This document shows positions 1 to 64,000 of a stretch of 64,000 bases of DNA, piece after piece. Source of the DNA: Allacma fusca (taxonomy: Eukaryota; Arthropoda; Collembola; Symphypleona; Sminthuridae); NCBI GenBank assembly GCA_947179485.1, contig OX359249.1, positions 55,129,402-55,193,401 of the forward strand. Direction: 5' to 3'. The notes beneath the pieces are model-generated. The model was given only the letters and a program-made list of their open reading frames with translations, searched no databases and was not told where the DNA came from. Positions within the stretch are counted from its first letter, which is position 1. Each line of letters starts with the position of its first letter. A program made the position numbers and the translations under genes.

Positions 1-179
1 AGCCAGGAAATGGACAGAAACTACGGAGTGTGCAGATAGTGCTGTAATGTCGGGTTTGGTCAAACAAGCGAGTTTTTGAGCTGCCTTGGGTCGCTAGCGG
101 CGACCGGCCCGCGATGATGGTGGTGCTAATGAAATTTGTTAAACAAAAATTATAAAATATCGTAGCCTACTGTGAAAAG
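1..179 (+). repeat. Partial L spacer at window edge
   Basis: Matches the right-hand 180 bp of the L spacer (compare 2157-2335), so the window opens about 220 bp into an L spacer. It contains the GC-rich hairpin at 89-105. Confidence 0.95.
89..105. other. GC-rich hairpin of the L spacer
   Basis: GGTCGC (89-94), loop TAGCG, GCGACC (100-105). It contains the palindrome CGCTAGCG (92-99) and is followed by GGCCCGCG. It is the most GC-rich point of the repeat. Copies near 20915 (GGCCACC) and 50971 (CGCTTGCGG) carry single changes. Confidence 0.8.
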
Positions 180-402
180 AAGTCAAGTCAAGCCAAGTAC
201 TTTGAGTTGACTCCATTAATTGGCACCAACTTAGGTTTGTGGTGTAACGGTCCTCCTATGGAGTTGACCTGGAGATGGAGAGACACACTTGGTGCGGGTT
301 GTTTGTGCATTTGGATTTGTGTTGTGGTTAAGTTGTGCAGGACTTGAAGTTCCTTGGCCAAAGCCTGGTCAAGTGCCCAAAATGCATACATAGGTATTAG
401 GG

Positions 403-419
403 TTTCGGGGGATACGTAA
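403..419 (+). other. CENP-B-box-like motif (weak)
   Basis: Compared with the mammalian CENP-B consensus NTTCGNNNNANNCGGGN, this site has TTCG, the central A and CG at the right spacing, but TA instead of the last GG. That is 7 of 9 defining bases. It recurs at the same place in the cores. Insects do not necessarily have a CENP-B-type reader, so function is speculative. Confidence 0.25.
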
Positions 420-511
420 ATTATGTTCATGTGTGGGAAGACATTACTTTGACTAAATACCGAGGGTGCTGTCGACTGTGGGGAAATATTTTAAATTGCA
501 AGAAACTTGCC

Positions 512-585
512 AGTCCATTTTTTGGCCACGTTGTAAGGGCTAGGTAACCCAGGTTTGTTACACTTGTAGCCAAAAAATGGGACTA
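512..585. other. Long imperfect hairpin within the core
   Basis: Perfect 12-nt arms CCATTTTTTGGC (515-526) and GCCAAAAAATGG (569-580), extendable outward by AGTC/GACT with one bulged base. A third, direct copy of the arm lies at 658-669. In T-form cores the loop holds the odd palindrome TGGGTAACCCA. It is present in nearly all monomers. Copies 24 and 33 change the left arm to TTTTTTTGCC, copy 15 to TCAATTTTTTGG, and copy 18 breaks the right arm. Confidence 0.85.
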
Positions 586-810
586 GTATACATCTCTTGC
601 CCAAAGGTGACTCGCCAATCCACAAAGTATATGTTCCGAACTTTGGGAGACGCTCGGCCCATTTTTTGGTCATGTGCTCTGATGACATTTATATTGGATA
701 CCGAGATTTAATCAAGTAAATGTTATAATTTCAACAGTACTGGGTCAGTTGACTAACGAAGCAATCAGTGTTGTATTAGCAAAGAAATTATTAAAATTTG
801 CATTGAAATT

Positions 811-836
811 ACTTTGACCCATTTTTAGGTCAAAGT
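811..836. other. ACTTTGACC / GGTCAAAGT dyad
   Basis: Nine-base perfect arms at 811-819 and 828-836 around an 8-base loop. Copies 12, 41 and 53 share GGTCAAATT in the right arm, copies 24 and 27 have TATCGGTCAAAG, copy 50 has AAGTTCAAAG, and copy 22 has an expanded loop. Confidence 0.85.
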
Positions 837-921
837 CACTGGTCATGGTTCACGTTGGTTCCTACATCTTGAATATAATTATTTAAAGTTTTTTATTTAA
901 TGCGCATGTATTTTGGAACAG

Positions 922-933
922 CTGTATATACAG
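922..933. other. CTGTATATACAG perfect palindrome
   Basis: A 12-bp perfect palindrome preceded by ATGCGCAT (900-907) and ending 17 bp before the core/spacer boundary. It includes TATATA, so it could in principle serve as a TATA element for satellite transcription. Copies 20 and 23 have CACCTGGAAATACAG instead, which destroys it. Confidence 0.7.
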
Positions 934-950
934 ATTGAGTGTTTTAAATA

Positions 951-1165
951 TTTTGACCCATTTCGGGTCAATGTTTCAAAAAACGGTCAAACTGCTACGT
1001 ATCCGCTAAGAATCTCCTGAGACGTTCGGGATGCCAAACTATTGAAGAAAATAATTTTGACACAAAAATTGAAAAAAAAAATGAAAAAAAATGAAAAAAT
1101 TAAGTTTTGAAAAAAATTTTTTGAAAAAAACATAGTTTTGAAGAGTCGTAGCTTACTTACAAAAC
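951..1165 (+). repeat. S spacer, reference copy
   Basis: About 215 bp. Opens with the TTGACCC-atttc-GGGTCAA dyad (953-971), then a unique-sequence stretch to about 1040. About 100 bp of phased A-tracts separated by TG or TTG follow (1060-1135), ending in GTCGTAGCTTACTTAC. Homopolymer lengths vary by 1-3 bases between copies. The minor S2 subtype has GTTTTAAAAAACGGCC, AACCTCC and GCTTGCTTTAAAAAC. Confidence 0.93.
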
Positions 1166-2335
1166 AAGTCAAGTCAAGCCAAGTACTTTGAGTTGACTCC
1201 TTTATTTGGCACCAACTTAGGTTTCTGGTGTGGCGGTCCTCCTATAGAGTTGACCTGGAGATGGAGAGACACACTTGGTGTGGGTTGTTTGTGCATTTGG
1301 ATTTGTGTTGTAGTTAAGTTGTGCAGGACTTGAAGTTCCTTGGCCAAAGCCTGGTCAAGTGCCCAAAATGCATACATAGGTATTAGGGTTTCGGGGGATA
1401 CGTAAATTATGTTCATGTGTGGGAAGACATTACTTTGACTAAATACCGAGGGTGCTGTCGACTGTGGGGAAATATTTTAAATTGCAAGAAACTTGCCAGT
1501 CCATTTTTTGGCCACGTTGTAAGGGCTGGGTAACCCAATCGTGTTACACTTGTAGCCAAAAAATGGGACTAGTATACATCTCTTGCCCAAAGGTGACTCG
1601 CCAATCCACAAAGTATATGTTCCGAACTTTGGGAGACGCTCGGCCCATTTTTTGGTCATGTGCTCTGATGACATTTATATTGGATACCGAGATTTAATCA
1701 AGTAAATGTTATAATTTCAACATTACTGGGTCAGTTGACTAACGAAGCAATCAGAGTTGTTTTAGCAAAGAAAATATTAAAATTTGCATTGAAATTACTT
1801 TGACCCATTTTTAGGTCAAAGTCACTGGTCATGGTTCACGTTGGTTCCTACATCTTGAATATAATTATTTAAAGTTTTTTATTTAATGCGCATGTATTTT
1901 GGAACAGCTGTATATACAGATTGAGTGTTTTAAGTATTTTGACCTATTTCAGGACAATATCACACCTCATTGGTAATTTGGGTTTTTATCTATTGAGTTT
2001 TTGTTAAAATATAATAATACGGGATTAACTGACTTTTGGAATATAGAAACCCAAAGAACTATTATGTCGAATTATTTTCTGCCAATGTAACAGGTCACGT
2101 ATAATGTGCGCGGAAAAGTCCTAAATAAGGTGGATTTCTGAAACGATTATTTTCGTAGCCAGGAAATGGACAGAAACTACGGAGTGTGCAGATAGTGCTG
2201 TAATGTCGGGTTTGGTCAAACAAGCGAGTTTTTGAGCTGCCTTGGGTCGCTAGCGGCGACCGGCCCGCGATGATGGTGGTGCTAATGAAATTTGTTAAAC
2301 AAAAATTATAAAATATCGTAGCCTACTGTGAAAAG
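1166..2335 (+). repeat. Monomer 2: core T, L spacer
   Basis: L spacer 1937-2335. Has CTTTATTTGG in place of CTTTAATTGG. The tail carries the L-linked variants CATTACTGGG and AGAGTTGTTTTAGC. Confidence 0.95.
1937..2335 (+). repeat. L spacer, reference copy
   Basis: About 399 bp. The first ~22 bases (TTTTGACCTATTTCAGGACAA) and last ~30 bases (TCGTAGCCTACTGTGAAAAG) align to the ends of S, while the ~350-bp interior does not. The interior runs from ATCACACCTCATTGG to a GC-rich patch with GGTCGC-tagcg-GCGACC. Twenty copies occur, counting the partial one at the window edge. Confidence 0.93.
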
Positions 2336-3320
2336 AAGTCAAGTCAAGCCAAGTACTTTGAGTTGACTCCATTAATTGGCACCAAATAGGTTTCTGGTGT
2401 GGCGGTCCTCCTATGGAGTTGACCTGGAGATGGAGAGACACACTTGGTGCGGGTTGTTTGTGCATTTGGATTTGTGTTGTGGTTAAGTTGTGCAGGACTT
2501 GAAGTTCCTTGGCCAAAGCCTGGTCAAGTGCCCAAAATGCATACATAGGTATTAGGGTTTCGGGGGATACGTAAATTATGTTCATGTGTGGGAAGACATT
2601 ACTTTGACTAAATACCGAGGGTGCTGTCGACTGTGGGGAAATATTTTAAATTGCAAGAAACTTGCCAGTCCATTTTTTGGCCACGTTGTAAGGGCTAGGT
2701 AACCCAGGTTTGTTACACTTGTAGCCAAAAAATGGGACTAGTATACATCTCTTGCCCAAAGGTGACTCGCCAATCCACAAAGTATATGTTCCGAACTTTG
2801 GGAGACGCTCGGCCCATTTTTTGGTCATGTGCTCTGATGACATTTATATTGGATACCGAGATTTAATCAAGTAAATGTTATAATTTCAACAGTACTGGGT
2901 CAGTTGACTAACGAAGCAATCAGTGTTGTATTAGCAAAGAAATTATTAAAATTTGCATTGAAATTACTTTGACCCATTTTTAGGTCAAAGTCACTGGTCA
3001 TGGTTCACGTTGGTTCCTACATCTTGAATATAATTATTTAAAGTTTTTTATTTAATGCGCATGTATTTTGGAACAGCTGTATATACAGATTGAGTGTTTT
3101 AAATATTTTGACCCATTTCGGGTCAATGTTTCAAAAAACGGTCAAACTGCTACGTATCCGCTAAGAATCTCCTGAGACGTTCGGGATGCCAAACTATTGA
3201 AGAAAATAATTTTGACACAAAAATTGAAAAACAAAATGAAAAAAAATGAAAAAATTAAGTTTTGAAAAAAATTTTTTGAAAAAAACATAGTTTTGAAGAG
3301 TCGTAGCTTACTTACAAAAC
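2336..3320 (+). repeat. Monomer 3: core K, S spacer
   Basis: Post-L 5' form with the one-base-shorter ACCAAATAGG variant. S spacer begins at 3106. Confidence 0.95.
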
Positions 3321-4490
3321 AAGTCAAGTCAAGCCAAGTACTTTGAGTTGACTCCTTTAATTGGCACCAACTTAGGTTTCTGGTGTGGCGGTCCTCCTAT
3401 AGAGTTGACCTGGAGATGGAGAGACACACTTGGTGTGGGTTGTTTGTGCATTTGGATTTGTGTTGTAGTTAAGTTGTGCAGGACTTGAAGTTCCTTGGCC
3501 AAAGCCTGGCCAAGTGCCCAAAATGCATACATAGGTATTAGGGTTTCGGGGGATACGTAAATTATGTTCATGTGTGGGAAGACATTACTTTGACTAAATA
3601 CCGAGGGTGCTGTCGACTGTGGGGAAATATTTTAAATTGCAAGAAACTTGCCAGTCCATTTTTTGGCCACGTTGTAAGGGCTGGGTAACCCAATCGTGTT
3701 ACACTTGTAGCCAAAAAATGGGACTAGTATACATCTCTTGCCCAAAGGTGACTCGCCAATCCACAAAGTATATGTTCCGAACTTTGGGAGACGCTCGGCC
3801 CATTTTTTGGTCATGTGCTCTGATGACATTTATATTGGATACCGAGATTTAATCAAGTAAATGTTATAATTTCAACATTACTGGGTCAGTTGACTAACGA
3901 AGCAATCAGAGTTGTTTTAGCAAAGAAAATATTAAAATTTGCATTGAAATTACTTTGACCCATTTTTAGGTCAAAGTCACTGGTCATGGTTCACGTTGGT
4001 TCCTACATCTTGAATATAATTATTTAAAGTTTTTTATTTAATGCGCATGTATTTTGGAACAGCTGTATATACAGATTGAGTGTTTTAAGTATTTTGACCT
4101 ATTTCAGGACAATATCACACCTCATTGGTAATTTGGGTTTTTATCTATTGAGTTTTTGTTAAAATATAATAATACGGGATTAACTGACTTTTGGAATATA
4201 GAAACCCAAAGAACTATTATGTCGAATTATTTTCTGCCAATGTAACAGGTCACGTATAATGTGCGCGGAAAAGTCCTAAATAAGGTGGATTTCTGAAACG
4301 ATTATTTTCGTAGCCAGGAAATGGACAGAAACTACGGAGTGTGCAGATAGTGCTGTAATGTCGGGTTTGGTCAAACAAGCGAGTTTTTGAGCTGCCTTGG
4401 GTCGCTAGCGGCGACCGGCCCGCGATGATGGTGGTGCTAATGAAATTTGTTAAAAAAAAATTATAAAATATCGTAGCGTACTGTGAAAAG
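3321..4490 (+). repeat. Monomer 4: core T, L spacer
   Basis: L spacer 4092-4490. Shares CCTGGCCAAGTGCC with monomer 7 only. L-linked tail variants present. Confidence 0.95.
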
Positions 4491-5659
4491 AAGTCAAGTC
4501 AAGCCAAGTACTTTGAGTTGACTCCATTAATTGGCACCAAATAGGTTTCTGGTGTGGCGGTCCTCCTATGGAGTTGACCTGGAGATGGAGAGACACACTT
4601 GGTGCGGGTTGTTTGTGCATTTGGATTTGTGTTGTGGTTAAGTTGTGCAGGACTTGAAGTTCCTTGGCCAAAGCCTGGTCAAGTGCCCAAAATGCATACA
4701 TAGGTATTAGGGTTTCGGGGGATACGTAAATTATGTTCATGTGTGGGAAGACATTACTTTGACTAAATACCGAGGGTGCTGTCGACTGTGGGGAAATATT
4801 TTAAATTGCAAGAAACTTGCCAGTCCATTTTTTGGCCACGTTGTAAGGGCTAGGTAACCCAGGTTTGTTACACTTGTAGCCAAAAAATGGGACTAGTATA
4901 CATCTCTTGCCCAAAGGTGACTCGCCAATCCACAAAGTATATGTTCCGAACTTTGGGAGACGCTCGGCCCATTTTTTGGTCATGTGCTCTGATGACATTT
5001 ATATTGGATACCGAGATTTAATCAAGTAAATGTTATAATTTCAACATTACTGGGTCAGTTGACTAACGAAGCAATCAGAGTTGTTTTAGCAAAGAAAATA
5101 TTAAAATTTGCATTGAAATTACTTTGACCCATTTTTAGGTCAAAGTCACTGGTCATGGTTCACGTTGGTTCCTACATCTTGAATATAATTATTTAAAGTT
5201 TTTTATTTAATGCGCATGTATTTTGGAACAGCTGTATATACAGATTGAGTGTTTTAAGTATTTTGACCTATTTCAGGACAATATCACACCTCATTGGTAA
5301 TTTGGGTTTTTATCTATTGAGTTTTTGTTAAAATATAATAATACGGGATTAACTGACTTTTGGAATATAGAAACCCAAAGAACTATTATGTCGAATTATT
5401 TTCTGCCAATGTAACAGGTCACGTATAATGTGCGCGGAAAAGTCGTAAATAAGGTGGATTTCTGAAACGATTATTTTCGTAGCCAGGAAATGGACAGAAA
5501 CTACGGAGTGTGCAGAAAGTGCTGTAATGTCGGGTTTGGTCAAACAAGCGAGTTTTTGAGCTGCCTTGGGTCGCTAGCGGCGACCGGCCCGCGATGATGG
5601 TGGTGCTAATGAAATTTGTTAAAAAAAAATTATAAAATATCGTAGCCTACTGTGAAAAG
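4491..5659 (+). repeat. Monomer 5: core K, L spacer
   Basis: L spacer 5261-5659, with GTCGTAAATAAGG and GCAGAAAGTGC, changes shared only with the L spacer at 9570. ACCAAATAGG 5' variant. Confidence 0.95.
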
Positions 5660-6644
5660 AAGTCAAGTCAAGCCAAGTACTTTGAGTTGACTCCATTAAT
5701 TGGCACCAAATAGGTTTCTGGTGTGGCGGTCCTCCTATGGAGTTGACCTGGAGATGGAGAGACACACTTGGTGCGGGTTGTTTGTGCATTTGGATTTGTG
5801 TTGTGGTTAAGTTGTGCAGGACTTGAAGTTCCTTGGCCAAAGCCTGGTCAAGTGCCCAAAATGCATACATAGGTATTAGGGTTTCGGGGGATACGTAAAT
5901 TATGTTCATGTGTGGGAAGACATTACTTTGACTAAATACCGAGGGTGCTGTCGACTGTGGGGAAATATTTTAAATTGCAAGAAACTTGCCAGTCCATTTT
6001 TTGGCCACGTTGTAAGGGCTAGGTAACCCAGGTTTGTTACACTTGTAGCCAAAAAATGGGACTAGTATACATCTCTTGCCCAAAGGTGACTCGCCAATCC
6101 ACAAAGTATATGTTCCGAACTTTGGGAGACGCTCGGCCCATTTTTTGGTCATGTGCTCTGATGACATTTATATTGGATACCGAGATTTAATCAAGTAAAT
6201 GTTATAATTTCAACAGTACTGGGTCAGTTGACTAACGAAGCAATCAGTGTTGTATTAGCAAAGAAATTATTAAAATTTGCATTGAAATTACTTTGACCCA
6301 TTTTTAGGTCAAAGTCACTGGTCATGGTTCACGTTGGTTCCTACATCTTGAATATAATTATTTAAAGTTTTTTATTTAATGCGCATGTATTTTGGAACAG
6401 CTGTATATACAGATTGAGTGTTTTAAATATTTTGACCCATTTCGGGTCAATGTTTCAAAAAACGGTCAAACTGCTACGTATCCGCTAAGAATCTCCTGAG
6501 ACGTTCGGGATGCCAAACTATTGAAGAAAATAATTTTGACACAAAAATTGAAAAACAAAATGAAAAAAAATGAAAAAATTAAGTTTTGAAAAAAATTTTT
6601 TGAAAAAAACATAGTTTTGAAGAGTCGTAGCTTACTTACAAAAC
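5660..6644 (+). repeat. Monomer 6: core K, S spacer
   Basis: ACCAAATAGG 5' variant, S-linked tail (CAGTACTGGG, TGTTGTATTAGC). Confidence 0.95.
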
Positions 6645-7814
6645 AAGTCAAGTCAAGCCAAGTACTTTGAGTTGACTCCTTTAATTGGCACCAACTTAGG
6701 TTTCTGGTGTGGCGGTCCTCCTATAGAGTTGACCTGGAGATGGAGAGACACACTTGGTGTGGGTTGTTTGTGCATTTGGATTTGTGTTGTAGTTAAGTTG
6801 TGCAGGACTTGAAGTTCCTTGGCCAAAGCCTGGCCAAGTGCCCAAAATGCATACATAGGTATTAGGGTTTCGGGGGATACGTAAATTATGTTCATGTGTG
6901 GGAAGACATTACTTTGACTAAATACCGAGGGTGCTGTCGACTGTGGGGAAATATTTTAAATTGCAAGAAACTTGCCAGTCCATTTTTTGGCCACGTTGTA
7001 AGGGCTAGGTAACCCAGGTTTGTTACACTTGTAGCCAAAAAATGGGACTAGTATACATCTCTTGCCCAAAGGTGACTCGCCAATCCACAAAGTATATGTT
7101 CCGAACTTTGGGAGACGCTCGGCCCATTTTTTGGTCATGTGCTCTGATGACATTTATATTGGATACCGAGATTTAATCAAGTAAATGTTATAATTTCAAC
7201 ATTACTGGGTCAGTTGACTAACGAAGCAATCAGAGTTGTTTTAGCAAAGAAAATATTAAAATTTGCATTGAAATTACTTTGACCCATTTTTAGGTCAAAG
7301 TCACTGGTCATGGTTCACGTTGGTTCCTACATCTTGAATATAATTATTTAAAGTTTTTTATTTAATGCGCATGTATTTTGGAACAGCTGTATATACAGAT
7401 TGAGTGTTTTAAGTATTTTGACCTATTTCAGGACAATATCACACCTCATTGGTAATTTGGGTTTTTATCTATTGAGTTTTTGTTAAAATATAATAATACG
7501 GGATTAACTGACTTTTGGAATATAGAAACCCAAAGAACTATTATGTCGAATTATTTTCTGCCAATGTAACAGGTCACGTATAATGTGCGCGGAAAAGTCC
7601 TAAATAAGGTGGATTTCTGAAACGATTATTTTCGTAGCCAGGAAATGGACAGAAACTACGGAGTGTGCAGATAGTGCTGTAATGTCGGGTTTGGTCAAAC
7701 AAGCGAGTTTTTGAGCTGCCTTGGGTCGCTAGCGGCGACCGGCCCGCGATGATGGTGGTGCTAATGAAATTTGTTAAAAAAAAATTATAAAATATCGTAG
7801 CGTACTGTGAAAAG
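6645..7814 (+). repeat. Monomer 7: core K, L spacer
   Basis: Post-S 5' form (CCTTTAATTGG, ATAGAG) joined to a K middle, so it looks recombinant. L spacer 7416-7814. Shares CCTGGCCAAGTGCC with monomer 4. Confidence 0.95.
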
Positions 7815-8798
7815 AAGTCAAGTCAAGCCAAGTACTTTGAGTTGACTCCATTAATTGGCACCAACTTAGGTTTGTGGTGTGGCGGTCCCTATGGAGTTGA
7901 CCTGGAGATGGAGAGACACACTTGGTGCGGGTTGTTTGTGCATTTGGATTTGTGTTGTGGTTAAGTTGTGCAGGACTTGAAGTTCCTTGGCCAAAGCCTG
8001 GTCAAGTGCCCAAAATGCATACATAGGTATTAGGGTTTCGGGGGATACGTAAATTATGTTCATGTGTGGGAAGACATTACTTTGACTAAATACCGAGGGT
8101 GCTGTCGACTGTGGGGAAATATTTTAAATTGCAAGAAACTTGCCAGTCCATTTTTTGGCCACGTTGTAAGGGCTAGGTAACCCAGGTTTGTTACACTTGT
8201 AGCCAAAAAATGGGACTAGTATACATCTCTTGCCCAAAGGTGACTCGCCAATCCACAAAGTATATGTTCCGAACTTTGGGAGACGCTCGGCCCATTTTTT
8301 GGTCATGTGCTCTGATGACATTTATATTGGATACCGAGATTTAATCAAGTAAATGTTATAATTTCAACAGTACTGGGTCAGTTGACTAACGAAGCAATCA
8401 GTGTTGTATTAGCAAAGAAATTATTAAAATTTGCATTGAAATTACTTTGACCCATTTTTAGGTCAAAGTCACTGGTCATGGTTCACGTTGGTTCCTACAT
8501 CTTGAATATAATTATTTAAAGTTTTTTATTTAATGCGCATGTATTTTGGAACAGCTGTATATACAGATTGAGTGTTTTAAATATTTTGACCCATTTCGGG
8601 TCAATGTTTCAAAAAACGGTCAAACTGCTACGTATCCGCTAAGAATCTCCTGAGACGTTCGGGATGCCAAACTATTGAAGAAAATAATTTTGACACAAAA
8701 ATTGAAAAACAAAATGAAAAAAAATGAAAAAATTAAGTTTTGAAAAAATTTTTTTGAAAAAAACATAGTTTTGAAGAGTCGTAGCTTACTTACAAAAC
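7815..8798 (+). repeat. Monomer 8: core K, S spacer
   Basis: Private 2-bp deletion, GGTCCCTATGG for GGTCCTCCTATGG, which shortens the minus-strand open frame there. Confidence 0.95.
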
Positions 8799-9968
8799 AA
8801 GTCAAGTCAAGCCAAGTACTTTGAGTTGACTCCTTTAATTGGCACCAACTTAGGTTTCTGGTGTGGCGGTCCTCCTATAGAGTTGACCTGGAGATGGAGA
8901 GACACACTTGGTGTGGGTTGTTTGTGCATTTGGATTTGTGTTGTAGTTAAGTTGTGCAGGACTTGAAGTTCCTTGGCCAAAGCCTGGTCAAGTGCCCAAA
9001 ATGCATACATAGGTATTAGGGTTTCGGGGGATACGTAAATTATGTTCATGTGTGGGAAGACATTACTTTGACTAAATACCGAGGGTGCTGTCGACTGTGG
9101 GGAAATATTTTAAATTGCAAGAAACTTGCCAGTCCATTTTTTGGCCACGTTGTAAGGGCTGGGTAACCCAATCGTGTTACACTTGTAGCCAAAAAATGGG
9201 ACTAGTATACATCTCTTGCCCAAAGGTGACTCGCCAATCCACAAAGTATATGTTCCGAACTTTGGGAGACGCTCGGCCCATTTTTTGGTCATGTGCTCTG
9301 ATGACATTTATATTGGATACCGAGATTTAATCAAGTAAATGTTATAATTTCAACATTACTGGGTCAGTTGACTAACGAAGCAATCAGAGTTGTTTTAGCA
9401 AAGAAAATATTAAAATTTGCATTGAAATTACTTTGACCCATTTTTAGGTCAAAGTCACTGGTCATGGTTCACGTTGGTTCCTACATCTTGAATATAATTA
9501 TTTAAAGTTTTTTATTTAATGCGCATGTATTTTGGAACAGCTGTATATACAGATTGAGTGTTTTAAGTATTTTGACCTATTTCAGGACAATATCACACCT
9601 CATTGGTAATTTGGGTTTTTATCTATTGAGTTTTTGTTAAAATATAATAATACGGGATTAACTGACTTTTGGAATATAGAAACCCAAAGAACTATTATGT
9701 CGAATTATTTTCTGCCAATGTAACAGGTCACGTATAATGTGCGCGGAAAAGTCGTAAATAAGGTGGATTTCTGAAACGATTATTTTCGTAGCCAGGAAAT
9801 GGACAGAAACTACGGAGTGTGCAGAAAGTGCTGTAATGTCGGGTTTGGTCAAACAAGCGAGTTTTTGAGCTGCCTTGGGTCGCTAGCGGCGACCGGCCCG
9901 CGATGATGGTGGTGCTAATGAAATTTGTTAAACAAAAATTATAAAATATCGTAGCCTACTGTGAAAAG
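8799..9968 (+). repeat. Monomer 9: core T, L spacer
   Basis: L spacer 9570-9968 with the GTCGTAAATAAGG and GCAGAAAGTGC pair shared with monomer 5. Confidence 0.95.
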
Positions 9969-11137
9969 AAGTCAAGTCAAGCCAAGTACTTTGAGTTGAC
10001 TCCATTAATTGGCACCAAATAGGTTTCTGGTGTGGCGGTCCTCCTATGGAGTTGACCTGGAGATGGAGAGACACACTTGGTGCGGGTTGTTTGTGCATTT
10101 AGATTTGTGTTGTGGTTAAGTTGTGCAGGACTTGAAGTTCCTTGGCCAAAGCCTGGTCAAGTGCCCAAAATGCATACATAGGTATTAGGGTTTCGGGGGA
10201 TACGTAAATTATGTTCATGTGTGGGAAGACATTACTTTGACTAAATACCGAGGGTGCTGTCGACTGTGGGGAAATATTTTAAATTGCAAGAAACTTGCCA
10301 GTCCATTTTTTGGCCACGTTGTAAGGGCTAGGTAACCCAGGTTTGTTACACTTGTAGCCAAAAAATGGGACTAGTATACATCTCTTGCCCAAAGGTGACT
10401 CGCCAATCCACAAAGTATATGTTCCGAACTTTGGGAGACGCTCGGCCCATTTTTTGGTCATGTGCTCTGATGACATTTATATTGGATACCGAGATTTAAT
10501 CAAGTAAATGTTATAATTTCAACATTACTGGGTCAGTTGACTAACGAAGCAATCAGAGTTGTTTTAGCAAAGAAATTATTAAAATTTGCATTGAAATTAC
10601 TTTGACCCATTTTTAGGTCAAAGTCACTGGTCATGGTTCACGTTGGTTCCTACATCTTGAATATAATTATTTAAAGTTTTTTATTTAATGCGCATGTATT
10701 TTGGAACAGCTGTATATACAGATTGAGTGTTTTAAGTATTTTGACCTATTTCAGGACAATATCACACCTCATTGGTAATTTGGGTTTTTATCTATTGAGT
10801 TTTTGTTAAAATATAATAATACGGGATTAACTGACTTTTGGAATATAGAAACCCAAAGAACTATTATGTCGAATTATTTTCTGCCAATGTAACAGGTCAC
10901 GTATAATGTGCGCGGAAAAGTCCTAAATAAGGTGGATTTCTGAAACGATTATTTTCGTAGCCAGGAAATGGACAGAAACTACGGAGTGTGCAGATAGTGC
11001 TGTAATGTCGGGTTTGGTCAAACAAGCGAGTTTTTGAGCTGCCTTGGGTCGCTAGCGGCGACCGGCCCGCGATGATGGTAGTGCTAATGAAATTTGTTAA
11101 AAAAAAATTATAAAATATCGTAGCGTACTGTGAAAAG
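9969..11137 (+). repeat. Monomer 10: core K, L spacer
   Basis: L spacer 10739-11137 (GATGGTAGTGC variant). Private GCATTTAGATTTG closes the usual minus-strand frame. Confidence 0.95.
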
Positions 11138-12123
11138 AAGTCAAGTCAAGCCAAGTACTTTGAGTTGACTCCATTAATTGGCACCAACTTAGGTTTGTGG
11201 TGTGGCGGTCCTCCTATGGAGTTGACCTGGAGATGGAGAGACACACTTGGTGCGGGTTGTTTGTGCATTTGGATTTGTGTTGTGGTTAAGTTGTGCAGGA
11301 CTTGAAGTTCCTTGGCCAAAGCCTGGTCAAGTGCCCAAAATGCATACATAGGTATTAGGGTTTCGGGGGATACGTAAATTATGTTCATGTGTGGGAAGAC
11401 ATTACTTTGACTAAATACCGAGGGTGCTGTCGACTGTGGGGAAATATTTTAAATTGCAAGAAACTTGCCAGTCCATTTTTTGGCCACGTTGTAAGGGCTA
11501 GGTAACCCAGGTTTGTTACACTTGTAGCCAAAAAATGGGACTAGTATACATCTCTTGCCCAAAGGTGACTCGCCAATCCACAAAGTATATGTTCCGAACT
11601 TTGGGAGACGCTCGGCCCATTTTTTGGTCATGTGCTCTGATGACATTTATATTGGATACCGAGATTTAATCAAGTAAATGTTATAATTTCAACAGTACTG
11701 GGTCAGTTGACTAACGAAGCAATCAGTGTTGTATTAGCAAAGAAATTATTAAAATTTGCATTGAAATTACTTTGACCCATTTTTAGGTCAAAGTCACTGG
11801 TCATGGTTCACGTTGGTTCCTACATCTTGAATATAATTATTTAAAGTTTTTTATTTAATGCGCATGTATTTTGGAACAGCTGTATATACAGATTGAGTAA
11901 TTTAAATATTTTGACCCATTTCGGGTCAATGTTTCAAAAAACGGCCAAACTGCTACGTATCCGCTAAGAATCTCCTGAGACGTTCGGGATGCCAAACTAT
12001 TGAAGAAAATAATTTTGACACAAAAATTGAAAAACAAAATGAAAAAAAATGAAAAAATTAAGTTTTGAAAAAAATTTTTTGAAAAAAACATAGTTTTGAA
12101 GAGTCGTAGCTTACTTACAAAAC
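11138..12123 (+). repeat. Monomer 11: core K, S spacer
   Basis: Carries GAGTAATTTAAATATT before the spacer and ACGGCCAAAC within it. I see the first change elsewhere only in monomer 13, beyond the telomeric block. Confidence 0.95.
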
Positions 12124-12804
12124 AAGTCAAGTCAAGCCAAGTACTTTGAGTTGACTCCTTTAATTGGCACCAACTTAGGTTTCTGGTGTGGCGGTCCTCC
12201 TATAGAGTTGACCTGGAGATGGAGAGACACACTTGGTGTGGGTTGTTTGTGCATTTGGATTTGTGTTGTAGTTAAGTTGTGCAGGACTTGAAGTTCCTTG
12301 GCCAAAGCCTGGTCAAGTGCCCAAAATGCATACATAGGTATTAGGGTTTCGGGGGATACGTAAATTATGTTCATGTGTGGGAAGACATTACTTTGACTAA
12401 ATACCGAGGGTGCTGTCGACTGTGGGGAAATATTTTAAATTGCAAGAAACTTGCCAGTCCATTTTTTGGCCACGTTGTAAGGGCTGGGTAACCCAATCGT
12501 GTTACACTTGTAGCCAAAAAATGGGACTAGTATACATCTCTTGCCCAAAGGTGACTCGCCAATCCACAAAGTATATGTTCCGAACTTTGGGAGACGCTCG
12601 GCCCATTTTTTGGTCATGTGCTCTGATGACATTTATATTGGATACCGAGATTTAATCAAGTAAATGTTATAATTTCAACATTACTGGGTCAGTTGACTAA
12701 CGAAGCAATCAGAGTTGTTTTAGCAAAGAAAATATTAAAATTTGCATTGAAATTACTTTGACCCATTTTTAGGTCAAATTCACTGGTCATGGTTCACGTT
12801 GGTT
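12124..12804 (+). repeat. Monomer 12: core T, truncated by TTAGG tract
   Basis: Core runs normally to CACGTTGGTT, where intact copies continue CCTACATC, and then switches to AGGTTAGG. The tail carries L-linked variants plus GTCAAATTCAC, shared with monomers 41 and 53. Its spacer is lost. Confidence 0.95.
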
Positions 12805-12992
12805 AGGTTAGGTTAGGTTAGGTTAGGTTAGGTTAGGTTAGGTTAGGTTAGGTTAGGTTAGGTTAGGTTAGGTTAGGTTAGGTTAGGTTAGGTTAGGTTA
12901 GGTTAGGTTAGGTTAGGTTAGGTTAGGTTAGGTTAGGTTAGGTTAGGTTAGGTTAGGTTAGGTTTGGTTAGGTTAGGTTAGGTTAGGTTAGG
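12803..12992 (+). repeat. Interstitial telomeric tract (TTAGG)38
   Basis: 190 bp = 38 units of TTAGG, with one TTTGG variant (12963-12967). TTAGG is the ancestral arthropod telomere repeat. The G-rich strand is the + strand, so the tract reads toward a chromosome end lying to the right. Left junction GTTGGTT/AGG and right junction TAGG/TATTAGGG both share bases with the satellite (GGTT and TAGG). About 700 bp of satellite (or about 520 bp if the missing spacer was S) is absent across the tract. Confidence 0.98.
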
Positions 12993-13760
12993 TATTAGGG
13001 TTTCGGGGGATACGTAAATTATGTTCATGTGTGGGAAGACATTACTTTGACTAAATACCGAGGGTGCTGTCGACTGTGGGGAAATATTTTAAATTGCAAG
13101 AAACTTGCCAGTCCATTTTTTGGCCACGTTGTAAGGGCTAGGTAACCCAGGTTTGTTACACTTGTAGCCAAAAAATGGGACTAGTATACATCTCTTGCCC
13201 AAAGGTGACTCGCCAATCCACAAAGTATATGTTCCGAACTTTGGGAGACGCTCGGCCCATTTTTTGGTCATGTGCTCTGATGACATTTATATTGGATACC
13301 GAGATTTAATCAAGTAAATGTTATAATTTCAACAGTACTGGGTCAGTTGACTAACGAAGCAATCAGTGTTGTATTAGCAAAGAAATTATTAAAATTTGCA
13401 TTGAAATTACTTTGACCCATTTTTAGGTCAAAGTCACTGGTCATGGTTCACGTTGGTTCCTACATCTTGAATATAATTATTTAAAGTTTTTTATTTAATG
13501 CGCATGTATTTTGGAACAGCTGTATATACAGATTGAGTAATTTAAATATTTTGACCCATTTCGGGTCAATGTTTCAAAAAACGGCCAAACTGCTACGTAT
13601 CCGCTAAGAATCTCCTGAGACGTTCGGGATGCCAAACTATTGAAGAAAATAATTTTGACACAAAAATTGAAAAAAAATGAAAAAAAATGAAAAAATTAAG
13701 TTTTGAAAATTTTTTTTGAAAAAAACATAGTTTTGAAGAGTCGTAGCTTACTTACAAAAC
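12993..13760 (+). repeat. Monomer 13: core K, 5' truncated, S spacer
   Basis: Begins at TATTAGGGTTTCGG, lacking the first ~215 bp of the core. Has the GAGTAATTT and ACGGCCAAAC variants of monomer 11. The spacer is 3 bp shorter. Confidence 0.95.
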
Positions 13761-14356
13761 AAGTCAAGTCAAGCCAAGTACTTTGAGTTGACTCCTTTAA
13801 TTGGCACCAACTTAGGTTTCTGGTGTGGCGGTCCTCCTATAGAGTTGACCTGGAGATGGAGAGACACACTTGGTGTGGGTTGTTTGTGCATTTGGATTTG
13901 TGTTGTAGTTAAGTTGTGCAGGACTTGAAGTTCCTTGGCCAAAGCCTGGTCAAGTGCCCAAAATGCATACATAGGTATTAGGGTTTCGGGGGATACGTAA
14001 ATTATGTTCATGTGTGGGAAGACATTACTTTGACTAAATACCGAGGGTGCTGTCGACTGTGGGGAAATATTTTAAATTGCAAGAAACTTGCCAGTCCATT
14101 TTTTGGCCACGTTGTAAGGGCTGGGTAACCCAATCGTGTTACACTTGTAGCCAAAAAATGGGACTAGTATACATCTCTTGCCCAAAGGTGACTCGCCAAT
14201 CCACAAAGTATATGTTCCGAACTTTGGGAGACGCTCGGCCCATTTTTTGGTCATGTGCTCTGATGACATTTATATTGGATACCGAGATTTAATCAAGTAA
14301 ATGTTATAATTTCAACAGTACTGGGTCAGTTGACTCACGAAGCAATCAGTGTTGTA
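13761..14356 (+). repeat. Monomer 14: core T, 3' truncated
   Basis: Normal through CAGTACTGGG, then GACTCACG. It stops at GTGTTGTATT and joins a diverged S-like spacer. About 184 bp are deleted with the bases ATT shared by both sides. Confidence 0.93.
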
Positions 14357-14542
14357 TTTCGGGTCAATGTTTCAAAAAAATGTCAAATTACTTTGTATCT
14401 GCTAAGAACCTTCTGTGACGGTGGCAATGCCAACTTTTTTAAGAAAAAAATTTTGAAAAAAATTTTTTTTTGAAAAATAAAGTTTTGCAAAAATATTTTG
14501 AAAAAAAAATGGTTTTCAAAAGTTGTAGCCTACTGTGAAAAG
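14357..14542 (+). repeat. Diverged S-like spacer with L-like end
   Basis: Aligns to S from TTTCGGGTCAATGTTTC through a diverged CTGCTAAGAACC region and A-tracts, with many substitutions. Its 3' end, GTAGCCTACTGTGAAAAGAAG, matches the end of L and not that of S. It is much more diverged than other copies. Confidence 0.85.
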
Positions 14543-14733
14543 AAGTCAAGTCCAGCCAAGTACTTTGTGTTGACTCCATTATTTGGCCACAAGGTAGGTT
14601 TGTGGTGTGGGGGTCCTCCTATGCAGTTGACCTGGAGATGGAGAGACACACTTGGTTCGGGTTGATATGGCATTTAGAGGTGTGTTGTTGTTAAGTTGTG
14701 CAGGACTAGAAGTCCTTTGGCCAAAGCGTGGTC
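14543..14733 (+). repeat. Fossil core fragment (5' end only)
   Basis: Aligns to the first ~190 bp of the core with scattered changes (AGTCCAGCC, TTTGTGTTGAC, ATTTGGCCACAAGG, GTGGGGGTCC, GATATGGCATTTAG). Homology ends after CAAAGCGTGGTC. It resembles the post-L 5' form. Confidence 0.9.
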
Positions 14734-16011
14734 GTCCGTTAATCTCCCTTTTTAATATACTATTCCTCGTCTTGTTACTATTCATCTCACACTCTACATT
14801 TTCTCGGCTATGGAGCGAAAAGGCTTGTGGTATACCCTTTGAGGGAGAGCAATGGACGGAGCGCAATTTCTCGATTTGTCTAGGCCTGTGCCTACTTATA
14901 TGAGGGGAAAAAATATGTACGGAACCTTGTACATATACTTCCCCCTAGTCTACTTTAAACCGAAGATAGCCAGTATGAACTTCTGAGTTTTAACTTCACA
15001 GGTTAAAAAGATTGTTTGTGGCCTAATGAGTAAGCTCAAGTGCAAGAATAAATTGCGTCTCTAAGGGATCTCAGTGTTATTACTTTTATTATATTAGCAA
15101 AAGTTCTAGCAACACCTACAGCACGAAGGGCTCCACAAGCTAGTCACGCTGAAAAGAAAAACATTTTAGTAGTCGTAAAATATTTCAGGAAATTTGTTAT
15201 AAGCAAACTGTACCAAATTTATTCGTCAAGAGAATGTTCCAGGCCAGAAGATCAAACAAAAATAAAATTCCTGACCAAGGTAGATTTTGTGAACCTTCGA
15301 TGTCAATAAAGAACTTGGACTTGGGATGTCTGTTCCATCCAGGAGGCCAACTAATTGCGGATTATGAGACCAATACTCCCAAGAATGAGGGTTTATCGTG
15401 GATGGAAGGCACGACAATGAGTTCCTACTTCGTTTACAGGAACAGCAAAATATTAAGAAACTAAATTCCTACCGAGAAGCTCATTTCAAGTCAACAAAAT
15501 TAATGTAGTTCTACGGTGGTTATCGAATGGATGGCCTCCGTGTCGTAGCAGTCGGTTTTTGTTATTTTTTCCGAAAACGCAGTTGTAGAGGAACATTTAA
15601 AAATTCATTTGATGTAATAGTGTTCTACCGGGGGGTTCAAATGAGTATTTCCCGCTGGCGATAACTTGGAAGGATTATTTAACAAATAAAGTTTAAACCC
15701 CATCAGCGTGGAGCCATCGATGTCGGATTGGACTACCAAACTGTAGGTACTGGTCTGTTCACAGAGATGATTCCATGGTTTGCATTGAATCCTCTGTCGA
15801 CATGTTCCGCTCTGAGTACAACCATAACACATGATAGCACAACAGGACTGTTTCTTGACAAAGTTCTAAAGAAACAACCTTCGGCATCCGAGAACCGAGT
15901 TTTGGTGAATGCCTTCCAAAGGCTATCCCCGATATGGGATCGAGTTCATCTTTCGAAAAATGTTGTGGAGGCAATAACACATTTTCACAGTTAAATACTC
16001 AAACTCAAATA
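14734..16011. other. Single-copy island of unknown origin (~1.28 kb)
   Basis: No similarity to the satellite and no internal repetition that I can see. It replaces about 125 bp of core. Contents: a strong hairpin at 14904-14944, three AATAAA hexamers (15047, 15305, 15685), and short overlapping open frames on both strands. The longest is a + strand frame ending at 15994 (about 105 codons from 15683, no in-frame ATG near its start). None resembles a family I recognise. I see no terminal inverted repeats, poly-A tail at the edge, or target-site duplication. It may be a degraded transposon fragment, captured filler at a repaired break, or an old exon. Confidence 0.75.
14904..14944. other. Hairpin in the single-copy island
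   Basis: Left arm GGGGAAAAAATATGTAC (14904-14920), loop GGAACCTT, right arm GTACATATACTTCCCC (14929-14944). Pairing is perfect over GTACATAT and GGGGAA with a small internal mismatch. It is not followed by a T-run, so it is not a bacterial-type terminator. Confidence 0.8.
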
Positions 16012-16689
16012 CTTATAATTGTAAGAAACTTGCCATTCAATTTTTTGGCCACGTTGTAAGGGCTAGGTAACCCAGGCTTGTTACACTTGTAGCCAAAAAA
16101 TGGGACTAGTATACATCTCTTGCCCAAAGGTGACTCGCCAATCCACAAAGTATATGTTCCGAACTTTGGGAGACGCTCGGCCCATTTTTTGGTCATGTGC
16201 TCTGATGACATTTATATTGGATACCGAGATTTAATCAAGTAAATGTTATAATTTCAACAGTACTGCGTCAGTTGACTCACGCAGCAATCAGTGTTGTATT
16301 AGCAAAGAAATTATTAAAATTTGCATTGAAATTACTTTGACCCATTTTTAGGTCAAAGTCACTGGTCATGGTTCACGTTGGTTCCTACATCTTGAATATA
16401 ATTATTTAAAGTTTTTTATTTAATGCGCATGTATTTTGGAACAGCTGTATATACAGATTGAGTGTTTTAAATATTTTGACCCATTTCGGGTCAATGTTTT
16501 AAAAAACGGCCAAACTGCTACGTATCCGCTAAGAACCTCCTGAGACGTTCGGGATGCCAAACTATTGAAGAAAATAATTTTGACAAAAAAATTGAAAAAA
16601 AAAATGAAAAAAAATTGAAAAAATTATATGTTGAAAAAATTATTTCGAAAAAAACATAGTTTTGAAGAGTCGTAGCTTGCTTTAAAAAC
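16012..16689 (+). repeat. Monomer 15: core K, 5' truncated, S2 spacer
   Basis: Satellite homology resumes at about AATTGTAAGAAACTTGCC. Diverged first bases (CCATTCAATTTTTTGG, CCCAGGCTTG). Has the CTGCGT/ACGCAG dyad variant (16263-16284) and the S2 spacer subtype. Confidence 0.92.
16263..16284. other. CTGCGT...ACGCAG dyad (minor subclass)
   Basis: A 22-bp near-palindrome with arms CTGCGT and ACGCAG; its right half includes TGACTCA. It is complete only in monomers 15, 23, 24, 27, 33 and 36. The major form (CTGGGT ... AACGAAG) has lost the symmetry. Confidence 0.75.
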
Positions 16690-17674
16690 AAGTCAAGTCA
16701 AGCCAAGTACTTTGAGTTGACTCCATTAATTGGCACCAAATAGGTTTGTGGTGTGGCGGTCCTCCTATGGAGTTGACCTGGAGATGGAGAGACACACTTG
16801 GTGCGGGTTGTTTGTGCATTTGGATTTATGTTGTGGTTAAGTTGTGCAGGACTTGAAGTTCCTTGGCCAAAGCCTGGTCAAGTGCCCAAAATGCATACAT
16901 AGGTATTAGGGTTTCGGGGGATACGTAAATTATGTTCATGTGTGGGAAGACATTACTTTGACTAAATACCGAGGGTGCTGTCGACTGTGGGGAAATATTT
17001 TAAATTGCAAGAAACTTGCCAGTCCATTTTTTGGCCACGTTGTAAGGGCTAGGTAACCCAGGTTTGTTACACTTGTAGCCAAAAAATGGGACTAGTATAC
17101 ATCTCTTGCCCAAAGGTGACTCGCCAATCCACAAAGTATATGTTCCGAACTTTGGGAGACGCTCGGCCCATTTTTTGGTCATGTGCTCTGATGACATTTA
17201 TATTGGATACCGAGATTTAATCAAGTAAATGTTATAATTTCAACAGTACTGGGTCAGTTGACTAACGAAGCAATCAGTGTTGTATTAGCAAAGAAATTAT
17301 TAAAATTTGCATTGAAATTACTTTGACCCATTTTTAGGTCAAAGTCACTGGTCATGGTTCACGTTGGTTCCTACATCTTGAATATAATTATTTAAAGTTT
17401 TTTATTTAATGCGCATGTATTTTGGAACAGCTGTATATACAGATTGAGTGTTTTAAATATTTTGACCCATTTCGGGTCAATGTTTCAAAAAACGGCCAAA
17501 CTGCTACGTATCCGCTAAGAATCTCCTGAGACGTTCGGGATGCCAAACTATTGAAGAAAATAATTTTGACACAAAAATTGAAAAAAAAAATGAAAAAAAA
17601 TGAAAAAATTAAGTTTTGAAAAAAATTTTTTGAAAAAAACATAGTTTTGAAGAGTCGTAGCTTACTTACAAAAC
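16690..17674 (+). repeat. Monomer 16: core K, S spacer
   Basis: Post-L-like 5' form although it follows S2. Private GGATTTATGTTG. ACGGCCAAAC in the spacer. Confidence 0.95.
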
Positions 17675-18844
17675 AAGTCAAGTCAAGCCAAGTACTTTGA
17701 GTTGACTCCTTTAATTGGCACCAACTTAGGTTTCTGGTGTGGCGGTCCTCCTATAGAGTTGACCTGGAGATGGAGAGACACACTTGGTGTGGGTTGTTTG
17801 TGCATTTGGATTTGTGTTGTAGTTAAGTTGTGCAGGACTTGAAGTTCCTTGGCCAAAGCCTGGTCAAGTGCCCAAAATGCATACATAGGTATTAGGGTTT
17901 CGGGGGATACGTAAATTATGTTCATGTGTGGGAAGACATTACTTTGACTAAATACCGAGGGTGCTGTCGACTGTGGGGAAATATTTTAAATTGCAAGAAA
18001 CTTGCCAGTCCATTTTTTGGCCACGTTGTAAGGGCTGGGTAACCCAATCGTGTTACACTTGTAGCCAAAAAATGGGACTAGTATACATCTCTTGCCCAAA
18101 GGTGACTCGCCAATCCACAAAGTATATGTTCCGAACTTTGGGAGACGCTCGGCCCATTTTTTGGTCATGTGCTCTGATGACATTTATATTGGATACCGAG
18201 ATTTAATCAAGTAAATGTTATAATTTCAACATTACTGGGTCAGTTGACTAACGAAGCAATCAGAGTTGTTTTAGCAAAGAAAATATTAAAATTTGCAATG
18301 AAATTACTTTGACCCATTTTTAGGTCAAAGTCACTGGTCATGGTTCACGTTGGTTCCTACATCTTGAATATAATTATTTAAAGTTTTTTATTTAATGCGC
18401 ATGTATTTTGGAACAGCTGTATATACAGATTGAGTGTTTTAAGTATTGTGACCTATTTCAGGACAATATCACACCTCATTGGTAATTTGGGTTTTTATCT
18501 ATTGAGTTTTTGTTAAAATATAATAATACGGGATTAACTGACTTTTGGAATATAGAAACCCAAAGAACTATTATGTCGAATTATTTTCTGCCAATGTAAC
18601 AGGTCACGTATAATGTGCACGGAAAAGTCCTAAATAAGGTGGATTTCTGAAACGATTATTTTCGTAGCCAGGAAATGGACAGAAACTACGGAGTGTGCAG
18701 ATAGTGCTGTAATGTCGGGTTTGGTCAAACAAGCGAGTTTTTGAGCTGCCTTGGGTCGCTAGCGGCGACCGGCCCGCGATGATGGTGGTGCTAATGAAAT
18801 TTGTTAAAAAAAAATTATAAAATATCGTAGCCTACTGTGAAAAG
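17675..18844 (+). repeat. Monomer 17: core T, L spacer
   Basis: L spacer 18446-18844, with ATTGTGACC at its start (shared with monomer 19) and private GTGCACGG. Confidence 0.95.
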
Positions 18845-19829
18845 AAGTCAAGTCAAGCCAAGTACTTTGAGTTGACTCCATTAATTGGCACCAAATAGGT
18901 TTCTGGTGTGGCGGTCCTCCTATGGAGTTGACCTGGAGATGGAGAGACACACTTGGTGCGGGTTGTTTGTGCATTTGGATTTGTGTTGTGGTTAAGTTGT
19001 GCAGGACTTGAAGTTCCTTGGCCAAAGCCTGGTCAAGTGCCCAAAATGCATACATAGGTATTAGGGTTTCGGGGGATACGTAAATTATGTTCATGTGTGG
19101 GAAGACATTACTTTGACTAAATACCGAGGGTGCTGTCGACTGTGGGGAAATATTTTAAATTGCAAGAAACTTGCCAGTCCATTTTTTGGCCACGTTGTAA
19201 GGGCTAGGTAACCCAGGTTTGTTACACTTGTAGCCAAAATATGGGACTAGTATACATCTCTTGCCCAAAGGTGACTCGCCAATCCACAAAGTATATGTTC
19301 CGAACTTTGGGAGACGCTCGGCCCATTTTTTGGTCATGTGCTCTGATGACATTTATATTGGATACCGAGATTTAATCAAGTAAATGTTATAATTTCAACA
19401 GTACTGGGTCAGTTGACTAACGAAGCAATCAGTGTTGTATTAGCAAAGAAATTATTAAAATTTGCATTGAAATTACTTTGACCCATTTTTAGGTCAAAGT
19501 CACTGGTCATGGTTCACGTTGGTTCCTACATCTTGAATATAATTATTTAAAGTTTTTTATTTAATGCGCATGTATTTTGGAACAGCTGTATATACAGATT
19601 GAGTGTTTTAAATATTTTGACCCATTTCGGGTCAATGTTTCAAAAAACGGCCAAACTGCTACGTATCCGCTAAGAATCTCCTGAGACGTTCGGGATGCCA
19701 AACTATTGAAGAAAATAATTTTGACACAAAAATTGAAAAAAAAAATGAAAAAAAATGAAAAAATTAAGTTTTGAAAAAAATTTTTTGAAAAAAACATAGT
19801 TTTGAAGAGTCGTAGCTTACTTACAAAAC
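18845..19829 (+). repeat. Monomer 18: core K, S spacer
   Basis: Private GCCAAAATATGGGAC alters the right hairpin arm. Confidence 0.95.
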
Positions 19830-20999
19830 AAGTCAAGTCAAGCCAAGTACTTTGAGTTGACTCCTTTAATTGGCACCAACTTAGGTTTCTGGTGTGGCGG
19901 TCCTCCTATAGAGTTGACCTGGAGATGGAGAGACACACTTGGTGTGGGTTGTTTGTGCATTTGGATTTGTGTTGTAGTTAAGTTGTGCAGGACTTGAAGT
20001 TCCTTGGCCAAAGCCTGGTCAAGTGCCCAAAATGCATACATAGGTATTAGGGTTTCGGGGGATACGTAAATTATGTTCATGTGTGGGAAGACATTACTTT
20101 GACTAAATACCGAGGGTGCTGTCGACTGTGGGGAAATATTTTAAATTGCAAGAAACTTGCCAGTCCATTTTTTGGCCACGTTGTAAGGGCTGGGTAACCC
20201 AATCGTGTTACACTTGTAGCCAAAAAATGGGACTAGTATACATCTCTTGCCCAAAGGTGACTCGCCAATCCACAAAGTATATGTTCCGAACTTTGGGAGA
20301 CGCTCGGCCCATTTTTTGGTCATGTGCTCTGATGACATTTATATTGGATACCGAGATTTAATCAAGTAAATGTTATAATTTCAACATTACTGGGTCAGTT
20401 GACTAACGAAGCAATCAGAGTTGTTTTAGCAAAGAAAATATTAAAATTTGCATTGAAATTACTTTGACCCATTTTTAGGTCAAAGTCACTGGTCATGGTT
20501 CACGTTGGTTCCTACATCTTGAATATAATTATTTAAAGTTTTTTATTTAATGCGCATGTATTTTGGAACAGCTGTATATACAGATTGAGTGTTTTAAGTA
20601 TTGTGACCTATTTCAGGACAATATCACACCTCATTGGTAATTTGGGTTTTTATCTATTGAGTTTTTGTTAAAATATAATAATACGGGATTAACTGACTTT
20701 TGGAATATAGAAACCCAAAGAACTATTATGTCGAATTATTTTCTGCCAATGTAACAGGTCACGTATAATGTGCGCGGAAAAGTCCTAAATAAGGTGGATT
20801 TCTGAAACGATTATTTTCGTAGCCAGGAAATGGACAGAAACTACGGAGTGTGCAGATAGTGCTGTAATGTCGGGTTTGGTCAAACAAGCGAGTTTTTGAG
20901 CTGCCTTGGGTCGCTAGCGGCCACCGGCCCGCGATGATGGTGGTGCTAATGAAATTTGTTAAAAAAAAATTATAAAATATCGTAGCCTACTGTGAAAAG
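19830..20999 (+). repeat. Monomer 19: core T, L spacer
   Basis: L spacer 20601-20999, ATTGTGACC start, with GGCCACC disrupting the GC hairpin. Confidence 0.95.
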
Positions 21000-21985
21000 A
21001 AGTCAAGTCAAGCCAAGTACTTTGAGTTGACTCCATTAATTGGCACCAAATAGGTTTCTGGTGTGGCGGTCCTCCTATGGAGTTGACCTGGAGATGGAGA
21101 GACAAACTTGGTGCGGGTTGTTTGTGCATTTGGATTTGTGTTGTGGTTAAGTTGTGCAGGACTTGAAGTTCCTTGGCCAAAGCCTGGTCAAGTGCCCAAA
21201 ATGCATACATAGGTATTAGGGTTTCGGGGGATACGTAAATTATGTTCATGTGTGGGAAGACATTACTTTGACTAAATACCGAGGGTGCTGTCGACTGTGG
21301 GGAAATATTTTAAATTGCAAGAAACTTGCCAGTCCATTTTTTGGCCACGTTGTAAGGGCTAGGTAACCCAGGTTTGTTACACTTGTAGCCAAAAAATGGG
21401 ACTAGTATACATCTCTTGCCCAAAGGTGACTCGCCAATCCACAAAGTATATGTTCCGAACTTTGGGAGACGCTCGGCCCATTTTTTGGTCATGTGCTCTG
21501 ATGACATTTATATTGGATACCGAGATTTAATCAAGTAAATGTTATAATTTCAACATTACTGGGTCAGTTGACTAACGAAGCAATCAGAGTTGTTTTAGCA
21601 AAGAAATTATTAAAATTTGCATTGAAATTACTTTGACCCATTTTTAGGTCAAAGTCACTGGTCATGGTTCACGCTGGTTCCTACATCTTGAATGTAATTA
21701 TTTAAAGTTTTTTATTTAATGCGCATGTATTTTGGAACACCTGGAAATACAGATTGAGTGTTTTAAATATTTTGACCCATTTCGGGTCAATGTTTTAAAA
21801 AACGGCCAAACTGCTACGTATCCGCTAAGAACCTCCTGAGACGTTCGGGATGCCAAACTATTGAAGAAAATAATTTTGACAAAAAAATTGAAAAAAAAAA
21901 TGAAAAAAAATTGAAAAAATTATATGTTGAAAAAAATATTTCGAAAAAAACATAGTTTTGAAGAGTCGTAGCTTGCTTTAAAAAC
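21000..21985 (+). repeat. Monomer 20: core K, S2 spacer
   Basis: The only S-bearing copy with the L-linked tail (CATTACTGGG, AGAGTTGTTTT). Also CACGCTGG, AATGTAATT and CACCTGGAAATACAG, shared with monomer 23. Confidence 0.95.
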
Positions 21986-22970
21986 AAGTCAAGTCAAGCC
22001 AAGTACTTTGAGTTGACTCCATTAATTGGCACCAAATAGGTTTGTGGTGTGGCGGTCCTCCTATGGAGTTGACCTGGAGATGGAGAGACACACTTGGTGC
22101 GGGTTGTTTGTGCATTTGGATTTGTGTTGTGGTTAAGTTGTGCAGGACTTGAAGTTCCTTGGCCAAAGCCTGGTCAAGTGCCCAAAATGCATACATAGGT
22201 ATTAGGGTTTCGGGGGATACGTAAATTATGTTCATGTGTGGGAAGACATTACTTTGACTAAATACCGAGGGTGCTGTCGACTGTGGGGAAATATTTTAAA
22301 TTGCAAGAAACTTGCCAGTCCATTTTTTGGCCACGTTGTAAGGGCTAGGTAACCCAGGTTTGTTACACTTGTAGCCAAAAAATGGGACTAGTATACATCT
22401 CTTGCCCAAAGGTGACTCGCCAATCCACAAAGTATATGTTCCGAACTTTGGGAGACGCTCGGCCCATTTTTTGGTCATGTGCTCTGATGACATTTATATT
22501 GGATACCGAGATTTAATCAAGTAAATGTTATAATTTCAACAGTACTGGGTCAGTTGACTAACGAAGCAATCAGTGTTGTATTAGCAAAGAAATTATTAAA
22601 ATTTGCATTGAAATTACTTTGACCCATTTTTAGGTCAAAGTCACTGGTCATGGTTCACGTTGGTTCCTACATCTTGAATATAATTATTTAAAGTTTTTTA
22701 TTTAATGCGCATGTATTTTGGAACAGCTGTATATACAGATTGAGTGTTTTAAATATTTTGACCCATTTCGGGTCAATGTTTCAAAAAACGGCCAAACTGC
22801 TACGTATCCGCTAAGAATCTCCTGAGACGTTCGGGATGCCAAACTATTGAAGAAAATAATTTTGACACAAAAATTGAAAAAAAAAATGAAAAAAAATGAA
22901 AAAATTAAGTTTTGAAAAAAAATTTTTGAAAAAAACATAGTTTTGAAGAGTCGTAGCTTACTTACAAAAC
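21986..22970 (+). repeat. Monomer 21: core K, S spacer
   Basis: ACCAAATAGGTTTGTGG 5' form, shared with monomers 16, 46 and 56, all of which follow an S2-type spacer. Confidence 0.95.
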
Positions 22971-23957
22971 AAGTCAAGTCAAGCCAAGTACTTTGAGTTG
23001 ACTCCTTTAATTGGCACCAACTTAGGTTTCTGGTGTGGCGGTCCTCCTATAGAGTTGACCTGGAGATGGAGAGACACACTTGGTGTGGGTTGTTTGTGCA
23101 TTTGGATTTGTGTTGTGGTTAAGTTGTGCAGGACTTGAAGTTCCTTGGCCAAAGCCTGGTCAAGTGCCCAAAATGCATACATAGGTATTAGGGTTTCGGG
23201 GGATACGTAAATTATGTTCATGTGTGGGAAGACATTACTTTGACTAAATACCGAGGGTGCTGTCGACTGTGGGGAAATATTTTAAATTGCAAGAAACTTG
23301 CCAGTCCATTTTTTGGCCACGTTGTAAGGGCTGGGTAACCCAATCGTGTTACACTTGTAGCCAAAAAATGGGACTAGTATACATCTCTTGCCCAAAGGTG
23401 ACTCGCCAATCCACAAAGTATATGTTCCGAACTTTGGGAGACGCTCGGCCCATTTTTTGGTCATGTGCTCTGATGACATTTATATTGGATACCGAGATTT
23501 AATCAAGTAAATGTTATAATTTCAACAGTACTGGGTCAGTTGACTAACGAAGCAATCAGTGTTGTATTAGCAAAGAAATTATTAAAATTTGCATTGAAAT
23601 TACTTTGACCCATTTTGTTAGGTCAAAGTCACTGGTCATGGTTCACGTTGGTTCCTACATCTTGAATATAATTATTTAAAGTTTTTTATTTAATGCGCAT
23701 GTATTTTGGAACAGCTGTATATACAGATTGAGTGTTTTAAATATTTTGACCCATTTCGGGTCAATGTTTCAAAAAACGGCCAAACTGCTACGTATCCGCT
23801 AAGAATCTCCTGAGACGTTCGGGATGCCAAACTATTGAAGAAAATAATTTTGACACAAAAATTGAAAAACAAAATGAAAAAAAATGAAAAAATTAAGTTT
23901 TGAAAAAATTTTTTGAAAAAAACATAGTTTTGAAGAGTCGTAGCTTACTTACAAAAC
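22971..23957 (+). repeat. Monomer 22: core T, S spacer
   Basis: Expanded loop CATTTTGTTAGG in the ACTTTGACC dyad, accounting for the 987-bp period. Confidence 0.95.
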
Positions 23958-24944
23958 AAGTCAAGTCAAGCCAAGTACTTTGAGTTGACTCCTTTAATTG
24001 GCACCAACTTAGGTTTCTGGTGTGGCGGTCCTCCTATAGAGTTGACCTGGAGATGGAGAGACACACTTGGTGTGGGTTGTTTGTGCATTTGGATTTGTGT
24101 TGTAGTTAAGTTGTGCAGGACTTGAAGTTCCTTGGCCAAAGCCTGGTCAAGTGCCCAAAATGCATACATAGGTATTAGGGTTTCGGGGGATACGTAAATT
24201 ATGTTCATGTGTGGGAAGACATTACTTTGACTAAATACCGCGGGTGCTGTCGACTGTGGGGAAATATTTTAAATTGCAAGAAACTTGCCAGTCCATTTTT
24301 TGGCCACGTTGTAAGGGCTAGGTAACCCAGGTTTGTTACACTTGTAGCCAAAAAATGGGACTAGTATACATCTCTTGCCCAAAGGTGACTCGCCAATCCA
24401 CAAAGTATATGTTCCGAACTTTGGGAGACGCTCGGCCCATTTTTTGGTCATGTGCTCTGATGACATTTATATTGGATACCGAGATTTAATCAAGTAAATG
24501 TTATAATTTCAACAGTACTGCGTCAGTTGACTCACGCAGCAATCAGTGTTGTATTAGCAAAGAAATTATTAAAATTTGCATTGAAATTACTTTGACCCAT
24601 TTTTAGGTCAAAGTCACTGGTCATGGTTCACGCTGGTTCCTACATCTTGAATGTAATTATTTAAAGTTTTTTATTTAATGCGCATGTATTTTGGAACACC
24701 TGGAAATACAGATTAAGTGTTTTAAATATTTTGACCCATTTCGGGTCAATGTTTTAAAAAACGGCCAAACTGCTACGTATCCGCTAAGAATCTCCTAAGA
24801 CGTTCGGGATGCCAAACTATTGAAGAAAATAATTTTGACATCAAAATTGAAAACAAAATTGAAAAAAAAATGAAAAAATTAAGTTTTGAAAAAAATATTT
24901 TGAAAAAAACATAGTTTTGAAGAGTCGTAGCTTACTTACAAAAC
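23958..24944 (+). repeat. Monomer 23: core K, diverged S spacer
   Basis: TACCGCGGGTGC (shared with monomer 27), CTGCGT dyad form, CACCTGGAAATACAG, and an intermediate spacer (GACATCAAAATTG, TCCTAAGACG). Confidence 0.95.
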
Positions 24945-25930
24945 AAGTCAAGTCAAGCCAAGTACTTTGAGTTGACTCCTTTAATTGGCACCAACTTAGG
25001 TTTGTGGTGTGGCGGTCCTCCTATGCAGTTGACCTGGAGATGGAGAGACACACTTGGTGCGGGTTGTTTGTGCATTTGGATTTGTGTTGTGGTTAAGTTG
25101 TGCAGGACTTGAAGTTCCTTGGCCAAAGCCTGGTCAAGTGCCCAAAATGCATACATAGGTATTAGGGTTTCGGGGGATACCTAAATTATGTTCATGTGTG
25201 GGAAGACATTACTTTGGCTAAATACCGAGGGTGCTTTCGACTGTGGGGAAATATTTTAAATTGCAAGAAACTTGCCAGTCCATTTTTTTGCCACGTTGTA
25301 AGGGCTAGGTAACCCAGGTTTGTTACACTTGTAGCCAAAAAATGGGACTAGTATACATCTCTTGCCCAAAGGTGACTCGCCAATCCACAAAGTATATGTT
25401 CCGAACTTTGGGAGACGCTCGGCCCATTTTTTGGTCATGTGCTCTGATGACATTTATATTGGATACCGAGATTTAATCAAGTAAATGTTATAATTTCAAC
25501 AGTACTGCGTCAGTTGACTCACGCAGCAATCAGTGTTGTATTAGCAAAGAAATTATTAAAATTTGCATTGAAATTACTTTGACCCATTTATCGGTCAAAG
25601 TCACTGGTCATGGTTCACGTTGGTTCCTACATCTTGAATATAATTATTTAAAGTTTTTTATTTAATGCGCATGTATTTTGGAACAGCTGTATATACAGAT
25701 TGAGTGTTTTAAATATTTTGACCCATTTCGGGTCAATGTTTCAAAAAACGGTCAAACTGCTACGTATCCGCTAAGAATCTCCTGAGACGTTCGGGATGCC
25801 AAACTATTGAAGAAAATAATTTTGACACAAAAATTGAAAAACAAAATGAAAAAAAATGAAAAAATTAAGTTTTGAAAAAAATTTTTTGAAAAAAACATAG
25901 TTTTGAAGAGTCGTAGCTTACTTACAAAAC
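24945..25930 (+). repeat. Monomer 24: core K, S spacer
   Basis: The most diverged full copy: ATGCAGTTG, GATACCTAAATT, TTGGCTAAATA, GTGCTTTCGAC, CATTTTTTTGCC, CTGCGT dyad and TATCGGTCAAAG. Confidence 0.95.
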
Positions 25931-27100
25931 AAGTCAAGTCAAGCCAAGTACTTTGAGTTGACTCCTTTAATTGGCACCAACTTAGGTTTCTGGTGTGGCG
26001 GTCCTCCTATAGAGTTGACCTGGAGATGGAGAGACACACTTGGTGTGGGTTGTTTGTGCATTTGGATTTGTGTTGTAGTTAAGTTGTGCAGGACTTGAAG
26101 TTCCTTGGCCAAAGCCTGGTCAAGTGCCCAAAATGCATACATAGGTATTAGGGTTTCGGGGGATACGTAAATTATGTTCATGTGTGGGAAGACATTACTT
26201 TGACTAAATACCGAGGGTGCTGTCGACTGTGGGGAAATATTTTAAATTGCAAGAAACTTGCCAGTCCATTTTTTGGCCACGTTGTAAGGGCTGGGTAACC
26301 CAATCGTGTTACACTTGTAGCCAAAAAATGGGACTAGTATACATCTCTTGCCCAAAGGTGACTCGCCAATCCACAAAGTATATGTTCCGAACTTTGGGAG
26401 ACGCTCGGCCCATTTTTTGGTCATGTGCTCTGATGACATTTATATTGGATACCGAGATTTAATCAAGTAAATGTTATAATTTCAACAGTACTGGGTCAGT
26501 TGACTAACGAAGCAATCAGAGTTGTTTTAGCAAAGAAAATATTAAAATTTGCATTGAAATTACTTTGACCCATTTTTAGGTCAAAGTCACTGGTCATGGT
26601 TCACGTTGGTTCCTACATCTTGAATATAATTATTTAAAGTTTTTTATTTAATGCGCATGTATTTTGGAACAGCTGTATATACAGATTGAGTGTTTTAAGT
26701 ATTTTGACCTATTTCAGGACAATATCACACCTCATTGGTAATTTGGGTTTTTATCTATTGAGTTTTTGTTAAAATATAATAATACGGGATTAACTGACTT
26801 TTGGAATATAGAAACCCAAAGAACTATTATGTCGAATTATTTTCTGCCAATGTAACAGGTCACGTATAATGTGCGCGGAAAAGTCCTAAATAAGGTGGAT
26901 TTCTGAAACGATTATTTTCGTAGCCAGGAAATGGACAGAAACTACGGAGTGTGCAGATAGTGCTGTAATGTCGGGTTTGGTCAAACAAGCGAGTTTTTGA
27001 GCTGCCTTGGGTCGCTAGCGGCGACCGGCCCGCGATGATGGTGGTGCTAATGAAATTTGTTAAAAAAAAATTATAAAATATCGTAGCCTACTGTGAAAAG
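25931..27100 (+). repeat. Monomer 25: core T, L spacer
   Basis: L spacer 26702-27100. Mixed tail: CAGTACTGGG (S-linked) with AGAGTTGTTTT (L-linked). Confidence 0.95.
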
Positions 27101-28086
27101 AAGTCAAGTCAAGCCAAGTACTTTGAGTTGACTCCATTAATTGGCACCAACTTAGGTTTCTGGTGTGGCGGTCCTCCTATAGAGTTGACCTGGAGATGGA
27201 GAGACACACTTGGTGTGGGTTGTTTGTGCATTTGGATTTGTGTTGTAGTTAAGTTGTGCAGGACTTGAAGTTCCTTGGCCAAAGCCTGGTCAAGTGCCCA
27301 AAATGCATACATAGGTATTAGGGTTTCGGGGGATACGTAAATTATGTTCATGTGTGGGAAGACATTACTTTGACTAAATACCGAGGGTGCTGTCGACTGT
27401 GGGGAAATATTTTAAATTGCAAGAAACTTGCCAGTCCATTTTTTGGCCACGTTGTAAGGGCTAGGTAACCCAGGTTTGTTACACTTGTAGCCAAAAAATG
27501 GGACTAGTATACATCTCTTGCCCAAAGGTGACTCGCCAATCCACAAAGTATATGTTCCGAACTTTGGGAGACGCTCGGCCCATTTTTTGGTCATGTGCTC
27601 TGATGACATTTATATTGGATACCGAGATTTAATCAAGTAAATGTTATAATTTCAACAGTACTGGGTCAGTTGACTAACGAAGCAATCAGTGTTGTATTAG
27701 CAAAGAAATTATTAAAATTTGCATTGAAATTACTTTGACCCATTTTTAGGTCAAAGTCACTGGTCATGGTTCACGTTGGTTCCTACATCTTGAATATAAT
27801 TATTTAAAGTTTTTTATTTAATGCGCATGTATTTTGGAACAGCTGTATATACAGATTGAGTGTTTTAAATATTTTGACCCATTTCGGGTCAATGTTTCAA
27901 AAAACGGTCAAACTGCTACGTATCCGCTAAGAATCTCCTGAGACGTTCGGGATGCCAAACTATTGAAGAAAATAATTTTGACTCAAAAATTGAAAAACAA
28001 AATGAAAAAAAATGAAAAAATTAAGTTTTGAAAAAAATTTTTTGAAAAAAACATAGTTTTGAAGAGTCGTAGCTTACTTACAAAAC
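27101..28086 (+). repeat. Monomer 26: core K, S spacer
   Basis: 5' chimera: CCATTAATTGG (post-L) followed by CTGGTGTGG and ATAGAG (post-S). GACTCAAAAATT in the spacer. Confidence 0.95.
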
Positions 28087-29072
28087 AAGTCAAGTCAAGC
28101 CAAGTACTTTGAGTTGACTCCTTTAATTGGCACCAACTTAGGTTTCTGGTGTGGCGGTCCTCCTATAGAGTTGACCTGGAGATGGAGAGACACACTTGGT
28201 GTGGGTTGTTTGTGCATTTGGATTTGTGTTGTAGTTAAGTTGTGCAGGACTTGAAGTTCCTTGGCCAAAGCCTGGTCAAGTGCCCAAAATGCATACATAG
28301 GTATTAGGGTTTCGGGGGATACGTAAATTATGTTCATGTGTGGGAAGACATTACTTTGACTAAATACCGCGGGTGCTGTCGACTGTGGGGAAATATTTTA
28401 AATTGCAAGAAACTTGCCAGTCCATTTTTTGGCCACGTTGTAAGGGCTAGGTAACCCAGGTTTGTTACACTTGTAGCCAAAAAATGGGACTAGTATACAT
28501 CTCTTGCCCAAAGGTGACTCGCCAATCCACAAAGTATATGTTCCGAACTTTGGGAGACGCTCGGCCCATTTTTTGGTCATGTGCTCTGATGACATTTATA
28601 TTGGATACCGAGATTTAATCAAGTAAATGTTATAATTTCAACAGTACTGCGTCAGTTGACTCACGCAGCAATCAGTGTTGTATTAGCAAAGAAATTATTA
28701 AAATTTGCATTGAAATTACTTTGACCCATTTATCGGTCAAAGTCACTGGTCATGGTTCACGTTGGTTCCTACATCTTGAATATAATTATTTAAAGTTTTT
28801 TATTTAATGCGCATGTATTTTGGAACAGCTGTATATACAGATTGAGTGTTTTAAATATTTTGACCCCTTTCGGGTCAATGTTTTAAAAAACGGCCAAACT
28901 GCTACGTATCCGCTAAGAACCTCCTGAGACGTTCGGGATGCCAAACTATTGAAGAAAATAATTTTGACAAAAAAATTGAAAAAAAAATGAAAAAAAATTG
29001 AAAAAATTATATGTTGAAAAAAATATTTCGAAAAAAACATAGTTTTGAAGAGTCGTAGCTTGCTTTAAAAAC
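28087..29072 (+). repeat. Monomer 27: core K, S2 spacer
   Basis: TACCGCGGGTGC as in monomer 23, CTGCGT dyad form, TATCGGTC as in monomer 24, and GACCCCTTTCGGG at the spacer dyad. Confidence 0.95.
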
Positions 29073-30242
29073 AAGTCAAGTCAAGCCAAGTACTTTGAGT
29101 TGACTCCTTTAATTGGCACCAACTTAGGTTTCTGGTGTGGCGGTCCTCCTATAGAGTTGACCTGGAGATGGAGAGACACACTTGGTGTGGGTTGTTTGTG
29201 CATTTGGATTTGTGTTGTAGTTAAGTTGTGCAGGACTTGAAGTTCCTTGGCCAAAGCCTGGTCAAGTGCCCAAAATGCATACATAGGTATTAGGGTTTCG
29301 GGGGATACGTAAATTATGTTCATGTGTGGGAAGACATTACTTTGACTAAATACCGAGGGTGCTGTCGACTGTGGGGAAATATTTTAAATTGCAAGAAACT
29401 TGCCAGTCCATTTTTTGGCCACGTTGTAAGGGCTAGGTAACCCAGGTTTGTTACACTTGTAGCCAAAAAATGGGACTAGTATACATCTCTTGCCCAAAGG
29501 TGACTCGCCAATCCACAAAGTATATGTTCCGAACTTTGGGAGACGCTCGGCCCATTTTTTGGTCATGTGCTGTGATGACATTTATATTGGATACCGAGAT
29601 TTAATCAAGTGAATGTTATAATTTCAACAGTACTGGGTCAGTTGACTAACGAAGCAATCAGTGTTGTATTAGCAAAGAAATTATTAAAATTTGCATTGAA
29701 ATTACTTTGACCCATTTTTAGGTCAAAGTCACTGGTCATGGTTCACGTTGGTTCCTACATCTTGAATATAATTATTTAAAGTTTTTTATTTAATGCGCAT
29801 GTATTTTGGAACAGCTGTATATACAGATTGAGTGTTTTAAGTATTTTGACCTATTTCAGGACAATATCACACCTCATTGGTAATTTGGGTTTTTATCTAT
29901 TGAGTTTTTGTTAAAATATAATAATACGGGATTAACTGACTTTTGGAATATAGAAACCCAAAGAACTATTATGTCGAATTATTTTCTGCCAATGTAACAG
30001 GTCACGTATAATGTGCGCGGAAAAGTCCTAAATAAGGTGGATTTCTGAAACGATTATTTTCGTAGCCAGGAAATGGACAGAAACTACGGAGTGTGCAGAT
30101 AGTGCTGTAATGTCGGGTTTGGTCAAACAAGCGAGTTTTTGAGCTGCCTTGGGTCGCTAGCGGCGACCGGCCCGCGATGATGGTGGTGCTAATGAAATTT
30201 GTTAAAAAAAAATTATAAAATATCGTAGCCTACTGTGAAAAG
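29073..30242 (+). repeat. Monomer 28: core K, L spacer
   Basis: L spacer 29844-30242 joined to an S-linked tail (exception). Private GTGCTGTGATG and AAGTGAATG. Confidence 0.95.
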
Positions 30243-31228
30243 AAGTCAAGTCAAGCCAAGTACTTTGAGTTGACTCCATTAATTGGCACCAACTTAGGTT
30301 TCTGGTGTGGCGGTCCTCCTATAGAGTTGACCTGGAGATGGAGAGACACACTTGGTGTGGGTTGTTTGTGCATTTGGATTTGTGTTGTAGTTAAGTTGTG
30401 CAGGACTTGAAGTTCCTTGGCCAAAGCCTGGTCAAGTGCCCAAAATGCATACATAGGTATTAGGGTTTCGGGGGATACGTAAATTATGTTCATGTGTGGG
30501 AAGACATTACTTTGACTAAATACCGAGGGTGCTGTCGACTGTGGGGAAATATTTTAAATTGCAAGAAACTTGCCAGTCCATTTTTTGGCCACGTTGTAAG
30601 GGCTAGGTAACCCAGGTTTGTTACACTTGTAGCCAAAAAATGGGACTAGTATACATCTCTTGCCCAAAGGTGACTCGCCAATCCACAAAGTATATGTTCC
30701 GAACTTTGGGAGACGCTCGGCCCATTTTTTGGTCATGTGCTCTGATGACATTTATATTGGATACCGAGATTTAATCAAGTAAATGTTATAATTTCAACAG
30801 TACTGGGTCAGTTGACTAACGAAGCAATCAGTGTTGTATTAGCAAAGAAATTATTAAAATTTGCATTGAAATTACTTTGACCCATTTTTAGGTCAAAGTC
30901 ACTGGTCATGGTTCACGTTGGTTCCTACATCTTGAATATAATTATTTAAAGTTTTTTATTTAATGCGCATGTATTTTGGAACAGCTGTATATACAGATTG
31001 AGTGTTTTAAATATTTTGACCCATTTCGGGTCAATGTTTCAAAAAACGGTCAAACTGCTACGTATCCGCTAAGAATCTCCTGAGACGTTCGGGATGCCAA
31101 ACTATTGAAGAAAATAATTTTGACACAAAAATTGAAAAACAAAATGAAAAAAAATGAAAAAATTAAGTTTTGAAAAAAATTTTTTGAAAAAAACATAGTT
31201 TTGAAGAGTCGTAGCTTACTTACAAAAC
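30243..31228 (+). repeat. Monomer 29: core K, S spacer
   Basis: 5' chimera of the same kind as monomer 26. Confidence 0.95.
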
Positions 31229-32214
31229 AAGTCAAGTCAAGCCAAGTACTTTGAGTTGACTCCTTTAATTGGCACCAACTTAGGTTTCTGGTGTGGCGGT
31301 CCTCCTATAGAGTTGACCTGGAGATGGAGAGACACACTTGGTGTGGGTTGTTTGTGCATTTGGATTTGTGTTGTAGTTAAGTTGTGCAGGACTTGAAGTT
31401 CCTTGGCCAAAGCCTGGTCAAGTGCCCAAAATGCATACATAGGTATTAGGGTTTCGGGGGATACGTAAATTATGTTCATGTGTGGGAAGACATTACTTTG
31501 ACTAAATACCGAGGGTGCTGTCGACTGTGGGGAAATATTTTAAATTGCAAGAAACTTGCCAGTCCATTTTTTGGCCACGTTGTAAGGGCTGGGTAACCCA
31601 ATCGTGTTACACTTGTAGCCAAAAAATGGGACTAGTATACATCTCTTGCCCAAAGGTGACTCGCCAATCCACAAAGTATATGTTCCGAACTTTGGGAGAC
31701 GCTCGGCCCATTTTTTGGTCATGTGCTCTGATGACATTTATATTGGATACCGAGATTTAATCAAGTAAATGTTATAATTTCAACAGTACTGGGTCAGTTG
31801 ACTAACGAAGCAATCAGTGTTGTATTAGCAAAGAAATTATTAAAATTTGCATTGAAATTACTTTGACCCATTTTTAGGTCAAAGTCACTGGTCATGGTTC
31901 ACGTTGGTTCCTACATCTTGAATATAATTATTTAAAGTTTTTTATTTAATGCGCATGTATTTTGGAACAGCTGTATATACAGATTGAGTGTTTTAAATAT
32001 TTTGACCCATTTCGGGTCAATGTTTCAAAAAACGGTCAAACTGCTACGTATCCGCTAAGAATCTCCTGAGACGTTCGGGATGCCAAACTATTGAAGAAAA
32101 TAATTTTGACACAAAAATTGAAAAAAAAATTTAAAAAAAATGAAAAAATTAAGTTTTGAAAAAAAATTTTTGAAAAAAACATAGTTTTGAAGAGTCGTAG
32201 CTTACTTACAAAAC
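31229..32214 (+). repeat. Monomer 30: core T, S spacer
   Basis: Spacer A-tract variant AAAAATTTAAAAAAAATG. Confidence 0.95.
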
Positions 32215-33199
32215 AAGTCAAGTCAAGCCAAGTACTTTGAGTTGACTCCTTTAATTGGCACCAACTTAGGTTTCTGGTGTGGCGGTCCTCCTATAGAGTT
32301 GACCTGGAGATGGAGAGACACACTTGGTGTGGGTTGTTTGTGCATTTGGATTTGTGTTGTGGTTAAGTTGTGCAGGACTTGAAGTTCCTTGGCCAAAGCC
32401 TGGTCAAGTGCCCAAAATGCATACATAGGTATTAGGGTTTCGGGGGATACGTAAATTATGTTCATGTGTGGGAAGACATTACTTTGACTAAATACCGAGG
32501 GTGCTGTCGACTGTGGGGAAATATTTTAAATTGCAAGAAACTTGCCAGTCCATTTTTTGGCCACGTTGTAAGGGCTAGGTAACCCAGGTTTGTTACACTT
32601 GTAGCCAAAAAATGGGACTAGTATACATCTCTTGCCCAAAGGTGACTCGCCAATCCACAAAGTATATGTTCCGAACTTTGGGAGACGCTCGGCCCATTTT
32701 TTGGTCATGTGCTCTGATGACATTTATATTGGATACCGAGATTTAATCAAGTAAATGTTATAATTTCAACAGTACTGGGTCAGTTGACTAACGAAGCAAT
32801 CAGTGTTGTATTAGCAAAGAAATTATTAAAATTTGCATTGAAATTACTTTGACCCATTTTTAGGTCAAAGTCACTGGTCATGGTTCACGTTGGTTCCTAC
32901 ATCTTGAATATAATTATTTAAAGTTTTTTATTTAATGCGCATGTATTTTGGAACAGCTGTATATACAGATTGAGTGTTTTAAATATTTTGACCCATTTCG
33001 GGTCAATGTTTCAAAAAACGGCCAAACTGCTACGTATCCGCTAAGAATCTCCTGAGACGTTCGGGATGCCAAACTATTGAAGAAAATAATTTTGACCCAA
33101 AAATTGAAAAACAAAATGAAAAAAAATGAAAAAATTAAGTTTTGAAAAAAATTTTTGAAAAAAACATAGTTTTGAAGAGTCGTAGCTTACTTACAAAAC
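32215..33199 (+). repeat. Monomer 31: core K, S spacer
   Basis: Spacer with GACCCAAAAATT and ACGGCCAAAC. Confidence 0.95.
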
Positions 33200-34184
33200 A
33201 AGTCAAGTCAAGCCAAGTACTTTGAGTTGACTCCTTTAATTGGCACCAACTTAGGTTTCTGGTGTGGCGGTCCTCCTATAGAGTTGACCTGGAGATGGAG
33301 AGACACACTTGGTGTGGGTTGTTTGTGCATTTGGATTTGTGTTGTGGTTAAGTTGTGCAGGACTTGAAGTTCCTTGGCCAAAGCCTGGTCAAGTGCCCAA
33401 AATGCATACATAGGTATTAGGGTTTCGGGGGATACGTAAATTATGTTCATGTGTGGGAAGACATTACTTTGACTAAATACCGAGGGTGCTGTCGACTGTG
33501 GGGAAATATTTTAAATTGCAAGAAACTTGCCAGTCCATTTTTTGGCCACGTTGTAAGGGCTGGGTAACCCAATCGTGTTACACTTGTAGCCAAAAAATGG
33601 GACTAGTATACATCTCTTGCCCAAAGGTGACTCGCCAATCCACAAAGTATATGTTCCGAACTTTGGGAGACGCTCGGCCCATTTTTTGGTCATGTGCTCT
33701 GATGACATTTATATTGGATACCGAGATTTAATCAAGTAAATGTTATAATTTCAACAGTACTGGGTCAGTTGACTAACGAAGCAATCAGTGTTGTATTAGC
33801 AAAGAAATTATTAAAATTTGCATTGAAATTACTTTGACCCATTTTTAGGTCAAAATCACTGGTCATGGTTCACGTTGGTTCCTACATCTTGAATATAATT
33901 ATTTAAAGTTTTTTATTTAATGCGCATGTATTTTGGAACAGCTGTATATACAGATTGAGTGTTTTAAATATTTTGACCCATTTCATGTCAATGTTTCAAA
34001 AAACGGTCAAACTGCTACGTATCCGCTAAGAATCTCCTGAGACGTTCGGGATGCCAAACTATTGAAGAAAATAATTTTGACACAAAAATTGAAAAAAAAT
34101 TGAAAAAAAATGAAAAAATTAAGTTTTGAAAAAAAATTTTTGAAAAAAACATAGTTTTGAAGAGTCGTAGCTTACTTACAAAAC
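33200..34184 (+). repeat. Monomer 32: core T, S spacer
   Basis: Private TCAAAATCACTGG, and TTTCATGTCAATG, which weakens the spacer dyad. Confidence 0.95.
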
Positions 34185-35170
34185 AAGTCAAGTCAAGCCA
34201 AGTACTTTGAGTTGACTCCTTTAATTGGCACCAACTTAGGTTTCTGGTGTGGCGGTCCTCCTATGGAGTTGACCTGGAGATGGAGAGACACACTTGGTGC
34301 GGGTTGTTTGTGCATTTGGATTTGTGTTGTTGTTAAGTTGTGCAGGACTTGAAGTTCCTTGGCCAAAGCCTGGTCAAGTGCCCAAAATGCATACATAGGT
34401 ATTAGGGTTTCGGGGGATACGTAAATTATGTTCATGTGTGGGAAGACATTACTTTGGCTAAATACCGAGGGTGCTGTCGACTGTGGGGAAATATTTTAAA
34501 TTGCAAGAAACTTGCCAGTCCATTTTTTTGCCACGTTGTAAGGGCTAGGTAACCCAGGTTTGTTACACTTGTAGCCAAAAAATGGGACTAGTATACATCT
34601 CTTGCCCAAAGGTGACTCGCCAATCCACAAAGTATATGTTCCGAACTTTGGGAGACGCTCGGCCCATTTTTTGGTCATGTGCTCTGATGACATTTATATT
34701 GGATACCGAGATTTAATCAAGTAAATGTTATAATTTCAACAGTACTGCGTCAGTTGACTCACGCAGCAATCAGTGTTGTATTAGCAAAGAAATTATTAAA
34801 ATTTGCATTGAAATTACTTTGACCCATTTTTAGGTCAAAGTCACTGGTCATGGTTCACGTTGGTTCCTACATCTTGAATATAATTATTTAAAGTTTTTTA
34901 TTTAATGCGCATGTATTTTGGAACAGCTGTATATACAGATTGAGTGTTTTAAATATTTTGACCCATTTCGGGTCAATGTTTCAAAAAACGGCCAAACTGC
35001 TACGTATCCGCTAAGAATCTCCTGAGACGTTCGGGATGCCAAACTATTGAAGAAAATAATTTTGACACAAAAATTGAAAAAAAAAATGAAAAAAAATGAA
35101 AAAATTAAGTTTTGAAAAAAAATTTTTGAAAAAAACATAGTTTTGAAGAGTCGTAGCTTACTTACAAAAC
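34185..35170 (+). repeat. Monomer 33: core K, S spacer
   Basis: Shares TTGGCTAAATA, CATTTTTTTGCC and the CTGCGT dyad with monomer 24. Has TTGTTGTTAAG. Confidence 0.95.
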
Positions 35171-36155
35171 AAGTCAAGTCAAGCCAAGTACTTTGAGTTG
35201 ACTCCTTTAATTGGCACCAACTTAGGTTTCTGGTGTGGCGGTCCTCCTATAGAGTTGACCTGGAGATGGAGAGACACACTTGGTGTGGGTTGTTTGTGCA
35301 TTTGGATTTGTGTTGTAGTTAAGTTGTGCAGGACTTGAAGTTCCTTGGCCAAAGCCTGGTCAAGTGCCCAAAATGCATACATAGGTATTAGGGTTTCGGG
35401 GGATACGTAAATTATGTTCATGTGTGGGAAGACATTACTTTGACTAAATACCGAGGGTGCTGTCGACTGTGGGGAAATATTTTAAATTGCAAGAAACTTG
35501 CCAGTCCATTTTTTGGCCACGTTGTAAGGGCTGGGTAACCCAATCGTGTTACACTTGTAGCCAAAAAATGGGACTAGTATACATCTCTTGCCCAAAGGTG
35601 ACTCGCCAATCCACAAAGTATATGTTCCGAACTTTGGGAGACGCTCGGCCCATTTTTTGGTCATGTGCTCTGATGACATTTATATTGGATACCGAGATTT
35701 AATCAAGTAAATGTTATAATTTCAACAGTACTGGGTCAGTTGACTAACGAAGCAATCAGTGTTGTATTAGCAAAGAAATTATTAAAATTTGCATTGAAAT
35801 TACTTTGACCCATTTTTAGGTCAAAGTCACTGGTCATGGTTCACGTTGGTTCCTACATCTTGAATATAATTATTTAAAGTTTTTTATTTAATGCGCATGT
35901 ATTTTGGAACAGCTGTATATACAGATTGAGTGTTTTAAATATTTTGACCCATTTCGGGTCAATGTTTCAAAAAACGGCCAAACTGCTACGTATCCGCTAA
36001 GAATCTCCTGAGACGTTCGGGATGCCAAACTATTGAAGAAAATAATTTTGACACAAAAATTGAAAAACAAAATGAAAAAAAATGAAAAAATTAAGTTTTG
36101 AAAAAAATTTTTGAAAAAAACATAGTTTTGAAGAGTCGTAGCTTACTTACAAAAC
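35171..36155 (+). repeat. Monomer 34: core T, S spacer
   Basis: Standard T core; spacer with ACGGCCAAAC and a shortened A-tract. Confidence 0.95.
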
Positions 36156-37141
36156 AAGTCAAGTCAAGCCAAGTACTTTGAGTTGACTCTTTTAATTGGC
36201 ACCAACTTAGGTTTCTGGTGTGGCGGTCCTCCTATAGAGTTGACCTGGAGATGGAGAGACACACTTGGTGTGGGTTGTTTGTGCATTTGGATTTGTGTTG
36301 TAGTTAAGTTGTGCAGGACTTGAAGTTCCTTGGCCAAAGCCTGGTCAAGTGCCCAAAATGCATACATAGGTATTAGGGTTTCGGGGGATACGTAAATTAT
36401 GTTCATGTGTGGGAAGACATTACTTTGACTAAATACCGAGGGTGCTGTCGACTGTGGGGAAATATTTTAAATTGCAAGAAACTTGCCAGTCCATTTTTTG
36501 GCCACGTTGTAAGGGCTAGGTAACCCAGGTTTGTTACACTTGTAGCCAAAAAATGGGACTAGTATACATCTCTTGCCCAAAGGTGACTCGCCAATCCACA
36601 AAGTATATGTTCCGAACTTTGGGAGACGCTCGGCCCATTTTTTGGTCATGTGCTCTGATGACATTTATATTGGATACCGAGATTTAATCAAGTAAATGTT
36701 ATAATTTCAACAGTACTGGGTCAGTTGACTAACGAAGCAATCAGTGTTGTATTAGCAAAGAAATTATTAAAATTTGCATTGAAATTACTTTGACCCATTT
36801 TTAGGTCAAAGTCACTGGTCATGGTTCACGTTGGTTCCTACATCTTGAATATAATTATTTAAAGTTTTTTATTTAATGCGCATGTATTTTGGAACAGCTG
36901 TATATACAGATTGAGTGTTTTAAATATTTTGACCCATTTCGGGTCAATGTTTCAAAAAACGGCCAAACTGCTACGTATCCGCTAAGAATCTCCTGAGACG
37001 TTCGGGATGCCAAACTATTGAAGAAAATAATTTTGACACAAAAATTGAAAAAAAAAATTAAAAAAAATGAAAAAATTAAGTTTTGAAAAAAAATTTTTGA
37101 AAAAAACATAGTTTTGAAGAGTCTTAGCTTACTTACAAAAC
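36156..37141 (+). repeat. Monomer 35: core K, S spacer
   Basis: Private GACTCTTTTAATT and AGTCTTAGCTTAC. Confidence 0.95.
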
Positions 37142-38310
37142 AAGTCAAGTCAAGCCAAGTACTTTGAGTTGACTCCTTTAATTGGCACCAACTTAGGTTT
37201 CTGGTGTGGCGGTCCTCCTATAGAGTTGACCTGGAGATGGAGAGACACACTTGGTGTGGGTTGTTTGTGCATTTGGATTTGTGTTGTAGTTAAGTTGTGC
37301 AGGACTTGAAGTTCCTTGGCCAAAGCCTGGTCAAGTGCCCAAAATGCATACATAGGTATTAGGGTTTCGGGGGATACGTAAATTATGTTCATGTGTGGGA
37401 AGACATTACTTTGACTAAATACCGAGGGTGCTGTCGACTGTGGGGAAATATTTTAAATTGCAAGAAACTTGCCAGTCCATTTTTTGGCCACGTTGTAAGG
37501 GCTAGGTAACCCAGGTTTGTTACACTTGTAGCCAAAAAATGGGACTAGTATACATCTCTTGCCCAAAGGTGACTCGCCAATCCACAAAGTATATGTTCCG
37601 AACTTTGGGAGACGCTCGGCCCATTTTTTGGTCATGTGCTCTGATGACATTTATATTGGATACCGAGATTTAATCAAGTAAATGTTATAATTTCAACAGT
37701 ACTGCGTCAGTTGACTCACGCAGCAATCAGTGTTGTATTAGCAAAGAAATTATTAAAATTTGCATTGAAATTACTTTGACCCATTTTTAGGTCAAAGTCA
37801 CTGGTCATGGTTCACGTTGGTTCCTACATCTTGAATATAATTATTTAAAGTTTTTTATTTAATGCGCATGTATTTTGGAACAGCTGTATATACAGATTGA
37901 GTGTTTTAAGTATTTTGACCTATTTCAGGACAATATCACACCTCATTGGTAATTTGGGTTTTTATCTATTGAGTTTTTGTTAAAATATAATAATACGGGA
38001 TTAACTGACTTTTGGAATATAGAAACCCAAAGAACTATTATGTCGAATTATTTTCTGCCAATGTAACAGGTCACGTATAATGTGCGCGGAAAAGTCCTAA
38101 ATAAGGTGGATTTCTGAAACGATTATTTTCGTAGCCAGGAAATGGACAGAAACTACGGAGTGTGCAGATAGTGCTGTAATGTCGGGTTTGGTCAAACAAG
38201 CGAGTTTTTGAGCTGCCTTGGGTCGCTAGCGGCGACCGGCCCGCGATGATGGTGGTGCTAATGAAATTTGTTAAAAAAAATTATAAAATATCGTAGCCTA
38301 CTGTGAAAAG
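37142..38310 (+). repeat. Monomer 36: core K, L spacer
   Basis: L spacer 37913-38310 attached to the CTGCGT-dyad tail (exception). Confidence 0.95.
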
Positions 38311-39296
38311 AAGTCAAGTCAAGCCAAGTACTTTGAGTTGACTCCATTAATTGGCACCAACTTAGGTTTGTGGTGTGGCGGTCCTCCTATGGAGTTGACC
38401 TGGAGATGGAGAGACACACTTGGTGCGGGTTGTTTGTGCATTTGGATTTGTGTTGTGGTTAAGTTGTGCAGGACTTGAAGTTCCTTGGCCAAAGCCTGGT
38501 CAAGTGCCCAAAATGCATACATAGGTATTAGGGTTTCGGGGGATACGTAAATTATGTTCATGTGTGGGAAGACATTACTTTGACTAAATACCGAGGGTGC
38601 TGTCGACTGTGGGGAAATATTTTAAATTGCAAGAAACTTGCCAGTCCATTTTTTGGCCACGTTGTAAGGGCTAGGTAACCCAGGTTTGTTACACTTGTAG
38701 CCAAAAAATGGGACTAGTATACATCTCTTGCCCAAAGGTGACTCGCCAATCCACAAAGTATATGTTCCGAACTTTGGGAGACGCTCGGCCCATTTTTTGG
38801 TCATGTGCTCTGATGACATTTATATTGGATACCGAGATTTAATCAAGTAAATGTTATAATTTCAACAGTACTGGGTCAGTTGACTAACGAAGCAATCAGT
38901 GTTGTATTAGCAAAGAAATTATTAAAATTTGCATTGAAATTACTTTGACCCATTTTTAGGTCAAAGTCACTGGTCATGGTTCACGTTGGTTCCTACATCT
39001 TGAATATAATTATTTAACGTTTTTTATTTAATGCGCATGTATTTTGGAACAGCTGTATATACAGATTGAGTGTTTTAAATATTTTGACCCATTTCGGGTC
39101 AATGTTTCAAAAAACGGTCAAACTGCTACGTATCCGCTAAGAATCTCCTGAGACGTTCGGGATGCCAAACTATTGAAGAAAAAAATTTTGACACAAAAAT
39201 TGAAAAACAAAATGAAAAAAAATGAAAAAATTAAGTTTTGAAAAAAATTTTTTGAAAAAAACATAGTTTTGAAGAGTCGTAGCTTACTTACAAAAC
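38311..39296 (+). repeat. Monomer 37: core K, S spacer
   Basis: TTTAACGTTTTTT private. GAAGAAAAAAATTTTG spacer variant shared with monomers 40 and 52. Confidence 0.95.
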
Positions 39297-40466
39297 AAGT
39301 CAAGTCAAGCCAAGTACTTTGAGTTGACTCCTTTAATTGGCACCAACTTAGGTTTCTGGTGTGGCGGTCCTCCTATAGAGTTGACCTGGAGATGGAGAGA
39401 CACACTTGGTGTGGGTTGTTTGTGCATTTGGATTTGTGTTGTAGTTAAGTTGTGCAGGACTTGAAGTTCCTTGGCCAAAGCCTGGTCAAGTGCCCAAAAT
39501 GCATACATAGGTATTAGGGTTTCGGGGGATACGTAAATTATGTTCATGTGTGGGAAGACATTACTTTGACTAAATACCGAGGGTGCTGTCGACTGTGGGG
39601 AAATATTTTAAATTGCAAGAAACTTGCCAGTCCATTTTTTGGCCACGTTGTAAGGGCTGGGTAACCCAATCGTGTTACACTTGTAGCCAAAAAATGGGAC
39701 TAGTATACATCTCTTGCCCAAAGGTGACTCGCCAATCCACAAAGTATATGTTCCGAACTTTGGGAGACGCTCGGCCCATTTTTTGGTCATGTGCTCTGAT
39801 GACATTTATATTGGATACCGAGATTTAATCAAGTAAATGTTATAATTTCAACATTACTGGGTCAGTTGACTAACGAAGCAATCAGAGTTGTTTTAGCAAA
39901 GAAAATATTAAAATTTGCATTGAAATTACTTTGACCCATTTTTAGGTCAAAGTCACTGGTCATGGTTCACGTTGGTTCCTACATCTTGAATATAATTATT
40001 TAAAGTTTTTTATTTAATGCGCATGTATTTTGGAACAGCTGTATATACAGATTGAGTGTTTTAAGTATTTTGACCTATTTCAGGACAATATCACACCTCA
40101 TTGGTAATTTGGGTTTTTATCTATTGAGTTTTTGTTAAAATATAATAATACGGGATTAACTGACTTTTGGAATATAGAAACCCAAAGAACTATTATGTCG
40201 AATTATTTTCTGCCAATGTAACAGGTCACGTATAATGTGCGCGGAAAAGTCCTAAATAAGGTGGATTTCTGAAACGATTATTTTCGTAGCCAGGAAATGG
40301 ACAGAAACTACGGAGTGTGCAGATAGTGCTGTAATGTCGGGTTTGGTCAAACAAGCGAGTTTTTGAGCTGCCTTGGGTCGCTAGCGGCGACCGGCCCGCG
40401 ATGATGGTGGTGCTAATGAAATTTGTTAAAAAAAAATTATAAAATATCGTAGCCTACTGTGAAAAG
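39297..40466 (+). repeat. Monomer 38: core T, L spacer
   Basis: L spacer 40068-40466. Standard L-linked tail. Confidence 0.95.
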
Positions 40467-41635
40467 AAGTCAAGTCAAGCCAAGTACTTTGAGTTGACTC
40501 CATTAATTGGCACCAAATAGGTTTCTGGTGTGGCGGTCCTCCTATGGAGTTGACCTGGAGATGGAGAGACACACTTGGTGCGGGTTGTTTGTGCATTTGG
40601 ATTTGTGTTGTGGTTAAGTTGTGCAGGACTTGAAGTTCCTTGGCCAAAGCCTGGTCAAGTGCCCAAAATGCATACATAGGTATTAGGGTTTCGGGGGATA
40701 CGTAAATTATGTTCATGTGTGGGAAGACATTACTTTGACTAAATACCGAGGGTGCTGTCGACTGTGGGGAAATATTTTAAATTGCAAGAAACTTGCCAGT
40801 CCATTTTTTGGCCACGTTGTAAGGGCTAGGTAACCCAGGTTTGTTACACTTGTAGCCAAAAAATGGGACTAGTATACATCTCTTGCCCAAAGGTGACTCG
40901 CCAATCCACAAAGTATATGTTCCGAACTTTGGGAGACGCTCGGCCCATTTTTTGGTCATGTGCTCTGATGACATTTATATTGGATACCGAGATTTAATCA
41001 AGTAAATGTTATAATTTCAACATTACTGGGTCAGTTGACTAACGAAGCAATCAGAGTTGTTTTAGCAAAGAAATTATTAAAATTTGCATTGAAATTACTT
41101 TGACCCATTTTTAGGTCAAAGTCACTGGTCATGGTTCACGTTGGTTCCTACATCTTGAATATAATTATTTAAAGTTTTTTATTTAATGCGCATGTATTTT
41201 GGAACAGCTGTATATACAGATTGAGTGTTTTAAGTATTTTGACCTATTTCAGGACAATATCACACCTCATTGGTAATTTGGGTTTTTATCTATTGAGTTT
41301 TTGTTAAAATATAATAATACGGGATTAACTGACTTTTGGAATATAGAAACCCAAAGAACTATTATGTCGAATTATTTTCTGCCAATGTAACAGGTCACGT
41401 ATAATGTGCGCGGAAAAGTCCTAAATAAGGTGGATTTCTGAAACGATTATTTTCGTAGCCAGGAAATGGACAGAAACTACGGAGTGTGCAGATAGTGCTG
41501 TAATGTCGGGTTTGGTCAAACAAGCGAGTTTTTGAGCTGCCTTGGGTCGCTAGCGGCGACCGGCCCGCGATGATGGTGGTGCTAATGAAATTTGTTAAAA
41601 AAAAATTATAAAATATCGTAGCGTACTGTGAAAAG
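40467..41635 (+). repeat. Monomer 39: core K, L spacer
   Basis: L spacer 41237-41635. Two L spacers in succession, repeating the 9110-12435 order of copies. Confidence 0.95.
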
Positions 41636-42621
41636 AAGTCAAGTCAAGCCAAGTACTTTGAGTTGACTCCATTAATTGGCACCAACTTAGGTTTGTGGTG
41701 TGGCGGTCCTCCTATGGAGTTGACCTGGAGATGGAGAGACACACTTGGTGCGGGTTGTTTGTGCATTTGGATTTGTGTTGTGGTTAAGTTGTGCAGGACT
41801 TGAAGTTCCTTGGCCAAAGCCTGGTCAAGTGCCCAAAATGCATACATAGGTATTAGGGTTTCGGGGGATACGTAAATTATGTTCATGTGTGGGAAGACAT
41901 TACTTTGACTAAATACCGAGGGTGCTGTCGACTGTGGGGAAATATTTTAAATTGCAAGAAACTTGCCAGTCCATTTTTTGGCCACGTTGTAAGGGCTAGG
42001 TAACCCAGGTTTGTTACACTTGTAGCCAAAAAATGGGACTAGTATACATCTCTTGCCCAAAGGTGACTCGCCAATCCACAAAGTATATGTTCCGAACTTT
42101 GGGAGACGCTCGGCCCATTTTTTGGTCATGTGCTCTGATGACATTTATATTGGATACCGAGATTTAATCAAGTAAATGTTATAATTTCAACAGTACTGGG
42201 TCAGTTGACTAACGAAGCAATCAGTGTTGTATTAGCAAAGAAATTATTAAAATTTGCATTGAAATTACTTTGACCCATTTTTAGGTCAAAGTCACTGGTC
42301 ATGGTTCACGTTGGTTCCTACATCTTGAATATAATTATTTAAAGTTTTTTATTTAATGCGCATGTATTTTGGAACAGCTGTATATACAGATTGAGTGTTT
42401 TAAATATTTTGACCCATTTCGGGTCAATGTTACAAAAAACGGTCAAACTGCTACGTATCCGCTAAGAATCTCCTGAGACGTTCGGGATGCCAAACTATTG
42501 AAGAAAAAAATTTTGACACAAAAATTGAAAAACAAAATGAAAAAAAATGAAAAAATTAAGTTTTGAAAAAAATTTTTTGAAAAAAACATAGTTTTGAAGA
42601 GTCGTAGCTTACTTACAAAAC
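41636..42621 (+). repeat. Monomer 40: core K, S spacer
   Basis: GTTACAAAAAACGG and GAAGAAAAAAATTTTG, both shared with monomer 52. Confidence 0.95.
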
Positions 42622-43790
42622 AAGTCAAGTCAAGCCAAGTACTTTGAGTTGACTCCTTTAATTGGCACCAACTTAGGTTTCTGGTGTGGCGGTCCTCCTA
42701 TAGAGTTGACCTGGAGATGGAGAGACACACTTGGTGTGGGTTGTTTGTGCATTTGGATTTGTGTTGTAGTTAAGTTGTGCAGGACTTGAAGTTCCTTGGC
42801 CAAAGCCTGGTCAAGTGCCCAAAATGCATACATAGGTATTAGGGTTTCGGGGGATACGTAAATTATGTTCATGTGTGGGAAGACATTACTTTGACTAAAT
42901 ACCGAGGGTGCTGTCGACTGTGGGGAAATATTTTAAATTGCAAGAAACTTGCCAGTCCATTTTTTGGCCACATTGTAAGGGCTGGGTAACCCAATCGTGT
43001 TACACTTGTAGCCAAAAAATGGGACTAGTATACATCTCTTGCCCAAAGGTGACTCGCCAATCCACAAAGTATATGTTCCGAACTTTGGGAGACGCTCGGC
43101 CCATTTTTTGGTCATGTGCTCTGATGACATTTATATTGGATACCGAGATTTAATCAAGTAAATGTTATAATTTCAACAGTACTGCGTCAGTTGACTAACG
43201 AAGCAATCAGAGTTGTTTCAGCAAAGAAAATATTAAAATTTGCATTGAAATTACTTTGACCCATTTTTAGGTCAAATTCACTGGTCATGGTTCACGTTGG
43301 TTCCTACATCTTGAATATAATTATTTAAAGTTTTTTATTTAATGCGCATGTATTTTGGAACAGCTGTATATACAGATTGAGTGTTTTAAGTATTTTGACC
43401 TATTTCAGGACAATATCACACCTCATTGGTAATTTGGGTTTTTATCTATTGAGTTTTTGTTAAAATATAATAATACGTGATTAACTGACTTTTGGAATAT
43501 AGAAACCCAAAGAACTATTATGTCGAATTATTTTCTGCCAATGTAACAGGTCACGTATAATGTGCGCGGAAAAGTCCTAAATAAGGTGGATTTCTGAAAC
43601 GATTATTTTCGTAGCCAGGAAATGGACAGAAACTACGGAGTGTGCAGATAGTGCTGTAATGTCGGGTTTGGTCAAACAAGCGAGTTTTTGAGCTGCCTTG
43701 GGTCGCTAGCGGCGACCGGCCCGCGATGATGGTGGTGCTAATGAAATTTGTTTAAAAAAATTATAAAATATCGTAGCCTACTGTGAAAAG
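42622..43790 (+). repeat. Monomer 41: core T, L spacer
   Basis: L spacer 43393-43790 (ACGTGATTAAC). CTGCGTCAG, GTTTCAGC and TCAAATTCAC are shared with monomer 53. Private CCACATTGTAAG. Confidence 0.95.
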
Positions 43791-44775
43791 AAGTCAAGTC
43801 AAGCCAAGTACTTTGAGTTGACTCCATTAATTGGCACCAAATAGGTTTCTGGTGTGGCGGTCCTCCTATGGAGTTGACCTGGAGATGGAGAGACACACTT
43901 GGTGCGGGTTGTTTGTGCATTTGGATTTGTGTTGTGGTTAAGTTGTGCAGGACTTGAAGTTCCTTGGCCAAAGCCTGGTCAAGTGCCCAAAATGCATACA
44001 TAGGTATTAGGGTTTCGGGGGATACGTAAATTATGTTCATGTGTGGGAAGACATTACTTTGACTAAATACCGAGGGTGCTGTCGACTGTGGGGAAATATT
44101 TTAAATTGCAAGAAACTTGCCAGTCCATTTTTTGGCCACGTTGTAAGGGCTAGGTAACCCAGGTTTGTTACACTTGTAGCCAAAAAATGGGACTAGTATA
44201 CATCTCTTGCCCAAAGGTGACTCGCCAATCCACAAAGTATATGTTCCGAACTTTGGGAGACGCTCGGCCCATTTTTTGGTCATGTGCTCTGATGACATTT
44301 ATATTGGATACCGAGATTTAATCAAGTAAATGTTATAATTTCAACAGTACTGGGTCAGTTGACTAACGAAGCAATCAGTGTTGTATTAGCAAAGAAATTA
44401 TTAAAATTTGCATTGAAATTACTTTGACCCATTTTTAGGTCAAAGTCACTGGTCATGGTTCACGTTGGTTCCTACATCTTGAATATAATTATTTAAAGTT
44501 TTTTATTTAATGCGCATGTATTTTGGAACAGCTGTATATACAGATTGAGTGTTTTAAATATTTTGACCCATTTCGGGTCAATGTTTCAAAAAACGGTCAA
44601 ACTGCTACGTATCCGCTAAGAATCTCCTGAGACGTTCGGGATGCCAAACTATTGAAGAAAATAATTTTGACACAAAAATTGAAAAAAAAATTGAAAAAAA
44701 ATGAAAAAATTAAGTTTTGAAAAAAAATTTTTGAAAAAAACATAGTTTTGAAGAGTCGTAGCTTACTTACAAAAC
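43791..44775 (+). repeat. Monomer 42: core K, S spacer
   Basis: ACCAAATAGG 5' form. First of the uniform right-hand S spacers (GAAAAAAAAATTG). Confidence 0.95.
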
Positions 44776-45761
44776 AAGTCAAGTCAAGCCAAGTACTTTG
44801 AGTTGACTCCTTTAATTGGCACCAACTTAGGTTTCTGGTGTGGCGGTCCTCCTATAGAGTTGACCTGGAGATGGAGAGACACACTTGGTGTGGGTTGTTT
44901 GTGCATTTGGATTTGTGTTGTGGTTAAGTTGTGCAGGACTTGAAGTTCCTTGGCCAAAGCCTGGTCAAGTGCCCAAAATGCATACATAGGTATTAGGGTT
45001 TCGGGGGATACGTAAATTATGTTCATGTGTGGGAAGACATTACTTTGACTAAATACCGAGGGTGCTGTCGACTGTGGGGAAATATTTTAAATTGCAAGAA
45101 ACTTGCCAGTCCATTTTTTGGCCACGTTGTAAGGGCTGGGTAACCCAATCGTGTTACACTTGTAGCCAAAAAATGGGACTAGTATACATCTCTTGCCCAA
45201 AGGTGACTCGCCAATCCACAAAGTATATGTTCCGAACTTTGGGAGACGCTCGGCCCATTTTTTGGTCATGTGCTCTGATGACATTTATATTGGATACCGA
45301 GATTTAATCAAGTAAATGTTATAATTTCAACAGTACTGGGTCAGTTGACTAACGAAGCAATCAGTGTTGTATTAGCAAAGAAATTATTAAAATTTGCATT
45401 GAAATTACTTTGACCCATTTTTAGGTCAAAGTCACTGGTCATGGTTCACGTTGGTTCCTACATCTTGAATATAATTATTTAAAGTTTTTTATTTAATGCG
45501 CATGTATTTTGGAACAGCTGTATATACAGATTGAGTGTTTTAAATATTTTGACCCATTTCGGGTCAATGTTTCAAAAAACGGTCAAACTGCTACGTATCC
45601 GCTAAGAATCTCCTGAGACGTTCGGGATGCCAAACTATTGAAGAAAATAATTTTGACACAAAAATTGAAAAAAAAATTGAAAAAAAATGAAAAAATTAAG
45701 TTTTGAAAAAAAATTTTTGAAAAAAACATAGTTTTGAAGAGTCGTAGCTTACTTACAAAAC
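44776..45761 (+). repeat. Monomer 43: core T, S spacer
   Basis: No difference from monomer 44 found on reading, at the same 986-bp period. Confidence 0.95.
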
Positions 45762-46747
45762 AAGTCAAGTCAAGCCAAGTACTTTGAGTTGACTCCTTTA
45801 ATTGGCACCAACTTAGGTTTCTGGTGTGGCGGTCCTCCTATAGAGTTGACCTGGAGATGGAGAGACACACTTGGTGTGGGTTGTTTGTGCATTTGGATTT
45901 GTGTTGTGGTTAAGTTGTGCAGGACTTGAAGTTCCTTGGCCAAAGCCTGGTCAAGTGCCCAAAATGCATACATAGGTATTAGGGTTTCGGGGGATACGTA
46001 AATTATGTTCATGTGTGGGAAGACATTACTTTGACTAAATACCGAGGGTGCTGTCGACTGTGGGGAAATATTTTAAATTGCAAGAAACTTGCCAGTCCAT
46101 TTTTTGGCCACGTTGTAAGGGCTGGGTAACCCAATCGTGTTACACTTGTAGCCAAAAAATGGGACTAGTATACATCTCTTGCCCAAAGGTGACTCGCCAA
46201 TCCACAAAGTATATGTTCCGAACTTTGGGAGACGCTCGGCCCATTTTTTGGTCATGTGCTCTGATGACATTTATATTGGATACCGAGATTTAATCAAGTA
46301 AATGTTATAATTTCAACAGTACTGGGTCAGTTGACTAACGAAGCAATCAGTGTTGTATTAGCAAAGAAATTATTAAAATTTGCATTGAAATTACTTTGAC
46401 CCATTTTTAGGTCAAAGTCACTGGTCATGGTTCACGTTGGTTCCTACATCTTGAATATAATTATTTAAAGTTTTTTATTTAATGCGCATGTATTTTGGAA
46501 CAGCTGTATATACAGATTGAGTGTTTTAAATATTTTGACCCATTTCGGGTCAATGTTTCAAAAAACGGTCAAACTGCTACGTATCCGCTAAGAATCTCCT
46601 GAGACGTTCGGGATGCCAAACTATTGAAGAAAATAATTTTGACACAAAAATTGAAAAAAAAATTGAAAAAAAATGAAAAAATTAAGTTTTGAAAAAAAAT
46701 TTTTGAAAAAAACATAGTTTTGAAGAGTCGTAGCTTACTTACAAAAC
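45762..46747 (+). repeat. Monomer 44: core T, S spacer
   Basis: Apparently identical to monomer 43. Confidence 0.95.
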
Positions 46748-47733
46748 AAGTCAAGTCAAGCCAAGTACTTTGAGTTGACTCCTTTAATTGGCACCAACTT
46801 AGGTTTCTGGTGTGGCGGTCCTCCTATAGAGTTGACCTGGAGATGGAGAGACACACTTGGTGTGGGTTGTTTGTGCATTTGGATTTGTGTTGTGGTTAAG
46901 TTGTGCAGGACTTGAAGTTCCTTGGCCAAAGCCTGGTCAAGTGCCCAAAATGCATACATAGGTATTAGGGTTTCGGGGGATACGTAAATTATGTTCATGT
47001 GTGGGAAGACATTACTTTGACTAAATACCGAGGGTGCTGTCGACTGTGGGGAAATATTTTAAATTGCAAGAAACTTGCCAGTCCATTTTTTGGCCACGTT
47101 GTAAGGGCTGGGTAACCCAATCGTGTTACACTTGTAGCCAAAAAATGGGACTAGTATACATCTCTTGCCCAAAGGTGACTCGCCAATCCACAAAGTATAT
47201 GTTCCGAACTTTGGGAGACGCTCGGCCCATTTTTTGGTCATGTGCTCTGATGACATTTATATTGGATACCGAGATTTAATCAAGTAAATGTTATAATTTC
47301 AACAGTACTGGGTCAGTTGACTAACGAAGCAATCAGTGTTGTATTAGCAAAGAAATTATTAAAATTTGCATTGAAATTACTTTGACCCATTTTTAGGTCA
47401 AAGTCACTGGTCATGGTTCACGTTGGTTCCTACATCTTGAATATAATTATTTAAAGTTTTTTATTTAATGCGCATGTATTTTGGAACAGCTGTATATACA
47501 GATTGAGTGTTTTAAATATTTTGACCCATTTCGGGTCAATGTTTTAAAAAACGGCCAAACTGCTACGTATCCGCTAAGAACCTCCTGAGACGTTCGGGAT
47601 GCCAAACTATTGAAGAAAATAATTTTGACAAAAAAATTGAAAAAAAAAATGAAAAAAAATGAAAAAATTAAGTTTTGAAAAAAAATTTTCGAAAAAAACA
47701 TAGTTTTGAAGAGTCGTAGCTTGCTTTAAAAAC
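46748..47733 (+). repeat. Monomer 45: core T, hybrid S2 spacer
   Basis: Core matches 43 and 44. Spacer is S2 at both ends (GTTTTAAAAAACGGCC, GCTTGCTTTAAAAAC) but S1 in the A-tract middle. Shared with monomer 55. Confidence 0.95.
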
Positions 47734-48902
47734 AAGTCAAGTCAAGCCAAGTACTTTGAGTTGACTCCATTAATTGGCACCAAATAGGTTTGTGGTGTGG
47801 CGGTCCTCCTATGGAGTTGACCTGGAGATGGAGAGACACACTTGGTGCGGGTTGTTTGTGCATTTGGATTTGTGTTGTGGTTAAGTTGTGCAGGACTTGA
47901 AGTTCCTTGGCCAAAGCCTGGTCAAGTGCCCAAAATGCATACATAGGTATTAGGGTTTCGGGGGATACGTAAATTATGTTCATGTGTGGGAAGACATTAC
48001 TTTGACTAAATACCGAGGGTGCTGTCGACTGTGGGGAAATATTTTAAATTGCAAGAAACTTGCCAGTCCATTTTTTGGCCACGTTGTAAGGGCTAGGTAA
48101 CCCAGGTTTGTTACACTTGTAGCCAAAAAATGGGACTAGTATACATCTCTTGCCCAAAGGTGACTCGCCAATCCACAAAGTATATGTTCCGAACTTTGGG
48201 AGACGCTCGGCCCATTTTTTGGTCATGTGCTCTGATGACATTTATATTGGATACCGAGATTTAATCAAGTAAATGTTATAATTTCAACAGTACTGGGTCA
48301 GTTGACTAACGAAGCAATCAGTGTTGTATTAGCAAAGAAATTATTAAAATTTGCATTGAAATTACTTTGACCCATTTTTAGGTCAAAGTCACTGGTCATG
48401 GTTCACGTTGGTTCCTACATCTTGAATATAATTATTTAAAGTTTTTTATTTAATGCGCATGTATTTTGGAACAGCTGTATATACAGATTGAGTGTTTTAA
48501 GTATTTTGACCTATTTCAGGACAATATCACACCTCATTGGTAATTTGGGTTTTTATCTATTGAGTTTTTGTTAAAATATAATAATACGGGATTAACTGAC
48601 TTTTGGAATATAGAAACCCAAAGAACTATTATGTCGAATTATTTTCTGCCAATGTAACAGGTCACGTATAATGTGCGCGGAAAAGTCCTAAATAAGGTGG
48701 ATTTCTGAAACGATTATTTTCGTAGCCAGGAAATGGACAGAAACTACGGAGTGTGCAGATAGTGCTGTAATGTCGGGTTTGGTCAAACAAGCGAGTTTTT
48801 GAGCTGCCTTGGGTCGCTAGCGGCGACCGGCCCGCGATGATGGTGGTGCTAATGAAATTTGTTAAACAAAAATTATAAAATATCGTAGCCTACTGTGAAA
48901 AG
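47734..48902 (+). repeat. Monomer 46: core K, L spacer
   Basis: L spacer 48504-48902 on an S-linked tail (exception, as in monomers 28, 36 and 56). Confidence 0.95.
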
Positions 48903-49888
48903 AAGTCAAGTCAAGCCAAGTACTTTGAGTTGACTCCATTAATTGGCACCAACTTAGGTTTGTGGTGTGGCGGTCCTCCTATGGAGTTGACCTGGAGATG
49001 GAGAGACACACTTGGTGCGGGTTGTTTGTGCATTTGGATTTGTGTTGTGGTTAAGTTGTGCAGGACTTGAAGTTTCTTGGCCAAAGCCTGGTCAAGTGCC
49101 CAAAATGCATACATAGGTATTAGGGTTTCGGGGGATACGTAAATTATGTTCATGTGTGGGAAGACATTACTTTGACTAAATACCGAGGGTGCTGTCGACT
49201 GTGGGGAAATATTTTAAATTGCAAGAAACTTGCCAGTCCATTTTTTGGCCACGTTGTAAGGGCTAGGTAACCCAGGTTTGTTACACTTGTAGCCAAAAAA
49301 TGGGACTAGTATACATCTCTTGCCCAAAGGTGACTCGCCAATCCACAAAGTATATGTTCCGAACTTTGGGAGACGCTCGGCCCATTTTTTGGTCATGTGC
49401 TCTGATGACATTTATATTGGATACCGAGATTTAATCAAGTAAATGTTATAATTTCAACAGTACTGGGTCAGTTGACTAACGAAGCAATCAGTGTTGTATT
49501 AGCAAAGAAATTATTAAAATTTGCATTGAAATTACTTTGACCCATTTTTAGGTCAAAGTCACTGGTCATGGTTCACGTTGGTTCCTACATCTTGAATATA
49601 ATTATTTAAAGTTTTTTATTTAATGCGCATGTATTTTGGAACAGCTGTATATACAGATTGAGTGTTTTAAATATTTTGACCCATTTCGGGTCAATGTTTC
49701 AAAAAACGGTCAAACTGCTACGTATCCGCTAAGAATCTCCTGAGACGTTCGGGATGCCAAACTATTGAAGAAAATAATTTTGACACAAAAATTGAAAAAA
49801 AAATTGAAAAAAAATGAAAAAATTAAGTTTTGAAAAAAAATTTTTGAAAAAAACATAGTTTTGAAGAGTCGTAGCTTACTTACAAAAC
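48903..49888 (+). repeat. Monomer 47: core K, S spacer
   Basis: Private GAAGTTTCTTGG. Confidence 0.95.
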
Positions 49889-51057
49889 AAGTCAAGTCAA
49901 GCCAAGTACTTTGAGTTGACTCCTTTAATTGGCACCAACTTAGGTTTCTGGTGTGGCGGTCCTCCTATAGAGTTGACCTGGAGATGGAGAGACACACTTG
50001 GTGTGGGTTGTTTGTGCATTTGGATTTGTGTTGTGGTTAAGTTGTGCAGGACTTGAAGTTCCTTGGCCAAAGCCTGGTCAAGTGCCCAAAATGCATACAT
50101 AGGTATTAGGGTTTCGGGGGATACGTAAATTATGTTCATGTGTGGGAAGACATTACTTTGACTAAATACCGAGGGTGCTGTCGACTGTGGGGAAATATTT
50201 TAAATTGCAAGAAACTTGCCAGTCCATTTTTTGGCCACGTTGTAAGGGCTGGGTAACCCAATCGTGTTACACTTGTAGCCAAAAAATGGGACTAGTATAC
50301 ATCTCTTGCCCAAAGGTGACTCGCCAATCCACAAAGTATATGTTCCGAACTTTGGGAGACGCTCGGCCCATTTTTTGGTCATGTGCTCTGATGACATTTA
50401 TATTGGATACCGAGATTTAATCAAGTAAATGTTATAATTTCAACATTACTGGGTCAGTTGACTAACGAAGCAATCAGAGTTGTTTTAGCAAAGAAAATAT
50501 TAAAATTTGCATTGAAATTACTTTGACCCATTTTTAGGTCAAAGTCACTGGTCATGGTTCACGTTGGTTCCTACATCTTGAATATAATTATTTAAAGTTT
50601 TTTATTTAATGCGCATGTATTTTGGAACAGCTGTATATACAGATTGAGTGTTTTAAGTATTTTGACCTATTTCAGGACAATATCACACCTCATTGGTAAT
50701 TTGGGTTTTTATCTATTGAGTTTTTGTTAAAATATAATAATACGGGATTAACTGACTTTTGGGATATAGAAACCCAAAGAACTATTATGTCGAATTATTT
50801 TCTGCCAATGTAACAGGTCACGTATAATGTGCGCGGAAAAGTCCTAAATAAGGTGGATTTCTGAAACGATTATTTTCGTAGCCAGGAAATGGACAGAAAC
50901 TACGGAGTGTGCAGATAGTGCTGTAATGTCGGGTTTGGTCAAACAAGCGAGTTTTTGAGCTGCCTTGGGTCGCTTGCGGCGACCGGCCCGCGATGATGGT
51001 GGTGCTAATGAAATTTGTTAAAAAAAATTATAAAATATCGTAGCCTACTGTGAAAAG
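49889..51057 (+). repeat. Monomer 48: core T, L spacer
   Basis: L spacer 50660-51057 with TTTGGGATATAG (shared with monomer 59) and private CGCTTGCGG. Confidence 0.95.
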
Positions 51058-52043
51058 AAGTCAAGTCAAGCCAAGTACTTTGAGTTGACTCCATTAATTG
51101 GCACCAACTTAGGTTTGTGGTGTGGCGGTCCTCCTATGGAGTTGACCTGGAGATGGAGAGACACACTTGGTGCGGGTTGTTTGTGCATTTGGATTTGTGT
51201 TGTGGTTAAGTTGTGCAGGACTTGAAGTTCCTTGGCCAAAGCCTGGTCAAGTGCCCAAAATGCATACATAGGTATTAGGGTTTCGGGGGATACGTAAATT
51301 ATGTTCATGTGTGGGAAGACATTACTTTGACTAAATACCGAGGGTGCTGTCGACTGTGGGGAAATATTTTAAATTGCAAGAAACTTGCCAGTCCATTTTT
51401 TGGCCACGTTGTAAGGGCTAGGTAACCCAGGTTTGTTACACTTGTAGCCAAAAAATGGGACTAGTATACATCTCTTGCCCAAAGGTGACTCGCCAATCCA
51501 CAAAGTATATGTTCCGAACTTTGGGAGACGCTCGGCCCATTTTTTGGTCATGTGCTCTGATGACATTTATATTGGATACCGAGATTTAATCAAGTAAATG
51601 TTATAATTTCAACAGTACTGGGTCAGTTGACTAACGAAGCAATCAGTGTTGTATTAGCAAAGAAATTATTAAAATTTGCATTGAAATTACTTTGACCCAT
51701 TTTTAGGTCAAAGTCACTGGTCATGGTTCACGTTGGTTCCTACATCTTGAATATAATTATTTAAAGTTTTTTATTTAATGCGCATGTATTTTGGAACAGC
51801 TGTATATACAGATTGAGTGTTTTAAATATTTTGACCCATTTCGGGTCAATGTTTCAAAAAACGGTCAAACTGCTACGTATCCGCTAAGAATCTCCTGAGA
51901 CGTTCGGGATGCCAAACTATTGAAGAAAATAATTTTGACACAAAAATTGAAAAAAAAATTGAAAAAAAATGAAAAAATTAAGTTTTGAAAAAAAAATTTT
52001 GAAAAAAACATAGTTTTGAAGAGTCGTAGCTTACTTACAAAAC
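51058..52043 (+). repeat. Monomer 49: core K, S spacer
   Basis: Post-L 5' form with ACCAACTTAGGTTTGTGG. Standard S-linked tail. Confidence 0.95.
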
Positions 52044-53029
52044 AAGTCAAGTCAAGCCAAGTACTTTGAGTTGACTCCTTTAATTGGCACCAACTTAGGT
52101 TTCTGGTGTGGCGGTCCTCCTATAGAGTTGACCTGGAGATGGAGAGACACACTTGGTGTGGGTTGTTTGTGCATTTGGATTTGTGTTGTGGTTAAGTTGT
52201 GCAGGACTTGAAGTTCCTTGGCCAAAGCCTGGTCAAGTGCCCAAAATGCATACATAGGTATTAGGGTTTCGGGGGATACGTAAATTATGTTCATGTGTGG
52301 GAAGACATTACTTTGACTAAATACCGAGGGTGCTGTCGACTGTGGGGAAATATTTTAAATTGCAAGAAACTTGCCAGTCCATTTTTTGGCCACGTTGTAA
52401 GGGCTAGGTAACCCAGGTTTGTTACACTTGTAGCCAAAAAATGGGACTAGTATACATCTCTTGCCCAAAGGTGACTCGCCAATCCACAAAGTATATGTTC
52501 CGAACTTTGGGAGACGCTCGGCCCATTTTTTGGTCATGTGCTCTGATGACATTTATATTGGATACCGAGATTTAATCAAGTAAATGTTATAATTTCAACA
52601 GTACTGGGTCAGTTGACTAACGAAGCAATCAGTGTTGTATTAGCAAAGAAATTATTAAAATTTGCATTGAAATTACTTTGACCCATTTTAAGTTCAAAGT
52701 CACTGGTCATGGTTCACGTTGGTTCCTACATCTTGAATATAATTATTTAAAGTTTTTTATTTAATGCGCATGTATTTTGGAACAGCTGTATATACAGATT
52801 GAGTGTTTTAAATATTTTGACCCATTTCGGGTCAATGTTTCAAAAAACGGTCAAACTGCTACGTATCCGCTAAGAATCTCCTGAGACGTTCGGGATGCCA
52901 AACTATTGAAGAAAATAATTTTGACACAAAAATTGAAAAAAAAATTGAAAAAAAATGAAAAAATTAAGTTTTGAAAAAAAATTTTTGAAAAAAACATAGT
53001 TTTGAAGAGTCGTAGCTTACTTACAAAAC
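52044..53029 (+). repeat. Monomer 50: core K, S spacer
   Basis: Private CCATTTTAAGTTCAAAG in the ACTTTGACC dyad. K middle on a post-S 5' form. Confidence 0.95.
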
Positions 53030-54015
53030 AAGTCAAGTCAAGCCAAGTACTTTGAGTTGACTCCTTTAATTGGCACCAACTTAGGTTTCTGGTGTGGCGG
53101 TCCTCCTATAGAGTTGACCTGGAGATGGAGAGACACACTTGGTGTGGGTTGTTTGTGCATTTGGATTTGTGTTGTGGTTAAGTTGTGCAGGACTTGAAGT
53201 TCCTTGGCCAAAGCCTGGTCAAGTGCCCAAAATGCATACATAGGTATTAGGGTTTCGGGGGATACGTAAATTATGTTCATGTGTGGGAAGACATTACTTT
53301 GACTAAATACCGAGGGTGCTGTCGACTGTGGGGAAATATTTTAAATTGCAAGAAACTTGCCAGTCCATTTTTTGGCCACGTTGTAAGGGCTGGGTAACCC
53401 AATCGTGTTACACTTGTAGCCAAAAAATGGGACTAGTATACATCTCTTGCCCAAAGGTGACTCGCCAATCCACAAAGTATATGTTCCGAACTTTGGGAGA
53501 CGCTCGGCCCATTTTTTGGTCATGTGCTCTGATGACATTTATATTGGATACCGAGATTTAATCAAGTAAATGTTATAATTTCAACAGTACTGGGTCAGTT
53601 GACTAACGAAGCAATCAGTGTTGTATTAGCAAAGAAATTATTAAAATTTGCATTGAAATTACTTTGACCCATTTTTAGGTCAAAGTCACTGGTCATGGTT
53701 CACGTTGGTTCCTACATCTTGAATATAATTATTTAAAGTTTTTTATTTAATGCGCATGTATTTTGGAACAGCTGTATATACAGATTGAGTGTTTTAAATA
53801 TTTTGACCCATTTCGGGTCAATGTTTCAAAAAACGGTCAAACTGCTACGTATCCGCTAAGAATCTCCTGAGACGTTCGGGATGCCAAACTATTGAAGAAA
53901 ATAATTTTGACACAAAAATTGAAAAAAAAATTGAAAAAAAATGAAAAAATTAAGTTTTGAAAAAAAAATTTTGAAAAAAACATAGTTTTGAAGAGTCGTA
54001 GCTTACTTACAAAAC
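53030..54015 (+). repeat. Monomer 51: core T, S spacer
   Basis: Closely matches monomers 43 and 44. Confidence 0.95.
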
Positions 54016-55001
54016 AAGTCAAGTCAAGCCAAGTACTTTGAGTTGACTCCTTTAATTGGCACCAACTTAGGTTTCTGGTGTGGCGGTCCTCCTATAGAGT
54101 TGACCTGGAGATGGAGAGACACACTTGGTGTGGGTTGTTTGTGCATTTGGATTTGTGTTGTGGTTAAGTTGTGCAGGACTTGAAGTTCCTTGGCCAAAGC
54201 CTGGTCAAGTGCCCAAAATGCATACATAGGTATTAGGGTTTCGGGGGATACGTAAATTATGTTCATGTGTGGGAAGACATTACTTTGACTAAATACCGAG
54301 GGTGCTGTCGACTGTGGGGAAATATTTTAAATTGCAAGAAACTTGCCAGTCCATTTTTTGGCCACGTTGTAAGGGCTAGGTAACCCAGGTTTGTTACACT
54401 TGTAGCCAAAAAATGGGACTAGTATACATCTCTTGCCCAAAGGTGACTCGCCAATCCACAAAGTATATGTTCCGAACTTTGGGAGACGCTCGGCCCATTT
54501 TTTGGTCATGTGCTCTGATGACATTTATATTGGATACCGAGATTTAATCAAGTAAATGTTATAATTTCAACAGTACTGGGTCAGTTGACTAACGAAGCAA
54601 TCAGTGTTGTATTAGCAAAGAAATTATTAAAATTTGCATTGAAATTACTTTGACCCATTTTTAGGTCAAAGTCACTGGTCATGGTTCACGTTGGTTCCTA
54701 CATCTTGAATATAATTATTTAAAGTTTTTTATTTAATGCGCATGTATTTTGGAACAGCTGTATATACAGATTGAGTGTTTTAAATATTTTGACCCATTTC
54801 GGGTCAATGTTACAAAAAACGGTCAAACTGCTACGTATCCGCTAAGAATCTCCTGAGACGTTCGGGATGCCAAACTATTGAAGAAAAAAATTTTGACACA
54901 AAAATTGAAAAACAAAATGAAAAAAAATGAAAAAATTAAGTTTTGAAAAAAATTTTTTGAAAAAAACATAGTTTTGAAGAGTCGTAGCTTACTTACAAAA
55001 C
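54016..55001 (+). repeat. Monomer 52: core K, S spacer
   Basis: GTTACAAAAAACGG spacer as in monomer 40. Starts the ~12.38-kb-offset duplicate of 42.4-43.7 kb. Confidence 0.95.
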
Positions 55002-56172
55002 AAGTCAAGTCAAGCCAAGTACTTTGAGTTGACTCCTTTAATTGGCACCAACTTAGGTTTCTGGTGTGGCGGTCCTCCTATAGAGTTGACCTGGAGATGG
55101 AGAGACACACTTGGTGTGGGTTGTTTGTGCATTTGGATTTGTGTTGTAGTTAAGTTGTGCAGGACTTGAAGTTCCTTGGCCAAAGCCTGGTCAAGTGCCC
55201 AAAATGCATACATAGGTATTAGGGTTTCGGGGGATACGTAAATTATGTTCATGTGTGGGAAGACATTACTTTGACTAAATACCGAGGGTGCTGTCGACTG
55301 TGGGGAAATATTTTAAATTGCAAGAAACTTGCCAGTCCATTTTTTGGCCACGTTGTAAGGGCTGGGTAACCCAATCGTGTTACACTTGTAGCCAAAAAAT
55401 GGGACTAGTATACATCTCTTGCCCAAAGGTGACTCGCCAATCCACAAAGTATATGTTCCGAACTTTGGGAGACGCTCGGCCCATTTTTTGGTCATGTGCT
55501 CTGATGACATTTATATTGGATACCGAGATTTAATCAAGTAAATGTTATAATTTCAACAGTACTGCGTCAGTTGACTAACGAAGCAATCAGAGTTGTTTCA
55601 GCAAAGAAAATATTAAAATTTGCATTGAAATTACTTTGACCCATTTTTAGGTCAAATTCACTGGTCATGGTTCACGTTGGTTCCTACATCTTGAATATAA
55701 TTATTTAAAGTTTTTTTATTTAATGCGCATGTATTTTGGAACAGCTGTATATACAGATTGAGTGTTTTAAGTATTTTGACCTATTTCAGGACAATATCAC
55801 ACCTCATTGGTAATTTGGGTTTTTATCTATTGAGTTTTTGTTAAAATATAATAATACGTGATTAACTGACTTTTGGAATATAGAAACCCAAAGAACTATT
55901 ATGTCGAATTATTTTCTGCCAATGTAACAGGTCACGTATAATGTGCGCGGAAAAGTCCTAAATAAGGTGGATTTCTGAAACGATTATTTTCGTAGCCAGG
56001 AAATGGACAGAAACTACGGAGTGTGCAGATAGTGCTGTAATGTCGGGTTTGGTCAAACAAGCGAGTTTTTGAGCTGCCTTGGGTCGCTAGCGGCGACCGG
56101 CCCGCGATGATGGTGGTGCTAATGAAATTTGTTAAAAACAAATTATAAAATATCGTAGCCTACTGTGAAAAG
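55002..56172 (+). repeat. Monomer 53: core T, L spacer
   Basis: L spacer from 55774. Same private set as monomer 41 (CTGCGTCAG, GTTTCAGC, TCAAATTCAC, ACGTGATT), plus one extra T near 55710. Confidence 0.95.
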
Positions 56173-57157
56173 AAGTCAAGTCAAGCCAAGTACTTTGAGT
56201 TGACTCCATTAATTGGCACCAAATAGGTTTCTGGTGTGGCGGTCCTCCTATGGAGTTGACCTGGAGATGGAGAGACACACTTGGTGCGGGTTGTTTGTGC
56301 ATTTGGATTTGTGTTGTAGTTAAGTTGTGCAGGACTTGAAGTTCCTTGGCCAAAGCCTGGTCAAGTGCCCAAAATGCATACATAGGTATTAGGGTTTCGG
56401 GGGATACGTAAATTATGTTCATGTGTGGGAAGACATTACTTTGACTAAATACCGAGGGTGCTGTCGACTGTGGGGAAATATTTTAAATTGCAAGAAACTT
56501 GCCAGTCCATTTTTTGGCCACGTTGTAAGGGCTAGGTAACCCAGGTTTGTTACACTTGTAGCCAAAAAATGGGACTAGTATACATCTCTTGCCCAAAGGT
56601 GACTCGCCAATCCACAAAGTATATGTTCCGAACTTTGGGAGACGCTCGGCCCATTTTTTGGTCATGTGCTCTGATGACATTTATATTGGATACCGAGATT
56701 TAATCAAGTAAATGTTATAATTTCAACAGTACTGGGTCAGTTGACTAACGAAGCAATCAGTGTTGTATTAGCAAAGAAATTATTAAAATTTGCATTGAAA
56801 TTACTTTGACCCATTTTTAGGTCAAAGTCACTGGTCATGGTTCACGTTGGTTCCTACATCTTGAATATAATTATTTAAAGTTTTTTATTTAATGCGCATG
56901 TATTTTGGAACAGCTGTATATACAGATTGAGTGTTTTAAATATTTTGACCCATTTCGGGTCAATGTTTCAAAAAACGGTCAAACTGCTACGTATCCGCTA
57001 AGAATCTCCTGAGACGTTCGGGATGCCAAACTATTGAAGAAAATAATTTTGACACAAAAATTGAAAAAAAAATTGAAAAAAAATGAAAAAATTAAGTTTT
57101 GAAAAAAAATTTTTGAAAAAAACATAGTTTTGAAGAGTCGTAGCTTACTTACAAAAC
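56173..57157 (+). repeat. Monomer 54: core K, S spacer
   Basis: ACCAAATAGG 5' form with TTGTAGTTAAG, unusual for a post-L copy. Confidence 0.95.
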
Positions 57158-58143
57158 AAGTCAAGTCAAGCCAAGTACTTTGAGTTGACTCCTTTAATTG
57201 GCACCAACTTAGGTTTCTGGTGTGGCGGTCCTCCTATAGAGTTGACCTGGAGATGGAGAGACACACTTGGTGTGGGTTGTTTGTGCATTTGGATTTGTGT
57301 TGTGGTTAAGTTGTGCAGGACTTGAAGTTCCTTGGCCAAAGCCTGGTCAAGTGCCCAAAATGCATACATAGGTATTAGGGTTTCGGGGGATACGTAAATT
57401 ATGTTCATGTGTGGGAAGACATTACTTTGACTAAATACCGAGGGTGCTGTCGACTGTGGGGAAATATTTTAAATTGCAAGAAACTTGCCAGTCCATTTTT
57501 TGGCCACGTTGTAAGGGCTGGGTAACCCAATCGTGTTACACTTGTAGCCAAAAAATGGGACTAGTATACATCTCTTGCCCAAAGGTGACTCGCCAATCCA
57601 CAAAGTATATGTTCCGAACTTTGGGAGACGCTCGGCCCATTTTTTGGTCATGTGCTCTGATGACATTTATATTGGATACCGAGATTTAATCAAGTAAATG
57701 TTATAATTTCAACAGTACTGGGTCAGTTGACTAACGAAGCAATCAGTGTTGTATTAGCAAAGAAATTATTAAAATTTGCATTGAAATTACTTTGACCCAT
57801 TTTTAGGTCAAAGTCACTGGTCATGGTTCACGTTGGTTCCTACATCTTGAATATAATTATTTAAAGTTTTTTATTTAATGCGCATGTATTTTGGAACAGC
57901 TGTATATACAGATTGAGTGTTTTAAATATTTTGACCCATTTCGGGTCAATGTTTTAAAAAACGGCCAAACTGCTACGTATCCGCTAAGAACCTCCTGAGA
58001 CGTTCGGGATGCCAAACTATTGAAGAAAATAATTTTGACAAAAAAATTGAAAAAAAAAATGAAAAAAAATGAAAAAATTAAGTTTTGAAAAAAATTTTTC
58101 GAAAAAAACATAGTTTTGAAGAGTCGTAGCTTGCTTTAAAAAC
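57158..58143 (+). repeat. Monomer 55: core T, hybrid S2 spacer
   Basis: Counterpart of monomer 45, 10.41 kb downstream. Confidence 0.95.
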
Positions 58144-59312
58144 AAGTCAAGTCAAGCCAAGTACTTTGAGTTGACTCCATTAATTGGCACCAAATAGGTT
58201 TGTGGTGTGGCGGTCCTCCTATGGAGTTGACCTGGAGATGGAGAGACACACTTGGTGCGGGTTGTTTGTGCATTTGGATTTGTGTTGTGGTTAAGTTGTG
58301 CAGGACTTGAAGTTCCTTGGCCAAAGCCTGGTCAAGTGCCCAAAATGCATACATAGGTATTAGGGTTTCGGGGGATACGTAAATTATGTTCATGTGTGGG
58401 AAGACATTACTTTGACTAAATACCGAGGGTGCTGTCGACTGTGGGGAAATATTTTAAATTGCAAGAAACTTGCCAGTCCATTTTTTGGCCACGTTGTAAG
58501 GGCTAGGTAACCCAGGTTTGTTACACTTGTAGCCAAAAAATGGGACTAGTATACATCTCTTGCCCAAAGGTGACTCGCCAATCCACAAAGTATATGTTCC
58601 GAACTTTGGGAGACGCTCGGCCCATTTTTTGGTCATGTGCTCTGATGACATTTATATTGGATACCGAGATTTAATCAAGTAAATGTTATAATTTCAACAG
58701 TACTGGGTCAGTTGACTAACGAAGCAATCAGTGTTGTATTAGCAAAGAAATTATTAAAATTTGCATTGAAATTACTTTGACCCATTTTTAGGTCAAAGTC
58801 ACTGGTCATGGTTCACGTTGGTTCCTACATCTTGAATATAATTATTTAAAGTTTTTTATTTAATGCGCATGTATTTTGGAACAGCTGTATATACAGATTG
58901 AGTGTTTTAAGTATTTTGACCTATTTCAGGACAATATCACACCTCATTGGTAATTTGGGTTTTTATCTATTGAGTTTTTGTTAAAATATAATAATACGGG
59001 ATTAACTGACTTTTGGAATATAGAAACCCAAAGAACTATTATGTCGAATTATTTTCTGCCAATGTAACAGGTCACGTATAATGTGCGCGGAAAAGTCCTA
59101 AATAAGGTGGATTTCTGAAACGATTATTTTCGTAGCCAGGAAATGGACAGAAACTACGGAGTGTGCAGATAGTGCTGTAATGTCGGGTTTGGTCAAACAA
59201 GCGAGTTTTTGAGCTGCCTTGGGTCGCTAGCGGCGACCGGCCCGCGATGATGGTGGTGCTAATGAAATTTGTTAAAAAAAAATTATAAAATATCGTAGCC
59301 TACTGTGAAAAG
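58144..59312 (+). repeat. Monomer 56: core K, L spacer
   Basis: L spacer 58914-59312 on an S-linked tail. Counterpart of monomer 46. Confidence 0.95.
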
Positions 59313-60298
59313 AAGTCAAGTCAAGCCAAGTACTTTGAGTTGACTCCATTAATTGGCACCAACTTAGGTTTGTGGTGTGGCGGTCCTCCTATGGAGTTGA
59401 CCTGGAGATGGAGAGACACACTTGGTGCGGGTTGTTTGTGCATTTGGATTTGTGTTGTGGTTAAGTTGTGCAGGACTTGAAGTTCCTTGGCCAAAGCCTG
59501 GTCAAGTGCCCAAAATGCATACATAGGTATTAGGGTTTCGGGGGATACGTAAATTATGTTCATGTGTGGGAAGACATTACTTTGACTAAATACCGAGGGT
59601 GCTGTCGACTGTGGGGAAATATTTTAAATTGCAAGAAACTTGCCAGTCCATTTTTTGGCCACGTTGTAAGGGCTGGGTAACCCAATCGTGTTACACTTGT
59701 AGCCAAAAAATGGGACTAGTATACATCTCTTGCCCAAAGGTGACTCGCCAATCCACAAAGTATATGTTCCGAACTTTGGGAGACGCTCGGCCCATTTTTT
59801 GGTCATGTGCTCTGATGACATTTATATTGGATACCGAGATTTAATCAAGTAAATGTTATAATTTCAACAGTACTGGGTCAGTTGACTAACGAAGCAATCA
59901 GTGTTGTATTAGCAAAGAAATTATTAAAATTTGCATTGAAATTACTTTGACCCATTTTTAGGTCAAAGTCACTGGTCATGGTTCACGTTGGTTCCTACAT
60001 CTTGAATATAATTATTTAAAGTTTTTTATTTAATGCGCATGTATTTTGGAACAGCTGTATATACAGATTGAGTGTTTTAAATATTTTGACCCATTTCGGG
60101 TCAATGTTTCAAAAAACGGTCAAACTGCTACGTATCCGCTAAGAATCTCCTGAGACGTTCGGGATGCCAAACTATTGAAGAAAATAATTTTGACACAAAA
60201 ATTGAAAAAAAAATTGAAAAAAAATGAAAAAATTAAGTTTTGAAAAAAAATTTTTGAAAAAAACATAGTTTTGAAGAGTCGTAGCTTACTTACAAAAC
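59313..60298 (+). repeat. Monomer 57: core T, S spacer
   Basis: The only copy after an L spacer with a T middle. Its 5' part is the post-L form (GTTTGTGGTG, ATGGAG), so the switch lies within the core. Confidence 0.95.
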
Positions 60299-61284
60299 AA
60301 GTCAAGTCAAGCCAAGTACTTTGAGTTGACTCCTTTAATTGGCACCAACTTAGGTTTCTGGTGTGGCGGTCCTCCTATAGAGTTGACCTGGAGATGGAGA
60401 GACACACTTGGTGTGGGTTGTTTGTGCATTTGGATTTGTGTTGTGGTTAAGTTGTGCAGGACTTGAAGTTCCTTGGCCAAAGCCTGGTCAAGTGCCCAAA
60501 ATGCATACATAGGTATTAGGGTTTCGGGGGATACGTAAATTATGTTCATGTGTGGGAAGACATTACTTTGACTAAATACCGAGGGTGCTGTCGACTGTGG
60601 GGAAATATTTTAAATTGCAAGAAACTTGCCAGTCCATTTTTTGGCCACGTTGTAAGGGCTGGGTAACCCAATCGTGTTACACTTGTAGCCAAAAAATGGG
60701 ACTAGTATACATCTCTTGCCCAAAGGTGACTCGCCAATCCACAAAGTATATGTTCCGAACTTTGGGAGACGCTCGGCCCATTTTTTGGTCATGTGCTCTG
60801 ATGACATTTATATTGGATACCGAGATTTAATCAAGTAAATGTTATAATTTCAACAGTACTGGGTCAGTTGACTAACGAAGCAATCAGTGTTGTATTAGCA
60901 AAGAAATTATTAAAATTTGCATTGAAATTACTTTGACCCATTTTTAGGTCAAAGTCACTGGTCATGGTTCACGTTGGTTCCTACATCTTGAATATAATTA
61001 TTTAAAGTTTTTTATTTAATGCGCATGTATTTTGGAACAGCTGTATATACAGATTGAGTGTTTTAAATATTTTGACCCATTTCGGGTCAATGTTTCAAAA
61101 AACGGTCAAACTGCTACGTATCCGCTAAGAATCTCCTGAGACGTTCGGGATGCCAAACTATTGAAGAAAATAATTTTGACACAAAAATTGAAAAAAAAAT
61201 TGAAAAAAAATGAAAAAATTAAGTTTTGAAAAAAAATTTTTGAAAAAAACATAGTTTTGAAGAGTCGTAGCTTACTTACAAAAC
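60299..61284 (+). repeat. Monomer 58: core T, S spacer
   Basis: Matches the uniform T-S class of monomers 43, 44 and 51. Confidence 0.95.
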
Positions 61285-62454
61285 AAGTCAAGTCAAGCCA
61301 AGTACTTTGAGTTGACTCCTTTAATTGGCACCAACTTAGGTTTCTGGTGTGGCGGTCCTCCTATAGAGTTGACCTGGAGATGGAGAGACACACTTGGTGT
61401 GGGTTGTTTGTGCATTTGGATTTGTGTTGTGGTTAAGTTGTGCAGGACTTGAAGTTCCTTGGCCAAAGCCTGGTCAAGTGCCCAAAATGCATACATAGGT
61501 ATTAGGGTTTCGGGGGATACGTAAATTATGTTCATGTGTGGGAAGACATTACTTTGACTAAATACCGAGGGTGCTGTCGACTGTGGGGAAATATTTTAAA
61601 TTGCAAGAAACTTGCCAGTCCATTTTTTGGCCACGTTGTAAGGGCTGGGTAACCCAATCGTGTTACACTTGTAGCCAAAAAATGGGACTAGTATACATCT
61701 CTTGCCCAAAGGTGACTCGCCAATCCACAAAGTATATGTTCCGAACTTTGGGAGACGCTCGGCCCATTTTTTGGTCATGTGCTCTGATGACATTTATATT
61801 GGATACCGAGATTTAATCAAGTAAATGTTATAATTTCAACATTACTGGGTCAGTTGACTAACGAAGCAATCAGAGTTTTTTTAGCAAAGAAATTATTAAA
61901 ATTTGCATTGAAATTACTTTGACCCATTTTTAGGTCAAAGTCACTGGTCATGGTTCACGTTGGTTCCTACATCTTGAATATAATTATTTAAAGTTTTTTA
62001 TTTAATGCGCATGTATTTTGGAACAGCTGTATATACAGATTGAGTGTTTTAAGTATTTTGACCTATTTCAGGACAATATCACACCTCATTGGTAATTTGG
62101 GTTTTTATCTATTGAGTTTTTGTTAAAATATAATAATACGGGATTAACTGACTTTTGGGATATAGAAACCCAAAGAACTATTATGTCGAATTATTTTCTG
62201 CCAATGTAACAGGTCACGTATAATGTGCGCGGAAAAGTCCTAAATAAGGTGGATTTCTGAAACGATTATTTTCGTAGCCAGGAAATGGACAGAAACTACG
62301 GAGTGTGCAGATAGTGCTGTAATGTCGGGTTTGGTCAAACAAGCGAGTTTTTGAGCTGCCTTGGGTCGCTAGCGGCGACCGGCCCGCGATGATGGTGGTG
62401 CTAATGAAATTTGTTAAAAAAAAATTATAAAATATCGTAGCCTACTGTGAAAAG
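61285..62454 (+). repeat. Monomer 59: core T, L spacer
   Basis: L spacer 62056-62454 (TTTGGGATATAG). Private AGAGTTTTTTTAGC. Confidence 0.95.
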
Positions 62455-63440
62455 AAGTCAAGTCAAGCCAAGTACTTTGAGTTGACTCCATTAATTGGCA
62501 CCAACTTAGGTTTGTGGTGTGGCGGTCCTCCTATGGAGTTGACCTGGAGATGGAGAGACACACTTGGTGCGGGTTGTTTGTGCATTTGGATTTGTGTTGT
62601 GGTTAAGTTGTGCAGGACTTGAAGTTCCTTGGCCAAAGCCTGGTCAAGTGCCCAAAATGCATACATAGGTATTAGGGTTTCGGGGGATACGTAAATTATG
62701 TTCATGTGTGGGAAGACATTACTTTGACTAAATACCGAGGGTGCTGTCGACTGTGGGGAAATATTTTAAATTGCAAGAAACTTGCCAGTCCATTTTTTGG
62801 CCACGTTGTAAGGGCTAGGTAACCCAGGTTTGTTACACTTGTAGCCAAAAAATGGGACTAGTATACATCTCTTGCCCAAAGGTGACTCGCCAATCCACAA
62901 AGTATATGTTCCGAACTTTGGGAGACGCTCGGCCCATTTTTTGGTCATGTGCTCTGATGACATTTATATTGGATACCGAGATTTAATCAAGTAAATGTTA
63001 TAATTTCAACAGTACTGGGTCAGTTGACTAACGAAGCAATCAGTGTTGTATTAGCAAAGAAATTATTAAAATTTGCATTGAAATTACTTTGACCCATTTT
63101 TAGGTCAAAGTCACTGGTCATGGTTCACGTTGGTTCCTACATCTTGAATATAATTATTTAAAGTTTTTTATTTAATGCGCATGTATTTTGGAACAGCTGT
63201 ATATACAGATTGAGTGTTTTAAATATTTTGACCCATTTCGGGTCAATGTTTCAAAAAACGGTCAAACTGCTACGTATCCGCTAAGAATCTCCTGAGACGT
63301 TCGGGATGCCAAACTATTGAAGAAAATAATTTTGACACAAAAATTGAAAAAAAAATTGAAAAAAAATGAAAAAATTAAGTTTTGAAAAAAAATTTTTGAA
63401 AAAAACATAGTTTTGAAGAGTCGTAGCTTACTTACAAAAC
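62455..63440 (+). repeat. Monomer 60: core K, S spacer
   Basis: Standard post-L K copy with the uniform right-hand S spacer. Confidence 0.95.
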
Positions 63441-64000
63441 AAGTCAAGTCAAGCCAAGTACTTTGAGTTGACTCCTTTAATTGGCACCAACTTAGGTTTC
63501 TGGTGTGGCGGTCCTCCTATAGAGTTGACCTGGAGATGGAGAGACACACTTGGTGTGGGTTGTTTGTGCATTTGGATTTGTGTTGTGGTTAAGTTGTGCA
63601 GGACTTGAAGTTCCTTGGCCAAAGCCTGGTCAAGTGCCCAAAATGCATACATAGGTATTAGGGTTTCGGGGGATACGTAAATTATGTTCATGTGTGGGAA
63701 GACATTACTTTGACTAAATACCGAGGGTGCTGTCGACTGTGGGGAAATATTTTAAATTGCAAGAAACTTGCCAGTCCATTTTTTGGCCACGTTGTAAGGG
63801 CTGGGTAACCCAATCGTGTTACACTTGTAGCCAAAAAATGGGACTAGTATACATCTCTTGCCCAAAGGTGACTCGCCAATCCACAAAGTATATGTTCCGA
63901 ACTTTGGGAGACGCTCGGCCCATTTTTTGGTCATGTGCTCTGATGACATTTATATTGGATACCGAGATTTAATCAAGTAAATGTTATAATTTCAACAGTA
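63441..64000 (+). repeat. Monomer 61: core T, cut by window end
   Basis: First 560 bp of a T core, ending at TTCAACAGTA. The array evidently continues beyond the window. Confidence 0.95.

Follow-up and report, generated by a model that had tools for sequence, protein, structure and literature searches.

A tract of TTAGG repeats embedded in a tandem satellite of Allacma fusca is probably an internalised copy of the satellite's own TTAGG-capped edge, a reading to which we give a probability of roughly 0.6. The tract lies in the window, our term for the whole 64,000-nucleotide stretch analysed (C5:55129402-55193401). Contig C5 is 55,591,601 bases long, and its right end lies 398 kb past the window. 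Genome searches covered 392.7 Mb in 91 contigs.

The window is a + orientation satellite array consisting mainly of two kinds of monomer, A of 986 bp and B of 1169 bp, which are 97.8% identical over the first 578 bp and 94.9% identical over the last ~235 bp. A 33-mer taken from the monomer start and searched with up to three mismatches matched the whole genome 374 times in forward and twice in reverse orientation; among the matches listed, the two reverse ones are on C9 and the rest on C5. In the assembled sequence the tract comprises GG at 12801-12802 followed by 38 TTAGG units at 12803-12992 (+ strand), the 33rd of which reads TTTGG, and TRF reports 38.6 copies with 98% matches and a score of 379. 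Genome-wide, overlapping matches to the (TTAGG)5 25-mer number 1574 + 2036 and those to its backwards-pattern control 0, which excludes a chance origin for the tract. The preliminary description was thus right that a genuine TTAGG tract sits inside the satellite, here in a truncated B monomer. Since contig C1 terminates in 775 bp of TTAGG, we take TTAGG to be the telomere repeat. No second tract of this kind was found within the 64-kb window.

The monomer that hosts the tract starts at 12339 and measures 654 bp, compared with 1169 bp for an intact B monomer. Its first 466 bp (12339-12804, + strand), cut at CACGTTGGTT, differ by one base from six intact B monomers in the window. B-type variants are present in the host monomer, so the loss amounts to 703 bp (1169 - 466), with 188 bp in its place; an A monomer would give a loss of 520 bp. 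This measurement bears out the earlier estimate of about 700 bp missing. Both edges of the lesion stand out against the rest of the array: of the 57 copies of CACGTTGGTT in the window, 56 run on into CCTACATC, the exception being the left junction, and of the 60 copies of TAGGTATTAGGG, 59 are preceded by CATACA, the exception being the right junction.

The local arrangement of monomers is undisturbed. Monomer lengths define an A B A B B order repeating every 5479 bp, with starts at 395, 5874 and 11353 (395-12338, + strand); the truncated monomer stands at the expected B slot, and the A-B-A order is intact around the tract. To its left is a normal A-type monomer of 986 bp (11353-12338, + strand), and to the right an A-type monomer of 983 bp (12993-13975, + strand). 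The variant GAGTAATTTAAAT is found only in these two flanking monomers among 89 A-length monomers from the window and ten C5 tiles, and the closest monomer to the A at 12993 is the A at 11353, with two mismatches and two gaps. Further downstream, an irregular monomer of 2928 bp (13976-16903) has an internal deletion and an insert of ~1.25 kb (14733-15985) that replaces a monomer boundary. The first 710 bp of this insert have a 99.7% identical copy ~325 kb away at C5:55.469 Mb (tile L023, from 8532), indicating long-range duplication within the array, and two reading frames of the insert gave no Pfam match at E 0.1. The duplicate of the downstream block in that tile (C5:55460000) keeps the order of A monomer, irregular monomer and insert, without the tract.

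The right junction is a recurrent boundary. Here TAGGT (12989-12993, + strand) is common to the TTAGG register and the usual monomer boundary, CATACATAGG|TATTAGGG. The preliminary description had counted four shared bases at this junction, whereas the register extends to the T of TATTAGGG, making the overlap five nucleotides; its four-base GGTT overlap on the left stands. Exact genome matches to the sequence TTAGGTTAGGTATTAGGG number three, each of them on C5: at 55122704 (the left edge of the array), 55142384 (the window) and 55533808. For TTAGGTTAGGTATWAGG there are six, namely the three C5 sites together with C9:403269, 617067 and 621252 (minus strand). Read out at each of these six sites, a TTAGG tract is followed by the start of the satellite or of a diverged relative, with the form TTAGG|TAT(T/A)AGG throughout. 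Apart from the window, then, TATTAGGG was found immediately after TTAGG at five places: C5:55122714, C5:55533819 and the three C9 loci. The sequence after the tract at the array left edge is 97.0% identical to that following the window tract, the locus at 55.534 Mb on C5 is 92.5% identical to A, the C9 copies L038 and L039 are about 85% identical, and the copy at 403 kb on C9 is 65-69% identical over 151-171 bp; the boundary is kept in all of them. Because the diverged C9 copies keep it, the boundary must be old.

This recurrence at six of six exact matches indicates that the right junction is inherited and is not a fresh repair scar, as judged from sequence comparison, leaving only the left junction as a new event. 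The proposal that the right side re-entered the satellite by microhomology does not survive this comparison. It had also been suggested that TTAGG at an identical position in many arrays would point to an inherited component and not to healing; that is what we find for the right boundary, at six of six loci, whereas the left junction is unique. Likewise, an insertion made during break repair should have two new junctions, but here the left was found once and the right at five other loci. The argument is carried by the exact matches, since allowing up to one mismatch brings the searches to chance level: reversed patterns then gave 1 + 2 matches compared with 3 + 3 for TTAGGTTAGGTATTAGGG, and 12 + 17 compared with 5 + 7 for TTAGGTTAGGTATWAGG, whose six additional one-mismatch matches do not exceed the control. 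In a B monomer, 19 end points would give an overlap of at least 4 nt with the TTAGG register, and the right junction uses the one that recurs.

The six recurrent junctions lie 58-621 kb from a contig end, and in all six the G-strand runs towards the nearest contig end. Those on C5 are 58-469 kb from its right end, from which the window tract is ~449 kb distant. Compared at E 1e-10, the left flanks of loci L009 and L036 match neither one another nor the C9 loci, and the only related pair among the left flanks is that of L038 and L039, which are a duplication at 99.3% identity; the six junctions represent perhaps two to four independent cases. In L038 and L039 identity is 98% over the unit's initial 45 bp and 71-91% in later 45-bp bins, a contrast that is weak in L037 (67% for the first 45 bp, 33-67% for later bins). 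Both C9 duplicate copies have a further tract of at least four units 1046 bp beyond the recurrent junction, which suggests that the C9 units are flanked by TTAGG at both ends. A tract attached to a normal monomer 3' end, CATACATAGG|TTAGG, was absent from the C5 array among the matches listed at zero or one mismatch, and its genome totals at up to two mismatches (674/660) are at the level of the control (725/707).

At the left junction, the satellite and the TTAGG register overlap by GGTT (12801-12804, + strand). The junction sequence, CACGTTGGTTAGGTTAGG, has one exact match in the genome, and at one mismatch it has three matches elsewhere, compared with one for the control. If the break in a B monomer and the repeat phase were both random, an overlap of at least 4 nt would have P = 0.0044, which favours a homology-guided join, whether by telomerase, microhomology joining or template switching; this is a single junction (n = 1) with no replicate. 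The in-register GGTT seed and the G-strand on the 3' side are as expected for the telomerase healing originally put forward, but microhomology joining and template switching to an existing TTAGG tract predict the same features, so that healing is no more than a possibility.

A close counterpart of the tract stands at the left edge of the array (C5:55122524-55122713), 19.7 kb from the window tract, and it too consists of exactly GG, 38 TTAGG units and TATTAGGG. Aligned from the GG onwards, edge and window share 540 positions without a gap, of which 537 are identical, and all three mismatches are within the tract. Their variant units differ, being the 21st (TTAAT) at the edge and the 33rd (TTTGG) in the window. 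Divergence between the two begins 348 bp into the monomer, past which the A monomer at 12993 resembles interior monomers; therefore, the edge could have supplied the tract and at most 348 bp only, or the donor was another. The equal length of 38 units is suggestive, and no more than that, of copying from the edge. We estimate that retaining all 38 units would have a chance of ~1/38 if GGTT joined a random unit, and that a coincidence between independent tracts would have a chance of perhaps ~1/50. In the duplicated C9 loci the tract lengths are one unit apart, so lengths drift, and later gene conversion between the edge and window tracts may be the source of the equality. As between a de novo and a copied tract, the matching 38 units and the shared right boundary lean towards copying, although equal length by itself is weak evidence. 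Two particular donors were rejected. The left edge as it now stands, copied at length together with its first monomers, does not fit, given that the monomer at 12993 matches the first monomer of the edge for 348 bp only; the edge at C5:55533819 has 20 units, and its first monomer is 92.5% identical to A.

In the mechanism that we favour, a B monomer would have broken at base 466, and the broken end would have been joined through the four nucleotides GGTT to the proximal end of the satellite's TTAGG tract. From there the sequence would continue through the tract, over the inherited TTAGG|TATTAGGG boundary and into normal A monomers. The join would be the product of ectopic recombination or of template switching during replication, the donor being the edge or its allele, with the right side presumably aligned by ordinary homology and the left by GGTT microhomology. 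It is possible that telomerase first added a few repeats to the GGTT end, and that these paired with an existing TTAGG tract, although the mechanism does not require this step. This account is the simplest because one new junction suffices, and the exchange with a true chromosome end that had been offered as an alternative comes near to it once the chromosome end is equated with the TTAGG edge of the array. What appeared to be a one-off healing scar becomes part of a pattern open to testing: a satellite whose start is fixed on telomere repeats at the array edge, in diverged copies of a second contig and, a single time, within the array. Recombination through TTAGG edges would be a concrete route for telomere repeats into satellites, and claims of healing at such sites call for the novelty of each junction to be tested.

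The scenario of the preliminary description, an in situ break with partial telomerase capping and microhomology rejoining 703 bp downstream without involvement of the edge, accommodates the 4- and 5-nt overlaps, the deletion at the site and the preserved A-B-A order, and it has a parallel in mammalian interstitial insertions with in-register nucleotides and deletions, as described in PMC7215372. We consider it improbable and weaker than copying from the edge, because its right end would have to strike by chance the sole recurrent boundary, one of 19 end points; the 38 units would also have to equal the count at the array edge. A history at a chromosome end is somewhat easier to entertain, though still unlikely: the array would have ended in a broken B monomer, telomerase would have healed it from GGTT, and the TTAGG end would then have invaded another TTAGG|satellite edge by break-induced replication. 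The G-strand polarity and the 4-nt seed agree with this, as do the position of the C5 junctions 58-469 kb from the right contig end and the polarity of all six junctions towards the nearest contig end. There is also a precedent in the MoTeR elements of the blast fungus, in which 1-4 nt seeded 19 of the 24 de novo telomeres according to PMC7367193, whose authors propose that break-induced replication proceeds via interstitial telomeres. Against such a history, the A-B-A order and the variant unique to both flanking A monomers suggest a local change, and the non-telomeric end of contig C5 means that a chromosome end is not established there. Moreover, the six junctions are perhaps only two to four independent cases, and contig interiors, far from the ends, frequently hold TTAGG tracts as well.

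An assembly artefact, in which a telomeric or edge-derived read was misjoined within the array, seems very improbable. Near-identical arrays do assemble poorly, and the tract has the length of the edge tract 19.7 kb away, but the left junction is clean with its 4-nt overlap, the monomer order is undisturbed and the variant units of the two tracts differ. In addition, the B piece has a base missing from the six closest B monomers, and the edge tile contains no N.

Tentatively, and with more doubt than belief, the satellite unit itself might derive from a mobile element with a fixed end that attaches specifically to TTAGG running outward, the kinase being carried by long units, the array being its tandem expansion close to the end of a chromosome, in which the window tract would be a truncation that was re-capped and re-extended. 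Intact protein-kinase frames (L018 3242-4093 and 6757-7692; L020 4562-5413 and 8347-9282) are present in longer satellite units, one of which measures 3.34 kb. In a Pfam scan of ten open frames, two matched protein kinase (E 5e-34 and 3e-35), one matched BIR and seven had no match; the best solved relatives of the kinases are PKC, RSK, ROCK and PKA. The kinase paralogues share 65% identity with a dN of 0.23, and dS was not computable (-1), which we read as saturation; the comparison of these sequences suggests purifying selection on the kinase of the long units. Ranked next among the kinase matches are pieces on C8, at 55 kb. Further matches occur on C9 at 416 kb and, more weakly (E 1e-8), ~18 kb from the C1 end, and several interior kinases outscore these last two.

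Several known systems resemble the arrangement in part. Short interstitial telomeric sequences of primates, rodents and horse, as described in PMC7215372, share with it a short near-pure tract, in-register bases and a deletion; there, both junctions are new relative to the empty allele, whereas here one is inherited. The MoTeR arrays of Magnaporthe oryzae described in PMC7367193 are likewise tandem elements, fixed at one end to telomere repeats, with truncated elements re-capped by telomere tracts and a constant polarity to the chromosome end. MoTeR is, in that description, a telomeric retrotransposon, whereas here the unit is a ~1-kb satellite with rare TTAGG tracts in the array. Telomere-inserting endogenous nimaviruses (as presented in PMC10871703 and PMC7016691) also have one fixed end on the arthropod telomere repeat and have BIR genes, and here a BIR frame is found near the C5 contig end. 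Unlike nimaviruses, the repeat here is a ~1-kb satellite with kinase frames only in long units. A fixed terminus on the arthropod telomere repeat, although present here, is not by itself diagnostic of the nimavirus family. The Baculo_p74 profile had 0 matches in the genome, but it was also silent in the controls (detected in 0 of 14 genomes) and is uninformative. The TRAS retrotransposons of insects are telomere-specific non-LTR elements joined to TTAGG at a fixed point. For SART-type telomere-specific non-LTR retrotransposons of insects, PMC7265360 similarly describes joining to TTAGG at a fixed point, as here. Unlike TRAS and SART, the TTAGG|TATTAGGG boundary here is without poly(A), and the long units encode a protein kinase. 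A literature search, mostly of titles and abstract openings, returned no title naming a satellite with this boundary.

Elsewhere in the genome, searches for tract ends in three of the five phases gave 31, 87 and 60 matches, some of which are internal variant units. At tract ends of the phase TTAGGT|V, the next base genome-wide is A in 23 of 31, C in 7 and G in 1, possibly reflecting a preferred boundary, with the count inflated by arrays and variant units. By position, TTAGG tracts recur within stretches far from contig ends. Within C12:17667000-17721000, at 17.69-17.70 Mb, 7 of 12 successive gaps between tract ends measure 991-996 bp (13 of 19 listed ends used), and within C12:35887000-35913000, at 35.89-35.91 Mb, 12 of 14 gaps measure 1185-1520 bp (15 of 19 listed ends used). 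In a third such stretch, C5:14213000-14225000, the gaps are irregular. The last 10 kb of C5 at its right end (tile L016) are non-telomeric; they include the BIR-domain frame (Pfam E 3.5e-19, 6441-6953 of the tile) and, oppositely oriented, a short and degenerate run of CCTAA/CCTAC. A 146-bp satellite occurs in tiles at 54.6 and 54.9 Mb, and in tile L027 it is directly followed by ~2 kb of near-pure TTAGG (7461-9425; C5:55067461-55069425) and then by other sequence without N. Lying 522 kb before the contig end, this ~2-kb block looks like a former or internal telomere.
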